A stretch of DNA of 64,000 nt from an uncultured Bacteroidia bacterium (GTDB lineage: Bacteria; Bacteroidota; Bacteroidia; Bacteroidales; UBA932). The notes beneath the pieces were generated by a model, which ran no database searches, had not been told where the DNA came from, and was given only the letters and a program-made list of their open reading frames with translations. Of the stretch, positions 1-64,000 are shown one piece after another; position 1 is the stretch's first letter; every line of letters begins with the position of its first letter. The stretch is taken from assembly GCA_902801885.1 (NCBI GenBank), contig CADCJX010000008.1, positions 1 through 64,000 on the forward strand, in the 5' to 3' direction. A program made the translations under genes and the position numbers.

Positions 1-707
1 TCTTCATCAACTAATAAATCTCTTGCAAAATTTAGTAATACTGCATTTGGTTTCATCATAGCGATTGCATCTTTATCAATCATTTTTTTAGTTGAATCTA
101 ATAATGGAACATGAATTGTTATAAAATCACAATTTTTATAAATTTCTTCAACATTACTGATATGTTTGATATTATGTGATAAATTCCAAGCTGCATTAAC
201 TGAGATATATGGATCATATCCGTAAACTTCCATTCCAAGGTGTTGTGCAGCATTTGCTACTAAAACACCAATTGCTCCAAGTCCAATTACACCTAATTTT
301 TTTCCTGAAATTTCGTGACCTGCAAATTTCTTTTTTTGTTTTTCAGCTCTTTTTGCAATTGTCTCATCATCCTGGTTATCTAGAATCCATTCTACTCCAC
401 CAAAAATATCTCTTGAGGCATATAACATTCCTGCTAAAACCAACTCTTTTACACCATTAGCATTAGCACCTGGTGTGTTAAAAACAACAATACCTTGTTC
501 TGCGCATTTATCTAAAGGTATGTTATTTACTCCTGCACCTGCTCTTGCAACTGCTAATAATGATTCTGGTAATTCCATATCATGCATTGCGCAGCTTCTA
601 ACTAAAACTGCCTCTGCTTCTTCAACTTTATCTACTTTTTTATAATCTTTAGAAAATAATTTTAAACCTACATCTGCGATAGGATTTAAGCATGTATAAT
701 TAAACAT
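1..707 (-). CDS. serA: D-3-phosphoglycerate dehydrogenase, partial (C-terminus beyond window edge)
   Basis: Reading the minus strand from the ATG at 705-707 gives an uninterrupted frame that runs off the left edge (about 235 codons). It shows the D-2-hydroxyacid dehydrogenase plan: an N-terminal substrate domain with VLVRSCAMHD and ARAGAGVNNIP, the NAD-binding Rossmann motif GKKLGVIGLGAIG, and MMKPNAVLLNFARD near the edge. The family oxidises 3-phosphoglycerate to 3-phosphohydroxypyruvate, the first step of serine synthesis. A strong Shine-Dalgarno (AAGGAGTAGG) sits just upstream, and the 3' end of serC lies 17 bases before it, the usual serC-serA pair. The stretch is very AT-rich with A/T-ending codons, unlike everything after 1.1 kb, and the protein looks like a Firmicutes version. 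I infer foreign or chimeric DNA rather than a native gene of the main genome. Confidence 0.85.
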   Translation of the reverse strand, partial: MFNYTCLNPIADVGLKLFSKDYKKVDKVEEAEAVLVRSCAMHDMELPESLLAVARAGAGVNNIPLDKCAEQGIVVFNTPGANANGVKELVLAGMLYASRDIFGGVEWILDNQDDETIAKRAEKQKKKFAGHEISGKKLGVIGLGAIGVLVANAAQHLGMEVYGYDPYISVNAAWNLSHNIKHISNVEEIYKNCDFITIHVPLLDSTKKMIDKDAIAMMKPNAVLLNFARDLLVDE

Positions 708-724
708 TTCCTACTCCTTACTAT

Positions 725-808
725 TTATAAATTCTTTTTTTCAAACTCTCTCATAAACTCAACTAGTTTTTCAACGCCTTCTTTTGGCATAGCATTATAA
801 ATTGATGC
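725..808 (-). pseudogene. serC: 3' end of phosphoserine aminotransferase (serC fragment)
   Basis: On the minus strand, 28 codons end in TAA at 725-727 and read ASIYNAMPKEGVEKLVEFM, then a short charged tail: the C-terminus of SerC, which transaminates 3-phosphohydroxypyruvate. SerC normally continues upstream with an arginine just before this alanine. Here the preceding in-frame codon (809-811) is a stop and similarity ends abruptly. Composition changes at the same point. The truncation therefore marks a join near 808/809 rather than a short real gene. Its position just upstream of serA supports the identification. Confidence 0.75.
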
Positions 809-831
809 TTAGAATCAAAGGAGGTAACAAC

Positions 832-1146
832 ATGAAGCGATCACTTGCAATCGTACTTGCTGCAGCGCTGTTGGTCACATTTGTGGCAGCTTGTGGAAGT
901 ACATCATCTTTGACCTCAGCCCAAAGCACGCAATCCACTGTAGAAGAAGCACCTGCTTCCCAGGCGGAGGAGGCATCTGTTCAGGCGGCCGAAGCGGAAG
1001 CAGAGGTGGAACAAACCGAGGAAGAGGAGGAACTCCAAACTGAACCGGGAATTGAACCGGAAACCGAACCAGAAGGGGAGCCAGAAACGGAAGATTTTGA
1101 GTTATGGCAAAGCGCTCTACAAGCAGACAAAGAGGGAAATCCATAA
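832..1146 (+). pseudogene. lipoprotein N-terminus, acidic linker, truncated at a second join
   Basis: The start at 832 follows a textbook Shine-Dalgarno (AAAGGAGG), a signal that is rare in the rest of this window. The product opens with MKRSLAIVLAAALLVTFVAAC, a type II signal peptide whose lipobox cysteine is about residue 21. A Ser/Thr/Ala- and then Glu/Pro-rich linker follows (repeats such as EPETEPEGEPETE), typical of the tether between lipid anchor and folded domain. No folded domain follows: near 1100 the plausible coding frame shifts to that of the next entry, and the lipoprotein frame closes at 1146 with an unconvincing tail. Signal peptide and ribosome site look Firmicutes-like. I cannot tell what the missing domain was. 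Confidence 0.5.
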
Positions 1147-1882
1147 AATCAGTGAAGAGAACAAGCGTCTCAAAGAGGTAAACCAGAGGGTAGCCAAAGA
1201 GAATGACAGTCTGAAGGGAAAACTCGCGTCAGTGGACGAGAATGCCGTCCGGAAACTGCGAACGGAGCTCGACGCGGCAAACAAGCGCGCCGAAAACGCC
1301 GACCTTGCGATTGCCCAAGAAAAGGAGAGGACCAATCAGGAATGGCGGAGGGCAGAGCAAGAGCGCAATAGGGCAGACGACGCCGAAGCGCAGGTCCGCG
1401 AGATACTCTCTGTTCCCGAGATCAAACAGTTTTGGGAGATGATTCTTCGTCAGAAGGTCTTCCTGGAGGAGATGAATCGAAGGATTGCTAAAGCCGTGAA
1501 AGCCCTTTATGACTTCGCCCTGAATCGTGACCTTATCTTCTCCAAAGAGGCAGAGATCAGTATCGGCAATGGTATTATCGCAGAGGCGATTTTGAAAGGC
1601 TTAGATCCGACAGATGAGGGCCAGCGGAAGAAGGCGGCTAAAAGCCTGCTTGGCAAGGTCAACTGGAAAGGAACGTATCAATCCAGCTGTGATCTGGCCG
1701 AGACCCGCACCGAACAGTTCTGCGAAGAGATAACCATCCCGAAGGAGATAGTTGCAACTCTATTGCTCGCTGCCGGCGGTAAGGGTGGCGTCACCGTCGG
1801 TGGTGGCGGAGGTGGCTCCAACGATGATCTCACCAACTGGGACGGTAGAAAGAAAAACAACGGTTGGAGTAGAAGCAGGTAA
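1052..1882 (+). pseudogene. coiled-coil C-terminal fragment, possibly of a Mob/Pre-type mobilization protein
   Basis: The frame open from 1052 becomes protein-like from about 1100. It holds a long charged coiled coil (EENKRLKEVN through AEQERNRADDAEAQV, about residues 30-125), then an alpha-helical region, a glycine run (GGKGGVTVGGGGGGS) and a basic end (NGWSRSR). This is the kind of tail seen on Bacteroidetes plasmid mobilization (MobV/Pre) relaxases, whose histidine-rich catalytic N-terminus would lie upstream. That N-terminus is absent here, because the frame begins inside the lipoprotein segment. The ATG at 1052 is therefore probably not a native start. The relaxase assignment is a guess from architecture; the fragment and the coiled coil are directly visible. 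Confidence 0.4.
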
Positions 1883-2001
1883 GTGAAATCGATCCCGGAG
1901 AGGAGCTGCATTCATCTCTTACCAGAGGACGAAGCGGCCACCATTTCCTCATCGCCGCAAAATCGGATGGGCTGCGCCTCTTCATCAAAGTGAAGGAGTA
2001 G
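1873..2001 (+). pseudogene. short open stretch after the mobilization-like fragment
   Basis: Starting after a TAG at 1870-1872, one other frame is open for about 42 codons (KQVSEIDPGEELHSSLTRG, then HHFLIAAKSDGLRLFIKVKE) and ends with TAG at 1999-2001. It has no obvious start codon or ribosome site and its end overlaps the last bases of the minus-strand gene at 1985. The peptide is not low-complexity, so it may be a frameshifted continuation of the upstream fragment or the remnant of another gene. I do not recognise it. Confidence 0.25.
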
Positions 2002-3583
2002 AATCGTCTAAGTATTCGTCAATTTTGTCTCTCGTCTCCGGAATCGAGGCCCTCAGATGTTCCCCAAAATCCACAATCACACCCTCCTTGTCAATCAGGA
2101 TGTAGAACGGGATCCCCCGGCCCAGATGTAAGATAGGGTCAAGGCCGGAGCGCTGGGCGTCGGTAAGGTGGAAAGTCTCAATCCCCAGCAAAGTGGATTC
2201 CAGGTCATCCGCCCCATCGTCCATATAGAAATTGACAATGCGGAGCGGCTTTCCCTGATAGTCGGCAGCCATACTCTTTTGGAAGGAAGTCTCATGCATC
2301 ACCCCAGGGCACCAGGTGGCCCCAATGGTGATATACACAACCTTTCCTTCTTCCTTGGCAATGATGGACCGTAGCAACTTAAGCCCCTCATTCTCCTTCA
2401 GAACGATGGCCTGGCCGTCACGGGGCTGGTCGGCCTTCAAAATGGCGTCAGACAAGGTCTTGGGATTCTCCTGATAGGCCTTCTTGAGCACATACCGATC
2501 CCGAATGGAGAGCTTCAGCAGCGGATAGGTCACATTCTCATTGAAACTGTCAAAGTACTCCTCGAACGTGGTCACGTCATTGGCCTCCAGCAGCTGGTTG
2601 TAGAAGTGGCTGATGAGCATCTGCTGCAGCAGTTTGTTCTTCGTGGACTTCATCAAGAAGTCAACAAGGGCCGGATAATCATTGACAAATCGAAGGACTT
2701 CCTCCTTGTCCAGACCGCGTAGCAGCCAGTAGCAGATATTGGATGAAAGTTCAAACAAATTGCTGCTCAGGCAGTCCGCATTGAATAGGGGTTCCGCATC
2801 TTGGATCTTGAAGCAATCCGACACATCCTCTCCCTGCAGGGTCTGATAGGAAAGCATTGCCTGGATGAGCGCCGAATAATAATCGGCCTCTATCTCCTTC
2901 CGGCACAGGGCAATGAGTTCCGGACTGGGCTGCTTCTCCGCGATGAAATCGTCCAACCGGGCCAGGTGATGCTCCAACTTTTCCTTTGCGGCCGCCGCAA
3001 AAACATCGGCATGTGCAAATTCACGCTTCGGCCCGTCCGGCGCGTCCAAATCCATCCTGGAGAACCCCGGCCAATCCTGGGGAAGGTAGTACCCTATGTG
3101 GAAATCATTGTACTTCTCATTGTTCTCTGCGCCTTTCCCGGAGTAAACGACCTTCGCCAAATCTGCAAAGTCCAGCTCCACATGGATAGAATCGCCGGGA
3201 CACACCACCATGTGCGCTACATAGGGCGGCATCGAAATCGTGCGCGGCGCATAAGGGCTCAGTGAAAACGCGAATCTATCATCATAGATGGCCGATGTCT
3301 GTTTGTCGGAAACGCGGTCGTAGAACGGGATTACCAAGCTGATTTCTTGAGTCTTCGCATACACCTCCCGATTGGCGATATGTCCCATAATCACCGCCGG
3401 GCGGGAATAATCGGCCGCATCCCCGTCGATATGCTCCGTCCCAAACACAAAGGCCGATTCGTCCATTTGCACTTGCTGGCTGCGCTGCTTGCAGGAGAGC
3501 GTCAGGCAAATGGCCATCAATAAGGCAATACCAGGAAAGAATACCTCCCCGTGTAAATGATTATAATGTATGTGGCGAATCAT
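1985..3583 (-). CDS. TlpA-like thioredoxin-fold lipoprotein lacking the CxxC pair
   Basis: I use the ATG at 3581-3583; the longer frame begins with TTG at 3604. The N-terminus has a hydrophobic segment ending in a lipobox-like LTLSC, so the product is probably an exported lipoprotein of about 530 residues. The middle is a helical domain of the kind that precedes TlpA domains in Bacteroidetes. The last ~130 residues are thioredoxin-like: VVYITIGATWCPG with a downstream GIPFYILIDKEGVIVDFG holding the cis-proline region. Where TlpA has WCxPC, this protein has WCPGVMHE, so only one cysteine remains and it cannot act as a classical dithiol reductase. It is the last gene of the ABC transporter operon, 56 bases after permease 1, so it may act with that transporter. 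Function unknown. Confidence 0.7.
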   Translation of the reverse strand: MIRHIHYNHLHGEVFFPGIALLMAICLTLSCKQRSQQVQMDESAFVFGTEHIDGDAADYSRPAVIMGHIANREVYAKTQEISLVIPFYDRVSDKQTSAIYDDRFAFSLSPYAPRTISMPPYVAHMVVCPGDSIHVELDFADLAKVVYSGKGAENNEKYNDFHIGYYLPQDWPGFSRMDLDAPDGPKREFAHADVFAAAAKEKLEHHLARLDDFIAEKQPSPELIALCRKEIEADYYSALIQAMLSYQTLQGEDVSDCFKIQDAEPLFNADCLSSNLFELSSNICYWLLRGLDKEEVLRFVNDYPALVDFLMKSTKNKLLQQMLISHFYNQLLEANDVTTFEEYFDSFNENVTYPLLKLSIRDRYVLKKAYQENPKTLSDAILKADQPRDGQAIVLKENEGLKLLRSIIAKEEGKVVYITIGATWCPGVMHETSFQKSMAADYQGKPLRIVNFYMDDGADDLESTLLGIETFHLTDAQRSGLDPILHLGRGIPFYILIDKEGVIVDFGEHLRASIPETRDKIDEYLDDSTPSL

Positions 3584-3639
3584 CAGTCTCCAAAAAAGTC
3601 GCAATATTTATGCCGCAGAATAAGGCCGAGACTCTCCGC

Positions 3640-5997
3640 CTATTCCTTCTTGAGCTCCACCGCTGGATTTGTCTTCGCCGCCTTGAGGTCCTGTCCGAGG
3701 ACGGAGGCAAGGGAGATGACAAACGCGATTATGACCGCTAGGGCAAAGATCCAGTCGTAACCAGAAATGCGGTAGTAGAAACCCTCCAGGTACTTCCCGG
3801 AGAGCCAGACTGCCACCGGGAGGGCGATTACGCAAGCGATGCCAACCAGAAGCATATACTCTCCTGTCACCTTGAAGGTCTCGCGCAGGACGGTGCTACC
3901 GAAAACCTTCCGGACGGCGATGTCGTGCGTGCGTTCCGAAGCATACAAGGCAGACATGGCCAGCAGGCCCAGGAGGGCCACCATGACCGCAAGGAACATG
4001 AAAAGTTCTACGAGTCGCATGTAATCCTCCGCTTCGCCGAGCATGGAATCCAGCTTGTCCTTGATGAATCCGTTGGCGGTGGACTGGAGCACAAATCCGT
4101 TCTTTTCCAGGAAGAAACGCCCGTAGAGCGCTTCGAGTTCTTTCGCAGCTTCCTTCCGGTCACCGCCAATCCGAAGGACCCGGAAGTGTGTATCAGGGGA
4201 TTCCTCGACATGAATGATGCCTATCTGGCCGTCCTTCACGTGGGCCGCATCCGTCAGGGCGAAGTCCCTGACAACGCCGGCCACCGGTCCCTCCAGCCAT
4301 TCGCCCAGCCAGGACGGCATCTTCGGCTCTGCCGGGTCCGTACCGAACTTGCGATAAGCCGACTCCGAAAGCCAATAGCCAGTCCCGGAAGGTGCATGGA
4401 AGTCCTCAACAATCTCGAAATGATACATACGGAACGCATCCGGATCGCAGGACATGAAAGCCATGTCCACCACCCCGTCGGACTCCGGATCCTTCACACT
4501 CATCGTAAAATTCGGACTCCCGGGGAATCCTTCAGTCTGGGCAATCTCAGAGACGAAGGGCAGGGCTTTCAAAGCATCCTCATGGCCCGTGCCGGTAACC
4601 AGATTTTGATAGTACAATCCATCGACATCCGCGCCCAACGGCCTGTGAATCATATGGCTGTACTGCCGCTCCATGACCAGCGAGAGTGAGATGAGCAAGA
4701 TGGACAAGGCCGTCTGAAAAACGATGAAAATCTTGGAAAGGATGCGTTTGGAGATGGTGCGGTAGTCCCCTTTGATGACACGGATGACATCAAAGCGCGA
4801 TGCAACGCGTGAAGGAATCCATCCCGCCGCTAGGCCAATCAAAAGGGCCAGGCCCATAACCGCCGCGACCATCCAGAAGTCCCAATGCCAGGCGAAAGGG
4901 ACTGCTAGGGGCGACTGAGGGTGCTTCGCCTCGATATAGTGGAGGAGCACCGGCTGGAAGGCATAGGCCAGAAGGACGGCGGCAACAGTACAAACCGCAG
5001 TGAACAGAAGTGACTCCTTGAGGTAGCTCCAGACAATCTGCTTTATTGATGCCCCGAGGACAGAGCGTATGCTCATCTCCTTCACTCGCTTTCCAGCCAA
5101 CGCCGTACTGAGGTTGATATAATTGAAAATCGCAGACAGAAGCAGCAGAAGCACCACGGCCGACAGGATCCGGAGGAGGGACTTATTCCCTTTCAGCAGG
5201 CCGTATGTCCCGCTTTGCAAGTCCGAGAAATACAGGCGGTCCATGCGTTCGATGGATCCGTATTTCATCTTCCCGATGGTCGCGTTAAAGGGTCGGCGCG
5301 CCCCATGGGCCTCCATGGCAGCGTCGATACTGGAAGCCAGCCTTTCCTCATTCTCTCTGCTCCTGACCAAGCAGGTAATACCTCCTGACCAGCCGTTGAG
5401 ATAAACCTCGGATGCGTCATTACTCGTATTGACCTCCAGAAACCCCAACTGGTCGTCGCAGCGGAGGATGGGAGAACCCAGGTCCCTGAAAACGGCGACA
5501 ATCCGGTTCGCATGCCCGTTATGGTCTTCCCACACCTGGCCGATGACGTTTCCGTCCGGAAAAACCTCCTGCGCATAGGACTCTGTTATGGCTACGGTAT
5601 TGGACTCCAGGAGTTGGTCGGGGTTCCCGGAAACCCATCGGACCGGGAACATTTCCAGAAAGTCAGGATTGACCACCGTGATCCGTCTGTCATGGACCGG
5701 CGTCTCTCCCACCTTTCCCCAGCATCCCAGGTATGAATAAACGGACGCCTTGTCGATGCCGGGAAGATCTGCTTTCAAGAACTCGGCAAAGCCGCTGCGC
5801 GCTCCTGTCTCCACGTTGGTCGTCGATAAGCCGACGGCATAGGTCTCCTTCCATTCCGGATAGCCGCGAGCGACCTGCCACTGCTGTCGCACATACGCGC
5901 CAATCAGGATAACAAACGCCAGGCTCACGGCCAGCCCGATGAACTCGATGGAAGTGTATAACTTGTTGCGGGAGAGGAATTTGAGGTAACTTTTCAT
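3640..5997 (-). CDS. ABC transporter permease, FtsX/MacB family (permease 1)
   Basis: About 785 residues, twice the size of a simple MacB permease, which is the usual form in Bacteroidetes: transmembrane helix near residue 20-40, a large extracytoplasmic MacB-core domain, three central membrane helices (FtsX unit, about 280-420), a second extracytoplasmic domain and a C-terminal FtsX unit of three helices (about 670-780, with the conserved SERTHDIAVRKVFG coupling motif). I prefer the ATG at 5995-5997 (MKSYLKFLSRNKLYT) over the one at 6009, because the latter lies inside a palindromic repeat. Such permeases work with a cytoplasmic ATPase as mechanotransmission machines that export peptides, toxic compounds or envelope lipids. 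It lies between permease 2 and the thioredoxin-fold lipoprotein, all on one strand. Substrate unknown. Confidence 0.85.
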   Translation of the reverse strand: MKSYLKFLSRNKLYTSIEFIGLAVSLAFVILIGAYVRQQWQVARGYPEWKETYAVGLSTTNVETGARSGFAEFLKADLPGIDKASVYSYLGCWGKVGETPVHDRRITVVNPDFLEMFPVRWVSGNPDQLLESNTVAITESYAQEVFPDGNVIGQVWEDHNGHANRIVAVFRDLGSPILRCDDQLGFLEVNTSNDASEVYLNGWSGGITCLVRSRENEERLASSIDAAMEAHGARRPFNATIGKMKYGSIERMDRLYFSDLQSGTYGLLKGNKSLLRILSAVVLLLLLSAIFNYINLSTALAGKRVKEMSIRSVLGASIKQIVWSYLKESLLFTAVCTVAAVLLAYAFQPVLLHYIEAKHPQSPLAVPFAWHWDFWMVAAVMGLALLIGLAAGWIPSRVASRFDVIRVIKGDYRTISKRILSKIFIVFQTALSILLISLSLVMERQYSHMIHRPLGADVDGLYYQNLVTGTGHEDALKALPFVSEIAQTEGFPGSPNFTMSVKDPESDGVVDMAFMSCDPDAFRMYHFEIVEDFHAPSGTGYWLSESAYRKFGTDPAEPKMPSWLGEWLEGPVAGVVRDFALTDAAHVKDGQIGIIHVEESPDTHFRVLRIGGDRKEAAKELEALYGRFFLEKNGFVLQSTANGFIKDKLDSMLGEAEDYMRLVELFMFLAVMVALLGLLAMSALYASERTHDIAVRKVFGSTVLRETFKVTGEYMLLVGIACVIALPVAVWLSGKYLEGFYYRISGYDWIFALAVIIAFVISLASVLGQDLKAAKTNPAVELKKE

Positions 5998-6000
5998 ATT

Positions 6001-6034
6001 GTTCGTCATGCCCGACTTGATCGGGCATCTATTA
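6001..6034. repeat. REP-like palindrome (GATCGGGCAT family) filling the spacer between two permease genes
   Basis: The arms ATGCCCGA (6008-6015) and TCGGGCAT (6021-6028) form a perfect hairpin with a five-base loop, flanked by GTC and CT. This is the palindrome whose translation, VMPDLIGHL, turns up in many bacterial proteins, and I recognise it as a widespread REP-type element. It occupies the gap between the stop of permease 2 (6032-6034) and the likely start of permease 1 (5997), so a transcript of the operon would carry a stable hairpin there. Possible effects are mRNA stabilisation or reduced expression of the downstream genes. Confidence 0.7.
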
Positions 6035-8344
6035 TTCGTTTTTCAGCGAATCGACCGGATTGGCACTGGCCGCAAGCCAGCCCTGGGTGATAACGACAGC
6101 GATGGTGATGAGAGTCACAACAGCCAGCGCAAGAACGAAAATCCATATGGGCATATTGGTGCGGAATGCAAAATGCTGCAGCCAGCGTTGGCAAACGGCA
6201 ATAGCGATAGGGGTTGCAACGACAAAGCCCACGGCAACAATGAGCAGATATTTCCTGCCCAGTTGGAACAGGATTTCCTTTCTCGTGGCCCCATTGACCT
6301 TCCGGAGCGCGATCTCCTTCCGCATGAAACGGGTGTCGAACCAGACAAGTCCGAGTACACCAATCAAGGTGATGATGAGCGAGAGGAAAGAAGACATGCG
6401 TATGAGCCGGGTCTGGCGAATCTCCTGCTCATACAACCGCTCTATATCCTTATCCAAGAATCCAACATCTATTTCCGCCTCGTCGAGCCTTTTCATTTCA
6501 CTATAAATCCGTTTGGCTTTCTGAATGATGTCCGGGACATCTGCATTCGGCTGAACCCTGATCATGAAAGAGGCATAGTTCCACTCGTCAGAGACGAGGA
6601 GTACGAGCGGGGAATAATCATGTTCCAGCGTCCGGGCATGGAAATCCTTCAAAATGCCGATAACGGTAACATTCTTCCCATACATCGTTGGGATTGACTT
6701 GCCGATGCCGAAAGAAGGAAGCGCTTCATGAAAAGACTCATTGGCAAGGGCAACATCGGATTCACCGGGGTAAGGGAGACGCCCGTCAATCAGTTTTAAT
6801 CCAAAGAATTCAGCATATTCCGGAGAGATATTCCTAAAGCTATATTGAATGATGTCATCACCCTCCCGCATTTCTGACATGGAAGACATGCCCCCCTCTA
6901 TCGGAGTGTCACCTCTTGCCACGCCGATAACCCCGGGGATGTTCCGGAGTTCTTCGGCTACGTCCTTGACTCGGGTAAAGGCGTGGCTTTCCATCTTCAG
7001 AACCCGATCGTAGTTGAAGCCGAGTTCGTTGTTATGGACCATATAGGAAGTCTGCCGCTGAAGCATCATGGCACAGAGGATGAAGAGGAAGGACAGGACA
7101 TACTGGAGGATGAGGGTGACAGTCCTGAGACCCCCGCCTTTTGCCGACAAAGCGAATGAGCCTTTCAGTACCAAAGCCGGCTGGAAAGAGGTGCTGTACA
7201 GGGCAGGGATCAGACCGGAGAGCAGAGCCAGCAAGAGAGCGGCGGCTCCGCCGAGGCAGAGGACAGTCACATTGCTGCTCGGGGCCATGTCTCCGGTGAG
7301 GAAGGAGGCCCACTGCGTCCCGCAGAGTGTCTTCATGGTGAGGATTCCCAGCAGGAAGGAGCAGCCAACAATCGCTATTGCACGAAGCAATTGTCTGGTT
7401 ATCAAAGAGCTGCGCGAAGCACCGAATACTTTTTTGGTATTAATCTCCCTGATCCGGAATGGCGTGGATGCCATGGAGAAATTGACATAGTTGAATCCGG
7501 CGATGCCCAGGAACAGGAGCGCGATGGTGAAGAGGATGATGCAAAGCAGTTTGTTGCCGCCTTTTTCCCCAGACCATCTTTCCTTATCCTTTTCGAACCA
7601 AGTGTCGTGAATTTGCGTTAAGCGGATATCCTTTATACCGGCCAATTCCACTTTCCCCACGGCCTCGCGGACTTGTTCCAAATCGGCACCGGGCTTCAGT
7701 TTGACGTAGCAGCTATGCGGGTTGTAGTTAGGTAGGGACATGTCCCTTTCTCCCTCATGGACAAGGATACCGTTGATCATGCTTTCATTCTCCTTCCGGT
7801 CCTTGTAAATTCCGGTAATCCGGCCTTCATGCTCAAACTCGACGGTAAACGTCTCGCCGATCGGATTCCTGTCCGGAAAGAATCTCTTGGCCGCCGATTC
7901 CGATATCAAGGCATCGCCTTCCTTGGCGAAATCCTCCCGGCGCCCTTCCACGAGGGTGATGCTGAAGACATCCAGCACGGAGGTTTCCGTCCACGCGTAA
8001 CTGATGCCATAGGCGGTGACATCTTCCCCGGTCCCATCCTTCATCTGCACAAAGCCTACCTGGTCATTTCTCGTCATGACAAAGTAGTCGCAGGTCTCTG
8101 CAATGTTCGGGGAACTGTCCGCCACCATCTGAATCAGGGGCCGGAGTATCTGCGGGCTATATAACCCTTCCTGGAATGAAGGGATTTCTACGGCGTAAAC
8201 ATCCTTCCCTCCTTCAAAGCGGTCATAGCGATAGTCATACCAGACCTGACTCATCAGGATCAAGAAAACAGAGAAGGCGATCCCGAGTCCGATGATGTTC
8301 AGCAGCATCGGCACCCAACGGGTCCTGATTCTCAAGGGATTCAT
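6032..8344 (-). CDS. ABC transporter permease, FtsX/MacB family (permease 2)
   Basis: A 770-residue paralogue of permease 1 with the same order: helix at about 15-35, MacB-type extracytoplasmic domain containing FSITLVEGRREDF and SAAKRFFPDRNPIGETF, central FtsX helices (about 270-420), second extracytoplasmic domain and final FtsX unit (about 645-765) with the coupling motif MRKEIALRKVNGATRKEI. It starts at the ATG at 8342-8344, nine bases after the ATPase stop. Two unlike permeases with one ATPase suggest a heterodimeric membrane part. The family couples cytoplasmic ATP hydrolysis to movement of periplasmic domains. The substrate cannot be inferred from sequence. Confidence 0.85.
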   Translation of the reverse strand: MNPLRIRTRWVPMLLNIIGLGIAFSVFLILMSQVWYDYRYDRFEGGKDVYAVEIPSFQEGLYSPQILRPLIQMVADSSPNIAETCDYFVMTRNDQVGFVQMKDGTGEDVTAYGISYAWTETSVLDVFSITLVEGRREDFAKEGDALISESAAKRFFPDRNPIGETFTVEFEHEGRITGIYKDRKENESMINGILVHEGERDMSLPNYNPHSCYVKLKPGADLEQVREAVGKVELAGIKDIRLTQIHDTWFEKDKERWSGEKGGNKLLCIILFTIALLFLGIAGFNYVNFSMASTPFRIREINTKKVFGASRSSLITRQLLRAIAIVGCSFLLGILTMKTLCGTQWASFLTGDMAPSSNVTVLCLGGAAALLLALLSGLIPALYSTSFQPALVLKGSFALSAKGGGLRTVTLILQYVLSFLFILCAMMLQRQTSYMVHNNELGFNYDRVLKMESHAFTRVKDVAEELRNIPGVIGVARGDTPIEGGMSSMSEMREGDDIIQYSFRNISPEYAEFFGLKLIDGRLPYPGESDVALANESFHEALPSFGIGKSIPTMYGKNVTVIGILKDFHARTLEHDYSPLVLLVSDEWNYASFMIRVQPNADVPDIIQKAKRIYSEMKRLDEAEIDVGFLDKDIERLYEQEIRQTRLIRMSSFLSLIITLIGVLGLVWFDTRFMRKEIALRKVNGATRKEILFQLGRKYLLIVAVGFVVATPIAIAVCQRWLQHFAFRTNMPIWIFVLALAVVTLITIAVVITQGWLAASANPVDSLKNE

Positions 8345-8353
8345 AAGGGCCGG

Positions 8354-9034
8354 TTACAGTTCGTTCTTGACATCACTTACTATCTGACCGTCGAAGAGGT
8401 CGATCGTGCGCTGGGCGCAGGCAGCGTCCTTCTGGGAGTGGGTTACCATCACGATGGTGGTTCCCTCGGCATTCAGTTCCTTCAGCAGGTCCATGACCTC
8501 CTTGCCGTTCTTGGAGTCGAGGTTACCGGTAGGCTCATCGGCGAGGATCAGCTTAGGACCGGCCACTACGGCGCGGGCGATGGCGACGCGCTGCTGCTGA
8601 CCGCCGGAGAGTTGCTGCGGGAAGTGATTGGCACGGTGGCTGATCGCCATACGTTTCATAATCTCCGTGACTTTCTGCTTGCGCTCTGCCGCGGAGATGT
8701 TGAGATACCGCAGCGGCAGTTCGATGTTTTCGTAAACATTGAGTTCGTCGATCAGGTTGAAGCTCTGGAACACGAAGCCGATGTTCCCCTTGCGGAACTT
8801 GGTGCGCTCTTTTTCTTTCAGATTGGCGACTTCCGTATCAAGCAGTTTGTAAGAGCCGCTTGTGGGATTGTCCAGCAGGCCAAGGATGTTCAGCAGCGTG
8901 GACTTGCCGCAGCCAGAAGGCCCCATGATGGCGACGAACTCGCCGTCTTTGATTTCAAACGAAACGCCGTTGAGCGCCGTGGTCTCGATTTCTTCCGTGC
9001 GGAAGACTTTGGAAAGGTTGGAAACACTGATCAT
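8354..9034 (-). CDS. ABC transporter ATP-binding protein (MacB/LolD type)
   Basis: A full-length 226-residue nucleotide-binding subunit. Walker A GPSGCGKST is at 38-46, the Q-loop glutamine at 90, signature LSGGQ at 142-146, Walker B LILADE at 162-167, the D-loop in GNLDS and the switch histidine in VTHS at about 199. Sequence and size match LolD/MacB/FtsE-type ATPases that drive FtsX-fold permeases rather than importers. It is the first gene of the operon with permease 2, permease 1 and the thioredoxin-fold lipoprotein. Its start codon lies at the foot of a perfect hairpin (9034-9063), which could limit ribosome access. Confidence 0.92.
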   Translation of the reverse strand: MISVSNLSKVFRTEEIETTALNGVSFEIKDGEFVAIMGPSGCGKSTLLNILGLLDNPTSGSYKLLDTEVANLKEKERTKFRKGNIGFVFQSFNLIDELNVYENIELPLRYLNISAAERKQKVTEIMKRMAISHRANHFPQQLSGGQQQRVAIARAVVAGPKLILADEPTGNLDSKNGKEVMDLLKELNAEGTTIVMVTHSQKDAACAQRTIDLFDGQIVSDVKNEL

Positions 9035-9063
9035 CGTAATAACGCTTTTTAGCGTTATTACGA
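9034..9063 (-). promoter_or_regulatory. perfect hairpin abutting the start codon of the ABC operon
   Basis: Arms CGTAATAACGC (9035-9045) and GCGTTATTACG (9052-9062), extended by one T-A pair at each end, form a stem of about 13 pairs with a four-base T/A loop. On the minus-strand mRNA this covers the whole region where a ribosome would bind and its base includes the A of the ATG. It may be a translational attenuator or a protein-binding operator. No T-run follows, so a terminator is unlikely. Confidence 0.6.
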
Positions 9064-9345
9064 AGCAAACATTGAGCCAATTTATTTAATGTGTTGATTT
9101 ATAGCTGCTTGCATAATTTTGAGACTTATAAAAACTGTAAAGGACTTTACAGTCACTTTACACTCTCTTTACACTTTCGGCTTTACACTTTACATTGTCC
9201 CTATAGGGCAATTCAAAAATTAAAAAGAACCATATATTCTTTTTACCAAGACACGAAACAATCCTTCACCGAAAGGTGCCGACCTGCGAGCATCTTTTTT
9301 TAGTTCAAAAATCTCGTTTTTGGGATATTTTTTGGGATACTTTTT
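9064..9345. promoter_or_regulatory. non-coding, repeat-rich region upstream of the ABC operon
   Basis: No convincing gene lies here. It holds a perfect inverted repeat (ACTGTAAAG at 9134-9142, CTTTACAGT at 9145-9153); five copies of CTTTACA starting at 9145, 9156, 9167, 9181 and 9188, the first three exactly 11 bases apart; the palindrome CCCTATAGGG (9199-9208); and a 12-base near-tandem repeat of TTTTTGGGATA (9317-9339). Evenly spaced direct repeats upstream of a regulated transporter are what a dimeric or multimeric regulator would bind. I see no good TAnnTTTG box for the operon; AATGTTTG at about 9066-9073 on the minus strand is the nearest match. Confidence 0.5.
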
Positions 9346-9382
9346 ACGAAAAACCCCTTACAGGGCGTTCTGTAAGGGGTTT
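9346..9382 (-). terminator. intrinsic terminator after tRNA-Ser
   Basis: The stem AAACCCCTTACAG (9351-9363) pairs with CTGTAAGGGGTTT (9370-9382) around a six-base loop. In the minus-strand direction it is followed by a T-rich stretch (TTTTTCG), so it should end the tRNA transcript three bases after the mature 3' end. Confidence 0.8.
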
Positions 9383-9385
9383 CAG

Positions 9386-9473
9386 CGGAGAGAGCGAGAT
9401 TCGAACTCGCGATACCCTTTTGGGGTACACACGCTTTCCAGGCGTGCCTCTTCAGCCACTCGAGCATCTCTCC
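9386..9473 (-). tRNA. tRNA-Ser (anticodon GGA)
   Basis: The minus strand begins GGAGAGATGCTCGAGTGGC and ends with TCTCTCCG, a seven-pair acceptor stem with G as discriminator. The anticodon arm CGCCTGGAAAGCG presents GGA, which reads UCC and UCU serine codons. A long variable arm (about TGTACCCCAAAAGGGTA) is followed by the T-arm GTTCGAATC, which is diagnostic of a class II serine tRNA. Length 88 nucleotides; the CCA end is not encoded. Confidence 0.95.
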
Positions 9474-9486
9474 AAAGTTGGGACTG

Positions 9487-9494
9487 CAAATATA
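9487..9494 (-). promoter_or_regulatory. -7 promoter box for tRNA-Ser
   Basis: The minus strand reads TATATTTG, a full match to the Bacteroidetes TAnnTTTG element, 13 bases before the mature tRNA 5' end. Confidence 0.6.
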
Positions 9495-9543
9495 AGAAAA
9501 AAATCCTATCTTGTGGTATATTTCAAAAAAAATGATCCCCTCC

Positions 9544-11481
9544 ATGAGATTTAACCATTTCTTTCCGGCTCTGTTCCTGATGCTGCTGTCCGCTTTGCCG
9601 GCAATGGCTGATGTGACCAGTTTCTATGTGTCTCCCAGTGGCAGTGACAGGTCTCCCGGGACTTCGTCAAAGCCATGGAAGACTCTTGAATATGCCTTCG
9701 AACGGATCCGGAACTCTGAGGGGAACGTGCGTCTCGTGGTCATGGACGGAGTTTATTATCCGTCCGCATCATTGAGCCTGAGAGGACTGAAAGGACGCTC
9801 CGTTTCAGTCGAGGCTGCTCCGGGGGCTTCTCCTACGGTCAGGGGAGACCGCAGGATACTGAAGTTCCGCAGGCAGGGGAAACTGCTGGCAGCAGATCTG
9901 AAGGGCTCCGGGATTACTGACTTCGGTGGCGCCTGCGACAAGGAGAATCTGGTGGACCTGTACTGGAAGGGTAAACGCCAACGCATTGCTAGTTATCCTG
10001 ATAATGGTTTCATCTTGTCCTCAGAAGCCCTTGGAGAAACAGTCGTAGACGGGATCACCCGTAAGGAGGGCGTTTTCAGGTATGTTGAGGATAGAGTGTC
10101 GAAATGGGCAGACGAAAAGGATGCCTGGATCTATGGCTATTTCCGATGGGACTGGAGGGATGAGTACCAGAAGGTGGCATCCATCGACACTGCCGGGAGG
10201 GTCATCCGCCTGGATGAACCCTGGCATAACTATGGTTACAAATCCGGCTTCAAGTTCCGTGGGGTCAATCTGCTCTGCGAGCTGGATTCTCCTGGGGAGT
10301 ACTATGTCGACCGCGAAAAGGGTAAACTTCTCTGGTTCCCCCCTGGGGATTATGTCCAGGGAGATGAGGTCTGCCTTTCAGTTTTCAATGAGGAGTTCAT
10401 GATGGAAGTGTCCGACTGTGAGAATGTTACGGTTAAAGGACTCACTTTCATCGGAGGCAGGACCAATGCCGTTTCAGTCGAAGGTTCCAGGAATATCCTT
10501 CTGGATGGAATCGGGGCTTTCCGTTTCGGAGGAGATGCACTTCATGTAAGTTCTTCTGGGAATGTCCGGATAGAAGGCTGCCGATTTGGAACGCTTGGTC
10601 ACACAGGGATGAAACTCTCCGGAGGGGACAGGCGTACGCTGAGTCCATCCGGTTATGTTGTCCACAACACCATAGTCCAGGACATTTCCCTTTTCCGCCA
10701 CACCTATGAACCGGCCCTGATCTTCAGCGGATGCGGACTCAACGTCTCCCATTGCGAATTCTCCGGCTCATCTTCTTCCGCCATGCGCATCGAAGGGAAT
10801 GATGTCGTTGTCGAATATTGCCACTTCCATGATCTCGTCCAGGAAAGCGATGACCAAGGGGCGATCGACATCTTCTACAATTACGGCTACAGGGGGAATG
10901 TCATCCGATACAATCTCTGGGAAAACATCCGCGGTGGTTCGCTTCATGGCTCGGCAGGCGTGAGGTTCGATGACATGATCTCCGGCCAGAAGGTCTACGG
11001 CAACATATTCAGGAACGTCGGTGGCGGCCATTTCGGCGGTGTACAGATCCATGGCGGCAAGGACAATGTGGTGGAAAACAATCTTTTCTACAACTGCAAC
11101 ATCGGGGTCAGTTTCTCGCCCTGGGGCCAGGCTCATTGGGACGAGGCCTTGACAAGGGAGGAAGTGGTGAAGAGGTTGTATGAGGAGGTCGACATCGATT
11201 CTCCTCTCTACAGGGAACGCTATCCTGAACTTGCCCTTGACATCCACTCCAATGTGGACCGGAACATCATCAGGAACAATCTGATGGTAGGCTGCAGGAG
11301 GATGTTCTACGACGAGAAGGGGCAGAACTGCATCATAAACAATTCCGCGCTCTCCACAGGGGAGGACGCGGAACTGTCAAAGCCTTTGGAATACTATCTT
11401 TCTCCTGAGGTCCTGGCCTCTTTCGGCCTGAAGCCGATTCCTTATAAGGAGATCGGGCCGGAAGGATCCAGGCTATTCTGA
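9544..11481 (+). CDS. secreted right-handed parallel beta-helix protein
   Basis: I choose the ATG at 9544, which gives MRFNHFFPALFLMLLSALPAMA, a clean signal peptide; 9532 and a non-ATG upstream are alternatives. The mature protein (about 620 residues) begins FYVSPSGSDRSPGTSSKPW, the opening of many Bacteroidetes beta-helix carbohydrate-active enzymes, and continues with repeated short strands (VENNLFYNC, IRNNLMVGC, VIRYNLWENI) of the pectate-lyase fold. Such proteins act on polysaccharides as lyases or glycosidases, or bind them. I see no motif that fixes a family. The gene stands alone and its last nine bases overlap the 3' end of the aldo/keto reductase gene on the other strand. Periplasmic or surface location is inferred. 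Confidence 0.75.
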   Translation: MRFNHFFPALFLMLLSALPAMADVTSFYVSPSGSDRSPGTSSKPWKTLEYAFERIRNSEGNVRLVVMDGVYYPSASLSLRGLKGRSVSVEAAPGASPTVRGDRRILKFRRQGKLLAADLKGSGITDFGGACDKENLVDLYWKGKRQRIASYPDNGFILSSEALGETVVDGITRKEGVFRYVEDRVSKWADEKDAWIYGYFRWDWRDEYQKVASIDTAGRVIRLDEPWHNYGYKSGFKFRGVNLLCELDSPGEYYVDREKGKLLWFPPGDYVQGDEVCLSVFNEEFMMEVSDCENVTVKGLTFIGGRTNAVSVEGSRNILLDGIGAFRFGGDALHVSSSGNVRIEGCRFGTLGHTGMKLSGGDRRTLSPSGYVVHNTIVQDISLFRHTYEPALIFSGCGLNVSHCEFSGSSSSAMRIEGNDVVVEYCHFHDLVQESDDQGAIDIFYNYGYRGNVIRYNLWENIRGGSLHGSAGVRFDDMISGQKVYGNIFRNVGGGHFGGVQIHGGKDNVVENNLFYNCNIGVSFSPWGQAHWDEALTREEVVKRLYEEVDIDSPLYRERYPELALDIHSNVDRNIIRNNLMVGCRRMFYDEKGQNCIINNSALSTGEDAELSKPLEYYLSPEVLASFGLKPIPYKEIGPEGSRLF

Positions 11482-12879
11482 CGTCAGGGTGTTCTGCTTC
11501 AGTTTCTCGACGTAATCGTCAATCCTTCGCAGCTGGCGAGGGATCTGGATGCTCTGCGGGCACTTGGGAATGCACTGCTTGCAACCCACGCAATGGCTTG
11601 CCTGGCGAAGGGTCGGGATGGCCCTGTCGTAGCTCACAAGATAGGCCTTGCGCAGTTTCTGGTACTCTTCCTGCTCCTTGCTGCGGGGGAAATTCCCCTG
11701 GTTGACGCTGTTGTTGTAGTGCATGAATATTCCCGGAATGTCAATTCCATAGGGGCAAGGCATGCAGTACTTGCAGTCGTTGCAGTCAATGGTAGGATAG
11801 TTGGCCATTATGTCCGAAATGTCGGTGTCCAGGAAGTATTTCTCGTCATCGCTGAGAGGTTTGAAGTCCATGAACGTCCTAAGGTTGTCCTGCAGGTGCT
11901 CCATGTAGACCATTCCGCTCAGGACGCACATGACCCTTGGATAGGATCCTACGAACCTGAATGCCCAAGACGCAAGTGAGGCCTGGGGATCGCGTTCCTT
12001 GAGCCTGTTCACTACATTCTCGGCAGGCTTGGCAAGGCGTCCTCCCTGGAGAGGCTCCATGATTACGATAGGAATTCCGCGCTTGTCAAGCTCCTGGTAA
12101 AGATATTCAGCATTGACGTTCCTTACTCCGTCGGCATGTTTCCAGTCGAAGTAGTTCATCTGGATCTGTACGAAGTCCCAGTGATACTTGTCGTGGAGAG
12201 CCATCATCTCGTCGAAGGACTGCTTGTCGCCATGGAATGACAGGCCCAGCTGGCGGATCTTGCCCTTCTCCCTTTCTCCAAGGAGGAAATCAATCACTCC
12301 ATTGTCCTCGAAACGAGCCTTGAAAGCTTGAGCACCGCCACGGCCGAGCGAGTGGAGGAGATAGTAGTCGATGTAGTCAGTCTGCAAGTTCTTGAAAGCA
12401 TCCTTGTAGAGTTGCATAGCCACCTTGCGGTCATTGCTCTGGAAGTTGGACATCTTGGTGGCAATGTAGTAGGTGTTCCTGGGATGCCTTGCAAGAGCGA
12501 TTCCCACGGCTTTTTCAGACTGGCCCTGGAGATAAACCGGGGCTGTGTCGAAATAGTTGACTCCGTGTGCCAGGGCGTAATCGATCAGGTTGTTGACATT
12601 CTCCTGGTCCACGATGCTCTTTCCATTCTCATCCTTCTTCATGGTGAACCTCATGCAACCGTAACCGAGCAGAGAGACCTTGTCTCCGTTGCCGGGATTG
12701 GTGCGGAGTTCCATCTTACCGGTCTCAAGGGGATCCGAGCCGTCGTCTGTTGCTATACTGGCTACGGTTTCGACCGTTTTCTTAGGAGCACAGGCACCGG
12801 CCATGGCAACTGCTCCGGCGATGGCTGCGCCTTCACCTGTCTTTTTGAGAAATTCTCTTCTGTCAATATTCTTCTTCAT
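11473..12879 (-). CDS. Tat-exported iron-sulfur aldo/keto reductase
   Basis: 468 residues. The N-terminus carries a twin-arginine motif, DRREFLKK (6-13), followed by a hydrophobic stretch ending AGAC, so a Tat-exported lipoprotein anchored at Cys30 is likely. The barrel is an aldo/keto reductase with the catalytic set Asp111, Tyr116, Lys142 and His176. A C-terminal ferredoxin-like domain has two four-cysteine motifs, C366-C369-C372-C375 and C430-C433-C436-C440. Cytoplasmic aldo/keto reductases use NADPH; a periplasmic one with Fe-S clusters would more plausibly take electrons from a partner. The gene seven bases upstream encodes a membrane polyferredoxin, an obvious donor. The substrate is unknown. 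Confidence 0.85.
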   Translation of the reverse strand: MKKNIDRREFLKKTGEGAAIAGAVAMAGACAPKKTVETVASIATDDGSDPLETGKMELRTNPGNGDKVSLLGYGCMRFTMKKDENGKSIVDQENVNNLIDYALAHGVNYFDTAPVYLQGQSEKAVGIALARHPRNTYYIATKMSNFQSNDRKVAMQLYKDAFKNLQTDYIDYYLLHSLGRGGAQAFKARFEDNGVIDFLLGEREKGKIRQLGLSFHGDKQSFDEMMALHDKYHWDFVQIQMNYFDWKHADGVRNVNAEYLYQELDKRGIPIVIMEPLQGGRLAKPAENVVNRLKERDPQASLASWAFRFVGSYPRVMCVLSGMVYMEHLQDNLRTFMDFKPLSDDEKYFLDTDISDIMANYPTIDCNDCKYCMPCPYGIDIPGIFMHYNNSVNQGNFPRSKEQEEYQKLRKAYLVSYDRAIPTLRQASHCVGCKQCIPKCPQSIQIPRQLRRIDDYVEKLKQNTLTSE

Positions 12880-12886
12880 GGCGTTG

Positions 12887-14428
12887 TCAGGCTTTATGGT
12901 GGATCTGGTAACCGTTTACAGTGATTGCGCTTATCGGGCGTGCAGGGCAGAGATTCTCGCATGCTCCGCAGCCGATACACTTCTCTTCTTCGACGGAAGG
13001 AACCCTGACGGTCTTGCCGTCCTCGCGGACCTTCTTGACGAGCTGGATGGCTCCTACAGGGCAGTGACGGGCGCAGTTGCCGCACTCTTCGACTTCACCG
13101 TTGTCGACGAGGCAGAGCCAGGGCTGGATAGTGGCCGTACCGACCTTCCACTGTGTCTTCTCCTCGGGAGTGATCTTCAAGATGGCTCCGGCGGGGCAGA
13201 CTTCCGAGCACTTGACGCACTCGGGGCGGCAGTAACCACGCTCGAAGGACATCTCCGGCTGCATCAGGTGCATCAGGTCTTTGGATGGCCTGAGTACATC
13301 GTTGGGGCAGACTGAGACGCAGAGCTGGCAGGCTGTACAGTGCTTGTAGAACTGCTCGACACTTTCGGATCCGAAAGGAGTTATAGCGACGGAACGTTTC
13401 GGGGCTTTCTTGGGGATGATGTCCGCGAAACCGCCTTCACCTTCAATCTTCACGGGTTCGTCTTCCGGCTCGGTCTGGGCGCGGGCGGGGATGGCCGCAC
13501 TTCCAAGTGCTATGGCGCTTCCCACCAGGAACGCCCTGCGGTTCTTGTCAGCCGGAGCGGAACTAGGATCGACTTGGCCGGGTTCAGAAGGCTGTCCGGC
13601 TGTCTTACCCCAGGCGAAACGGTATTTCAGCGCTCCGAACTTGCAGTTGTCGATGCAGTTGAAGCAGTCCACGCAACGGCTGTAATCTATCTTCTTGCCG
13701 CCATCGATGTCGATACAGGCAGCCTTGCACTTCTTCTCGCAGAGGTGGCAGCTCTTGCACTTGGATGCATCGATCACCGGACGGAAGGCTGCGAAACGTG
13801 AGAAGAAACTCAGTGTCGTACCGACAGGGCAGATAGTGTTGCAATAAGTCCTGCCGTTCTTCCATGCAAGGATTATGACTGCTATAAGGGTGACAAGGGT
13901 AATGATGAAGGTCGGAAGGCTCTTGAGCCAGACGTCCTTGGTGTAGAATGCATAGCTTTCATGCTTCTCGGCGATAGCTGCCAGGATGTTGTTGCCCCAC
14001 TGCCAGACGGGAGCGAGCAGGTTCTGCACTATCCTTCCCCATGCACTGTATGGTGCAAGCAGGGCGACCAGGGCATTGATGCCGGCAACCAGGGCGATTA
14101 CAAAGACTACCCACACACCGTAGCGAAGCCACTTGACCTCTTTTGAATAGGAATACTTGCCCTTCTTGCCTTTTTTGCTGAGGTGTGCTACTCCGTCCTG
14201 AAACACTCCGAGGGGGCAGATGACTGAGCAGTAGACCCTGCCGAACAGGATGGTAAGCAGGAGGAGGACAATGATCACTACCAGGTTCAGTGCCAGGACT
14301 GCCGGCAGGAACTGGATTTTGGCGAGCCAGCCGAGCCAATGATGCAAGGTCCCTGTGAAATCCAGGAACAGCAAGGTGATGGCCACGAAGCACAGAGTCG
14401 CCAGGATGACTCTTATTTTCTTAAGCAT
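12887..14428 (-). CDS. membrane polyferredoxin, NapH-NapG-like fusion
   Basis: 513 residues in two parts. Residues 1-270 are NapH-like: membrane helices (about 5-25, 45-62, 103-125, 172-190), two CxxxCP motifs (Cys67/71 and Cys196/200) and two ferredoxin motifs at about 224-238 and 252-262. A linker contains NRRAFLVGSAIALGSAA (296-312), which resembles an internal Tat signal or anchor. Residues 340-500 are NapG-like with four more [4Fe-4S] motifs (Cys364-374, 400-411, 439-456 and 484-494). In the Nap system NapH and NapG pass electrons from quinol to a periplasmic reductase. Here the next gene is a Tat-exported Fe-S aldo/keto reductase, so that enzyme is the likely acceptor. The clusters and helices are visible; the electron route is inferred. 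Confidence 0.8.
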   Translation of the reverse strand: MLKKIRVILATLCFVAITLLFLDFTGTLHHWLGWLAKIQFLPAVLALNLVVIIVLLLLTILFGRVYCSVICPLGVFQDGVAHLSKKGKKGKYSYSKEVKWLRYGVWVVFVIALVAGINALVALLAPYSAWGRIVQNLLAPVWQWGNNILAAIAEKHESYAFYTKDVWLKSLPTFIITLVTLIAVIILAWKNGRTYCNTICPVGTTLSFFSRFAAFRPVIDASKCKSCHLCEKKCKAACIDIDGGKKIDYSRCVDCFNCIDNCKFGALKYRFAWGKTAGQPSEPGQVDPSSAPADKNRRAFLVGSAIALGSAAIPARAQTEPEDEPVKIEGEGGFADIIPKKAPKRSVAITPFGSESVEQFYKHCTACQLCVSVCPNDVLRPSKDLMHLMQPEMSFERGYCRPECVKCSEVCPAGAILKITPEEKTQWKVGTATIQPWLCLVDNGEVEECGNCARHCPVGAIQLVKKVREDGKTVRVPSVEEEKCIGCGACENLCPARPISAITVNGYQIHHKA

Positions 14429-14439
14429 CTTGATGAAAA

Positions 14440-14464
14440 ATATTTGTTCGTATCGAACAAATAT
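14440..14464. promoter_or_regulatory. 25-base palindrome overlapping the promoter of the redox operon
   Basis: ATATTTGTTCG (14440-14450) and CGAACAAATAT (14454-14464) are perfect inverted copies separated by TAT, 12 bases before the start codon at 14428. The minus-strand -7 box TATATTTG (14458-14465) lies inside the upstream arm, and a TTG sits 16 bases further up. A repressor bound here would block polymerase, so this is a strong operator candidate for the polyferredoxin and aldo/keto reductase pair. Confidence 0.65.
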
Positions 14465-14476
14465 AGCTAAAAATGA

Positions 14477-15133
14477 TTAATCAATGATAATCAATACCAA
14501 TGATTTGTGAGAAAACTCCAGTTTTACCGCATCTTTTCCGGTCCTGTTGAGCGTTGCCTGCCACCAATTGTCGAACACGACTCCGTCGGTCGGCCAGACG
14601 AGGCCATCAGATTTAAGCTTCAGGGAATTGTCCGGGCTGAAAATGGACATCCTCCTGCCTTTGCCAAGGAAGAGCTCGCAGGAATCGGTGACGGCGAAGG
14701 CTGTGGAATAGTCGGAAACCATGTCGATGGAGGGCTGGACACCCATGCGCGCATATTCCATCAGCAATCCCAGATTCCCGATCGTGTGATCCTCTCTTTT
14801 GCCGGTAGCGGCGATGAAATGGATGGTGTCCACTTCGGGATGACTCTCGAGTACGTAGTGCAGTGCCTTGGTCTGGTCGTTGTCATCCTGCTCTTCGACC
14901 TTGACAAGAAGGTGTGAATATTCCTTGGCGAGTGCTGGCGTCATCGAATCCATGTCGCCAACTACCGCGTCGGGCTCCCTGACGGTTTCTTTGAATATCT
15001 TCCCACGGTTCCTGAGGAATGCCTTGAGGGCATTGCCGTCGCAACAGACGATCACGTCTGCCCGGTGGATGAGTTCCCGTGGATATTCCTTCCTGGGGAA
15101 TTCGCCGCCTCCTATGATCACCGCAGTGCTCAT
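14477..15133 (-). CDS. thiN: thiamine diphosphokinase
   Basis: 218 residues, the normal length for thiamine pyrophosphokinase, which makes thiamine diphosphate from thiamine and ATP in the cytosol. Visible motifs are the N-terminal VIIGGGEFP, CDGNALK, the phosphate/metal-binding VVGDMDS and QDDNDQTKAL, and TGKREDHTIGNLGLL at the active site. The C-terminal beta-sandwich ends FSHKSLVLIIID. Its ATG overlaps the stop of the lptG::fmt gene (ATGA), so it is translationally linked and ends an operon with alaS and the fusion gene. Confidence 0.9.
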   Translation of the reverse strand: MSTAVIIGGGEFPRKEYPRELIHRADVIVCCDGNALKAFLRNRGKIFKETVREPDAVVGDMDSMTPALAKEYSHLLVKVEEQDDNDQTKALHYVLESHPEVDTIHFIAATGKREDHTIGNLGLLMEYARMGVQPSIDMVSDYSTAFAVTDSCELFLGKGRRMSIFSPDNSLKLKSDGLVWPTDGVVFDNWWQATLNRTGKDAVKLEFSHKSLVLIIID

Positions 15134-17571
15134 GCCACGCGGGTCTTGGCGATTTCGGCCTTGGAGGTGCCGGGCGTCGTGGTGTAGGATTCGGGGTCAC
15201 GGAAGCCTAAGAGGAAGGCTCCGATGTCCATCCGCTTCTTTCCGGCTATCTGGACCTCTTTCAAGGAAATCGCCCCGTCTTCCGTCGTTATCCACATGTA
15301 CGTCTTCCCATCGGATATGATATGTCCGCTCTGGTGTGAAGGGTGTGCCGATTCGGACGCCTCGATTCGCTCGGCGGAGAAGATCTTGAGCTGGAGGGGA
15401 GTGGAGCCGTCGCGGACTAGCTCCGTGAAGGCTGCAGGATAAGGACTGAGTCCGCGGATGAGGTTGTAGACCTGCCTTGTGGAGTCGTTCCAGTCTATAT
15501 GGCAGAGCTCACGGGTGAGCTTCGGAGCAGGCTTGAGGACTTCAGATCCCTGGATAAAGCTCCTCTGGAGCCTCGTGTCCACATTCTTCTCAATGAGTCC
15601 CTGGGCAGTCTGGACAACCATCTCTGCCCCGATCTCCATGAGTTTGTCATGAACATCTCCGGCAGTGTCGGTCTCGTCGACTGTGATGTCCTGGCGGAGG
15701 ATGATGCCTCCGGTGTCGATGTCCTTGTCTATCATGAAGGTGGTAGCACCTGTTCTGGTCTCACCGTTGATCACGGCCCAGTTTATGGGGGCAGCTCCAC
15801 GGTATTGTGGCAGCAAGGCCGCGTGGAGATTGAAGGTGCCCAGCCTGGGCATGCTCCAGACTTCCTGAGGCAGCATCCTGAAAGCTACTACCACGAACAT
15901 GTCTGCCTTGAATGTACTCAACTGGCTGAGGAACTCAGGGTCCTTGAGCTTGACTGGCTGAAGGATGGGGATGCCACGTTCTGCAGCGAACTTCTTGACA
16001 GCGCTTTCATTGACTTTCTGTCCACGTCCGCTTGGTTTGTCTGCTACAGTGACGACACCAACTACGTTGTAGCCATTGTCGAGCAAAGCCTTGAGGGAAG
16101 CGACCGCGAACTCGGGAGTTCCCATGAAGACGATCCTGGTCTTCTTGAAGAATCCGGCGATCTTGCTGCGGAATCTTCTCCACCAATTCTTGATAGTGTC
16201 CATGTTTGATAGATCCTGGTCGTGTGCTGCCCTTGAGGTCAGGTATACTCCTATTGGCATCAAGACCATTGCCGAACCGAAAGCTCCGACCCATGCGCTG
16301 ACGCTTCCGTCTCTTGCCAGTTTAACTCCTGTGATGTCCACAATCCAATAGAGTAGGAAGAACAGTGCAGCTACGATGGCTGAAACACCGAGTCCTCCCT
16401 TGCGGATCAGGGCACCAAGTGGGGCACCGATAAAGAACATGATAAGGCAGGCGATGGCCTGGCCATAGCGTCTGAGGAACTCCAGAAGAGTCCATCTCAG
16501 GCGGACCGTGTAGTCGAATGAACCGAATTCGTAGTTCTGGAGATTGCCCTGTACCTGCTCGGCAGTGTTGGCAGCCCTCTCAAGAGCGAAAGCTTTCATC
16601 CTATCGTCCTTGAACTGGAGATAATCCGGATCTTCGAAATTCCTTGTGATGCCGGATGGAACGGTGTCGAGCTGACTGTTCTGAGAGAAGAGGTAGGAAG
16701 CTGCCGTGTACATCAGTTGGGATGCCTTGGTGCTGTCCCTGACTAGTCTCAGGGTGTCCTTGTCTTCGCGGAGCCTCCAAAGCGGCAAGGCCTTGACCTG
16801 GTCACCGTACCTTGCGCTGTCAGACTTCTGGAAAGCATAATTCTCAAGGGCTACCACCATCTCCTGCTTCGTGAAATCTATCTTCTGAAGCTGTAGGGAG
16901 GTGTCCTTGTAGGCTTTGTCGTTGGTTTCCTGATAGTTGGTCCCGTTGTACATCTTGATCGTCAGGTAGGACTTGTCCTTGGACATTCGAATCATGGCGG
17001 AATCGGCCAAGGTAAGCCTCGTGTTGCCTTTCCCGTGATGGTCATACAGCATGACATCGTTCATCATGCCGTCCGGAGAAGTCGATCCTACCCTGAGGAC
17101 ATAGCCTTCTACTCCGTCATAGAAGACTCCGTCAGGGATCTTGATCTCGTTCTTTGTCCTTTTGATGTCGTCCCTGAGAGTGAATATTTCATTGAATGCT
17201 ACGGGGACCAGTTCATTGATGACGAAATAGGTACCTACGCTGATCAGTGTCGAAGCCACCATCAGCGGAGTCATGATCCTGAGAACGGAGACTCCTGCTG
17301 CCTTCAGTGCAATAAGCTCATTGTTCTCACCCATGCTGCCGACGGTCATCATCGATGCAAGCAGGGTGGCAAGCGGAAGGGCGAGGGGAAGCACGGTGCA
17401 GCTGCCCCAGAAAAGGAATTCGACTATAATCTTGAAATCCAGGCCTTTCCCGACAAGTTCGTCGATATAGACCCATAGGAACTGCATCACCAGGATGAAG
17501 ATGACTACAAGTAGGATCATGAAGAATGGTCCTATGAACGAAGTCAATATGAATCTGTCAAGTCTCTTCAT
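15130..17571 (-). CDS. fusion of LptG-type LPS export permease with methionyl-tRNA formyltransferase
   Basis: One 813-residue frame without a stop. Residues 1-455 are a YjgP/YjgQ (LptF/LptG) permease: helices at about 8-32, 52-76, 98-120 and three more at 365-445 flanking a periplasmic beta-jellyroll of about 240 residues. A basic stretch (NWWRRFRSKIAGFFKK, 462-477) leads straight into TRIVFMGTPEFAV, the N-terminus of Fmt, which runs to the end with FNLHAALLPQYRGAAPINW (catalytic Asn and His) and MIDKDIDTGG (catalytic Asp). LptG extrudes lipopolysaccharide to the Lpt bridge; Fmt formylates initiator Met-tRNA. The permease C-terminus faces the cytosol, so a tethered Fmt is topologically possible. 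An internal ATG at 16201-16203 (Met457) could also yield a separate Fmt. I checked the junction codons and found no break. Confidence 0.85.
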   Translation of the reverse strand: MKRLDRFILTSFIGPFFMILLVVIFILVMQFLWVYIDELVGKGLDFKIIVEFLFWGSCTVLPLALPLATLLASMMTVGSMGENNELIALKAAGVSVLRIMTPLMVASTLISVGTYFVINELVPVAFNEIFTLRDDIKRTKNEIKIPDGVFYDGVEGYVLRVGSTSPDGMMNDVMLYDHHGKGNTRLTLADSAMIRMSKDKSYLTIKMYNGTNYQETNDKAYKDTSLQLQKIDFTKQEMVVALENYAFQKSDSARYGDQVKALPLWRLREDKDTLRLVRDSTKASQLMYTAASYLFSQNSQLDTVPSGITRNFEDPDYLQFKDDRMKAFALERAANTAEQVQGNLQNYEFGSFDYTVRLRWTLLEFLRRYGQAIACLIMFFIGAPLGALIRKGGLGVSAIVAALFFLLYWIVDITGVKLARDGSVSAWVGAFGSAMVLMPIGVYLTSRAAHDQDLSNMDTIKNWWRRFRSKIAGFFKKTRIVFMGTPEFAVASLKALLDNGYNVVGVVTVADKPSGRGQKVNESAVKKFAAERGIPILQPVKLKDPEFLSQLSTFKADMFVVVAFRMLPQEVWSMPRLGTFNLHAALLPQYRGAAPINWAVINGETRTGATTFMIDKDIDTGGIILRQDITVDETDTAGDVHDKLMEIGAEMVVQTAQGLIEKNVDTRLQRSFIQGSEVLKPAPKLTRELCHIDWNDSTRQVYNLIRGLSPYPAAFTELVRDGSTPLQLKIFSAERIEASESAHPSHQSGHIISDGKTYMWITTEDGAISLKEVQIAGKKRMDIGAFLLGFRDPESYTTTPGTSKAEIAKTRVA

Positions 17572-17592
17572 ACCTTGATGCCGGATGGGGCT

Positions 17593-20211
<2,619 letters not shown>

Positions 20212-20239
20212 ATCCTTTTATGATTTGGCACGGAAATGG

Positions 20240-20247
20240 CAAAATTA
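20240..20247 (-). promoter_or_regulatory. -7 promoter box for alaS operon
   Basis: The minus strand reads TAATTTTG, a TAnnTTTG match 29 bases before the alaS ATG. A second match, TAAATTTG, lies at 20251-20258; I cannot tell which is used. Confidence 0.45.
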
Positions 20248-20279
20248 TAACAAATTTAGCGATTTATAGCAAAAAAGGG

Positions 20280-20287
20280 TATATTTG
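20280..20287 (+). promoter_or_regulatory. -7 promoter box immediately before the first M23 peptidase gene
   Basis: TATATTTG matches the Bacteroidetes consensus and ends only six bases before the ATG at 20294, so transcription would start at or within a few bases of the start codon, giving a leaderless message. Confidence 0.6.
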
Positions 20288-20293
20288 CGAGCT

Positions 20294-21298
20294 ATGAGAA
20301 ATTATATTCTCAATCCAGAGACCTTGTTGTACGAGATCAAGGAGGCTTCCCTCAGATCGAAACTCTTCAAGGTTTTACTTCTGTTGGCCGGTAGCATTGC
20401 GCTGGCCTTGCTGTACATTTGGGTGTTCACGTCCGTCCTTGGCATGGATCTCCCTAAGACAGCAATCCTGAAGGCTGAAAAGGCACGCTGGGATGCCAAG
20501 ATAGACGTGCTGAACTCCCACCTCGACAGGTATGAAAGCAACCTGGACGCCCTCCAGGTCAGGGATGACGACATCTACAGGTCGATATTCGGAATGAACG
20601 AGATTCCCGCATCCGTCAGGATGGCCGGAATCGGAGGAGTGGACAAATATTCCTATCTTGATGGTCTCGAGAGTAACAATGTATTGAAGAACACTGCGTT
20701 ACGCATTGACCGACTCACGAGAAGGACTTATGTGCAGAGCAAGTCTTTTGACGAGGTGGCAGCCGTTTCCAAGCAGGCGGGAGACATGGCTTCCTGCATT
20801 CCCGCAATCCCTCCGATAGTTCCGGATGCTTCGAAATACAATTTTTCAAGTCCTTTCGGCTACAGGACCGACCCTTTCACAGGTGAGGCCAGGCTGCATT
20901 CTGGCGTTGACCTTGCCATGAAGGTAGGCAATCCTGTCTACGCGACTGGTGACGCCGTAGTGGAAGCCGTCAATTTCGATTTCTTCGGCTACGGCAACAC
21001 TATCATCCTTAACCATGGTTTCGGCTACCAGACTCTTTACGCCCATCTCAACTCGGTGAATGTGATCGAGGGGATGAAGGTGAAGAGGGGAGACTGCATT
21101 GCCGAGACCGGACAGTCCGGACGAGCCAGCGGACCGCATCTCCATTATGAAGTCCATTATAAGGGAGAAAAGGTCAATCCGGCCAATTACTTTGACCTTT
21201 CCATGTCCAAGGATGAATACCTTGCCATGGTTGGCAAGCGGGAGGCAGAATCCCAGGCCGTCCTGACAAGGCGTCCTTTCAGTGTTTCACGCAGATAA
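20294..21298 (+). CDS. membrane-anchored M23 family peptidase (first of a tandem pair)
   Basis: The ATG at 20294 is chosen over the TTG at 20285, which overlaps the promoter box. About 334 residues: a cytoplasmic N-terminus, one membrane helix (about 25-48, ending ALLYIWVFTSVLG), a short coiled coil and a C-terminal LytM/M23 domain. The domain has the zinc ligands in RLHSGVDLA (His, Asp), and LHYEV within GPHLHYEVHY, plus the active-site His of TLYAHLNS. M23 enzymes cut peptidoglycan peptide cross-links in the periplasm. The anchor and coiled coil resemble those of cell-shape or division-linked LytM proteins. The next gene is a paralogue of identical design 12 bases downstream. Confidence 0.88.
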   Translation: MRNYILNPETLLYEIKEASLRSKLFKVLLLLAGSIALALLYIWVFTSVLGMDLPKTAILKAEKARWDAKIDVLNSHLDRYESNLDALQVRDDDIYRSIFGMNEIPASVRMAGIGGVDKYSYLDGLESNNVLKNTALRIDRLTRRTYVQSKSFDEVAAVSKQAGDMASCIPAIPPIVPDASKYNFSSPFGYRTDPFTGEARLHSGVDLAMKVGNPVYATGDAVVEAVNFDFFGYGNTIILNHGFGYQTLYAHLNSVNVIEGMKVKRGDCIAETGQSGRASGPHLHYEVHYKGEKVNPANYFDLSMSKDEYLAMVGKREAESQAVLTRRPFSVSRR

Positions 21299-21310
21299 GG
21301 AGACGGCAGG

Positions 21311-22255
21311 ATGGACAGGTACGTTTTCGACAGGACCAGGATGGAATTCCGGAAAGTTACCCACTCGGTGTGGAACATTCTCGGGAAAGCCTTGAAATAC
21401 TTTGTCATCACGGCATCGCTGGCCGTCGTCTATTACATCGTCTTCGCACTCCTGGTGAACACCGATTCGGAGCGAAAGCTCAAGAGAGAGAACCAGATGT
21501 ACAGCCGTATGTATGACGAGATGGTACGCAAGGAACAACTTGTCGGGGATGTCCTGGAGAACCTTAAAGTAAAGGATGACGAAATCTACCGCCAGCTTTT
21601 CAACTCCGATGCTCCGGATCTGGGAATCATGTATCCAGAAGGCCTGTTGTCCGTGATTGATTCTGTCCAGGACAAGGACATCGTGGATTATGTAGGGAAG
21701 AAACTGGATTTGCTGGAGGAGGCCTCTGGCAATGTTGAAGAGAATTTCCAGCATGTGATGAAGATACTTTCCGAAGGAGGGAAACTGCCTCCGTTGTCCA
21801 ATCCCCTGCATGATTTCTCCTATGCAAGGACTGGAGCCTCTGTCGGAGAAAAGATCAATCCATTTTACAAGGTTGCTGTCATGCACGGAGGCCTGGACCT
21901 GATCTCCCAGCAGGGCGATCCTGTCTACGCATCGGCGGACGGTGTCGTGAAGGATGTGGACCATTCCACAAAGGGCCTGGGCAACGTGGTGACGATAGAC
22001 CATGGCAACGGTTTCATCACAAGATATGCCCATTTGGAGAACACAAGGGTAAGCAAGGGACAGAAGGTGACAAGGGATAAGCAGATAGGACAGGTCGGGA
22101 TGTCGGGTAACTCTTTCGCTCCTCATCTCCACTACGAAGTTCTGAAAGACACCTTGAGAGTCGATCCGCTGAACTTCCTCTTTGCCTCGGTGAGCCCTGA
22201 GGACTATATGGGGATGCTGTTCATGTCATCCAACACAGGACAATCAATGGACTAA
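21311..22255 (+). CDS. membrane-anchored M23 family peptidase (second of the pair)
   Basis: 314 residues with the same plan as its upstream neighbour: membrane helix at about 26-50, a coiled coil (RKLKRENQMYSRMYDEMVR) and a C-terminal M23 domain with MHGGLDLIS, TRYAHLENT and APHLHYEVL, so all catalytic zinc ligands and the general-base histidine are retained. Expected to be a periplasmic peptidoglycan endopeptidase. The intact sites in both copies argue against one being merely a regulatory (degenerate) LytM factor. It is followed by the MerR-type regulator after 11 bases, in one likely operon. Confidence 0.88.
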   Translation: MDRYVFDRTRMEFRKVTHSVWNILGKALKYFVITASLAVVYYIVFALLVNTDSERKLKRENQMYSRMYDEMVRKEQLVGDVLENLKVKDDEIYRQLFNSDAPDLGIMYPEGLLSVIDSVQDKDIVDYVGKKLDLLEEASGNVEENFQHVMKILSEGGKLPPLSNPLHDFSYARTGASVGEKINPFYKVAVMHGGLDLISQQGDPVYASADGVVKDVDHSTKGLGNVVTIDHGNGFITRYAHLENTRVSKGQKVTRDKQIGQVGMSGNSFAPHLHYEVLKDTLRVDPLNFLFASVSPEDYMGMLFMSSNTGQSMD

Positions 22256-22266
22256 AACATAATAAC

Positions 22267-22584
22267 ATGGATAAATTGTACTACACCATCGGCGAGGCCG
22301 CTGAAATCCTAGGGGAGAGCACATCCCTGGTGAGATTCTGGTCCAATTCATTCCCTAAATACATCAAGCCTCACAGGAATGCCAAGGGCAACAGGCTCTT
22401 CACTGTCGAAGACATGGAATGCCTGAAGCAGATCCATCTTCTTGTTAAGGAGCAGGGACTGACTCTTGAAGGTGCATCCAAGAAACTTGCAGCTGACCGC
22501 AAGACTGTCGACGGAAGGGTCAAGGCTTTGGACAGTCTCAAGGAGATCCGCAGGCAGTTGGTAGAGGTGAGGAAGTCGTTATGA
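22267..22584 (+). CDS. MerR family transcriptional regulator
   Basis: 105 residues. The first ~70 form a MerR winged helix: YYTIGEAAEILGESTSLVRFW with the wing NRLFTVEDMECLKQIHLLV. A short helical dimerisation tail follows and there is no ligand-binding cysteine cluster, so it is not a metal sensor of the classical kind. It is the short form common in Bacteroidetes between M23 and NIF3 genes. Its stop overlaps the ATG of the next gene (ATGA), implying coupled translation. The target is unknown. Confidence 0.85.
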   Translation: MDKLYYTIGEAAEILGESTSLVRFWSNSFPKYIKPHRNAKGNRLFTVEDMECLKQIHLLVKEQGLTLEGASKKLAADRKTVDGRVKALDSLKEIRRQLVEVRKSL

Positions 22585-23360
22585 CAGTAAGGGCCATAAC
22601 CGATGCCATAGAGGCATTCGCTCCTCTTTCCATTCAGGAAAGCTGGGACAACAGCGGGCTTATAGTCGGTTCTCCGGACCAGGAGGTCAACGGTGTCCTC
22701 GTCGGTTTCGACTGTACTCCCGAGCTTGTGGACGAGGCGGTGGCTTGTGGTGCGGACATGATTGTCACCCATCATCCGCTCATTTTCGGTGGAATCAAGA
22801 AGATCTCTCCGGACGATCCTACAGGACTCGCACTTATCAAGGCGATTTCAGCGGGAGTCGCCGTCTATGCTGCCCACACAACAGCTGACAAGGTCCTGGA
22901 AGGAGTCAGCGGGGCTATGGCCAGAAGGCTAGGGCTGAAGAGTATCGAGGTGCTGGACAAGGAGGCAGATGGGGTAGGTCTTGGAGCAGTAGGAGACCTG
23001 GAGATGCCGATGTCTTCCGAAGAGTTCATTGCTTTCGTCAAAGACAGGTTCGGCCTGACTGTCGCCAGGTGCTCACATCTTCTGGATGGAAACATATCTC
23101 GCGTGGCCATGTGTGGGGGCTCAGGCTCGTCCCTTATCTCCAAGGCAATGGAAGCCGGAGCGCAGGCTTACCTTTGCGGAGACATCTCATACCATCATTT
23201 CTTTACCCCTAAGAACTTTATGCTCATCGATATAGGCCATTTCGAGGGGGAAGTGGAAATTTGCCAGGTAATATTTTCTCTCTTAAGGAAAAAATTTCCT
23301 ACCTTTGCAGTCCGTACCAGCTCGAAGCTGGAGTCGGCCAACCCTGTATTTTATTATTAG
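22581..23360 (+). CDS. NIF3-like dinuclear metal centre protein (GTP cyclohydrolase I type 2 family)
   Basis: 259 residues, the short single-domain form of the NIF3/YbgI family. Metal-binding residues are visible: THHPLIFGG, AAHTTADKV near the middle, and DIGHFEGE close to the C-terminus. Family members form hexameric toroids with a two-metal site in each subunit; the biochemical role is unsettled despite the annotation as GTP cyclohydrolase type 2. In Bacteroidetes the gene usually precedes the zinc-ribbon coiled-coil gene, as here. The end of the gene contains the promoter box for that neighbour. Confidence 0.88.
   Translation: MTVRAITDAIEAFAPLSIQESWDNSGLIVGSPDQEVNGVLVGFDCTPELVDEAVACGADMIVTHHPLIFGGIKKISPDDPTGLALIKAISAGVAVYAAHTTADKVLEGVSGAMARRLGLKSIEVLDKEADGVGLGAVGDLEMPMSSEEFIAFVKDRFGLTVARCSHLLDGNISRVAMCGGSGSSLISKAMEAGAQAYLCGDISYHHFFTPKNFMLIDIGHFEGEVEICQVIFSLLRKKFPTFAVRTSSKLESANPVFYY
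23300..23307 (+). promoter_or_regulatory. -7 promoter box inside the 3' end of the NIF3 gene
   Basis: TACCTTTG, a full TAnnTTTG match, lies 75 bases before the ATG of the zinc-ribbon gene at 23382. It suggests that the zinc-ribbon gene and perhaps dnaB have their own promoter. Confidence 0.5.
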
Positions 23361-23381
23361 TCAGATATCATCAGCTACACC

Positions 23382-24194
23382 ATGGCAACCAAGAAAATCA
23401 AGAAAGTCGAAACTCCGATAGACCAGAGGGAAACCTTCGTCTCCCTCCAGAAGAATTTTGCAGACTCCGAGATCAGCGTCGAGGAAAAACTCAAGACGCT
23501 CTATGCTCTTCAGGAGGCTGATTCCGCGATCGACAAGATAGTCCAGCTCCGCGGTGAACTTCCTTCGGAGGTAGAGGCACTTGAGAACGAACTTGCCGAC
23601 CTCAAGGCCCGCATGGCCCAGGACAATGCAGTGATCGAGGCCTATAACCAGACCATTTCCGACAGCAAGCAGAACATGGTCGACTGCGATCTCCAGATAG
23701 AGAAGTACCAGAAGCAGCTGGAGGAGATTTCCAACAGCCGTGAATTCGACTCCATCAACAAGGAGATCGAGAACCAGGGCCTTCTCCGCCAGATCGCAAT
23801 GAAGACTATCAACGACACAAAGACCGCCATCGCTGAGAAGAAGGAGGATATCGAGAACCTCAAGGATTTCATTGCAGTCCGCAATGAAGACCTCAAGGCC
23901 AAGAAGGAAGAGCTTGCGACCATCGTCGAGTCCACTTCAAAGGATGAGAAGAGGCTCCAGGCCGTGAGGGATGAGTGCGCTTCCAAGATCGATCCCAGGA
24001 CCATGAGTGCTTATGACCGTATCCGTGGCAGCGTCCACAACCATCTGGCAGTTGTGTCCGTGTACAACGGAGATTCCTGCGGAGGTTGCTTCAACACCAT
24101 CACTCCCCAGCGCCTTGTGGAGATAGCTTCCAACAAGAAACTCATCATCTGCGAGCATTGCGGCAGGATCATCGTGAACCCTGATTTCGAATAG
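23382..24194 (+). CDS. coiled-coil protein with C-terminal C4 zinc ribbon
   Basis: 270 residues. Positions 25-200 are nearly continuous coiled coil, rich in Glu, Lys and Leu heptads. The C-terminus has a zinc ribbon with two CxxC knuckles, CGGCFNTI and CEHCGRIIV, ending NPDFE. This is the DUF/zf-RING_7 type often annotated C4-type zinc ribbon protein. The fold suggests nucleic acid or ribosome-associated binding but no activity is established. It follows the NIF3 gene after 21 bases and precedes dnaB by 16. Confidence 0.85.
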   Translation: MATKKIKKVETPIDQRETFVSLQKNFADSEISVEEKLKTLYALQEADSAIDKIVQLRGELPSEVEALENELADLKARMAQDNAVIEAYNQTISDSKQNMVDCDLQIEKYQKQLEEISNSREFDSINKEIENQGLLRQIAMKTINDTKTAIAEKKEDIENLKDFIAVRNEDLKAKKEELATIVESTSKDEKRLQAVRDECASKIDPRTMSAYDRIRGSVHNHLAVVSVYNGDSCGGCFNTITPQRLVEIASNKKLIICEHCGRIIVNPDFE

Positions 24195-24210
24195 ACACTA
24201 ACATAACTAT

Positions 24211-25683
24211 ATGCCTGACAAGCCTAAATCCACAAGGAAAAAGGCCCAGGCAGTCAATCTGGACACACTTGGGCTTGAGATGGGAAACAAACCGCCTCAA
24301 GCTCTTGAAGTCGAAGAGGCTGTCCTCGGAGCCATGCTCATCGAGCCCTCATCCGTCGACATGGCGCTTGAGGAATTGTCTCCTTCATGTTTCTACGACC
24401 CTCGTCACAAGATGATATATGAGGCGATGTCCGAGCTTGTCAACGAGCACACATCGGTGGACATAGTGACAGTGAGTTCGAAGCTTCGTGAGAAAGGCAA
24501 TCTCGAGGCGGTCGGAGGCCCTGTGGCCATAGCCGGACTCTCTGAGAAAGTCGGAGCAGCCGCTCATATCGAGTACTATGTCAAGATCCTTAAGCAAAAG
24601 AGTATCCAGAGGGATCTGATCACTGCGTCCTACGAGATACTCAGGGATTCGTACGACGATTCCGTGAAAGTTGACCAGCTTATAGATGAGGCTCAGACAA
24701 AGGTCTACAATGCAATCCAGAACAATCTCAAGAAAGATGTCCAGGAGGTCGGTTCCATCATCAACGATGCCTTGCGTGAGGTTGAAAAGAACCAGAAAAT
24801 CGACGGTTTGAGCGGTGTGCCTTCCGGATTCCCTTCATTGGACAGGGTTACCCGTGGATGGCAGAAGTCCGATCTGATCATACTTGCAGCCCGTCCTTCC
24901 GTAGGTAAGACTGCTTTCGCGCTCAACCTTGCCAGGAACGCTGCAGTCGACAACAACATGCCTGTCGCAGTGTTCTCCCTTGAGATGTCGGCTCTCCAGC
25001 TTGTTATGAGGCTTATGACAACCGAGTCCGGCCTGCCTGCCGACAAGCTAAAGGGCGGTGCCAAGCTGGATCCATGGGACTGGCAGCAACTCGAGACCAG
25101 GCTGGCAGCCCTTTCAAAGGCTCCGCTATACATCGACGACACTCCGAGCATACCTCTGATGGAGTTCAGGACCAAGGTCAAGAGACTCGTGAAATCAAAA
25201 GACGTTCGTCTTGTAATCGTAGATTATCTCCAGCTGATGCAGGGCCCGGTAGAGCTCCGAGGTCTCCGTGAGCAGGAAGTCGCTGCCATCTCCAGAACCC
25301 TCAAGGCTACCGCGAAGGAACTCAATGTACCGATCATAGCCCTTTCACAGCTTTCCAGGAACGCTGTCCAGAGGACCGGCGGTACCGGCAAGCCCCAGCT
25401 GAGCGACCTTCGTGAGTCCGGTTCCATCGAGCAGGACGCGGACATGGTGATATTCATTCATCGTCCGGACTATGTCGGCCTCGGTGAGACTCCCGATGGT
25501 AAGGAGACCACACAGATCATTATCGCTAAGCATCGTAACGGTGAAGTCTGCGACATCGACATGCTCTTCAAGTCCGACCAGGTACGCTTTGTCGAACCTG
25601 GAGATTCCCTTGCAGCCCAGGCGGAATACATGGGCACGGAATCTGCTATGAACAGTGAATTCGACAATAATCCTGATTTCTGA
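24211..25683 (+). CDS. dnaB: replicative DNA helicase DnaB
   Basis: 490 residues, full length. The N-terminal helical primase-interacting domain begins KPPQALEVEEAVLGAML; the RecA-like C-terminal domain has Walker A ARPSVGKTAFALN, Walker B LVIVDYLQLM and the arginine-finger region DLRESGSIEQDADMV. The hexamer unwinds the chromosome at the fork and binds primase. No intein is present, which is worth noting because DnaB is a frequent intein host. Its TGA shares a base with the next start codon. Confidence 0.97.
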   Translation: MPDKPKSTRKKAQAVNLDTLGLEMGNKPPQALEVEEAVLGAMLIEPSSVDMALEELSPSCFYDPRHKMIYEAMSELVNEHTSVDIVTVSSKLREKGNLEAVGGPVAIAGLSEKVGAAAHIEYYVKILKQKSIQRDLITASYEILRDSYDDSVKVDQLIDEAQTKVYNAIQNNLKKDVQEVGSIINDALREVEKNQKIDGLSGVPSGFPSLDRVTRGWQKSDLIILAARPSVGKTAFALNLARNAAVDNNMPVAVFSLEMSALQLVMRLMTTESGLPADKLKGGAKLDPWDWQQLETRLAALSKAPLYIDDTPSIPLMEFRTKVKRLVKSKDVRLVIVDYLQLMQGPVELRGLREQEVAAISRTLKATAKELNVPIIALSQLSRNAVQRTGGTGKPQLSDLRESGSIEQDADMVIFIHRPDYVGLGETPDGKETTQIIIAKHRNGEVCDIDMLFKSDQVRFVEPGDSLAAQAEYMGTESAMNSEFDNNPDF

Positions 25684-26519
25684 TGAGAATAGTTTCCAGA
25701 ATCACCTACGTTGCAGCGGTCATCCTTTTGACTGCAATCTCTTTGGGTGCGCAGAACGGGAAGAACTGCCTCCCTCTGAACCTGTCAAGGGACAAGATTG
25801 CTTTCAAGGGAGGTGAGAACCTTGTTTACACCGTCCATTACAAATTGGGACTTATCAATGCTGATGTGGCTCAGGCAACGCTGAAACTTGATTCAACGGT
25901 GCTCAACGGACAGAAATGCTATCATGGATCTCTCAGAGGCAAGACCCAGAAGATCTATGAGCAGGTGTTCAAGCTCAAGGAGGACTTCGACTGCTGGTTT
26001 ACCTGTGACGGCCTCAAGCCCGTGAAATTCACTAGGGACTGCGTCGAGGGCAATTACTGGTGCACCAACCTCTACACGTATTCTTCCAATGAGATCCATG
26101 CTCAGATAAACAACTCGAAGAAAGGGGAGTTTACCGTCACCTTGCCTAAGGATGACTGCACCTATGATGTAGCCATGCTGTTTTTCATGCTCCAGAACAT
26201 GGATGTGTCAAAACTGAAGGAAGGAGGACGGTATCCGATGAGCTATGCTTGTGACCATAAGGTCCACGACATCCATTTCGTCTATTATGGAAAGGAGACC
26301 CGTAAGGTTGCCGGCAAGCAGATGAGATGTCTCAAGTTCGGATTCGAGGTCCCGAAGGGTGAGTCGTTTGACGGTGACAAGTCCTTGATGGCTTGGTTTT
26401 CAGACGACGACAATAAGATTCCTGTGTATTTCGTAGCTCCACTAAAGGTAGGTCAGGTTCGCGGGCGCCTGAACTCATATTCAGGACTTAAGAACCCTGT
26501 TTCGTGCATCGTCGAATAA
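25683..26519 (+). CDS. exported DUF3108 domain protein
   Basis: 278 residues with a signal peptide (RITYVAAVILLTAISLGA, about 5-22). The mature part starts FKGGENLVYTVHYKLGLINA, the hallmark of the DUF3108 family, predicted beta-rich periplasmic proteins of unknown role that are widespread in Bacteroidetes. No catalytic motif is evident. It overlaps dnaB by one base and the rseC-like gene by one base (TAATG), so it is embedded in this operon. Confidence 0.8.
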   Translation: MRIVSRITYVAAVILLTAISLGAQNGKNCLPLNLSRDKIAFKGGENLVYTVHYKLGLINADVAQATLKLDSTVLNGQKCYHGSLRGKTQKIYEQVFKLKEDFDCWFTCDGLKPVKFTRDCVEGNYWCTNLYTYSSNEIHAQINNSKKGEFTVTLPKDDCTYDVAMLFFMLQNMDVSKLKEGGRYPMSYACDHKVHDIHFVYYGKETRKVAGKQMRCLKFGFEVPKGESFDGDKSLMAWFSDDDNKIPVYFVAPLKVGQVRGRLNSYSGLKNPVSCIVE

Positions 26520-26932
26520 TGGCAGAACTGATCTCTCATAAAGGGAAGGTCGTATCTCTCGACCAGGGAAAGATAAGCGTGGAAATAGTCTCGGAATCTG
26601 CATGTGCAGCCTGCCATGCAGCGGGGCTTTGCGGGATGTCCGAATCCAGGAAGAAAATCGTGGAGGTTCCCTCCGTACGCGGAAAAGACTATTCCGTCGG
26701 TCAGGAAGTGGAGGTATGCCTTGCTCCGAAGACCGGACTCCGGGCAGTGCTGTTTTCTTACGTGATTCCGGTGATGATATTACTTATTTTAATATTATCT
26801 TTGCCGTTGATTGGGCTGGGCGAACTTGCCGGCGGTCTTGTGGCCATAGGCGGAGTCGCTCTTTACTACCTGATCCTGTACTTATGCAAGGGAAAACTTG
26901 CTGAAGGATATGAGTTTTTTATCAGGAACTAA
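26519..26932 (+). CDS. rseC: RseC/SoxR-reducing-system family membrane protein
   Basis: 137 residues from the ATG at 26519. It has an N-terminal beta domain with a cysteine-rich SACAACHAAGLCGMSES stretch (three CxxC-type cysteines plus one) and two membrane helices at about 75-120. RseC proteins are regularly encoded next to rnf genes and help mature or reduce target Fe-S regulators such as SoxR. Here the rnf operon begins 15 bases downstream, which supports the call. The role in Bacteroidetes has not been established as far as I know. Confidence 0.82.
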   Translation: MAELISHKGKVVSLDQGKISVEIVSESACAACHAAGLCGMSESRKKIVEVPSVRGKDYSVGQEVEVCLAPKTGLRAVLFSYVIPVMILLILILSLPLIGLGELAGGLVAIGGVALYYLILYLCKGKLAEGYEFFIRN

Positions 26933-26947
26933 TTTCCATAAAACAAT

Positions 26948-27922
26948 ATGACAACTACTATCATCTGGACCATCGCAATCATCTCAGGGCTAGGCCTGCT
27001 GCTTGCGTTGACCCTCTACCTTGTCGCGCAGCGTTTCAAGGTTGAAGAGGATCCCCGCATCGAGCTGGTTGAAAAGGCCATGCCAGGGGCTAACTGTGGT
27101 GGTTGTGGTTTTGCCGGTTGCCATGCATTTGCCGATTCGGCGGTGAAGGCACCGAACCTGGACAACCATTTCTGTCCGGTCGGAGGCAATGAGACAATGA
27201 AAAAAGTGGCTGAGATCCTCGGCTACGAGATCAAGGAGAAAGCCCCAATGGTGGCCGTGGTCCGTTGCAACGGAACATGCTCCAATCGCCCGAAGATCAA
27301 TGACTACGACGGATCCCTCTCCTGTAAGGTCAAGGCTTCGCTCTATGCCGGAGACACTGGATGTGCTTTCGGTTGCCTCGGATGCGGGGACTGCGTGGCC
27401 GCTTGCCAGTTCGGAGCCCTTTCGATGGACCCTGAGACAGGCCTTCCTGTCGTGGACGAAAGCAAGTGTACTGCTTGCGGCGCCTGCGTCAAGACTTGCC
27501 CCAAGGCTATCATCGAGCTTCGCAAGAAGGGTCCCCGTGGCATGAGGGAATATGTCTCCTGCGTCAACAAGGACAAGGGCCCGGCAGCCAAGAAGGCTTG
27601 CGCCGCTGCATGTATTGGTTGTGGAATATGTGCCAAGACATGTACCCATGGCGCAATAGTGCTGGAGAACAACGTGGCTTATATCGATCCTGACAAGTGC
27701 AAGCTTTGCCGTGAATGCGAGGCCATGTGCCCCACAGGAGCCATCCATGGTGTCAATTTCCCGAAGCCTCTTGACAAGGATGCTGTGAAGGCCAGGATCC
27801 AGGAGCGTCAGAAGAAAGCCCGTGAGGCAGCCGCTGCAGCTGCAGAAGCTGCAAAGGTGGCAGTGGCCCCAGTGCCTGCCGAAGGGAATAACGAATTAAA
27901 GAAGGAGGAAAACAATGGCTAG
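26948..27922 (+). CDS. rnfB: Rnf complex subunit RnfB
   Basis: 324 residues. An N-terminal membrane helix (about 5-27) is followed by the Fe-S domain with AMPGANCGGCGFAGCHAF and a further distal cysteine, then ferredoxin-type cysteine motifs: CLGCGDCVAACQFGA, CTACGACVKTCPKAI, CIGCGICAKTCTHGA and CKLCRECEAMCPTGA. That is the full eight-or-more-cluster electron entry module of RnfB, which accepts electrons from ferredoxin. An Ala/Glu-rich tail ends the protein. It overlaps rnfC by eight bases and is the first of six rnf genes in the order BCDGEA. Confidence 0.95.
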   Translation: MTTTIIWTIAIISGLGLLLALTLYLVAQRFKVEEDPRIELVEKAMPGANCGGCGFAGCHAFADSAVKAPNLDNHFCPVGGNETMKKVAEILGYEIKEKAPMVAVVRCNGTCSNRPKINDYDGSLSCKVKASLYAGDTGCAFGCLGCGDCVAACQFGALSMDPETGLPVVDESKCTACGACVKTCPKAIIELRKKGPRGMREYVSCVNKDKGPAAKKACAAACIGCGICAKTCTHGAIVLENNVAYIDPDKCKLCRECEAMCPTGAIHGVNFPKPLDKDAVKARIQERQKKAREAAAAAAEAAKVAVAPVPAEGNNELKKEENNG

Positions 27923-29306
27923 AAGAACATTCTCCATAGGAGGCGTCCATCCCAATGATGCCAAGATCTCGCGGGACTGCAAGATCGAGACGCTTCCCAC
28001 TCCACCGACAGTGTATATTGCTGTCGCCCAGCACATCGGAGCCCCTGCCAAGCCGGTGGTGGCTGTCGGAGACAAGGTCAAGGCGGGCCAGGTTATCGCT
28101 GAACCAGGAGGTTTCATGTCCGCTTACATCCATTCTTCCGTCTCCGGTACCGTAAAGTCCATAGGTCCACGCAAGGATCTGTCCGGAAACAACCAGATGG
28201 TAGTTGAAATAGCCGTTGAAGGTGACGAGTGGATGGAAGGCATCGACCGGACCGACACTCTCATCACCGAGATCCCCCAGGATCCGAAGGCGATTATCGA
28301 GAAGATCAAGCTTGGAGGAGTTGTAGGTCTTGGTGGCGCAACATTCCCGACCCACGTCAAACTCAGCCCTCCTCCCGGAAAGAAGTGCGAGATGCTGATA
28401 ATCAATGGCTGCGAATGCGAGCCTTACCTGACTTCCGACTTCCGCACCCTTCTGGAAAAAGGAGAGCAGGTCGTTATCGGTACAGCCATCATCAAGAAGG
28501 CTCTCGGAGTCGACAAGGCAACCATTGCCATTGAAGACAACAAGCCCGAGGCCATTGAGCATATCACCAAGGTTGTCGCCGAGATGAAGGCAAAGTCTTC
28601 TGACTATGCCGGTATTGAGGTTCTGCCCTTGATGAAGAAGTATCCTGAGGGTGGTGAAAAGCAGCTTATCGACGCCGTAATGCATCGCCAGGTCAAGTCC
28701 GGCGGTCTGCCTATCGATGTAGGAGCAGTCGTAGACAACGTCTGTACCGCTCTTGCAGTCTATGAGGCTGTCCAGAAGAACAAGCCTCTGGTAGACAATT
28801 CAGTCACAGTCACAGGTGAGTGCTTCCCTCATCAGGCGAACCTTCTCGTGAGAGTCGGTACTCCTCTGAGCTACATAATCGACTATCTTGGAGGTGTGCC
28901 TGCAGATGCCGCAAAGGTCATCAGCGGCGGTCCCATGATGGGCAAGGCTATAGCCAACCTGGATGCCGCCACACTCAAGGGTACCGGCGGAATCCTATTC
29001 CTCACGGAAAAGCAGACGAGGAGAATGCCCGAGAGCAGTTGTATCCGCTGTGGAAAATGCGCAGATGCATGTCCTATGGGTCTTGAACCCTTCCTCCTGA
29101 ACCGTCTCTACAAGGCCGGCAACACAGAGGCTCTCGAGGCCAATGCTGTCCAGGACTGTATCATGTGCGGTTGCTGCCTCTATTCCTGCCCTGCAGGTAT
29201 TCCGCTTCTGGACGCCATAAGCCAGGCCAGAGGCCAAGTCATGGGAATAATGAAGGCCCGCGCAGCGGCAGCCAAGGCTGCAGCCGAGGCCGCAAAGGCT
29301 CAATAA
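27915..29306 (+). CDS. rnfC: Rnf complex subunit RnfC
   Basis: 463 residues. The N-terminal barrel-sandwich hybrid region starts FSIGGVHPNDAKIS; the middle has the NADH/FMN-binding Rossmann-like segment GVVGLGGATFPTHVKL with INGCECEPYLTSD; the C-terminus has two [4Fe-4S] motifs, CIRCGKCADACPMGLEP and CIMCGCCLYSCPAGIPL. RnfC is the peripheral NADH-dehydrogenase-like subunit that exchanges electrons with NAD. The Ala/Lys-rich end is low complexity. Translational overlap with rnfB and close spacing to rnfD indicate one transcript. Confidence 0.95.
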   Translation: MARRTFSIGGVHPNDAKISRDCKIETLPTPPTVYIAVAQHIGAPAKPVVAVGDKVKAGQVIAEPGGFMSAYIHSSVSGTVKSIGPRKDLSGNNQMVVEIAVEGDEWMEGIDRTDTLITEIPQDPKAIIEKIKLGGVVGLGGATFPTHVKLSPPPGKKCEMLIINGCECEPYLTSDFRTLLEKGEQVVIGTAIIKKALGVDKATIAIEDNKPEAIEHITKVVAEMKAKSSDYAGIEVLPLMKKYPEGGEKQLIDAVMHRQVKSGGLPIDVGAVVDNVCTALAVYEAVQKNKPLVDNSVTVTGECFPHQANLLVRVGTPLSYIIDYLGGVPADAAKVISGGPMMGKAIANLDAATLKGTGGILFLTEKQTRRMPESSCIRCGKCADACPMGLEPFLLNRLYKAGNTEALEANAVQDCIMCGCCLYSCPAGIPLLDAISQARGQVMGIMKARAAAAKAAAEAAKAQ

Positions 29307-29332
29307 TTCACCTACCGAAAACTGAATAGCAT

Positions 29333-30316
29333 ATGGACAAAATATTGGTTTCACCGAATCCGCACCTGCATTCCAAGACCACTACGGCGGTCCTGATGCG
29401 TGATGTCGTGATAGCCCTGCTGCCTGCAGTCCTGGTCTCGGTCTTTTTCTATGGCTGGAAGGAACTGCTGGTGCTGGCCGTCAGCGTACTCTCCTGTGTG
29501 CTGATTGAATATCTTATCACAAGATACTGTTTGAAGAAGGCTTCAACCATCGGGGACTGGTCGGCAATAGTGACCGGTATCCTTCTTGCCTTGAACCTTC
29601 CCGCTACCACTCCTTGGTGGGTGGTATTCCTCGGTGCCCTGGTGGCCATCGGAGTCGCCAAGATGACTTTCGGCGGCCTTGGACAGAATGTTTTCAACCC
29701 TGCCCTTGTCGGTCGTGTCTTTCTCCTGATTTCCTTCCCGACCTATATGACCCATTGGGAGATCCCTCAGGGATTCTTCGGTGTTGACGCAGTTTCAGGT
29801 GCCACACCTCTGGGAGCCATCAAGGAAGGCTTGCTTCAGGGAGCCACAGTTCCCGACCTCATGGCCCAGCACGGGTATTCCTATTCGCAGATGTTGTTCG
29901 CTAACATCGGCGGCTCCGCCGGAGAGGCCTGCGCCATCGCTATCCTCCTTGGCTTCGGCTACCTGCTCATCCGCAAGGTCATCAAGCCCTGGATCACCCT
30001 TTCGATCCTTGGTACCGTGGCCCTCGTGTCCTGCATCTTCTGGATGGCTGATCCCGCCCAGTTCACCGATCCTCTGTTCAACCTCCTCACCGGTGGTCTC
30101 CTTCTCGGTTCCTGCTTCATGGCTACCGACTACGTGACTTCTCCGATGAGCACCAAGGGAGGCATAGTCTATGGTATAGGAATAGGTTTCATTACTTTGA
30201 TGATCAGGTACTTCGGCTCATATCCCGAAGGAATGAGCTTCGCTATCCTCATCATGAATTCGACGGTTCCTCTTCTCAACAATTGGTTCCATCAGAAAAA
30301 ATACGGGAGGGCTTAG
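29333..30316 (+). CDS. rnfD: Rnf complex subunit RnfD
   Basis: 327 residues with about nine hydrophobic segments, an NqrB/RnfD-family integral membrane subunit. The motif VSGATPLGAIK contains the threonine to which FMN is covalently attached in this family. GGLGQNVFNPALVGRVF is the other conserved signature. RnfD carries electrons across the membrane and probably contributes to ion movement. Confidence 0.95.
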   Translation: MDKILVSPNPHLHSKTTTAVLMRDVVIALLPAVLVSVFFYGWKELLVLAVSVLSCVLIEYLITRYCLKKASTIGDWSAIVTGILLALNLPATTPWWVVFLGALVAIGVAKMTFGGLGQNVFNPALVGRVFLLISFPTYMTHWEIPQGFFGVDAVSGATPLGAIKEGLLQGATVPDLMAQHGYSYSQMLFANIGGSAGEACAIAILLGFGYLLIRKVIKPWITLSILGTVALVSCIFWMADPAQFTDPLFNLLTGGLLLGSCFMATDYVTSPMSTKGGIVYGIGIGFITLMIRYFGSYPEGMSFAILIMNSTVPLLNNWFHQKKYGRA

Positions 30317-30319
30317 ATT

Positions 30320-30883
30320 ATGGCAGCAAAATCCAATCTTACCAACATGGTCCTTTGCCTGACGGCTGTCTGCCTTGTGTGCTCCGCACTCCTCGGCGGC
30401 ATGTATGTCCTGACGGCCGAGCCTATCGCAAAGGCCAATGCCGACATCCTGAAGGCTTCCATCGGCGCAGTCCTCCCTGAAGGGGGAGAGCTCTCCGAGG
30501 CAAAGCCACTCGAGGTGGGCGGCCAGGCTTCTGAATATTATGTCAGCACTTCAGGTTCCGAGGTCCAGGCCTATGCTATCAGGTCGACTACGGTCGGCTT
30601 CGGTGGCCCCCTGACCCTCATGGTCGGAATCACCCCTGACGGGAAGGTGTACAATACTTCCGTCCTTTCCCACGCTGAGACTCCCGGACTTGGAGCGAAG
30701 TGCACCTCAGACGAGCACTTCTATTCACAGTTCAAGGGTTTCGACCCTTCGCAGAAGATTCTCTCCGTCAAGAAAGACGGTGGAGACGTTGACGCTATCA
30801 CCGCTTCGACCATCACGTCGAGGGCCTATTCCCTCGCCGTGAAGAATGCCGTCGAGGCCTTCAAGACCATTAAAGGAGAATAG
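30320..30883 (+). CDS. rnfG: Rnf complex subunit RnfG
   Basis: 187 residues: one N-terminal membrane anchor (about 8-33) and a periplasmic FMN-binding domain. The FMN-attachment region reads DAITASTITSRA, so the usual SGAT is TAST here, with the acceptor threonine kept. This variant seems normal for Bacteroidetes, though I rely on memory for that. It lies three bases after rnfD and three before rnfE. Confidence 0.93.
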   Translation: MAAKSNLTNMVLCLTAVCLVCSALLGGMYVLTAEPIAKANADILKASIGAVLPEGGELSEAKPLEVGGQASEYYVSTSGSEVQAYAIRSTTVGFGGPLTLMVGITPDGKVYNTSVLSHAETPGLGAKCTSDEHFYSQFKGFDPSQKILSVKKDGGDVDAITASTITSRAYSLAVKNAVEAFKTIKGE

Positions 30884-30886
30884 GCT

Positions 30887-31477
30887 ATGAGCAAGAGAAA
30901 ACTTGATATCTTCACCAAAGGCTTCTTCAAGGAGAACCCGACCTTCGTCCTCCTCCTTGGAATGTGCCCCACGCTGGCAACCACCACATCAGCCATCAAC
31001 GGCCTTAGCATGGGTCTCGCCACGCTCTTCGTCCTGGTGCTTTCCAACATAGTGATCTCGGCCATCGCTCCCGTGGTGCCCGACAAGGTCCACATCCCGG
31101 TCTACATCGTCGTGATCGCCACCTTCGTGACCATACTCCAGTTTGCCATGCAGGCTTACACCCCTGACATGTACAAGACCCTCGGCCTGTTCATCCCGCT
31201 GATCGTCGTGAACTGCATCGTCCTCGGTCGTGCCGAAGCTTTTGCGAGCAAGAACGGAATCGTGGATTCAGCACTTGACGGTCTAGGAATCGGTTTCGGT
31301 TTCACGATGAGCCTCACGGTCCTCGGCCTTGTGCGCGAGATCCTCGGAAGCGGGTCTGCCTTCGGCTGGAAATTCATTTCCGGCGACGGCATCCTTGTCT
31401 TCGTCATGGCTCCCGGTGCCTTTATCGCCCTGGGCTACCTGATGGTACTTTTCAACAAAATCGCAAAAAAGAACTAG
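30887..31477 (+). CDS. rnfE: Rnf complex subunit RnfE
   Basis: 196 residues with six membrane helices, of the RnfE/NqrD family. The first helix carries the conserved NPTFVLLLGMCPTLATTTS, including the cysteine near the middle of the membrane that helps bind the Fe-S cluster shared with RnfA, and the second half-repeat has LIVVNCIVLGRAEAF with the other cysteine. Three bases separate it from both neighbours. Confidence 0.94.
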   Translation: MSKRKLDIFTKGFFKENPTFVLLLGMCPTLATTTSAINGLSMGLATLFVLVLSNIVISAIAPVVPDKVHIPVYIVVIATFVTILQFAMQAYTPDMYKTLGLFIPLIVVNCIVLGRAEAFASKNGIVDSALDGLGIGFGFTMSLTVLGLVREILGSGSAFGWKFISGDGILVFVMAPGAFIALGYLMVLFNKIAKKN

Positions 31478-31480
31478 GCC

Positions 31481-32083
31481 ATGGAATATTTCCTCATAAT
31501 CATTTCGGCGATATTCGTCAATAACATCATGCTGGCCCAGTTCCTGGGCACATGTCCTTTCCTGGGTGTCTCGAACAAGCTTTCCACTGCCACCGGAATG
31601 TCCGGAGCCGTGGTCTTCGTCATCACTCTGGCAACCTTGGTGACCTACCTGATCAACAAGTTCCTGCTGGTCCCGTTCGGACTCACCTTCCTTCAGACCA
31701 TTGCATTCATCCTGGTGATCGCGGCCCTCGTCCAGATGGTCGAGATCGTACTGAAGAAGATCAGCCCGTCCCTCTATCAGGCTCTGGGTATCTTCCTTCC
31801 CCTGATCACAACCAACTGCGCCGTCCTTGGTGTCGCCCTCAATGTCGTTACCAAAGAATTCACCTTTGGAGGTGGTGCAGCCCATATGCTGAACCTCGGA
31901 GAGTCGGTCGTCTATGCTTTTGCGACTGCTCTGGGTTACGGCATGGCACTGATCCTGTTCGCCGGTCTCAGGGAGCATCTCGAGATGAATGACGTTCCCA
32001 GGCAGTTCAAGGGTGTTCCTATCGCCCTCGTCACCTGCGGCATCCTGGCCATGGCTTTCATGGGTTTTTCAGGAGTTGTATAG
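31481..32083 (+). CDS. rnfA: Rnf complex subunit RnfA
   Basis: 200 residues with six membrane helices, paralogous to RnfE but of opposite topology. The conserved NNIMLAQFLGTCPFLGVS and LPLITTNCAVLGVAL provide the paired cysteines of the intramembrane cluster. It completes the rnfBCDGEA set, which couples electron transfer between ferredoxin and NAD to sodium or proton export. It is followed by 39 bases before the next gene; no terminator is evident there. Confidence 0.95.
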   Translation: MEYFLIIISAIFVNNIMLAQFLGTCPFLGVSNKLSTATGMSGAVVFVITLATLVTYLINKFLLVPFGLTFLQTIAFILVIAALVQMVEIVLKKISPSLYQALGIFLPLITTNCAVLGVALNVVTKEFTFGGGAAHMLNLGESVVYAFATALGYGMALILFAGLREHLEMNDVPRQFKGVPIALVTCGILAMAFMGFSGVV

Positions 32084-32122
32084 TTTTTGCAGAAAGAAGG
32101 CTGGTTAAACTAAAGTAGGATT

Positions 32123-32599
32123 ATGAAAAAGTTTTTAATCATTCTTGTCGCAGCCTTAGGAATGGCTGCTGTAGCCAGCGCCCAGCCAAAGGCAATCGGA
32201 GGCAGGATCGGCAATTATGGCCTGGACATCAGCTATGAGAATTATGTCGGGAGCGGTTCCGATTTCCTCGAGTTCGAACTCGGCCTCGATGACGCATTCA
32301 GCACAAGCGCCTTCCATTTTGACGGCGTGTACAACATCATGATTGCCCATCCTGACTGGACATCATCCGGCCAGTGGGGATTCTATGCAGGCCCCGGAGC
32401 CAGCGTTGCTGTCTGGGAGAACGGTAAGGCTGAAAACGTAGTCTATGCCGGAGTTGTTGGGAATGTCGGACTTGAATATATCTTCGATTTCCCCCTTCAG
32501 CTCTCGATAAGCCTTCGCCCCCGTCTCATGTTCGGTGACGGAAAAGTCCGTGACAATGGCCTTCTGAGCCTTGGACTCGGCTTCAGGTATATGTTCTGA
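32123..32599 (+). CDS. small exported beta-barrel-like protein
   Basis: 158 residues with a signal peptide (KKFLIILVAALGMAAVASA). The mature part alternates hydrophobic and polar residues and ends LSLGLGFRYMF, a C-terminal aromatic typical of outer-membrane beta-barrels. Its size would suit an eight-stranded barrel. I do not recognise a named family. It has its own intrinsic terminator just downstream and lies on the same strand as rnf but 39 bases away, so it may be read through or expressed separately. Confidence 0.65.
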   Translation: MKKFLIILVAALGMAAVASAQPKAIGGRIGNYGLDISYENYVGSGSDFLEFELGLDDAFSTSAFHFDGVYNIMIAHPDWTSSGQWGFYAGPGASVAVWENGKAENVVYAGVVGNVGLEYIFDFPLQLSISLRPRLMFGDGKVRDNGLLSLGLGFRYMF

Positions 32600-32608
32600 T
32601 GAAAACGT

Positions 32609-35158
32609 CTAACTCAGTTTTATGTCGGCTCCCTCACCGGAGCCGATTTTTATTTTCTGCTTGAAGGTCTTTCCACCGCAGACGAATGTGACAATCTCAA
32701 GTGAGCCTTCAGTGACTTCGATCCTTGCATTTCCTTCGGAGACTGTCACCGTACCCCACGCGGATCCATTGCTCCAGAACCATTTCCCTGGTCTGTCAAT
32801 GATGCAGAACCGTTTGTCAACTCCCGAATAATTGAATCCGCTCATGGCTATGACGGCTGACCAGCTGGCCATCGAACGGGCGTAATGCTTGCCGCATTCC
32901 GGTTCGTCAAACGGATTGCGTCGGGCACCATCGAAACGCTCCCTTATGGCTTCGATGCACTTGAGGGCATCTGCTTCCATACCTTCGTAGAGCATGCCGG
33001 TCGCGGCACAATATTCAAAGCCGGTCATTGCTTCAGGGAAGTAGGGGAAGGGGACTTCCAGCCTGCCTTTCGGCCAGGAAGCCATAAGCAGGCAGGCTTC
33101 ATGCCCCATTACATAGGAACGCATGTTGTTGAAGATGCCGCTCACGTCGGAGACGAAGTTGTACTTCATGATGCTCTCTAAGGTCCTGCGAATGTGGTCC
33201 TTGTTCCCGAGATAGCCGAGGCCGCAGATGTGCGCCATGTACTGTCCCACAAGCTGATCCACGAGGCAGCCTTTCCCGAGCTGGAATGGCGGTGTCTTGT
33301 CCGAGCCTTCAGGAAGGAAAAGAAAGGTTTCCGGGTCGGTGATCTTATGCTCGTAGTATTCTCCGTTGAATAGGTTGGCGTCCATCCAGGCGCTGCCTTT
33401 CTCGAAGAGTACCCTGCATTTCTTAGCAAACTCCTTGTCCTTCATGGCTTTGGCCATTTCTTCAGCTGCCTTCAGGGCTCCCATGTACCAGAACCCCATC
33501 TGTGGATTGGGCCCGAAGTAATTGACATCCATTGTGTTGTGCTGGGATCCTTCCATGACTCCGTCCTGGTCCCCGTCCCAGCCTTTCTCCTTCCAGGCAA
33601 AGCCCAGGGCGCTCTTACAGGACGGCCAGTATTCTTTCAGGAACTCATTGTCGCCGCTGAGCTGCCACTCCCGGTAGAGTTTCATTATGCATCCCATCTG
33701 GCCGTCGGCTGCGATCTGGTTGGGATCGGGCTTCGATCCCAACGGAAGGTTGACCCGGAAGTCCATGGCTCCGTCAGGATTCATGGCATATCGGAACTCG
33801 ACGTCCCTCATCGTCCTTGCAAGATCTCCAAAGAGGAATGGAGTGGCCACTTCGTAGTTCCACACATGGGTGCACGAGCCGGCGCAGGAGCCATAGTGAT
33901 CCATCACTCCTTCCCATCCCAGCATGTGTCCGTCTTCAACCCTGAAGACGGTCTGGGACCTAAGGACGGCAAGGTTGAACAGGGCGGCCTCCTTGACCAC
34001 GTCAGGCAGCGATGAGGTGAGAAAGGCGTCTACGAAGGAGAGAGTCCTACGCTCGAGGTTGCCGATCCGGGGAATGAACTCTTCAGCTGAAGTCCATGAG
34101 TCCGAGTACAGGGTGCTGTAGTAATTGCCCACGGTCTCTTTTGACCAGGCCTTCCTGTTGGGGAAGTTCCAGGTCAGGAAGAAATTGAAGTTCCTGGTTT
34201 CTCCAGGCCCCAGGACGGCCTTTACGGCCAGGGCTCCCATGGGATCCTGGTCATTCCCTACGGTGTGCCTGATGCTGGCCTGGGGGTTGGAGATCAGGCC
34301 GTCGTCGCTGAAGTCGTCCCAGAAGTTGAGCATGGAGTTGGACCAGCTGTTGTCGGTCGTGAAAGTGCGGAAAGTTACCTTGTCAGGGTTGTCGGTAGCG
34401 AGGCTGAAGTTGCCCCAGGCCTTGTCCTTGGGATCCACCCCTTCCGTACGGAAATATATTCCCCGGACCTGGTCGGACTCACGGTACTCGTTCTTGTTTC
34501 CTTTAGCTCCGGAAGGGATCCTGTCACCTTTCCAGTTGAGGGTGTAATCCTGGCCGTCGCGACCTATGAAGTTGCGGATAGCTCCGCACACTGCGACTTC
34601 AAGCGTACTTCCTGATGTGTTGGTCACTTCGTAGCTGAGCACGGCCAGTGGAAGACCGCTGGACTCGGAGTCTCCCGGAATCAGCGGGTTGAAACCCTTG
34701 ATCCTGACCCGGACCGGCATGGTCTTGTCGCTTAGGTTGACTTGGCCGAAGGGGTAGGCGGCATCGAAGGAAGCCTCTTCAAACCTTGGCAGGCCGTGAT
34801 GATTGACAGGGCGTCCCTCGTAATGAAGGTATTCCTGGGGGTAAAGTGGCCCGGCAAGCAGCCTTGTCCTGCTCTCTTCGCCTTGTTTTGTGAATATGGC
34901 GAAGAAGGGGGCGTCGTTCCCCGTCGTGATCGAACTGTTGCCCTTTCCGGGAACGTTCATGATTTCCCAGTCACGGATCTCCCCTCGGCCTCCCAGGGAC
35001 ACCGTGCCGGTGCCGATGCCTCCCAGCGGAAGCGCGACCCTTTCAAGATGGTCTTTGTCGTAATGCTTGAGGACCGGCCATTCTGACGGCCTCCAGTTTT
35101 CGGCCCAGACGCCTGAGCAGATTGCCAGCGCGAGTAAGGTTGTCATTATTCTTCCCAT
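32609..35158 (-). CDS. secreted GH116-family glycoside hydrolase
   Basis: 849 residues with a signal peptide (GRIMTTLLALAICSGVWA). The N-terminal beta-sandwich begins ERVALPLGGIGTGTVSLGGRGEIRDW, a clear mark of GBA2-type GH116 enzymes; the C-terminal (alpha/alpha)6 barrel contains VMEGSQHNTMDVNYFGPNP and FEYCAATGMLYEGM. The family cleaves beta-glucosides, beta-xylosides or glucosylceramide. Specificity cannot be read here. Exported location fits a glycan scavenger and the neighbouring SGNH hydrolase. The 3' end overlaps the terminator of the convergent gene. Only a weak -7 match (TATATTTA) lies upstream. Confidence 0.85.
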   Translation of the reverse strand: MGRIMTTLLALAICSGVWAENWRPSEWPVLKHYDKDHLERVALPLGGIGTGTVSLGGRGEIRDWEIMNVPGKGNSSITTGNDAPFFAIFTKQGEESRTRLLAGPLYPQEYLHYEGRPVNHHGLPRFEEASFDAAYPFGQVNLSDKTMPVRVRIKGFNPLIPGDSESSGLPLAVLSYEVTNTSGSTLEVAVCGAIRNFIGRDGQDYTLNWKGDRIPSGAKGNKNEYRESDQVRGIYFRTEGVDPKDKAWGNFSLATDNPDKVTFRTFTTDNSWSNSMLNFWDDFSDDGLISNPQASIRHTVGNDQDPMGALAVKAVLGPGETRNFNFFLTWNFPNRKAWSKETVGNYYSTLYSDSWTSAEEFIPRIGNLERRTLSFVDAFLTSSLPDVVKEAALFNLAVLRSQTVFRVEDGHMLGWEGVMDHYGSCAGSCTHVWNYEVATPFLFGDLARTMRDVEFRYAMNPDGAMDFRVNLPLGSKPDPNQIAADGQMGCIMKLYREWQLSGDNEFLKEYWPSCKSALGFAWKEKGWDGDQDGVMEGSQHNTMDVNYFGPNPQMGFWYMGALKAAEEMAKAMKDKEFAKKCRVLFEKGSAWMDANLFNGEYYEHKITDPETFLFLPEGSDKTPPFQLGKGCLVDQLVGQYMAHICGLGYLGNKDHIRRTLESIMKYNFVSDVSGIFNNMRSYVMGHEACLLMASWPKGRLEVPFPYFPEAMTGFEYCAATGMLYEGMEADALKCIEAIRERFDGARRNPFDEPECGKHYARSMASWSAVIAMSGFNYSGVDKRFCIIDRPGKWFWSNGSAWGTVTVSEGNARIEVTEGSLEIVTFVCGGKTFKQKIKIGSGEGADIKLS
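32625..32656 (+). terminator. intrinsic terminator of the small barrel gene, inside the GH116 gene
   Basis: TCGGCTCC (32625-32632) pairs perfectly with GGAGCCGA (32639-32646) around a six-base loop and is followed by TTTTTATTTT. It lies within the last codons of the convergent GH116 gene, which encode SGEGADIKLS. Confidence 0.8.
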
Positions 35159-35180
35159 ACCATAAATATAACGATTTTAT

Positions 35181-35188
35181 TATATTTG
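35181..35188 (+). promoter_or_regulatory. -7 promoter box directly before the SGNH hydrolase gene
   Basis: TATATTTG is a full TAnnTTTG match ending four bases before the ATG at 35193, so the start site should fall at or just inside the coding region (leaderless message). Confidence 0.55.
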
Positions 35189-35192
35189 TGAT

Positions 35193-36305
35193 ATGAAACC
35201 TCTTTCCAGAATCTTATTTACAGCCTTCCTTTCCCTGGCTGTCATAGCCTCAACCTTTGCTCAGGAAGCCAGCAAGGCAGTTTACTACGATGCCGCCCAG
35301 TTCCCGATCTATGGCAAGGCCATAGCAAACACATCAGCCACCTACGAGAGGCTTCCGGCCTCGCTTGAAGGTGTGATCCGCAAGCCGGTCTGGGACCTGG
35401 CCCACCATTCTTCAGGTATCTCGGTCCGTTTCAGGTCCAATTCGAGTTCTATACGCCTCCGCTGGGTCTCCTTCGGTCTCCACACTATGAATCACATGAC
35501 GGACACCGGCACCAGGGGTCTGGACCTTTATTCACAGGATCCGAAGGATGGGAGCTGGAAGTTCGTCAAGAGCGCCCGTCCTGCGAAGGACACTCTGAAC
35601 GACCAGCTCATCATCAGTAACATGGACCCTGTGATGCGGGAATATATTGTCTATCTTTCCCTTTATGAAGGAGTAAAGAAGCTGGAGATAGGCATTGACG
35701 AGGGCTCAGTGATCGACCAGCCGGCAATCGACAGCCCCAGGAAGGGCTCTCCGATAGTGATGTACGGTTCAAGCATCCTTCAGGGAGGCTGCGCCAACCG
35801 TCCCGGCATGGCTTTTACGAACATCCTTTCCCGTGTCCTGGACAGGGAGGTCGTGAACCTTGGCTTCAGCGGCAACGCCCTGCTGGATTATGAAATAGCT
35901 GAATTGATGGCCCAGGTCAAGGATCCCGCAGTCTTCGTGCTCGACAACGTCCCCAACAGCGGCCATGAGCTTATCGACGAGAGGGAGGAGAAGTTCTTCC
36001 GGATCCTGCGTGATGCCCATCCGGACGTACCTGTTGTCTTTGTGGAGAATCCCAACTATCCCCACCTCCTTTTCGACAAGCAGAGGGCGGCAGACGTCCA
36101 AGCCCGCAATGCTTCGATGAAGGCAGTCTTTGAAAAGCTCAAGAAGGCCGGGGAGAAGAAGATCTACTACATCAAGGGTGACAAGATGCTTGGCCTGGAC
36201 AGTGAGGCCACCGTCGACGGCACCCATTTCACCGACCTCGGCATGGTCCGTTACACTGAATATGTCCTCCCGACCCTAAGGAAGGCGTTGAAGAATAGTA
36301 AGTAA
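35193..36305 (+). CDS. secreted SGNH/GDSL esterase with GxDLY domain
   Basis: 370 residues, signal peptide (RILFTAFLSLAVIASTFA). Residues 30-180 form a beta-sandwich with the GxDLY motif (RGLDLYSQD). The SGNH domain follows: YGSSILQGG with the nucleophile serine, NLGFSGNALLD (glycine and asparagine blocks) and DGTHFTDLG with the catalytic Asp and His. This two-domain class acts as a carbohydrate esterase, removing acyl groups from glycans. It is divergent from the GH116 gene across 34 bases, and an Ig-like lipoprotein follows five bases downstream. Confidence 0.85.
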   Translation: MKPLSRILFTAFLSLAVIASTFAQEASKAVYYDAAQFPIYGKAIANTSATYERLPASLEGVIRKPVWDLAHHSSGISVRFRSNSSSIRLRWVSFGLHTMNHMTDTGTRGLDLYSQDPKDGSWKFVKSARPAKDTLNDQLIISNMDPVMREYIVYLSLYEGVKKLEIGIDEGSVIDQPAIDSPRKGSPIVMYGSSILQGGCANRPGMAFTNILSRVLDREVVNLGFSGNALLDYEIAELMAQVKDPAVFVLDNVPNSGHELIDEREEKFFRILRDAHPDVPVVFVENPNYPHLLFDKQRAADVQARNASMKAVFEKLKKAGEKKIYYIKGDKMLGLDSEATVDGTHFTDLGMVRYTEYVLPTLRKALKNSK

Positions 36306-36310
36306 GTATC

Positions 36311-37291
36311 ATGAGAGCCAATAGATTCCGGTTATTCTTTATAATAATCACATCTATCCTTGCAGCTGTATCCTGCAGCAAGGGAATAGATGTGATGTCA
36401 GTCCGTCTCAGCGAGACGGATCTGACTCTCAGGCTAGGGGAGACGGCTTCCCTATTGGCTGTTGTCGAGCCGTCTGCAGCTGATTATGACGGAGTTGTCT
36501 GGTCTAGCAGCGATCCTTCGGTCGCAACTGTGGAGAACGGATTAATCCAAGTTCACAATGCCGGCACCGCTGTCATAAGGGCATCGGCCGGAGGCGTCTT
36601 CAGCAACGTCTGCACGGTGACTGTGGGACCGGAAGAAATCCCGGAGATTGCAGCAGACGTTACCAGCGAGGCCGTTGAAGAAACTCCCAAAACAGTGGAA
36701 GCAACCGAAGAACCTGTAGAGGCTGCTGAAGAACCTGTAGAAGAGCCCAAGCCTGAGGAAACTAATGTAGAACTTGATGAAGTCGCTGAAGCTCCTGAGG
36801 TTGTGGAAGAAGCTCCGGAAGTCGCCGAAGAAGTAAAGGAAACGGCAACGGTCGCAGCAGAGAGTTTCATCTATCAAGTTGACTTCGGAGAGAAGGGCTC
36901 CTACATCGATATTGACAGCCTCATCGTCGTGACAGACTGGCGTGGCAGGGATTTCAATGAGTATCCCAGCTACTGGGGCTATTACGGTCCCTTCGAGTTC
37001 ACTGTCGACATCGAGAATGCCGAATGTGACCTTAACGGGACGCGTCAGGCCCTCCCTGAAAGCATAACTCTCATTCAGACCGAAGCAGGGGCTACGAGCG
37101 TCAAGGATCCTTCTTCAGGAGGTGAGGTGAAACTTCCTGCCAACCGGCACGGTTTCCTGATGTGCAGGTTCAGCACAGTCGGCCTGACCCAGGGCTTCAA
37201 TATCTACATCAAAGCCAGGGTCAAGTACGGCTTCGGGACGATCCAGACTGACTGGATCACCATCCCTGTCGTGATGGGGATCCCTGAGTAA
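36311..37291 (+). CDS. Ig-like (BIG2) lipoprotein with acidic Glu/Pro linker
   Basis: 326 residues. The N-terminus ends AAVSCSKG, a lipobox. Residues about 25-105 form a bacterial Ig-like 2 domain (LTLRLGETASLLAVVEP, VVWSSSDPSVATVENG, TAVIRASAGG). Then comes a linker of about 80 residues made almost only of Glu, Pro, Val, Ala and Thr in irregular EEPVE/EAPEV repeats, then a C-terminal beta-rich domain of about 130 residues that I do not recognise. A spacer between anchor and outer domain suggests surface display. The acidic repeats also make the gene prone to slippage. Its stop directly abuts the end of gltX on the other strand. Confidence 0.7.
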   Translation: MRANRFRLFFIIITSILAAVSCSKGIDVMSVRLSETDLTLRLGETASLLAVVEPSAADYDGVVWSSSDPSVATVENGLIQVHNAGTAVIRASAGGVFSNVCTVTVGPEEIPEIAADVTSEAVEETPKTVEATEEPVEAAEEPVEEPKPEETNVELDEVAEAPEVVEEAPEVAEEVKETATVAAESFIYQVDFGEKGSYIDIDSLIVVTDWRGRDFNEYPSYWGYYGPFEFTVDIENAECDLNGTRQALPESITLIQTEAGATSVKDPSSGGEVKLPANRHGFLMCRFSTVGLTQGFNIYIKARVKYGFGTIQTDWITIPVVMGIPE

Positions 37292-38926
37292 TCAGTTCAG
37301 TTTTTCCTCTGCGAAAGCGATGCGTCTCAAGGTCTCGGCCTTGCCGATCCTTGCGATGATGTCGGCTATGCCCAGTCCGCTTGCACTTCCGGCGAGGGTC
37401 AGGCGCAGGGCGTTCATAACCTTGCCCATGGGCCATTCGTTGCCCTTGATGAATTCCTCCAGGGCTGCCTCCAGTGCCTCTACGGACCATGTCCCGTCAT
37501 ATTCCTTGATGAAGGAAGCTAGGGAGCCGATCTTCTCGGCGATCTCAGGTCTCCAGAATTTGTCCACGTCTTTCTGGGTGAACTCTTCCGGTGCGACGAA
37601 AAGGTAGTGGGCGATGTCCCAGAAATCCTTTACGAAGGTAGCCCTCTCCTTTGTGAAGGCGATTACTCCGTTGATATATTCCTTGGTGAATATGTGCTTC
37701 TGCATGTCTGCTCCGGCCACGTTGAAGTCCGCTCCTGCAGTGAGGGCGCACTTGGGGCAGTCCACGACGTTCATTCCGTGCTCTTCGAGGATGGGAACAA
37801 GAAGATCAGTGAGCTCCTCGTCGGTCTTCAGCCTGAGATACTCCCTGTTGTACCAGTGTGCCTTCTCGGGATTGAACTTGGCTCCGGCTTTCTGCACCTT
37901 GTCAAGTGAGAAGGCGGCAATGAGTTCTTCCATCGTGAACATCTCCCTGTCATCTCCGGGATTCCAACCCAGCATTGCGAGCATGTTGACGAAGGCCTCG
38001 GGGAAATATCCGTCTTCGCGGTAACCTCTTGAAGTCTCCCCTTCAGGATTGGTCCACTTAAGCGGGAAAACGGGAAATCCCATCTTGTCACCATCTCTCT
38101 TGCTGAGTTTTCCGTTGCCGACAGGCTTCAGCAGCAGGGATAGGTGGGCGAAACGAGGCATTGTCTCTTCCCAGCCGAATGCCTTGTACAGCATGTAGTG
38201 AAGGGGCAGGGAAGGGAGCCATTCCTCGCCGCGGATGACCTCGGAAATCTCCATGAGATGGTCGTCTACGATATTGGCCAGGTGATATGTCGGAAGTTCG
38301 TCTGCCCTCTTCCAGAGCACCTTGTCATCGAGTGTGGAAGTGTTCACCTCGATATGGCCGCGGATCAGGTCGTCCATCTTCACGACTGTGTCTACCGGCA
38401 TCTTGAAACGGATAGTCCAGTCAGTGGTCTCTTCTAGCAGCTTCTTGACCTCTTCTTCAGGAAGAGTCAGGGAATTGCGCATCTTTTCCCTGGTAGTCTG
38501 GTTGTAAATGAAGGTTTCCTTTGCAGCTTCGGCCTCGTTGCGTGCGTTGGCAAGCTCGTCAGCCGTGTCGAAGGCGTAATAGGCGTAGCCGTTGGCGATG
38601 AGCTGCTCGGCGTATTTCCGGTAGATCGGCTTGCGCTGGCTCTGACGGTAGGGAGCATGAGGATGCTTGGGGCTCGCTTCTTCTACGACCTTCCCGTTTG
38701 CATCCACCCCTTCGTCTGGAATGATTCCGCACCAGTTCAGGGCCTCGATGATATATTCCTCGGCCCCTGGTACGAACCTGTGAGAATCAGTGTCCTCTAT
38801 CCTTATGATGAAATCTCCTCCTTTTTGCTTGGCGTACAAGTAGTTGTAAAGTGCAGTACGGACTCCGCCCATGTGGAGGGGACCTGTCGGGCTAGGTGCA
38901 AACCTTACTCTCGTTCTTCTTTCCAT
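37292..38926 (-). CDS. gltX: glutamyl-tRNA synthetase
   Basis: 544 residues, class I synthetase. The HIGH-type motif is in FAPSPTGPLHMGGVRTAL near the start, the KMSKS-type motif is KLSKRDGD, and HLANIVDDHLMEISEVIRGEEW lies between. The C-terminal anticodon-binding helical domain is about 390-544. It charges tRNA-Glu. The gene sits 18 bases after ftsZ on the same strand, so it may be the last gene of the dcw transcript, and its stop is adjacent to the convergent Ig-like gene with no spacer. Confidence 0.96.
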   Translation of the reverse strand: MERRTRVRFAPSPTGPLHMGGVRTALYNYLYAKQKGGDFIIRIEDTDSHRFVPGAEEYIIEALNWCGIIPDEGVDANGKVVEEASPKHPHAPYRQSQRKPIYRKYAEQLIANGYAYYAFDTADELANARNEAEAAKETFIYNQTTREKMRNSLTLPEEEVKKLLEETTDWTIRFKMPVDTVVKMDDLIRGHIEVNTSTLDDKVLWKRADELPTYHLANIVDDHLMEISEVIRGEEWLPSLPLHYMLYKAFGWEETMPRFAHLSLLLKPVGNGKLSKRDGDKMGFPVFPLKWTNPEGETSRGYREDGYFPEAFVNMLAMLGWNPGDDREMFTMEELIAAFSLDKVQKAGAKFNPEKAHWYNREYLRLKTDEELTDLLVPILEEHGMNVVDCPKCALTAGADFNVAGADMQKHIFTKEYINGVIAFTKERATFVKDFWDIAHYLFVAPEEFTQKDVDKFWRPEIAEKIGSLASFIKEYDGTWSVEALEAALEEFIKGNEWPMGKVMNALRLTLAGSASGLGIADIIARIGKAETLRRIAFAEEKLN

Positions 38927-38944
38927 TCTATTCTTTCCTTGAGG

Positions 38945-40216
38945 TTAATTATTATCTTTATCCTGGCGTACCATCCTCTTTATAGCCGGCACGCTCTCGA
39001 GTTCTCCGATGCTCTGGCCGAAATCGACCACCAGTACCGGCTTCTTGTCTGCATCGAAATGGAACCTCTTGACATTGTCAGCAGCGTTGTAGCCGATCAT
39101 GTTCATTCCAACCGGCAGGTCGGGCAGGGACACTTCCTCGGCTCCTACCATGTTCCTCTTTTCGAACTTGAAATCCTTTCCGATAACTATCAGATTTCCG
39201 AGGTCGGTCTTGGTAATCTTGGACAGGTCGTTGACTTTGAATCCGGTAGCTATTGCGGTAATCTTGACCTGGTCGCCGATTGCAGGATCGGTCTCCCAGA
39301 CAAGGCCGGTCTTGAACTTGTTGACATTGCCCGTGTAGTCTGCGATCCTGGCGTTGATCTCCTTAAGTTCGTCCATGGTAAGACCCTGGTCGTTCTTTCC
39401 GCAGGTTATGTTGATCAGCAGGTTTTTGGCGGTAGTGAGGTCGAAATCGTTGAGGAGCGGGGAACGGAGTGCACCGAGGACGGCATCCTCGATCCTGTTT
39501 TCTCCTGTACCGATACCTATGCCCATCAGTGCCATTCCACTGTTCCTCATCATGGTCTTGATGTCCTCAAAGTCGACGTTGATGTAACCGGGTTTGGAAA
39601 TAATTTCGGTGATACCCCTGACTGCCGTTGCCAGTACTTCGTCCGCCTTCGGGAAGGCATCCTGGATAAGGTGGCCTCCGAAGAAGTCGTAGAGCTTTTC
39701 GTTATTGATAATCAGCAGGCTGTCCACGTTTTTCACAAGCTCATGGATGCCGTCGATTGCCCTGGACAGTGCCATGTCTCCTTCATTCTCGAAAGGAATC
39801 GTAACCACTGCCACTGTCAGAATGCCCTTGTCCTTTGCCATCTTGGCAATCTGGGGAGCCGCACCAGTTCCGGTACCACCACCCATTCCTGCAGTTATGA
39901 AGAGCATCTGGGTACCCTCTCCAAGCACTACCTTTTCAATCTGGTCCTGGGCTTCAAGGGCGGCATTGCGACCCTTTGTAGGATCTGTTCCTGCTCCGAG
40001 AGCGTTCCGGCCTATGTGTATCTTGACAGTAACAGGGCTTTCTTCCAATGCCTGCCTGTCTGTGTTGCAGACAATGAAGCTACACCCTTCCACATTCTCG
40101 CGGAACATGTAGTTGACTGCATTGCAGCCTCCGCCACCTACTCCGATGACTTTGATCATTGACTGGATAGGAGTCCAGTCGCTTGCGACGATGTCGAATT
40201 TATCTATTTCTCCCAT
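38945..40216 (-). CDS. ftsZ: cell division GTPase FtsZ
   Basis: 423 residues. IKVIGVGGGGCNAV opens the tubulin-like GTPase domain; the signature GGGTGTG is at 112-118; the synergy-loop region NVDFEDIKTMM is present. The C-terminal tail ends VPAIKRMVRQDKDNN, a short conserved peptide that would bind FtsA. FtsZ polymerises into the division ring at midcell. It follows ftsA after 11 bases. A long open frame on the opposite strand (38657-40162) is an artefact of codon use. Confidence 0.98.
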   Translation of the reverse strand: MGEIDKFDIVASDWTPIQSMIKVIGVGGGGCNAVNYMFRENVEGCSFIVCNTDRQALEESPVTVKIHIGRNALGAGTDPTKGRNAALEAQDQIEKVVLGEGTQMLFITAGMGGGTGTGAAPQIAKMAKDKGILTVAVVTIPFENEGDMALSRAIDGIHELVKNVDSLLIINNEKLYDFFGGHLIQDAFPKADEVLATAVRGITEIISKPGYINVDFEDIKTMMRNSGMALMGIGIGTGENRIEDAVLGALRSPLLNDFDLTTAKNLLINITCGKNDQGLTMDELKEINARIADYTGNVNKFKTGLVWETDPAIGDQVKITAIATGFKVNDLSKITKTDLGNLIVIGKDFKFEKRNMVGAEEVSLPDLPVGMNMIGYNAADNVKRFHFDADKKPVLVVDFGQSIGELESVPAIKRMVRQDKDNN

Positions 40217-40227
40217 TTCTGCTCTGT

Positions 40228-41847
40228 TTAAACTTCTTCACTTCCCATGTCATCGAATATCTCGCCCATCCCTTTGCTGATGCTGTTCTGGATGTGCTTG
40301 AACCATGTGAATTTAGGCCTGGGCCTAGGTTTGCGTTCCTTCTTCCTCTCCTTTGCCTTGTCAATCTCTTCCTGTGTGTACTCGTCGAAGACGTTGGGTC
40401 CTTCTTCCTCTTGAGCCGCAATGACGCTAGGCTCGATCGGTACGTCTTCGGGCTCGATCGGGGTCTCTTTGAGATCCTTCGCTTCGTTTAGGATGACATT
40501 GGCTATGTCATCCTGAGGGAACGAAGTGACCGAAGTATCTGGCTCCTTCGTTTCGAGATCCTTCGCTTCGCTCAGGATGACAGAGGAAGCAGGGAAACTA
40601 GGGGAGGAGGATTCGGCGGGTTTCGGAGCGGTCCAGAACCGGCGCGCCGGGGCCTCCTTGATGCAATTGAGCGTCTTGTCGCCCTTCGCTGCCAGGATCA
40701 TTCCCATCGAAGTGGCTGCCGATGTTTCCGCGGCCTCCGGGCAGCCCTCGAAGGAAAAGAACCTCCTCGGGTAACCTATTTTCACTGAATATCCTGACAG
40801 TTCCTTGATATAGTTGGCACAGTTCACCATCTCGGCGCCACCTCCTGTCACCACGACTCCGGCCCTGAGGATGTCCTCAGCAGCATAGCCGCTGATCTGG
40901 ATGTGGTAGAGCAGGGCTTCGATGATTTCCTTCATCCTGGCGGAGATGATTTCTGAAATGTATTTGACTGTCACCTGTGCCGTCGGGATGTCATTCTCAT
41001 CCACGATCTGTATTGATTTCTCACCCAGGGCGGACAACTTGTTGGGCATGCAGGCTCCGTAAGCCTTCTTTACGTTCTCAGCAAGGACTGAGGAAAAGTT
41101 GCATTCGGTCTTGATGTCGCCCGTGATGCTGTTGCCGCCGAAAGGTATAGCGGCGTAGTACCTCATGATCTTGCCCTTGAAGATTGTCACAGAACTGACA
41201 CCCGCTCCGATATCGATCAGCGCTACTCCGTTTTCCATCTGCTCTTCCTTCAGGACAGCCCTGGCAGTGATGCCCGGTGTGAAATACTTTTTCGCTATGG
41301 CGATACCCATACTGTTGAAGACGGTGTCGATGTTGGAAGAATGCCTTCTTCTTCCGATGAACACCTTGAAGTTGCCTTCAAGCTTCTCTGCAGTCATTCC
41401 GACAATCTCATTTTCAAGTTCGTTGAGACTGTCTTCCGTGGAGAAAGACTGGGCGACCGCTCCGTAGATGACCTCGTTCTTGCTGTCGCCGAGGGGATAT
41501 TCCTCCAGGGCCATGGACTTCAGGGTCTTGACCTCGCCTTCGCTGATCTGTGAATCAGGATCCGTCCTGACCATGCTTGCGGAGGCCGTCTCCTGGCGGA
41601 CGTAGTAGCGGGGGAGTCCCACGATCACTTGCTGGATCTTGATCTTGAGTTCCTGCTGTGCCTGGCTGATGGCTTTCCTCAGTACGTCCTCTACCTTGCC
41701 AGGGTTGTTGACGTAGCTGTTCCGGATGCCCTGGGAGGGTGTCTCCCTATAGTAGATCACCTGGACATCCTGATCCTGGATCCTGGCCACGCAGATCGCC
41801 ATCTTCGATGTGCCCAGGTCGACTGATGCTATGTACCTTTCTTCCAT
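40228..41847 (-). CDS. ftsA: cell division protein FtsA with repeat-derived linker
   Basis: 539 residues. The actin-like core (about 1-395) has IASVDLGTSKMAICVA and VALIDIGAGVSSVTIF as phosphate-binding motifs and the 1C domain between them. The C-terminus carries FTWFKHIQNSISKGMGEIF (about 511-529), an amphipathic helix that would attach the protein to the membrane. Between core and helix lies a long disordered linker, and residues about 422-459 are the translation of three REP-like palindromes (VILSEAKDLE, TSVTSFPQDD, VILNEAKDLK). FtsA tethers FtsZ to the membrane and recruits late division proteins. The core is intact, so the insertion seems tolerated. Confidence 0.95.
   Translation of the reverse strand: MEERYIASVDLGTSKMAICVARIQDQDVQVIYYRETPSQGIRNSYVNNPGKVEDVLRKAISQAQQELKIKIQQVIVGLPRYYVRQETASASMVRTDPDSQISEGEVKTLKSMALEEYPLGDSKNEVIYGAVAQSFSTEDSLNELENEIVGMTAEKLEGNFKVFIGRRRHSSNIDTVFNSMGIAIAKKYFTPGITARAVLKEEQMENGVALIDIGAGVSSVTIFKGKIMRYYAAIPFGGNSITGDIKTECNFSSVLAENVKKAYGACMPNKLSALGEKSIQIVDENDIPTAQVTVKYISEIISARMKEIIEALLYHIQISGYAAEDILRAGVVVTGGGAEMVNCANYIKELSGYSVKIGYPRRFFSFEGCPEAAETSAATSMGMILAAKGDKTLNCIKEAPARRFWTAPKPAESSSPSFPASSVILSEAKDLETKEPDTSVTSFPQDDIANVILNEAKDLKETPIEPEDVPIEPSVIAAQEEEGPNVFDEYTQEEIDKAKERKKERKPRPRPKFTWFKHIQNSISKGMGEIFDDMGSEEV
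40471..40583. repeat. array of three REP-like palindromes inside ftsA
   Basis: GATCCTTCGCTTCG followed by TTTAGGATGACA (about 40471-40498) is repeated as GATCCTTCGCTTCGCTCAGG at about 40555-40582. Between them, 40505-40540, lies an inverted, partly diverged copy beginning TGTCATCCTGAGGGA. All three keep the ftsA reading frame. This is the family whose other strand reads CHPERSEGS or VILSEAKDL in translation. A further copy lies at 58686. Confidence 0.8.
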
Positions 41848-41860
41848 ATATTATTGTATC

Positions 41861-42637
41861 TTATTTTCTGCAGACTATCTGGCCGTCAAATTTCACGTTC
41901 ACCGTCGAATAGAAGCCCTCTCCCTTGCTTGGAACAATAGCTGTGTAGTATTTGCCGATCTTGTCGAACTTCTCCTCTATGTCTACCGGCTGTCCGAAGA
42001 TGAAGAGTTCCTTACCTTGCCGCGGCACCAGGACCAGGTCGCCATTGGACCTGACAGAAATCTGGCTGATGTTCGAAGACCAAGTCTTCGATGCCTGGAT
42101 GTAGCCGACAAGCTTTGTTACTTTCGCGAGCCATTCTTTCTCAGCCTCGGTTTTCGGTTCTCCCTTATAGCCACTTTCGAAGGCGATTGGAACTTCTCCG
42201 TCAATGATCGGCACCCTGGAGGTGTAGTTGTCCTGTAGGGGGAAGAGGAAGCCCTTTGAGTCAGCGTAGAATCCTGCCGATCCTTTCTGGAACCTGACTG
42301 ATGGTTCCCTTTGGAAAACCTTGACATTCAACAGGCCGTCAGGGGTGGTGTAGGCTTCCGTCCTCAGGATGGCGCTCTTGTTTTCCAGGATGCTTTCCAC
42401 TTTTGCAAGGTCCACGCTGTCCAACCTCTGGCCAATGTAGGCCCCATATTCATTTTTCAGGTAGCCTTCGATGTCTTCCTGGGTTACGAAGCTGTAGTCG
42501 TCAGCGAACTCTACCCTCACGCCTCCGCATGTCAGCTGCCGCCTCTTTTCCCCACCCAACCTGACGATGGTGAAGATGGCGGCGGCAAGCAGGCAGACGG
42601 CTGCTGCGATTATGGCTATCCTGAGTCCTTTTTTCAT
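41861..42637 (-). CDS. ftsQ: cell division protein FtsQ/DivIB
   Basis: 258 residues. One N-terminal membrane helix (IAIIAAAVCLLAAAIFTIV, about 7-25) precedes a periplasmic POTRA-like domain and a beta domain (SVRFQKGSAGFYADSKGFLFPL, DLVLVPRQGKELFIFGQP). Sequence conservation of FtsQ is low, so the call rests on topology, size and its place between murC and ftsA. It bridges FtsL/FtsB-type proteins to FtsA and FtsI. Its ATG overlaps the murC stop (ATGA). Confidence 0.88.
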   Translation of the reverse strand: MKKGLRIAIIAAAVCLLAAAIFTIVRLGGEKRRQLTCGGVRVEFADDYSFVTQEDIEGYLKNEYGAYIGQRLDSVDLAKVESILENKSAILRTEAYTTPDGLLNVKVFQREPSVRFQKGSAGFYADSKGFLFPLQDNYTSRVPIIDGEVPIAFESGYKGEPKTEAEKEWLAKVTKLVGYIQASKTWSSNISQISVRSNGDLVLVPRQGKELFIFGQPVDIEEKFDKIGKYYTAIVPSKGEGFYSTVNVKFDGQIVCRK

Positions 42638-43998
42638 TTCTTGATCCTTGCTTCCAGCATCTGGGTTATCGGTTCAATGAACCTGTCGATGTTACCAGCC
42701 CCGAATGTCGCCAGCACGTCGACCGTTTCACCGGAGAGGTAATCCATAAGTTCTTCTTTCTTCAACAGAACCTTCTCAGGGGCAGTAACCTTGTCGAATA
42801 TGATCTCAGAGGTGACTCCTGGGATGGGCTCCTCCCTGGCGGGATAGATGTCCAGCAGGATGAGTTTGTCCACGGCGCTCAAGGCCTCGGCAAATTCATC
42901 TGCGAAGTCGCGTGTACGGGTGTAGAGGTGAGGCTGGAAAACTCCTGTTAGTTTCCTGCCGGGATACATCTTCCTGATCGAAGATATCGCGCTGGCCAGT
43001 TCTCTCGGATGATGTGCGTAATCATCTATGTAGGTAAGCCCAGGCGTACCTACATGGACGTCCAGTCTTCTCTTTACTCCTTCAAATGTACCGATTGCCT
43101 CCTTGACGGCTTCCGGACCTACTCCATGGCTTAGGCAGAGCGCTGCGGCGGCAACGCTGTTCTCAACGTTGACCCAGCCTGGTATTCCACAGCGTACTCC
43201 CTCAATGGTCCCCCCTGGATAAACGAGGTCGAAAATATAATGTCCCAGCTCGTCCGGGTGGGGATTGACGGCGTGGTAGTCAGCCGAAGGATCGTCGTAA
43301 CTGTAAGTGAATATCCGGGCTTCGGTATCCTCCGGGGTTATGTCCAGCCCTTTCTTGACGACAAGTGTCCTGCTTACTTGTGAGGCGAATGTCTTGAACG
43401 CTTTGCAGTACTCTTCATAGGTGCCGTATATGTCCAGATGGTCGGCGTCCATGGCAGTGATCACGGCCATCGTCGGCCTAAGCTGCAGGAAAGACCGGTC
43501 ATATTCATCAGCCTCTGCTACGATGACAGGTGTCTGGCTCATCAGGAGGTTTGTGTCGTAGTTCTTGGATATGCCTCCGAGGAAGGCCGAGCATCCGGCG
43601 CCGCTTTCAGTCAGGATGTGCGCGATCAAGGTGCTGGTCGTTGTCTTTCCGTGGGTACCGGCTACTGCCAGGCATTTCTGCCCTACAGCCAGTTCTCCAA
43701 GCATGCGCGATCTCTTGATGACTGTGTAACCGTGTTCGCGGACGTAGACCAGTTCCTTCAAGTCTTCAGGGACGGCAGGGGTGTAGACGACCAGCGTCGA
43801 GGCTACGTCCTTTGGGATGAGGTCCGGATCGTCGGTGTAGTGGACGAAGATGCCCTCCTTTTCAAGGGCCCTGGTCAGGTCTGAAGGCGTCCTGTCGTAG
43901 CCTGCCACGGGATAGCCCTTGAATTTGTAGTACCTTGCGATGGCACTCATGCCTATGCCGCCGATACCTATGAAATAAACTTTTGAATACTTTTCCAT
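42634..43998 (-). CDS. murC: UDP-N-acetylmuramate-L-alanine ligase
   Basis: I place the start at the ATG at 43996-43998 (MEKYSKVYFIGIGGIGMSAIA); the frame extends to a TTG at 44013 that overlaps the murG stop. 454 residues with the N-terminal Rossmann GIGGIGMSA, the ATP-binding AGTHGKTTTSTLIAH, and IDDYAHHPREL. MurC adds L-alanine to UDP-MurNAc in the cytosol, the first step of the stem peptide. Confidence 0.96.
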   Translation of the reverse strand: MEKYSKVYFIGIGGIGMSAIARYYKFKGYPVAGYDRTPSDLTRALEKEGIFVHYTDDPDLIPKDVASTLVVYTPAVPEDLKELVYVREHGYTVIKRSRMLGELAVGQKCLAVAGTHGKTTTSTLIAHILTESGAGCSAFLGGISKNYDTNLLMSQTPVIVAEADEYDRSFLQLRPTMAVITAMDADHLDIYGTYEEYCKAFKTFASQVSRTLVVKKGLDITPEDTEARIFTYSYDDPSADYHAVNPHPDELGHYIFDLVYPGGTIEGVRCGIPGWVNVENSVAAAALCLSHGVGPEAVKEAIGTFEGVKRRLDVHVGTPGLTYIDDYAHHPRELASAISSIRKMYPGRKLTGVFQPHLYTRTRDFADEFAEALSAVDKLILLDIYPAREEPIPGVTSEIIFDKVTAPEKVLLKKEELMDYLSGETVDVLATFGAGNIDRFIEPITQMLEARIKK

Positions 43999-44009
43999 CC
44001 TCTTCCTGT

Positions 44010-45152
44010 TCAAACAAGCTTGTACACTTCATCAGCAATCTTCTGGGCTGCATCAGGAAGGGCCATCTTTCCGGCATTCTGCTCCAGCATTGCGATCTTT
44101 CCAGGGTCCTTGAGCAACTCAAGTGCCGTGGGCATCATTTTCTCCATTGCCTCGGCATCCTTCACGATCATAGCTGCATCCTTCCTGACCAGGGCCATTG
44201 CGTTATGGGTCTGATGGTCTTCAGCCACGTTCGGAGAAGGGATGAACACCACGGCCTTGTGGGCAGCACTCAGTTCTGAGACGCTGCTGGCTCCCGATCG
44301 GGAGATAACCACGTCGGCCGCCGCGTATGCCAGTTCCATCCTTCCGATGAAGTCTGAATATCTTACAGTCTCAGCGAGTCTCGGATCCTTCTCTGTTTCT
44401 TCCTTCATGAACTGGTCGATGCCGGCCTTGTAATACTTGCCGCATTGCCAAAGTACATCCACACCCTCTGAACCGGGGCAGCCGTCGCTGATCCACTTCC
44501 TCATGCTTTGGTTGAACTTGGAACTTCCAAGGCTTCCACCCACTATGAATATATGTTTTTTGGACGGGTCCAGTCCATATTCCTTTACGCCTGCTTCCTT
44601 CATTTCGGGGGTGCATGGAACGAAGACGCTCCTGATAGGATTTCCTGTCATGACTATCTTGTCGGCGGGGAAGAACCTTTCCATCCCTTCGTAAGCCACG
44701 CAGATGCATTGGACCTTGTCTCCGAGTTTCTTGTTGGTCAGTCCTGCGAAACCGTTCTGTTCCTGTATCAGTGAAGGAATCCCCATCTTTGTGGCCGCCA
44801 TCAGCAGTGGAGCGCTGGCGTAGCCTCCGACCCCTATCGCTACCTGGGGTTTGAATTCCTTGATGATCCTCCTTGCCTTGCGGATGCTTGAAAGTACCCT
44901 GAACGGGACACTGAGGTCATTGAGGATGTTCCTGAGATTCAACTGACGCTGCAGTCCTGTTATCGGCAGCCCGATTATCTTGTAGCCGGCGGCAGGGACC
45001 TTTTCCATCTCCATCTTCCCCTCCGCTCCTACGAAGAGAATCTCGGTTTCCGGATTCAGTTCCTTAAGTTTGTTTGCGATCGAAACGGCCGGGAAGATAT
45101 GGCCTCCCGTGCCCCCACCGCTGATTATTACCCTCAAAGCCTTGTATTCCAT
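44010..45152 (-). CDS. murG: UDP-GlcNAc:lipid I N-acetylglucosaminyltransferase
   Basis: About 380 residues from the ATG at 45150-45152 (MEYKALRVIISGGGTGGHIFP); an ATG at 45164 overlapping ftsW is also possible. Motifs are the glycine loop GGGTGGHIFPA, GVGGYASAPLL, QEQNGFAGLTNKKL, GGSLGSSKFNQ, and VISRSGASSVSELSA in the UDP-sugar site. MurG makes lipid II on the inner face of the membrane. The gene stops two bases before the TTG at the 5' edge of murC. Confidence 0.95.
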   Translation of the reverse strand: MEYKALRVIISGGGTGGHIFPAVSIANKLKELNPETEILFVGAEGKMEMEKVPAAGYKIIGLPITGLQRQLNLRNILNDLSVPFRVLSSIRKARRIIKEFKPQVAIGVGGYASAPLLMAATKMGIPSLIQEQNGFAGLTNKKLGDKVQCICVAYEGMERFFPADKIVMTGNPIRSVFVPCTPEMKEAGVKEYGLDPSKKHIFIVGGSLGSSKFNQSMRKWISDGCPGSEGVDVLWQCGKYYKAGIDQFMKEETEKDPRLAETVRYSDFIGRMELAYAAADVVISRSGASSVSELSAAHKAVVFIPSPNVAEDHQTHNAMALVRKDAAMIVKDAEAMEKMMPTALELLKDPGKIAMLEQNAGKMALPDAAQKIADEVYKLV

Positions 45153-45156
45153 AGGA

Positions 45157-46599
45157 TTATTCATTGTTATGGTCGTCAATCCCGTAGTCCGGGATGTCAT
45201 TGTCGTGTAGGGGAAGCTCGGATTCCATTATCTCCAGCTCTCCGATTGTGCTTTCCACCTCATCCTTCTGTTCATGTTCCACCAGAGGGGGAGCCTGGGC
45301 TGCCTCACGGGCAATCTTCCTGCGAGCCATCTTGCTGATCGACAGGATTATGCCGAATGCCAGGCTGAACATCAGGTAGGATGAATTACCATGGCTTATC
45401 AGAGGCAAGGTCTGTCCAGTGAGAGGACCCATGTCACAGTTGATCATTATGTGCATCATCGCCTGTCCGGTGATGAGGATCACAAGTCCGGCCACTGCTG
45501 TCTTCGCAAAATGGTTGTCGCAGTTACGCACTATGATCGAGCCTCTCGCAAGGAGGCTTATGTACAGGATGATTACCAGCAGTCCTCCGAGCAGTCCATA
45601 TTCTTCCACGATGAAGCTGAACATGTAGTCTTCGAACATGATCGGAACGACGTATCTCTGTGTGCTCCTTCCGGGCCCCTTGCCGATCAGGCCGCCTTCG
45701 TGAATGGCAATCTTGGCGCTGACGGGTTGCTTGAGCTTGTCCAGGGCATCCTGGAATTCAGTAGTGTTCTGCGGCGCCGTGCGGATTGTTTCAAGCCTTT
45801 TTTCCGTGCTGTCTGAGGAGAGCCTGGCCATTGCGGACGCAAGGTGCGGGAACGGGGTCTTGATGTCTTTCTTTATGCAGATCGAGTTGATGCCGATACA
45901 GCCGAGCAGGAGCCCGACGGCAATTACTCCCGGGAATATAAGTTCCTTTACGCTGATACCACCGATGAGGATGGTGATGAACATTATGCCCCCGATGAAT
46001 ATCGTGCTGGACAGGCTGCCGACCATGATTCCGATGCATACCGTGAAGATGGGGACGTAGATGTAGACGACCTTCTTCACCATAGGCTTTGCCCAGAACG
46101 GGTGCTTTTTGGCCAGGAGGTTCGCAATCATGAACTTGTCGTTGCGGTAGGCGTTGACAGCCCATGAGAGGTACATTACCATCGCTATCTTCACAACCTC
46201 GAAGACATGTACCTGGAATCCCCCGATACTCACGATTCGCCAGGCGCTGTTGATCATCAGCGGCTTGAACGGACCTATCTGCTTGTGTGTAGCCAGGATA
46301 AGGAGCAGGAACATCGAGACAAGGTAGCCGAATTGCGAGATGATCCTGAAGAATCCTATGCTCCTTATGCTGTAGCAGGCTATTATGACGCCGAATCCAA
46401 GCAGGGTGATCAACATCTGCTCTCCCACGATCGCCATTCTGGAAGTGTTCTGTGAGAGGGCGAGTTGTGAGGTTGAAGAGAATATGGCCACGATGGAGAT
46501 CAGCATCAGAAGCAGCACGATCATCCACACGACCTTGTCTCCCTCGAGATTGTCGAGGAAGTTCCACAGGTTGCTCTTGTTCTTTTTCTCTTCAGCCAT
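45157..46599 (-). CDS. ftsW: SEDS peptidoglycan glycosyltransferase FtsW
   Basis: 480 residues with about ten membrane helices. FtsW/RodA signatures include KIAMVMYLSWAVNAY, HEGGLIGKGPGRSTQRYVVP, DYMFSFIVEEYGLLGGLLV and LPLISHGNSSYLMFSLAFGI. The enzyme polymerises septal glycan strands with FtsI. A long cytoplasmic C-terminal tail rich in Glu and Asp (about 430-480) is unusual but poorly conserved in this phylum. It overlaps the possible upstream murG start. Confidence 0.95.
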   Translation of the reverse strand: MAEEKKNKSNLWNFLDNLEGDKVVWMIVLLLMLISIVAIFSSTSQLALSQNTSRMAIVGEQMLITLLGFGVIIACYSIRSIGFFRIISQFGYLVSMFLLLILATHKQIGPFKPLMINSAWRIVSIGGFQVHVFEVVKIAMVMYLSWAVNAYRNDKFMIANLLAKKHPFWAKPMVKKVVYIYVPIFTVCIGIMVGSLSSTIFIGGIMFITILIGGISVKELIFPGVIAVGLLLGCIGINSICIKKDIKTPFPHLASAMARLSSDSTEKRLETIRTAPQNTTEFQDALDKLKQPVSAKIAIHEGGLIGKGPGRSTQRYVVPIMFEDYMFSFIVEEYGLLGGLLVIILYISLLARGSIIVRNCDNHFAKTAVAGLVILITGQAMMHIMINCDMGPLTGQTLPLISHGNSSYLMFSLAFGIILSISKMARRKIAREAAQAPPLVEHEQKDEVESTIGELEIMESELPLHDNDIPDYGIDDHNNE

Positions 46600-46612
46600 T
46601 GTTATCCTGCTT

Positions 46613-47953
46613 CTAAAGCCTTCTTACGGCCTCCTTGAATCTTTCACCTCTCTCTTCCATGTTGTGGAAGAGGTCGAAACTTGCACAGCAGGGGCTCAGG
46701 AGCACAACGTCTCCCGGTGCTGCGAACTTGCTAGACTCCTTGACGGCATCCTCTGCGGAACGTGTCTCGACGAAGTTCTCGCTTCCGACTATCCCTTCGA
46801 AGGCTTCGCGGATCTTGGAATTGTCCACTCCAAGGCAGACTATAGCCTTTACCTTCTCTTTGACGAGAGGCTTTAGGACCTCGTAGTCATTGCCTTTGTC
46901 TTTTCCTCCGACGATCCAGACCACGGGGCGGCTCTGGCATTCTATTGCGTACCAGGCAGCGTCGACGTTCGTGGCCTTCGAATCATTTATGTAAAGTACG
47001 TCCTTAATGCTGAGGACAGGCTCCAGCCTGTGCTCGATAGGCTGGAAGGTGGCGAGGGACTCACGGATCACCTTGTTGTCGATTCCGGAGGCCTTTGCCG
47101 CGATAGCGGCGGCCATGGAGTTGTAGATGTTATGCTTTCCGCCGAGTGCAAGTTCCTTGAGATAGATGTCACACTCTTCTTCTTCGTACTTTACGACGAT
47201 CTTGTCATCCTTCAGGTAGGCACCCTGCCCAACCTCGCCTTTCTGGGTGAAAGGAAGCCTCTTTGCGCTGAGTATGATCTTGTTGAGGTGGTCGATGGTG
47301 ATCTCGTCGTCGGAGTCGAAGATGAAACAGTCCTCCGGGCGTAGGTTCCTGGTGATGCGGAACTTGGACCTGACATAGTTCTCCAGCTGGTAGTCGTAGC
47401 GGTCCAGATGGTCGGGAGTGATGTTGGTTATGATTGCGATGTCCGGATGGAACTCGTAACAGTTGTCAAGCTGGAAACTGCTGATTTCCAAAACGTAATA
47501 GTCATAATGTTCGGTGGCTACCTGGTAGGCGTAGCTTTTCCCTATGTTGCCGCCGAGACCTACGTTCAGTCCTGCATTCTTCAGGAGATAGTAAATCAGG
47601 GAAGTGGTAGTAGTCTTTCCGTTGCTTCCGGTGATGCAGATCTTCTTGGCGTCGTCATAACGTCCTGCGAACTCTATTTCGGACACGATAGGGGTGCCCT
47701 GGGCTTCGAGTTTGCGCACCATGGGCACGTTACCGGGGATTCCGGGACTCTTAATCACCTCGTCGGCGCCGAGAATGAGATCCTCAGTGTGCCCTCCCTG
47801 CTCAAACGGTATGTCCCATTTCCGGAGGTCGTCGGCAAAATGTCCGGCAATCTGTCCGCTGTCCGAAAGGAACACGTCAAATCCTTTGACTTTTGCGAGT
47901 ACGGCAGCTCCGACGCCGCTTTCTCCGCCACCTAAAACTACAATCCTGCTCAT
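46613..47953 (-). CDS. murD: UDP-N-acetylmuramoylalanine-D-glutamate ligase
   Basis: 446 residues. The N-terminal UMP-binding VVLGGGESGVGAA, the ATP loop ITGSNGKTTTTSLIYYLL, the conserved LDNCYEFHPDIAIITNITPDHLDRY and the C-terminal DVVLLSPCCASFDLF agree with MurD. It adds D-glutamate in cytosolic precursor synthesis. Between ftsW and mraY as expected. Confidence 0.97.
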   Translation of the reverse strand: MSRIVVLGGGESGVGAAVLAKVKGFDVFLSDSGQIAGHFADDLRKWDIPFEQGGHTEDLILGADEVIKSPGIPGNVPMVRKLEAQGTPIVSEIEFAGRYDDAKKICITGSNGKTTTTSLIYYLLKNAGLNVGLGGNIGKSYAYQVATEHYDYYVLEISSFQLDNCYEFHPDIAIITNITPDHLDRYDYQLENYVRSKFRITRNLRPEDCFIFDSDDEITIDHLNKIILSAKRLPFTQKGEVGQGAYLKDDKIVVKYEEEECDIYLKELALGGKHNIYNSMAAAIAAKASGIDNKVIRESLATFQPIEHRLEPVLSIKDVLYINDSKATNVDAAWYAIECQSRPVVWIVGGKDKGNDYEVLKPLVKEKVKAIVCLGVDNSKIREAFEGIVGSENFVETRSAEDAVKESSKFAAPGDVVLLSPCCASFDLFHNMEERGERFKEAVRRL

Positions 47954-47986
47954 ATCTTTCTTGTCTTTCTTGCGTCTTTTTTATGT

Positions 47987-49297
47987 CTATCTAAGCTTCA
48001 GCAGTGCCAGTGTCGCCACTGCGAGGATGATTCCGATCAGCCAGAACCTTGCGACTATCTTGGCCTCGGGAATTGCATGTACCGGCTTCTGGATAAGGGC
48101 CGGGATACCTTCTTTCTGGTAGTGATGGTGCAGGGGACTCATCTTGAAGATCCTGCGTCCTTCACCGTATTTTTTCTTTGTGTACTTGAAATATAACCTC
48201 TGCATTATCACGGACAGGGATTCCACGAAGAAGATTCCGCAGAGTACGGGGAGGAGGAGTTCCTTTCTCATAAGGACGGCGCCTACTCCGATGATTCCAC
48301 CGATCGTAAGACTGCCGGTGTCACCCATGAACACCTGGGCCGGGTAGGAATTGTACCATAGGAACCCCATCAGCGCACCCACGAAGGCTGACATGAAGAC
48401 TGCGATCTCTCCGCTGCCCGGGATGTACATGATGTTGAGGTAGTCGGAGTTGACCAGGTTGCCTCCCAGCCATGCCAGGACACCCAGTACGACTCCAACA
48501 ATGGCACTGGTGCCAGCGGCAAGCCCGTCCATTCCGTCCGTCAGGTTGGTTCCGTTGGAGCAGGCCGTGATGACCAGGACGATCATCAAGACATATATTC
48601 CCCATTTGCAGTACCAGCCCCACTTCCCCTTGAAAGGAGAGAGCCATTTGTAGTCGAACTCGTGGTTCTTGACGAACGGGATAGAGGTCGTAGTGCTCTT
48701 CACCACGTTTTCCATCTTCCATCCCGAGTCTTCTGCGACGAGGGTTTCGGAGTCGACGTTCAGGGACCTGGTGTTGCCCTTCTCTACGACATTGGCTATT
48801 CCGGCCGTTACCGGAACTTTTTCCCTGACCACGATGTCGTCGCTTAGCCAGACGGTCATTCCGATCACGAGTCCGAGAATCATCTGGGCCGCGAGTTTGG
48901 CTTTAGGATGGAGACCTTCCTTGTTGTGCTTGAAGACCTTGATGTAGTCATCCGAGAATCCCAGTGCTCCACACCACAAGGTGGTGAAAAGCAGAAGCTG
49001 GGTATAGACATTGGTCAGGTCGCAAAAGAGCAGTACCGGGACGACGATCGAAATTATAATGATAATTCCGCCCATGGTCGGAGTCCCTTTCTTCTGCATC
49101 TGGCCTTCCAGCCCCAAGTCACGTATCGTCTCGCCGATCTGCTTGCGCTGGAGCCATCCGATGATTCTCCTTCCGATGAAGAAGGCGATCAGCATGGCTG
49201 TGACGCTGGTCAGCATGGCTCTGAAGGACAGGTACCCAAACAGATGCTGTCCGGGAATGTCGTACTTCTCAAGGTATTGGAACAGGTGGTATATCAT
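47987..49297 (-). CDS. mraY: phospho-N-acetylmuramoyl-pentapeptide transferase
   Basis: 436 residues with about ten helices. Active-site motifs: LKxxIG-like QRKQIGETIRDLGLEGQMQK with KKGTPTMGGI, LGFSDDYIKVFK, NLTDGMDGLAAGT, FMGDTGSLTIGG and MSPLHHHYQKEG. It transfers phospho-MurNAc-pentapeptide to undecaprenyl phosphate, forming lipid I. An extra segment of about 60 residues around 155-210, between conserved motifs, is a periplasmic or cytoplasmic loop insertion common in Bacteroidetes. Confidence 0.97.
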   Translation of the reverse strand: MIYHLFQYLEKYDIPGQHLFGYLSFRAMLTSVTAMLIAFFIGRRIIGWLQRKQIGETIRDLGLEGQMQKKGTPTMGGIIIIISIVVPVLLFCDLTNVYTQLLLFTTLWCGALGFSDDYIKVFKHNKEGLHPKAKLAAQMILGLVIGMTVWLSDDIVVREKVPVTAGIANVVEKGNTRSLNVDSETLVAEDSGWKMENVVKSTTTSIPFVKNHEFDYKWLSPFKGKWGWYCKWGIYVLMIVLVITACSNGTNLTDGMDGLAAGTSAIVGVVLGVLAWLGGNLVNSDYLNIMYIPGSGEIAVFMSAFVGALMGFLWYNSYPAQVFMGDTGSLTIGGIIGVGAVLMRKELLLPVLCGIFFVESLSVIMQRLYFKYTKKKYGEGRRIFKMSPLHHHYQKEGIPALIQKPVHAIPEAKIVARFWLIGIILAVATLALLKLR

Positions 49298-49310
49298 CTT
49301 TCTTGCGTTT

Positions 49311-50771
49311 TCAATTGTTTGTTATCGATCTGAATATTTCCGACACGATTTCCCTTTCATCGAAATGATGTTTCTCCTTTCCGAGGATCTGGTAGGTTTC
49401 GTGTCCCTTTCCGGCCAGAAGGATTACTGCTCCTTCCGGGGCCAGCATTATGGCTGTGCGTATGGCTTCCTTCCGGTCGGCAATGCTTATGGTCTTGGCA
49501 AGGCCCTTTGGACTGAACCCGGTTTTGATCTCGTCCATGATGTCCTCTGTCCTCTCGGTGCGGGAATTGTCTGATGTTACGAAGATCCTGTCTGAATATT
49601 CCTCAGCCACCTTTGCCATTTCTGGACGCTTCGTGCGGTCGCGGTCGCCTCCGCAGCCGAAGACGCAGATCAGTTCCCTCCCGCGGTCGATCTCCCTTAG
49701 GGTCCTGAGAACGTTGTCCATGGCATCGGGTGTGTGGGCATAGTCTATGACGACAGAAAGCCCCTTGGGACCGCGCATCACTTCCAGGCGGCCCTTTGCA
49801 GGCTCGAGTTTGCTGATGGCGACCAGGGTCTCTTCGGGATCCGCTCCCAGAGCCATGGCGGCGCTGTAGATGGCCAGGATGTTGTAGGCGTTGTGCCTTC
49901 CGATGAGCCTGGTCCATGCTTCCCGGCCGTCGATCCTGAGAAGCATTCCCTCGAAGCTCTCTTCGATGATCCTGCATGTATGGTCGGCCATTCCCTTGCA
50001 TGAATATGTCTGGACCCTTGCCCTGGTGTTCTGCACCATGACATCGCCGTGCTTGTCGTCTATGTTGATGATTGCGGTTGCACCGGCTCCCAGGTTGTCG
50101 AAAAACAGTTTCTTGCACCTGAGGTATTCTGCGAAGGTTCCGTGATAGTCCAGGTGGTCATGGGTCAAGTTGGAGAATATTGCGACCTTGAAGTCCAGTC
50201 CGGCTATCCTTTCCTGCTCGACACCGATCGAGCTGACTTCCATGAAACAATATTCACAACCCTCGTCTACCATTTCGCTCAGGAGTGAGTTGATGGTAAT
50301 TGGGTCCGAGGTGGTGTTGACTGCCTCGCTCCCTCGGGTGCCGACGTAGTTTGCGATTGTAGAAAGCAGGCCGCAGTTGTAGCCCTGGGCCATGAACAGT
50401 TCGTAAAGGAGGGTGACGGTAGTGGTCTTCCCATTGGTGCCTGTGATTCCTACGAGGTTCAGTTTCCGTGAAGGATTGTCATAGAAATTGGCAGCGATGA
50501 TGGCCAGGGCATGACGAGAAGAGGAGACCTTGATGAATACCGGGCCGGATTCTTCCACCTGTGAATATTCTTCGCAGACGATGGCGGCGGCTCCGGCTTC
50601 GATGGCCTTCCCTATGAATGCATGCCCGTCGATGTCGTGCCCCTTGACCGCTATGAACAGGTCCCCGGGACCGATTTTTCTCGAGTCATTGCTTATGCTA
50701 CGGATTTCGATATCAGGGTTGCCCATGATCTCGATTACTCCGCTGTCCTTTATGATGCTTTCAAGTCTCAT
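49311..50771 (-). CDS. murE: UDP-MurNAc-tripeptide ligase MurE
   Basis: 486 residues. ATP loop GITGTNGKTTTVTLLYEL, EVSSIGVEQERIAGL and FSNLTHDHLDYHG are conserved Mur ligase motifs. The C-terminal domain holds CGGDRDRTKRPEM and TSDNSRTERTEDI; the latter resembles the DNPR-type motif of meso-diaminopimelate-adding MurE, though the central residues differ (DNSR), so Dap is likely but not proven. Its ATG overlaps the ftsI stop. Confidence 0.95.
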   Translation of the reverse strand: MRLESIIKDSGVIEIMGNPDIEIRSISNDSRKIGPGDLFIAVKGHDIDGHAFIGKAIEAGAAAIVCEEYSQVEESGPVFIKVSSSRHALAIIAANFYDNPSRKLNLVGITGTNGKTTTVTLLYELFMAQGYNCGLLSTIANYVGTRGSEAVNTTSDPITINSLLSEMVDEGCEYCFMEVSSIGVEQERIAGLDFKVAIFSNLTHDHLDYHGTFAEYLRCKKLFFDNLGAGATAIINIDDKHGDVMVQNTRARVQTYSCKGMADHTCRIIEESFEGMLLRIDGREAWTRLIGRHNAYNILAIYSAAMALGADPEETLVAISKLEPAKGRLEVMRGPKGLSVVIDYAHTPDAMDNVLRTLREIDRGRELICVFGCGGDRDRTKRPEMAKVAEEYSDRIFVTSDNSRTERTEDIMDEIKTGFSPKGLAKTISIADRKEAIRTAIMLAPEGAVILLAGKGHETYQILGKEKHHFDEREIVSEIFRSITNN

Positions 50772-52873
50772 TTCAAACTGATTGTTACTGTTGATCCCTT
50801 GGCAGCTTTATGACCGGCCTGAGGCACCTGTGAAGCGACATGCCCGGTACCTGAATATACTACCTTGAGTCCGCTGTTCTCTATCATGTACATCGCATCC
50901 TTGAGTCCAAGGCCCTTGACGTCGGGTACAACCGGATTCTTCGGATCGGTCTGGGGAGGGATTTCCCTGTCCAGGGCCATCTGGGGGACTGATACTTTGG
51001 ATTCTATCTCTTCTCCCCAAGTCGGGTCGAGGGCATACAGGGCATCGACTATCTCCCTCATAGCGGCTGCAGGAAGGACACCTCCGTAGACACTGCCTCG
51101 GATAAGGTAGGACTTGAGGCAGATGATCGCACTGTATTTCGGTTCGTCGGCAGGGAAGAACCCAACGAAGGTTGCGAGGTTGTGGTAGCTCCCATCCTTG
51201 GTGACGTAGGGAGTGCTCATACCATATTTCTTGATTTCCTCGCCAGAGAGGACTTGCCTTGAGGTTCCGGTCTTTCCTGCGACTTGCACCCTTGCACCCT
51301 TGAGCCTGGTCGCGGTTCCTTCGGATGTTACGGCCTTCATGGCCCTCAGAAGGGTATCAGCGGTGGCCTTGGAGCATATCGAGGCGTTGAGGACGGCAGG
51401 TCCCTTCTTGGTCTTCACCACTCCGTCTTTCTCAATGCTTTCCACCAGGTAAGGTTTCATCATCTTGCCTTTGTTGGCAACTGCATTGTAGAAGGTAAGG
51501 ATATGGAGCGGAGTCTCCTTGATGGCATAGCCCATCCCAACTGAGCCAAGGTCCGTGGCACTCCAGCGCGGGGACTCGGGATTGGGAAGTTCGGGCTCCC
51601 TCAGACCGTCCAGGTCGAAGTCGAAGGCCTGGCCGAGCTTGTACATGTAGAGCTTGTCGAGGAACTTCTTGGGATTGTCTCCGTAGTTCTTGACTGCCAG
51701 GTAACGGAATACGTAGTTGGATGAGATCTCGAATCCGTGGAGGATGGAGATATCCTTCATGCCGCGCACATGGTCGTCCGGCGGGTATCCGGGCAGGATT
51801 CCGTTGTTGGTGGGGATCCTGTCGTCGAGGGACTTGATGTAACCGTCTTCGAGGGCGGTCATCAGGGTAGTGGCCTTGAAGACAGAACCTGGTTCGGAGT
51901 TGAGGCCGATTGCCATGTTGTAGGTCTCGCTGAGGCTCCAGTCGGTGGAATCCCTCATAAGGTTTACCATCGAGCGGATGGCTCCGGTCTTGACGTCCAT
52001 TATTATCGCGCAGCCCATCTCGATGGACTTGTTGTCCTCGATCTGGCGGCGGAGAGCCTTGTCCACGATGTCCTGCATCGTGATGTCGATTGTTGTCCTG
52101 ACGTCGAGTCCGTCTTCCGGCTTCACGTAAAGACTGTCGTAGTTCTGTATCCTTTCCCGGTTGTCGGTGGGCTTGAGCCAGATCTCGCCCTCCTTGCCGT
52201 GGAGGACGTAGTCGTATTTACCCTCGAGTCCGATGTGGTTGTTGCCGTTGGAGTTGCTGTTGTCCTTGACGTAACCAATGGTACGCCTGGCAAGGGTACC
52301 GTAGGGATATTGCCTGGTGTCTTTCTTCCTGACGATGACTCCGCTGCGGTACTGTCCCTCATTCATCAGGGGAAGCTGCTGGAGACGGAGCAGGGTCTCG
52401 CGGTCGACGGGGTGGCCAAGTCTAAGGTACTTGTTGCCGTCCTTGCGTCCCTTCTCGATCATCTTCCAGTAATTTTCTCCGTCTGTGCCCATCTCGGCAG
52501 CAAGTCCTTTCGAGAATTCCTTAGCCTTGGCCTGCCACTCCGACTCCATCTTCTTACCATCCTTCCCCTTGCTCTCGAAGTATTCTTTCCGGACTGTGCA
52601 GTCCATGAACAATTCGTACATCGGAGTGGAGATGGCGAGGAGCTTTCCGTCGTTGCCGATGATTGCGCCTCGTTCGGGATAGATGACGCTCTTTTCGCTG
52701 ACTGGCCTGAAATACTTTACGATCTCCTTGCTGGGCTTCCATCCCCACTGGATCCAGGCTATCCTGACCACCATCACGGCCGCAAGGATAAGGAAGGCGG
52801 CATAGAGGTAGTACAAGATCATTCCGATCCTGTCCCTTTCCTTCTTTGTCGAATTCTGACTCTGTGTCGCCAT
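50768..52873 (-). CDS. ftsI: septal transpeptidase FtsI (PBP3 class) with PASTA domain
   Basis: 701 residues. One N-terminal helix (about 17-42), a pedestal domain, and a transpeptidase domain with S330-V-F-K333, S384-S-N386 and K534-T-G536 intact. The last ~57 residues are a PASTA repeat (VVPDVKGLGLKDAMYMIEN...SGTGHV), usual for Bacteroidetes. The enzyme cross-links septal peptidoglycan in the periplasm with FtsW. It lies between ftsL and murE. Confidence 0.96.
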   Translation of the reverse strand: MATQSQNSTKKERDRIGMILYYLYAAFLILAAVMVVRIAWIQWGWKPSKEIVKYFRPVSEKSVIYPERGAIIGNDGKLLAISTPMYELFMDCTVRKEYFESKGKDGKKMESEWQAKAKEFSKGLAAEMGTDGENYWKMIEKGRKDGNKYLRLGHPVDRETLLRLQQLPLMNEGQYRSGVIVRKKDTRQYPYGTLARRTIGYVKDNSNSNGNNHIGLEGKYDYVLHGKEGEIWLKPTDNRERIQNYDSLYVKPEDGLDVRTTIDITMQDIVDKALRRQIEDNKSIEMGCAIIMDVKTGAIRSMVNLMRDSTDWSLSETYNMAIGLNSEPGSVFKATTLMTALEDGYIKSLDDRIPTNNGILPGYPPDDHVRGMKDISILHGFEISSNYVFRYLAVKNYGDNPKKFLDKLYMYKLGQAFDFDLDGLREPELPNPESPRWSATDLGSVGMGYAIKETPLHILTFYNAVANKGKMMKPYLVESIEKDGVVKTKKGPAVLNASICSKATADTLLRAMKAVTSEGTATRLKGARVQVAGKTGTSRQVLSGEEIKKYGMSTPYVTKDGSYHNLATFVGFFPADEPKYSAIICLKSYLIRGSVYGGVLPAAAMREIVDALYALDPTWGEEIESKVSVPQMALDREIPPQTDPKNPVVPDVKGLGLKDAMYMIENSGLKVVYSGTGHVASQVPQAGHKAAKGSTVTISLK

Positions 52874-52883
52874 CTTGAGTTAT

Positions 52884-53246
52884 CTATTTAATCCTGTCTG
52901 CAGGCTTCTGTGGCATCGCCAATGTGGAACCCTTTTCCTGGAGCATCTGCTCAACCTTGCTCATTCGCCCGAGACTGACCAGCTCCACGGTCTTCTGGGC
53001 GTGATATATTTCCATGTCCTGCAGGGCCTTGCGGTTGTCCTCGACCCTTGTCAGCGTCTTTTCGATCTTAAGGCTCAGCCAGATGCTGACCCAGAACAGG
53101 AAGAAAGTGTAGAGGATGTGGATGAAGTACTTGCTGACATGGAGCCTCAGCAGGAACTCTCCCTTGATGGTTGCAAGGAAGGCATTCCTGAGCCACTGTC
53201 CTACGTCGGACAGCTTCCATTTCCTATGTTCTTTCTCTCCCAGCAT
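52884..53246 (-). CDS. ftsL: FtsL-like division protein
   Basis: 120 residues. A cytoplasmic N-terminus of about 40 residues, one membrane helix (YFIHILYTFFLFWVSIWLSL, about 40-60) and a periplasmic coiled coil (RVEDNRKALQDMEIYHAQKTVELVSL). This is the topology of FtsL, which with FtsB and FtsQ activates FtsW and FtsI. Sequence conservation is poor, so position between rsmH and ftsI carries much of the argument. Confidence 0.85.
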   Translation of the reverse strand: MLGEKEHRKWKLSDVGQWLRNAFLATIKGEFLLRLHVSKYFIHILYTFFLFWVSIWLSLKIEKTLTRVEDNRKALQDMEIYHAQKTVELVSLGRMSKVEQMLQEKGSTLAMPQKPADRIK

Positions 53247-53247
53247 T

Positions 53248-54186
53248 TCAGTTTGCTTTCTTCCGGGCTATACGGAGCTTGGCGCTCCTCGCCCTCGTGT
53301 TGCTAGCTATTTCACTTTCTTCGGGAAGGACAGGTTTGCGGTTCACGGCCTCGAAAGGAGTCCTTACCACTCCGAACATGTCCTTCTCTTCCTTGCCTTC
53401 GGCATTTCCGGTCCTTATGTAATTCTTCACCATCCTGTCCTCGAGAGAGTGATAGGTGATGACGGCCAGTATACCACCTTCCTTAAGCGAGGCAGCTGCT
53501 CCTTCAAGGAATTTCTCAAGGGAGCGCATCTCATGGTTGACCTCGATCCTGAGGGCCTGGTAGACCTTCGCCAGGAACTTGTGCTCCGCGAACTTGGGGA
53601 GGGCGCTTTCAATGGCCTTGTCAAGTTCGGCTGTCGTACCGATCCGGCCTTTGGACCTGGCACTTACCACCAGGGATGCGATCTTCCTGGAGTTCTCCAC
53701 CTCGCCGTAGAGTTTGAATATCCTTTCCAGGTCTTCCTGGGAATATTCATTCACCACATCCTCGGCAGTGATGCCGCCATCGCGGTTCATCCTCATGTCG
53801 AGCGGGGCGTCGTACCTGAAGGAAAAGCCTCTTTCCGCGGTGTCGAACTGATGGGAGGAAACCCCGAGGTCTGCCAGTATACCGTCAAGTCCTTTCTGCA
53901 GCCTGTCCCTGAGGGCTTCATTGTCGTGCGCTGTGGCGAGGACGAAATTATGTATGAAGCGGAAATCAGCGCGTACCAGCGTCAGGCGCGGGTCGTCTAT
54001 CCTGTTTCCGAGTGCATCAATGTCACGATCGAAGGCGATGACGTGACCGTCTTCATTTAAGCGTGAAAGGATTCCGGCGGTGTGACCACCGCCTCCGAAT
54101 GTGACATCTGCGTAGATTCCTGATGGGTTGAGAACCAGGGCTGAAATGCTCTCGTTCAAAAGTACCGGAGTATGGTATTCTGACAT
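53248..54186 (-). CDS. rsmH: 16S rRNA m4C1402 methyltransferase
   Basis: 312 residues from the ATG at 54184-54186 (MSEYHTPVLLNESI), the conserved start for RsmH; the frame extends 14 codons upstream into the mraZ end. Motifs are GIYADVTFGGGGHTAGIL (SAM-binding), DLGVSSHQFDTAERGFSFR, ALRIEVNHEM and VITYHSLEDRMVKNY. It methylates the N4 of C1402 in 16S rRNA together with RsmI. It lies 13 bases after mraZ. Confidence 0.96.
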   Translation of the reverse strand: MSEYHTPVLLNESISALVLNPSGIYADVTFGGGGHTAGILSRLNEDGHVIAFDRDIDALGNRIDDPRLTLVRADFRFIHNFVLATAHDNEALRDRLQKGLDGILADLGVSSHQFDTAERGFSFRYDAPLDMRMNRDGGITAEDVVNEYSQEDLERIFKLYGEVENSRKIASLVVSARSKGRIGTTAELDKAIESALPKFAEHKFLAKVYQALRIEVNHEMRSLEKFLEGAAASLKEGGILAVITYHSLEDRMVKNYIRTGNAEGKEEKDMFGVVRTPFEAVNRKPVLPEESEIASNTRARSAKLRIARKKAN

Positions 54187-54199
54187 CCTGCTGACCCTC

Positions 54200-54652
54200 C
54201 TATCTCTCCTGAGATAGCTGGTCGGCAATATTCAAGAATTCTTCGTTCGAAATCTCACTGGCCTCGTATTTTTCCTTGGCCCAGATCTCTATCTTGTAAT
54301 CGTTGCCCGAGAAGACTACCTCTTTCGTTACACCAATTGACTCCAGAAGCTTCTTGGGGATCGAGATGCGGCCGAGCTTGGCGTCCGGTTCGACGATTGC
54401 CCTGCCACGCATGTACTCTCTCCAGAAAGCGGCGTGAGCACGATTAAAGATGTTGAGTTTCTTTTTGACCTCTTCACTCTGGCGCTCCCACTCCTCGAAG
54501 GTGTACATCTCGAGGCAGGAAGTGAAGATATCTTTCTTCACCACGAACCTCATGTCACCTTCGGCAGGCATCAAAGACTTGAACGGCGCGGGGAAGACAA
54601 CCCTCCCTTTGTCGTCAATCTTCGAAGTGTATTCGCCGATGAATGTGATCAT
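54200..54652 (-). CDS. mraZ: transcriptional regulator MraZ
   Basis: 150 residues from the ATG at 54650-54652 (MITFIGEYTSKIDDKGRVVFP); a GTG at 54670 is the only longer option. Two AbrB-like half-repeats carry the DxGR signature: DDKGRVVFPAPFK and the second DAKLGRISIPKKLLE. MraZ forms rings that bind direct repeats at its own promoter and represses the dcw operon. Four such repeats lie upstream, at 54697-54731. Confidence 0.95.
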   Translation of the reverse strand: MITFIGEYTSKIDDKGRVVFPAPFKSLMPAEGDMRFVVKKDIFTSCLEMYTFEEWERQSEEVKKKLNIFNRAHAAFWREYMRGRAIVEPDAKLGRISIPKKLLESIGVTKEVVFSGNDYKIEIWAKEKYEASEISNEEFLNIADQLSQER

Positions 54653-54679
54653 AATCTTTTCGCCTTTCACGCTTGGTTA

Positions 54680-54687
54680 CAAAGATA
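54680..54687 (-). promoter_or_regulatory. -7 promoter box of the mraZ/dcw operon
   Basis: The minus strand reads TATCTTTG, a full TAnnTTTG match 28 bases before the mraZ ATG. The four MraZ-type repeats start ten bases further upstream. Confidence 0.7.
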
Positions 54688-54696
54688 GCAATTATT

Positions 54697-54731
54697 TTCC
54701 ACTTTCTTCCACTGCTTTCCAAATTTTTCCA
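54697..54731 (-). promoter_or_regulatory. four decamer direct repeats, candidate MraZ operator
   Basis: On the minus strand TGGAA occurs four times at exactly ten-base spacing (plus-strand TTCCA at 54697-54701, 54707-54711, 54717-54721 and 54727-54731). MraZ of other bacteria binds several short TGGGN-like direct repeats spaced one helical turn apart, on its own promoter. The position just upstream of the -7 box suits autorepression. Confidence 0.7.
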
Positions 54732-54750
54732 CATCTTTTTCAACAACATA

Positions 54751-54779
54751 GAAAAGGCACCCCGGTAAAGGATGCCTTT
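54751..54779 (-). terminator. intrinsic terminator after the sialidase gene
   Basis: AAAGGCA and TGCCTTT, with adjacent CC/GG pairs, form a stem around a short A/T-rich loop. The minus-strand continuation is TTCTATG, a modest T-tract. It separates the sialidase transcript from the mraZ promoter. Confidence 0.5.
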
Positions 54780-54803
54780 GTGTTTTCGGATGTAGGTTTA
54801 TGG

Positions 54804-56375
54804 TCAGCGGATGTCCTCTAGCCTGACAGCCTGGAAGACCAGTTGTGAGGTGCTTCCTTCGTAGAGGATTCCGAGGGTCTGACTGTCGATCATGGCCATG
54901 CAGGAATATCCCCATCCGCCTTCTTCATCGAGCAGCAGAGATCGGTTCCAGGTAACTCCGAGATCATCGCTGGCCTTGATGGTGAACATGTTCCTGGTCT
55001 TGGTGGAAGCCGGGTTTGCAAAGAGCATGGTGCTGCCCGCCTTGAGGATGCTGGCCTGGCAGACCGGTTCGATCAGGGTGTTGTTTGAGGAATGGGGAGT
55101 CCATGTCTTTCCAAGGTCGGATGTGGTGAACACCTTCCTGGTCCTGTCCTGGGTCCCATGGTTACGCATGTTCAGCATCAGGACTCCTGGCTGGACCTCC
55201 ACGACCTGGTCTTCGCAGACATGGTCGGTCGCCATGTTGGAAACGGTCCATGTGGCCCCATGGTCCTTGCTGAACATTATCCCAGCAGAGGGGATCTTGT
55301 CCTTGTCCCAGACCTGGATGGGGACGACCAGGGTTCCGTCCTGCATCGTGATTCCACAACCCGGGCCCTGGAAGATGGTCGAAGAGGAGGGGTCCTTGAC
55401 CTGTGGAGTGATGCTGACTGGCACGGACCAGGTCTTCCCGCCGTCCGAACTCTTCACGACAGCGAGTTGGGCCACGTCGATCGGGTCAAGGCCGGACTTG
55501 GAATTGAAGATCGAATAGCTTCCTTCGAGGCCATGGGCCCATATCGCGAATATGAATATATCTCCAGTGACCTCATCAACCAGCACGCAGGGATCTCCTG
55601 TTCCGTTCTGGTCCTTTGGAAGCCCTCCGTATTCGCCCATGTCCATGGCAACTTTCATCTTACTCCATGTTTTTCCTCCGTCCTTGCTTGTCTGGACGCC
55701 GATGTCGATGTCTGACTGCAGGTCGTAGGATGAAGTCCAGCGGATGTCATAGACAGCGATAAGGTCTCCGGACTTGGTTCTGGCAAGGGCGGGGATCCTG
55801 TAGGTGTCGGAACCGTCGTCACCCCGGTTCCGCAGCGCCAGGGCATAACGTCTTCCGGTTGATGTGCCATGTTCGTTGACTGTCGCCCTGGCGCCGTCCA
55901 AGGTTATAGAAGTGACGGAGCAGTTGAAAGTGTCCGAGAGACCGACCTTTGCAGAGGATACATTCATGCTGACATAGAAATGGTTGTCTCCCTTCACAAG
56001 AGGCCTGTCAAAAGTCAGGACGACCCGGCCGGACTTGGGTTTCAACTTGCATGCGTCTGCAACAGAACGGCTTCCGTACCAGGCATTCTGTCCTGCCCCC
56101 CACGAACTGAACTGGTCCTTGATTATGTTGGACTTGGTTCTTGAGACTATAGGGGAGATTGTACCAATGTAGACAAGCCGGATGTCCTTGATGGCCTTGA
56201 GAGGGATGCCTTCGAGGGAAACTTCGACTTCACCTGACACCTGTCCTGAGTTTTCACGGGAAATGACTATTTCCGAGACCACGTTGTACTCCCGGTCAAG
56301 GATCAGGGGAATCCTTGGATTGTAAACTTCAACGGCTGCTGCAGCCAGAAAGGAAGTAAGAAATGACAGTAACAT
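54804..56375 (-). CDS. secreted exo-alpha-sialidase (GH33)
   Basis: 523 residues. The N-terminus MLLSFLTSFLAAAAVEV is a probable signal peptide. Residues 15-170 are a beta-sandwich of the kind preceding bacterial sialidase propellers; the propeller has YRIP at 192-195, with the substrate-carboxylate-binding arginine, and Asp-box repeats SKDGGKTWS (230-238), SSDGGKTWS, SKDHGATWT and TSDLGKTWT. The enzyme would release terminal sialic acid from host glycans in the periplasm or at the surface. It stands alone; no nan catabolic or transport genes are beside it. The catalytic Glu and Tyr were not pinpointed. Confidence 0.9.
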   Translation of the reverse strand: MLLSFLTSFLAAAAVEVYNPRIPLILDREYNVVSEIVISRENSGQVSGEVEVSLEGIPLKAIKDIRLVYIGTISPIVSRTKSNIIKDQFSSWGAGQNAWYGSRSVADACKLKPKSGRVVLTFDRPLVKGDNHFYVSMNVSSAKVGLSDTFNCSVTSITLDGARATVNEHGTSTGRRYALALRNRGDDGSDTYRIPALARTKSGDLIAVYDIRWTSSYDLQSDIDIGVQTSKDGGKTWSKMKVAMDMGEYGGLPKDQNGTGDPCVLVDEVTGDIFIFAIWAHGLEGSYSIFNSKSGLDPIDVAQLAVVKSSDGGKTWSVPVSITPQVKDPSSSTIFQGPGCGITMQDGTLVVPIQVWDKDKIPSAGIMFSKDHGATWTVSNMATDHVCEDQVVEVQPGVLMLNMRNHGTQDRTRKVFTTSDLGKTWTPHSSNNTLIEPVCQASILKAGSTMLFANPASTKTRNMFTIKASDDLGVTWNRSLLLDEEGGWGYSCMAMIDSQTLGILYEGSTSQLVFQAVRLEDIR

Positions 56376-56388
56376 GATGGAAAGATAG

Positions 56389-56396
56389 CAAAAATA
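56389..56396 (-). promoter_or_regulatory. -7 promoter box for the sialidase gene
   Basis: The minus strand reads TATTTTTG, a TAnnTTTG match ending 13 bases before the sialidase ATG. It lies back to back with the plus-strand box at 56401. Confidence 0.5.
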
Positions 56397-56400
56397 TCTT

Positions 56401-56408
56401 TATCTTTG
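56401..56408 (+). promoter_or_regulatory. -7 promoter box for the glycosyltransferase operon
   Basis: TATCTTTG, a full TAnnTTTG match, 16 bases before the ATG at 56425. Confidence 0.6.
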
Positions 56409-56424
56409 TCCGATTGTATTGAAC

Positions 56425-57156
56425 ATGAACAAGACATCCGGCTACAGATTCACGATCATCGTCCCCGTATTCAACGAGGAGGACAATATCGTGAGGCTCG
56501 AAGAAACCCTGGCGTCATTTCTTCCGAAGTGCGTCTGCAAGGCTTGCGTCCTTTTCGTCGACGATGGTTCAAAGGACAGGAGCCTGGAGGGCATCAAGGG
56601 TATCTGCTCGAGGCATGAGGATTTCTTCTACATCTCCTTCGAGAAAAATTCAGGACTAAGTGCCGCAATCAAGGCTGGCTTCGATTATGCCTGCTCGGAT
56701 CTTGTCGGCTATATCGATGCGGACCTCCAGACAGATCCGGAAGACTTCAACCTTCTGCTGAAGGATATCGATGATTATTCAATGGTTATAGGAATACGTG
56801 CCGGCAGGAAGGATTCGTGGTTCAAGAACACCCAGTCCAGGATAGCCAATGGATTCCGCCGGATGATGACCCATGACGGCGCCCTTGACACCGGTTGCCC
56901 GCTGAAAGTCATCCATACTGACGTTGCCAGGAGAATCCCGATGTTCAAGGGCATGCACAGGTTTCTGCCCGCCCTGGTGCTTCTCCAGGACGGAGGATCC
57001 TACAAGCAAGTGCCGGTGAGGCATTACCCCAGGACTGCAGGAGTCTCTAAATACCATCTCTGGAACCGTCTCTGGGGACCGTTCGCCGATTGTTTCGCTT
57101 ATCGGTGGATGAAGCCTCGTTATTGCAATTATAAAGTGGGAGACAATAATTTATAG
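56425..57156 (+). CDS. GT2 glycosyltransferase, polyprenyl-phosphate sugar synthase type
   Basis: 243 residues from the ATG at 56425; a TTG two codons earlier is less likely. GT-A fold motifs are IIVPVFNEEDNIVRLEE, CVLFVDDGSKDRSLEG, and GYIDADLQTDPEDF with the DxD-like metal site, then a DPM1-like tail without membrane helices. Family members make a polyprenyl-phosphate sugar on the cytosolic face. The next two genes look like the flippase and the periplasmic transferase of the same pathway. Confidence 0.88.
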   Translation: MNKTSGYRFTIIVPVFNEEDNIVRLEETLASFLPKCVCKACVLFVDDGSKDRSLEGIKGICSRHEDFFYISFEKNSGLSAAIKAGFDYACSDLVGYIDADLQTDPEDFNLLLKDIDDYSMVIGIRAGRKDSWFKNTQSRIANGFRRMMTHDGALDTGCPLKVIHTDVARRIPMFKGMHRFLPALVLLQDGGSYKQVPVRHYPRTAGVSKYHLWNRLWGPFADCFAYRWMKPRYCNYKVGDNNL

Positions 57157-57162
57157 GCCACC

Positions 57163-57807
57163 ATGCACGGAATCCCTTACTGGATAGTCTACTCGATCGG
57201 CTTTGCAGCCCAGTTCTTCTTTGCGGGAAGGACGATTTTCCAGTGGCTTGATTCTGAAAGTAAGCAAAAGGTGACTTCTCCCTCGGCCTATTGGGGGCTG
57301 AGCGTTATCGCCGCCTGGCTGATGTTCGTCTACGGGGTGCTGAGGGATGATTTTTCCATCATCCTCGGACAATTCATCTCTTACTTCGTCTACTTGTGGA
57401 ACCTGGATGCCAAAGGCGTCTGGAAAAAGCTTTCAATCCTTTTGAAAGCGCTGCTGCTTGCCACTCCCGCAGTGGCTCTTGTGCTCCTGCTCCATGATGC
57501 AGGGAACTTCGTACGCAATATGTTCCATAACGAGAACATACCTCTCTGGCTTGTCATCTTCGGATCGGCAGGGCAGATAATATTCACATTGAGATTCGTG
57601 TACCAGTGGGCTTATTCCAGGAGGCGACATGAGAGCATGCTGCCTCGCGGTTTCTGGATAATAAGCCTCATCGGTTCAGGAGTGATCGTGGCCTATGGAA
57701 TATTCAGGAAAGATCCTGTCCTGATCCTCGGCCAGTCCTTCGGTTTCGTGGCTTACGTCAGGAATCTCATGATAGGGTTCAAGAAAAAGTCTGAAGAAAG
57801 GGTCTGA
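57163..57807 (+). CDS. tandem LpxB-N (LAB_N) membrane protein, probable lipid-sugar flippase
   Basis: 214 residues made of two copies of the lipid-A-disaccharide-synthase N-terminal domain: the first about 5-78 (QFFFAGRTIFQW, IILGQFISYFVYLWNL) and the second about 125-207 (IIFTLRFVYQWAY, LILGQSFGFVAYVRNL). Each repeat has about three short membrane helices. Despite the name, it has no LpxB catalytic domain. Its position between a polyprenyl-phosphate sugar synthase and an ArnT-like enzyme suggests the role that ArnE/F or GtrA play in flipping the lipid-linked sugar. Function is inferred from context. Confidence 0.75.
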   Translation: MHGIPYWIVYSIGFAAQFFFAGRTIFQWLDSESKQKVTSPSAYWGLSVIAAWLMFVYGVLRDDFSIILGQFISYFVYLWNLDAKGVWKKLSILLKALLLATPAVALVLLLHDAGNFVRNMFHNENIPLWLVIFGSAGQIIFTLRFVYQWAYSRRRHESMLPRGFWIISLIGSGVIVAYGIFRKDPVLILGQSFGFVAYVRNLMIGFKKKSEERV

Positions 57808-57809
57808 CA

Positions 57810-59510
57810 ATGAGAAAACATCCACTGCTATTGACTTTCATCTTCACCGCCCTGTGTCTTCTGCCGGTGATGCTGCTCAGGGATTTCACTCCTGACAATG
57901 AGCTCCGGTACCTCCAGATTGCAGACGAGGCCATAGAAAACGGGAACGTGTTTGCCTTTACTTTGCAGGGAGAGGCCTATGCCGACAAACCTCCGCTTTA
58001 CCTGTGGCTGGTCATCCTGTCCAGGCTTCTTCTGGGGAAGCATTCCATGCTGATCCTCTCACTGTTCTCCCTTATCCCGGCATTCATAACGATCCATGTC
58101 ATGGACAAATGGGTAAAGCCCGGAGGAGCTGTCGACAGGATAAGCGTGGCCTTCATGATGATGACCTGCGCCTTGTTCCTCGGCGCATCGGTTTTCCTGA
58201 GGATGGACATGCTGATGACCATGTTCATCGTCCTGGCCCTCTATTCATTCTGGAAGCTGTACGAAGACCATTCGTCAGGCTCGGGGACAGTGAACAGGAA
58301 GCTGCATGAGATCCTCCTTCCGGTCTGGATCTTCCTTGCGCTTTTCACCAAAGGTCCGGTCGGCATCCTGATGCCACCCCTTGCAATCATCTGTTTCCTC
58401 CTTTTGAAAAAGAAAGGCAGTGAGATCGGCAGGTACCTGGGCTGGAAGACCTGGGGAATAATTGCAGCACTCTGCGTGGTCTGGTTCACAGGAGTCTATC
58501 TTGACGGTGGCAAGGACTACCTCAATAACCTCCTGTTCCACCAGACAATGGGCAGGGCTGTCAATTCTTTCCATCACAAGGCCCCGTTCTGGTACTATTT
58601 CACTGCGATATGGTACATCGTGGCTCCCTACATGTTCCTTCTTGTAGGCGCTATTGTCATCTCCCTGATTGACAGCATCCGTTCCTGTCATCCTGAGCGC
58701 AGCGAAGGATCATGTCGCAGCGAAGGACCGAATGACAAGGAAGTGTTCTTCCTTGTGACGATAGTCTCCACATTCGTGATGCTTTCCATTTTCAGCGGCA
58801 AACTGGCGATCTACCTTGCTCCGATAATGCCCTTCATGGTCATGCTGTTAGTAGAGGTCCTTCGGAGAACCGGATGGCAGAAATGGATGACATGGACGCT
58901 TGCAGTTCCCTTGATCCTGATTGCAGCAATCGGTGTCGCTGCCCTGGGAGTCCTGCTTTTCACCGGCCCTGAAGGACGGCTTGCGGACCTGATCTCACCC
59001 TATCCTTTCCTCCGTTCCGGCATGGTGAAGTTCGCCCTGTTCATGCTTTCCCTCGGATTCATCCTGGCAACATATTCATTGTTCAAGGGGCGTCCTGCAA
59101 TCTGCCTGATCTTCACGGGAGCGTCAATGCTCCTTTCTGTGTACGCAGCCTCATCCGTACTGCCTCAGGCGAATGACTGGATAGGCTGGGGCAACCTGTG
59201 CAAGACTATATCACCGGAAGAAGAGGTGGCTACATTGTATCTTCGCAGGCCATATCCCATGAAGGTCTATCTAGGTAGGGAAGTGTCTGATTACCAGAGG
59301 GATTTTGAGGAGTTTTACAAGGCGGAGGCCGAAGACCGGAAGCCTTCCGACGGACCGCTTGTGCTGGTGACCCAAAGCAAGAGGCTTACCAGGGACGAGG
59401 CCCTTGGGGACTTCGTAAAGGGAAAGAGCCTGTGGTATGTCGGTCCTTACTGCCTGGTGCAGGTGGATCCGGAGGATGAGGAAAAGAACACATTATCAAA
59501 CGAACTATAA
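57810..59510 (+). CDS. ArnT-like membrane glycosyltransferase (GT83/GT39 type)
   Basis: 566 residues with about ten to twelve membrane helices. The first periplasmic loop has DFTPDNELRYLQIADEAIENG with the catalytic acidic motif, and YADKPPLYLWLVILS is the second conserved block, as in ArnT and other polyprenyl-phosphate-sugar:acceptor transferases. A soluble C-terminal domain follows (about 455-560). Residues about 292-308 are translated from a REP-like palindrome (SCHPERSEGSCRSEGPND) in a loop between helices. The acceptor is probably lipid A or another envelope glycan. Two bases after the tandem LpxB-N gene. Confidence 0.85.
   Translation: MRKHPLLLTFIFTALCLLPVMLLRDFTPDNELRYLQIADEAIENGNVFAFTLQGEAYADKPPLYLWLVILSRLLLGKHSMLILSLFSLIPAFITIHVMDKWVKPGGAVDRISVAFMMMTCALFLGASVFLRMDMLMTMFIVLALYSFWKLYEDHSSGSGTVNRKLHEILLPVWIFLALFTKGPVGILMPPLAIICFLLLKKKGSEIGRYLGWKTWGIIAALCVVWFTGVYLDGGKDYLNNLLFHQTMGRAVNSFHHKAPFWYYFTAIWYIVAPYMFLLVGAIVISLIDSIRSCHPERSEGSCRSEGPNDKEVFFLVTIVSTFVMLSIFSGKLAIYLAPIMPFMVMLLVEVLRRTGWQKWMTWTLAVPLILIAAIGVAALGVLLFTGPEGRLADLISPYPFLRSGMVKFALFMLSLGFILATYSLFKGRPAICLIFTGASMLLSVYAASSVLPQANDWIGWGNLCKTISPEEEVATLYLRRPYPMKVYLGREVSDYQRDFEEFYKAEAEDRKPSDGPLVLVTQSKRLTRDEALGDFVKGKSLWYVGPYCLVQVDPEDEEKNTLSNEL
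58686..58735. repeat. REP-like palindromes in the ArnT-like gene
   Basis: TGTCATCCTGAGCGCAGCG (58686-58704) with AAGGATC is the same family as the ftsA array at 40471, followed by a second partial copy (CGCAGCGAAGGACC and AATGACA, to about 58735). Translated in frame to CHPERSEGS. Confidence 0.75.
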
Positions 59511-59521
59511 ACAAAGCAGCT

Positions 59522-64000
<4,479 letters not shown>

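Follow-up and report, generated by a model that had tools for sequence, protein, structure and literature searches.

A putative membrane-tethered methionyl-tRNA formyltransferase: in-frame fusion with an LptF/LptG-family permease in a family of Bacteroidales

Architecture of the fused gene

The window, a stretch of 64,000 nucleotides, carries a minus-strand reading frame (15130..17571; 813 codons plus stop, with no internal stop) in which Pfam and NCBIfam matches identify an LptF/LptG-family permease joined through a short linker to methionyl-tRNA formyltransferase (Fmt). Three near-full domains within one frame of such length exclude chance, and the first-pass annotation had correctly placed both proteins in this frame. 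The architecture is a real and new combination of two known families, conserved and recurrent among relatives that make up a large set of gut bacteria. Its best reading, which we consider likely, is a single chain that tethers the cell's only Fmt to the cytosolic face of the lipopolysaccharide (LPS) exporter. A membrane-tethered Fmt had been anticipated in the first-pass annotation and is the product to be expected from a single frame. From the sequence we infer translation as one chain, placement on the cytosolic side, activity of both halves and a membrane location.

The permease part (residues 1–446; 16234..17571, minus strand) matches the Pfam family LptF_LptG over residues 6–446 at 218.9 bits, above the cut-off of 27.9. 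Against the NCBIfam models it scores 145 bits with LptF (TIGR04407) and 103.7 bits with LptG (TIGR04408), while the second permease of the genome, a protein of 366 residues, scores 168 bits with LptG and 139 bits with LptF; all four values fall below the curated cut-offs of 230 (LptF) and 240 (LptG), so that neither protein reaches equivalog level. These two genes are the only PF03739 loci in the genome. Because the fused permease lies nearer the LptF model and the other permease nearer the LptG model, LptF appears to be the likelier name, although unproven, in place of the LptG first assigned. By our own judgement of the hydrophobicity data, the permease part contains six hydrophobic clusters, three on either side of a large loop, an arrangement that together with the cationic linker would fit a cytosolic C-terminus. 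Among the aligned fused proteins E85 is invariant and E82 nearly so; either may correspond to the conserved coupling-helix glutamate that contacts LptB, E84/E88 in the E. coli proteins (PMC5082905).

The Fmt part (residues 479–792; 15196..16137, minus strand) matches the TIGR00460 (fmt) equivalog over its full length at 250.1 bits, against a cut-off of 201.5, and comprises both the N-terminal transferase domain (Formyl_trans_N, 479–654) and the C-terminal tRNA-binding domain (Formyl_trans_C, 684–790). Residues N581, H583 and D619, which we take to be the catalytic Asn, His and Asp, are invariant in 92/92 aligned fused proteins. The initial claim that every key residue of Fmt is retained thus holds for these three and fails at the serine of the NLHASLLP stretch, presumably the motif named SLLP. 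By alignment this serine is alanine (A585; codon at 15817..15819, minus strand) in the window protein, as in 56 of the 62 fused loci of its genus, giving ALLP. The serine of SLLP is kept in 43/43 split relatives, and the fused loci of other genera carry SLLP, or SILP in three loci of genus g15. Because the fused loci of other genera keep the serine, the change to alanine arose after fusion in one lineage and is no general mark of fusion. ALLP is a motif variant and alone provides no argument against Fmt function. Length-variable insertions also occur in the C-terminal domain of Fmt, at about residues 725–745, in a number of species within the genus, among them L007 to L011.

Two PF00551 loci are found in the genome, namely the fused gene and a 201-residue frame that is, judged by its size, probably PurN. 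Given that the genome also encodes two peptide deformylases, the formylation cycle looks intact.

Distribution and origins of the fusion

In the window's genus (101 genomes searched), all 93 assembled junctions are fused. Specifically, in 92 of them the match reads through the junction uninterrupted by a stop, the TAG noted for G080 and G065 being the terminal one, and the remaining case, G025 (locus L062), has an open junction to Fmt together with a frameshift within the permease, which may be an assembly error or a real disruption. The other eight genomes (G004, G010, G014, G046, G047, G062, G082 and G093) lack an assembled junction, the genes being absent or truncated at contig ends; none of the eight showed a separate fmt gene.

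An assembly error or a strain-specific loss of a stop codon is rejected by comparison across the genus and other genera, and we regard either origin as extremely improbable. Such an origin could draw on the fact that the relatives are all draft or metagenome assemblies and on the frameshift in G025, but it would have to explain why another 92 assembled junctions of the genus, and junctions in other genera, are open in the same way. It is also opposed by named relatives from separate studies: the best 80 of 175 such loci are fused in 80/80 cases, a count that is biased since the search used the linker pattern and favours fused genes. These named loci derive from Bacteroidales metagenome assemblies, two of them bearing the name Candidatus Cryptobacteroides. 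The first-pass annotation had suggested looking for the same fusion in related genomes, where it was indeed found; the recent neutral stop loss and the sequencing error at the junction that it had also considered do not agree with this pattern. The arrangement that it had named as counterevidence, two separate genes with an intact stop, is confined to other genera within the family, with no case among the assembled junctions of the window's genus.

A search of the family (199 genomes, 25 genera) reveals the fusion in 79/199 genomes, and in 60/180 outside the window's genus; across all searches, base-level inspection covered 91 distinct fused loci. The fused counts are 19/19 in g1, 18/18 in g15, 18/18 in g16, 17/18 in g6 (one genome being without a match), 3/3 in g17, 1/1 in g3 and 1/1 in g5, and two genera are mixed, g2 (1/3) and g23 (1/3). 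Besides the window's genus, six genera are therefore fused wherever readable. In g4, g10, g11, g12, g14, g18, g19, g22 and g25 every locus read is split, fmt following the permease gene immediately or overlapping it. In g7 and g8, represented by one genome each, ribBA lies between the permease gene and fmt and overlaps the end of the permease gene (L166 2583-3809 and L167 1620-2852). Because ribBA intervenes in these two genera while the genes are adjacent or overlapping in the other split genera, the comparison suggests a path from separate through adjacent and overlapping to fused genes.

Among the matches listed from wider searches, the fusion is confined to the window's own family: G000, G122 and G105 carry it in the search across the order (247 genomes from 113 families), and G000 alone in that across the phylum (394 genomes). 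Fmt matches within long frames of 648 residues (G774:C3:6163-7092) and 522 residues (G656:C6:98526-99443) were recorded in other families in the phylum search; they may represent further Fmt fusions, or simply open frames that extend far upstream.

The number of origins was addressed with a tree of the permease and Fmt parts without the linker, comprising 91 rows, 49 of them fused and 42 split. This was a rapid tree with SH-aLRT as its sole support measure; 20 of the 62 loci of the genus were retained, and L002, L062, L112, L114 and L169 were omitted. On it, the fused and split states need at least five changes, of which well-supported branches alone force three, and the fused g23 sequence adjoins split g23 sequences. 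Placing all fused rows in one clade, as a single origin would require, is rejected (AU p 3e-56). A core of g1, g17, g3, g5, g15 and g16 is compatible with a single origin (AU p 0.445) and the same core with g6 as one clade is rejected (p 0.0004), both values being softer in that the core groups were chosen after the tree was seen. The fusion thus appears to have several origins within the family. The direction would be gain rather than loss, with two genes appearing to be the older state, because the outgroups are split.

The linker and possible release of free Fmt

The linker (residues 447–478; 16138..16233, minus strand) is cationic and amphipathic, with a net charge of +7 and a hydrophobic moment of 0.61 over residues 460–477. 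Cationic tails are also present on unfused permeases, and the charge of the linker is therefore older than the fusion. Comparison of fused loci in 30 disjoint pairs gives pN/pS values of 0.203 (permease), 0.248 (linker) and 0.189 (Fmt), with a rise towards Fmt through the linker thirds (0.20, 0.28 and 0.31); these ratios are rough, many pairs lying near synonymous saturation. This pattern indicates that the linker is read in frame and constrained as protein, under purifying selection almost as strong as that on the domains. Linker length is 35–37 residues in 62/62 loci of the genus and 46–47 residues in g15 and g16, and the unfused permease tails in g4 range from 29 to 85 residues. A special geometry signalled by the fixed length finds no support in a control: of 21 windows with similar identity taken from the same proteins, 12 vary as little in length as the linker, which in this respect therefore behaves as an ordinary folded segment and nothing more.

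A free Fmt might be released from this region. Met457 (16201..16203, minus strand), located 26 codons upstream of the Met in MGTPEF, had been put forward as an internal start that could still yield free Fmt. As a general conserved start it is rejected, with ATG at that place in only 14/62 fused loci of the genus. The wider idea of internal initiation fares better in part, as a start codon (ATG, GTG or TTG) is present 5–20 codons before the Fmt core in 44/62 loci of the genus, ATG in 33 of them, and internal initiation is therefore possible in many species. The commonest residue at position -11 is Met, encoded by ATG in 26/62 loci. Internal starts used in single species, and a free Fmt in many species of the genus, are accordingly possible on the codons present.

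A stronger form of this proposal holds that the working Fmt is a free protein produced by internal initiation or by proteolysis in the linker, with tethering merely incidental. Besides the frequent start codons, it would be in keeping with the split relatives, in which fmt starts with ATG, GTG or TTG a few codons before the same core. We nevertheless judge it unlikely, because the position of the start is unconserved, frame and protein-level constraint are kept across the whole linker, and 10/91 fused loci have a linker without any ATG, GTG or TTG. In all 16 fused genomes tested, including the ten without a linker start, only one Fmt exceeds the cut-off and it is always the fused copy; five of those ten genomes are less than 90% complete, and a second Fmt could be missed there. 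On the simplest interpretation, the fused chain itself serves as the Fmt.

Retention, proposed function and relation to known systems

The fused gene lies in a tight array, in which alaS (17593..20211, minus strand) is located 21 nt upstream and the gene for thiamine pyrophosphokinase (TPK; 14477..15133, minus strand) follows downstream, its first 4 nt shared with the end of the fused gene. These neighbours provide control junctions. The alaS–permease junction is fused in 0/203 readable cases, although the gap is 30 nt or less in 142/170 fused loci, and the fmt–TPK junction is fused in 0/141 readable cases, although the genes overlap in 63/113 fused loci. The comparison covers 216 loci; the 80 named ones among them may overlap with genomes already included, the TPK starts are extrapolations from the alignment, and G025 counts as split owing to its frameshift. 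Close packing alone has therefore not fused these genes, which favours something particular to the permease–Fmt pair, whether benefit or a mere tolerance owed to both ends lying, as predicted, in the cytosol. A promoter-like site before alaS (20244-20272) and a terminator-like hairpin after TPK (14440-14464) were also recorded, such matches being no commoner than in shuffled sequence.

Why the fusion has been kept could be explained by a neutral ratchet, in which overlapping genes were fused by a chance stop loss and frame change, the product was tolerated, and reversal would need a stop and a start together. This account concerns retention only and is compatible with function as a tethered chain; we regard it as evenly poised between right and wrong. 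It accords with the occurrence of fused clades among relatives with adjacent or overlapping genes, with the absence of any reversal within the fused genera sampled, with the predicted meeting of both termini in the cytosol and with a linker conservation that is merely ordinary. It is opposed by the several separate origins of the same fusion and by the unfused neighbour junctions, these controls being few and not equivalent, as alaS would sit before a membrane helix. The evidence would fit either benefit or mere tolerance.

Under the tethered-chain reading, the product would be a bifunctional membrane protein whose N-terminal half contributes one of the LPS exporter's two transmembrane subunits, this LptF-like half pairing with the second permease of 366 residues. 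Its C-terminal end would lie in the cytosol, where the short cationic, probably helical linker would bear the cell's only Fmt. Tethered in this manner, Fmt would formylate Met-tRNAi for all translation, and formylation would take place at the cytosolic surface of the inner membrane, in a constant ratio to the exporter. The source of the gene would be an adjacent or overlapping co-transcribed pair, fused more than once in the family and kept under purifying selection. Counted against this reading are the start codons in 44/62 loci, the cationic tails of unfused permeases, the ordinary constancy of linker length, the incomplete genomes and the change from SLLP to ALLP.

In the usual view, Fmt is a free cytosolic enzyme and LptF/LptG form a dedicated lipid exporter. 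A more far-reaching and improbable proposal is that initiator-tRNA formylation has been moved to the inner membrane beside the LPS exporter so that a single component serves both initiation capacity and outer-membrane growth; formylated starter tRNA would then be made in proportion to, or under the control of, assembled exporters, and the conformational cycle of the permease may modulate Fmt. A conserved and recurrent fusion of this type would offer a natural example of initiator-tRNA formylation at a membrane, and it makes testable whether the cellular site of formylation matters and whether formylation is matched to envelope growth. It also bears on annotation pipelines, in which such a protein may be named by one half only or split, and it presents an adjacent pair with recurrent fusion beside operon neighbours that lie just as close and have stayed separate. 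Literature searches for Fmt/LptG fusions or for Fmt at membranes, judged by titles and opening parts of abstracts, gave no description of this fusion, and the main text of PMC4921024 mentions neither formyltransferase nor LptG.

Compared with the LptF/LptG permeases of the LptB2FG exporter, the fused permease shares the Pfam domain, has PDB sequence matches to the LptF chain 6mit_F and the LptG chains 5x5y_G and 8frl_G, and carries a glutamate-bearing GENNEL-type stretch at the expected place of the coupling helix. It differs in bearing an enzyme at its C-terminus and in falling below both NCBIfam cut-offs, the latter being equally true of the unfused second permease. The Fmt half resembles known Fmt proteins in its full-length TIGR00460 match, and the Fmt structures 4iqf, 1fmt and 3tqq are its best PDB matches by alignment. 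Unlike them, it lacks a start of its own, is joined to a polytopic membrane protein and, in most of the window's genus, has alanine for the SLLP serine. ArnA is likewise a formyltransferase fusion linked to LPS, and the Fmt half also matches ArnA structures. However, ArnA formylates a sugar nucleotide and its fusion partner is a dehydrogenase, and the fused protein exceeds the cut-off of the Fmt model (250.1 over 201.5 bits), whereas with the ArnA model it reaches 151.5 bits against a cut-off of 777.
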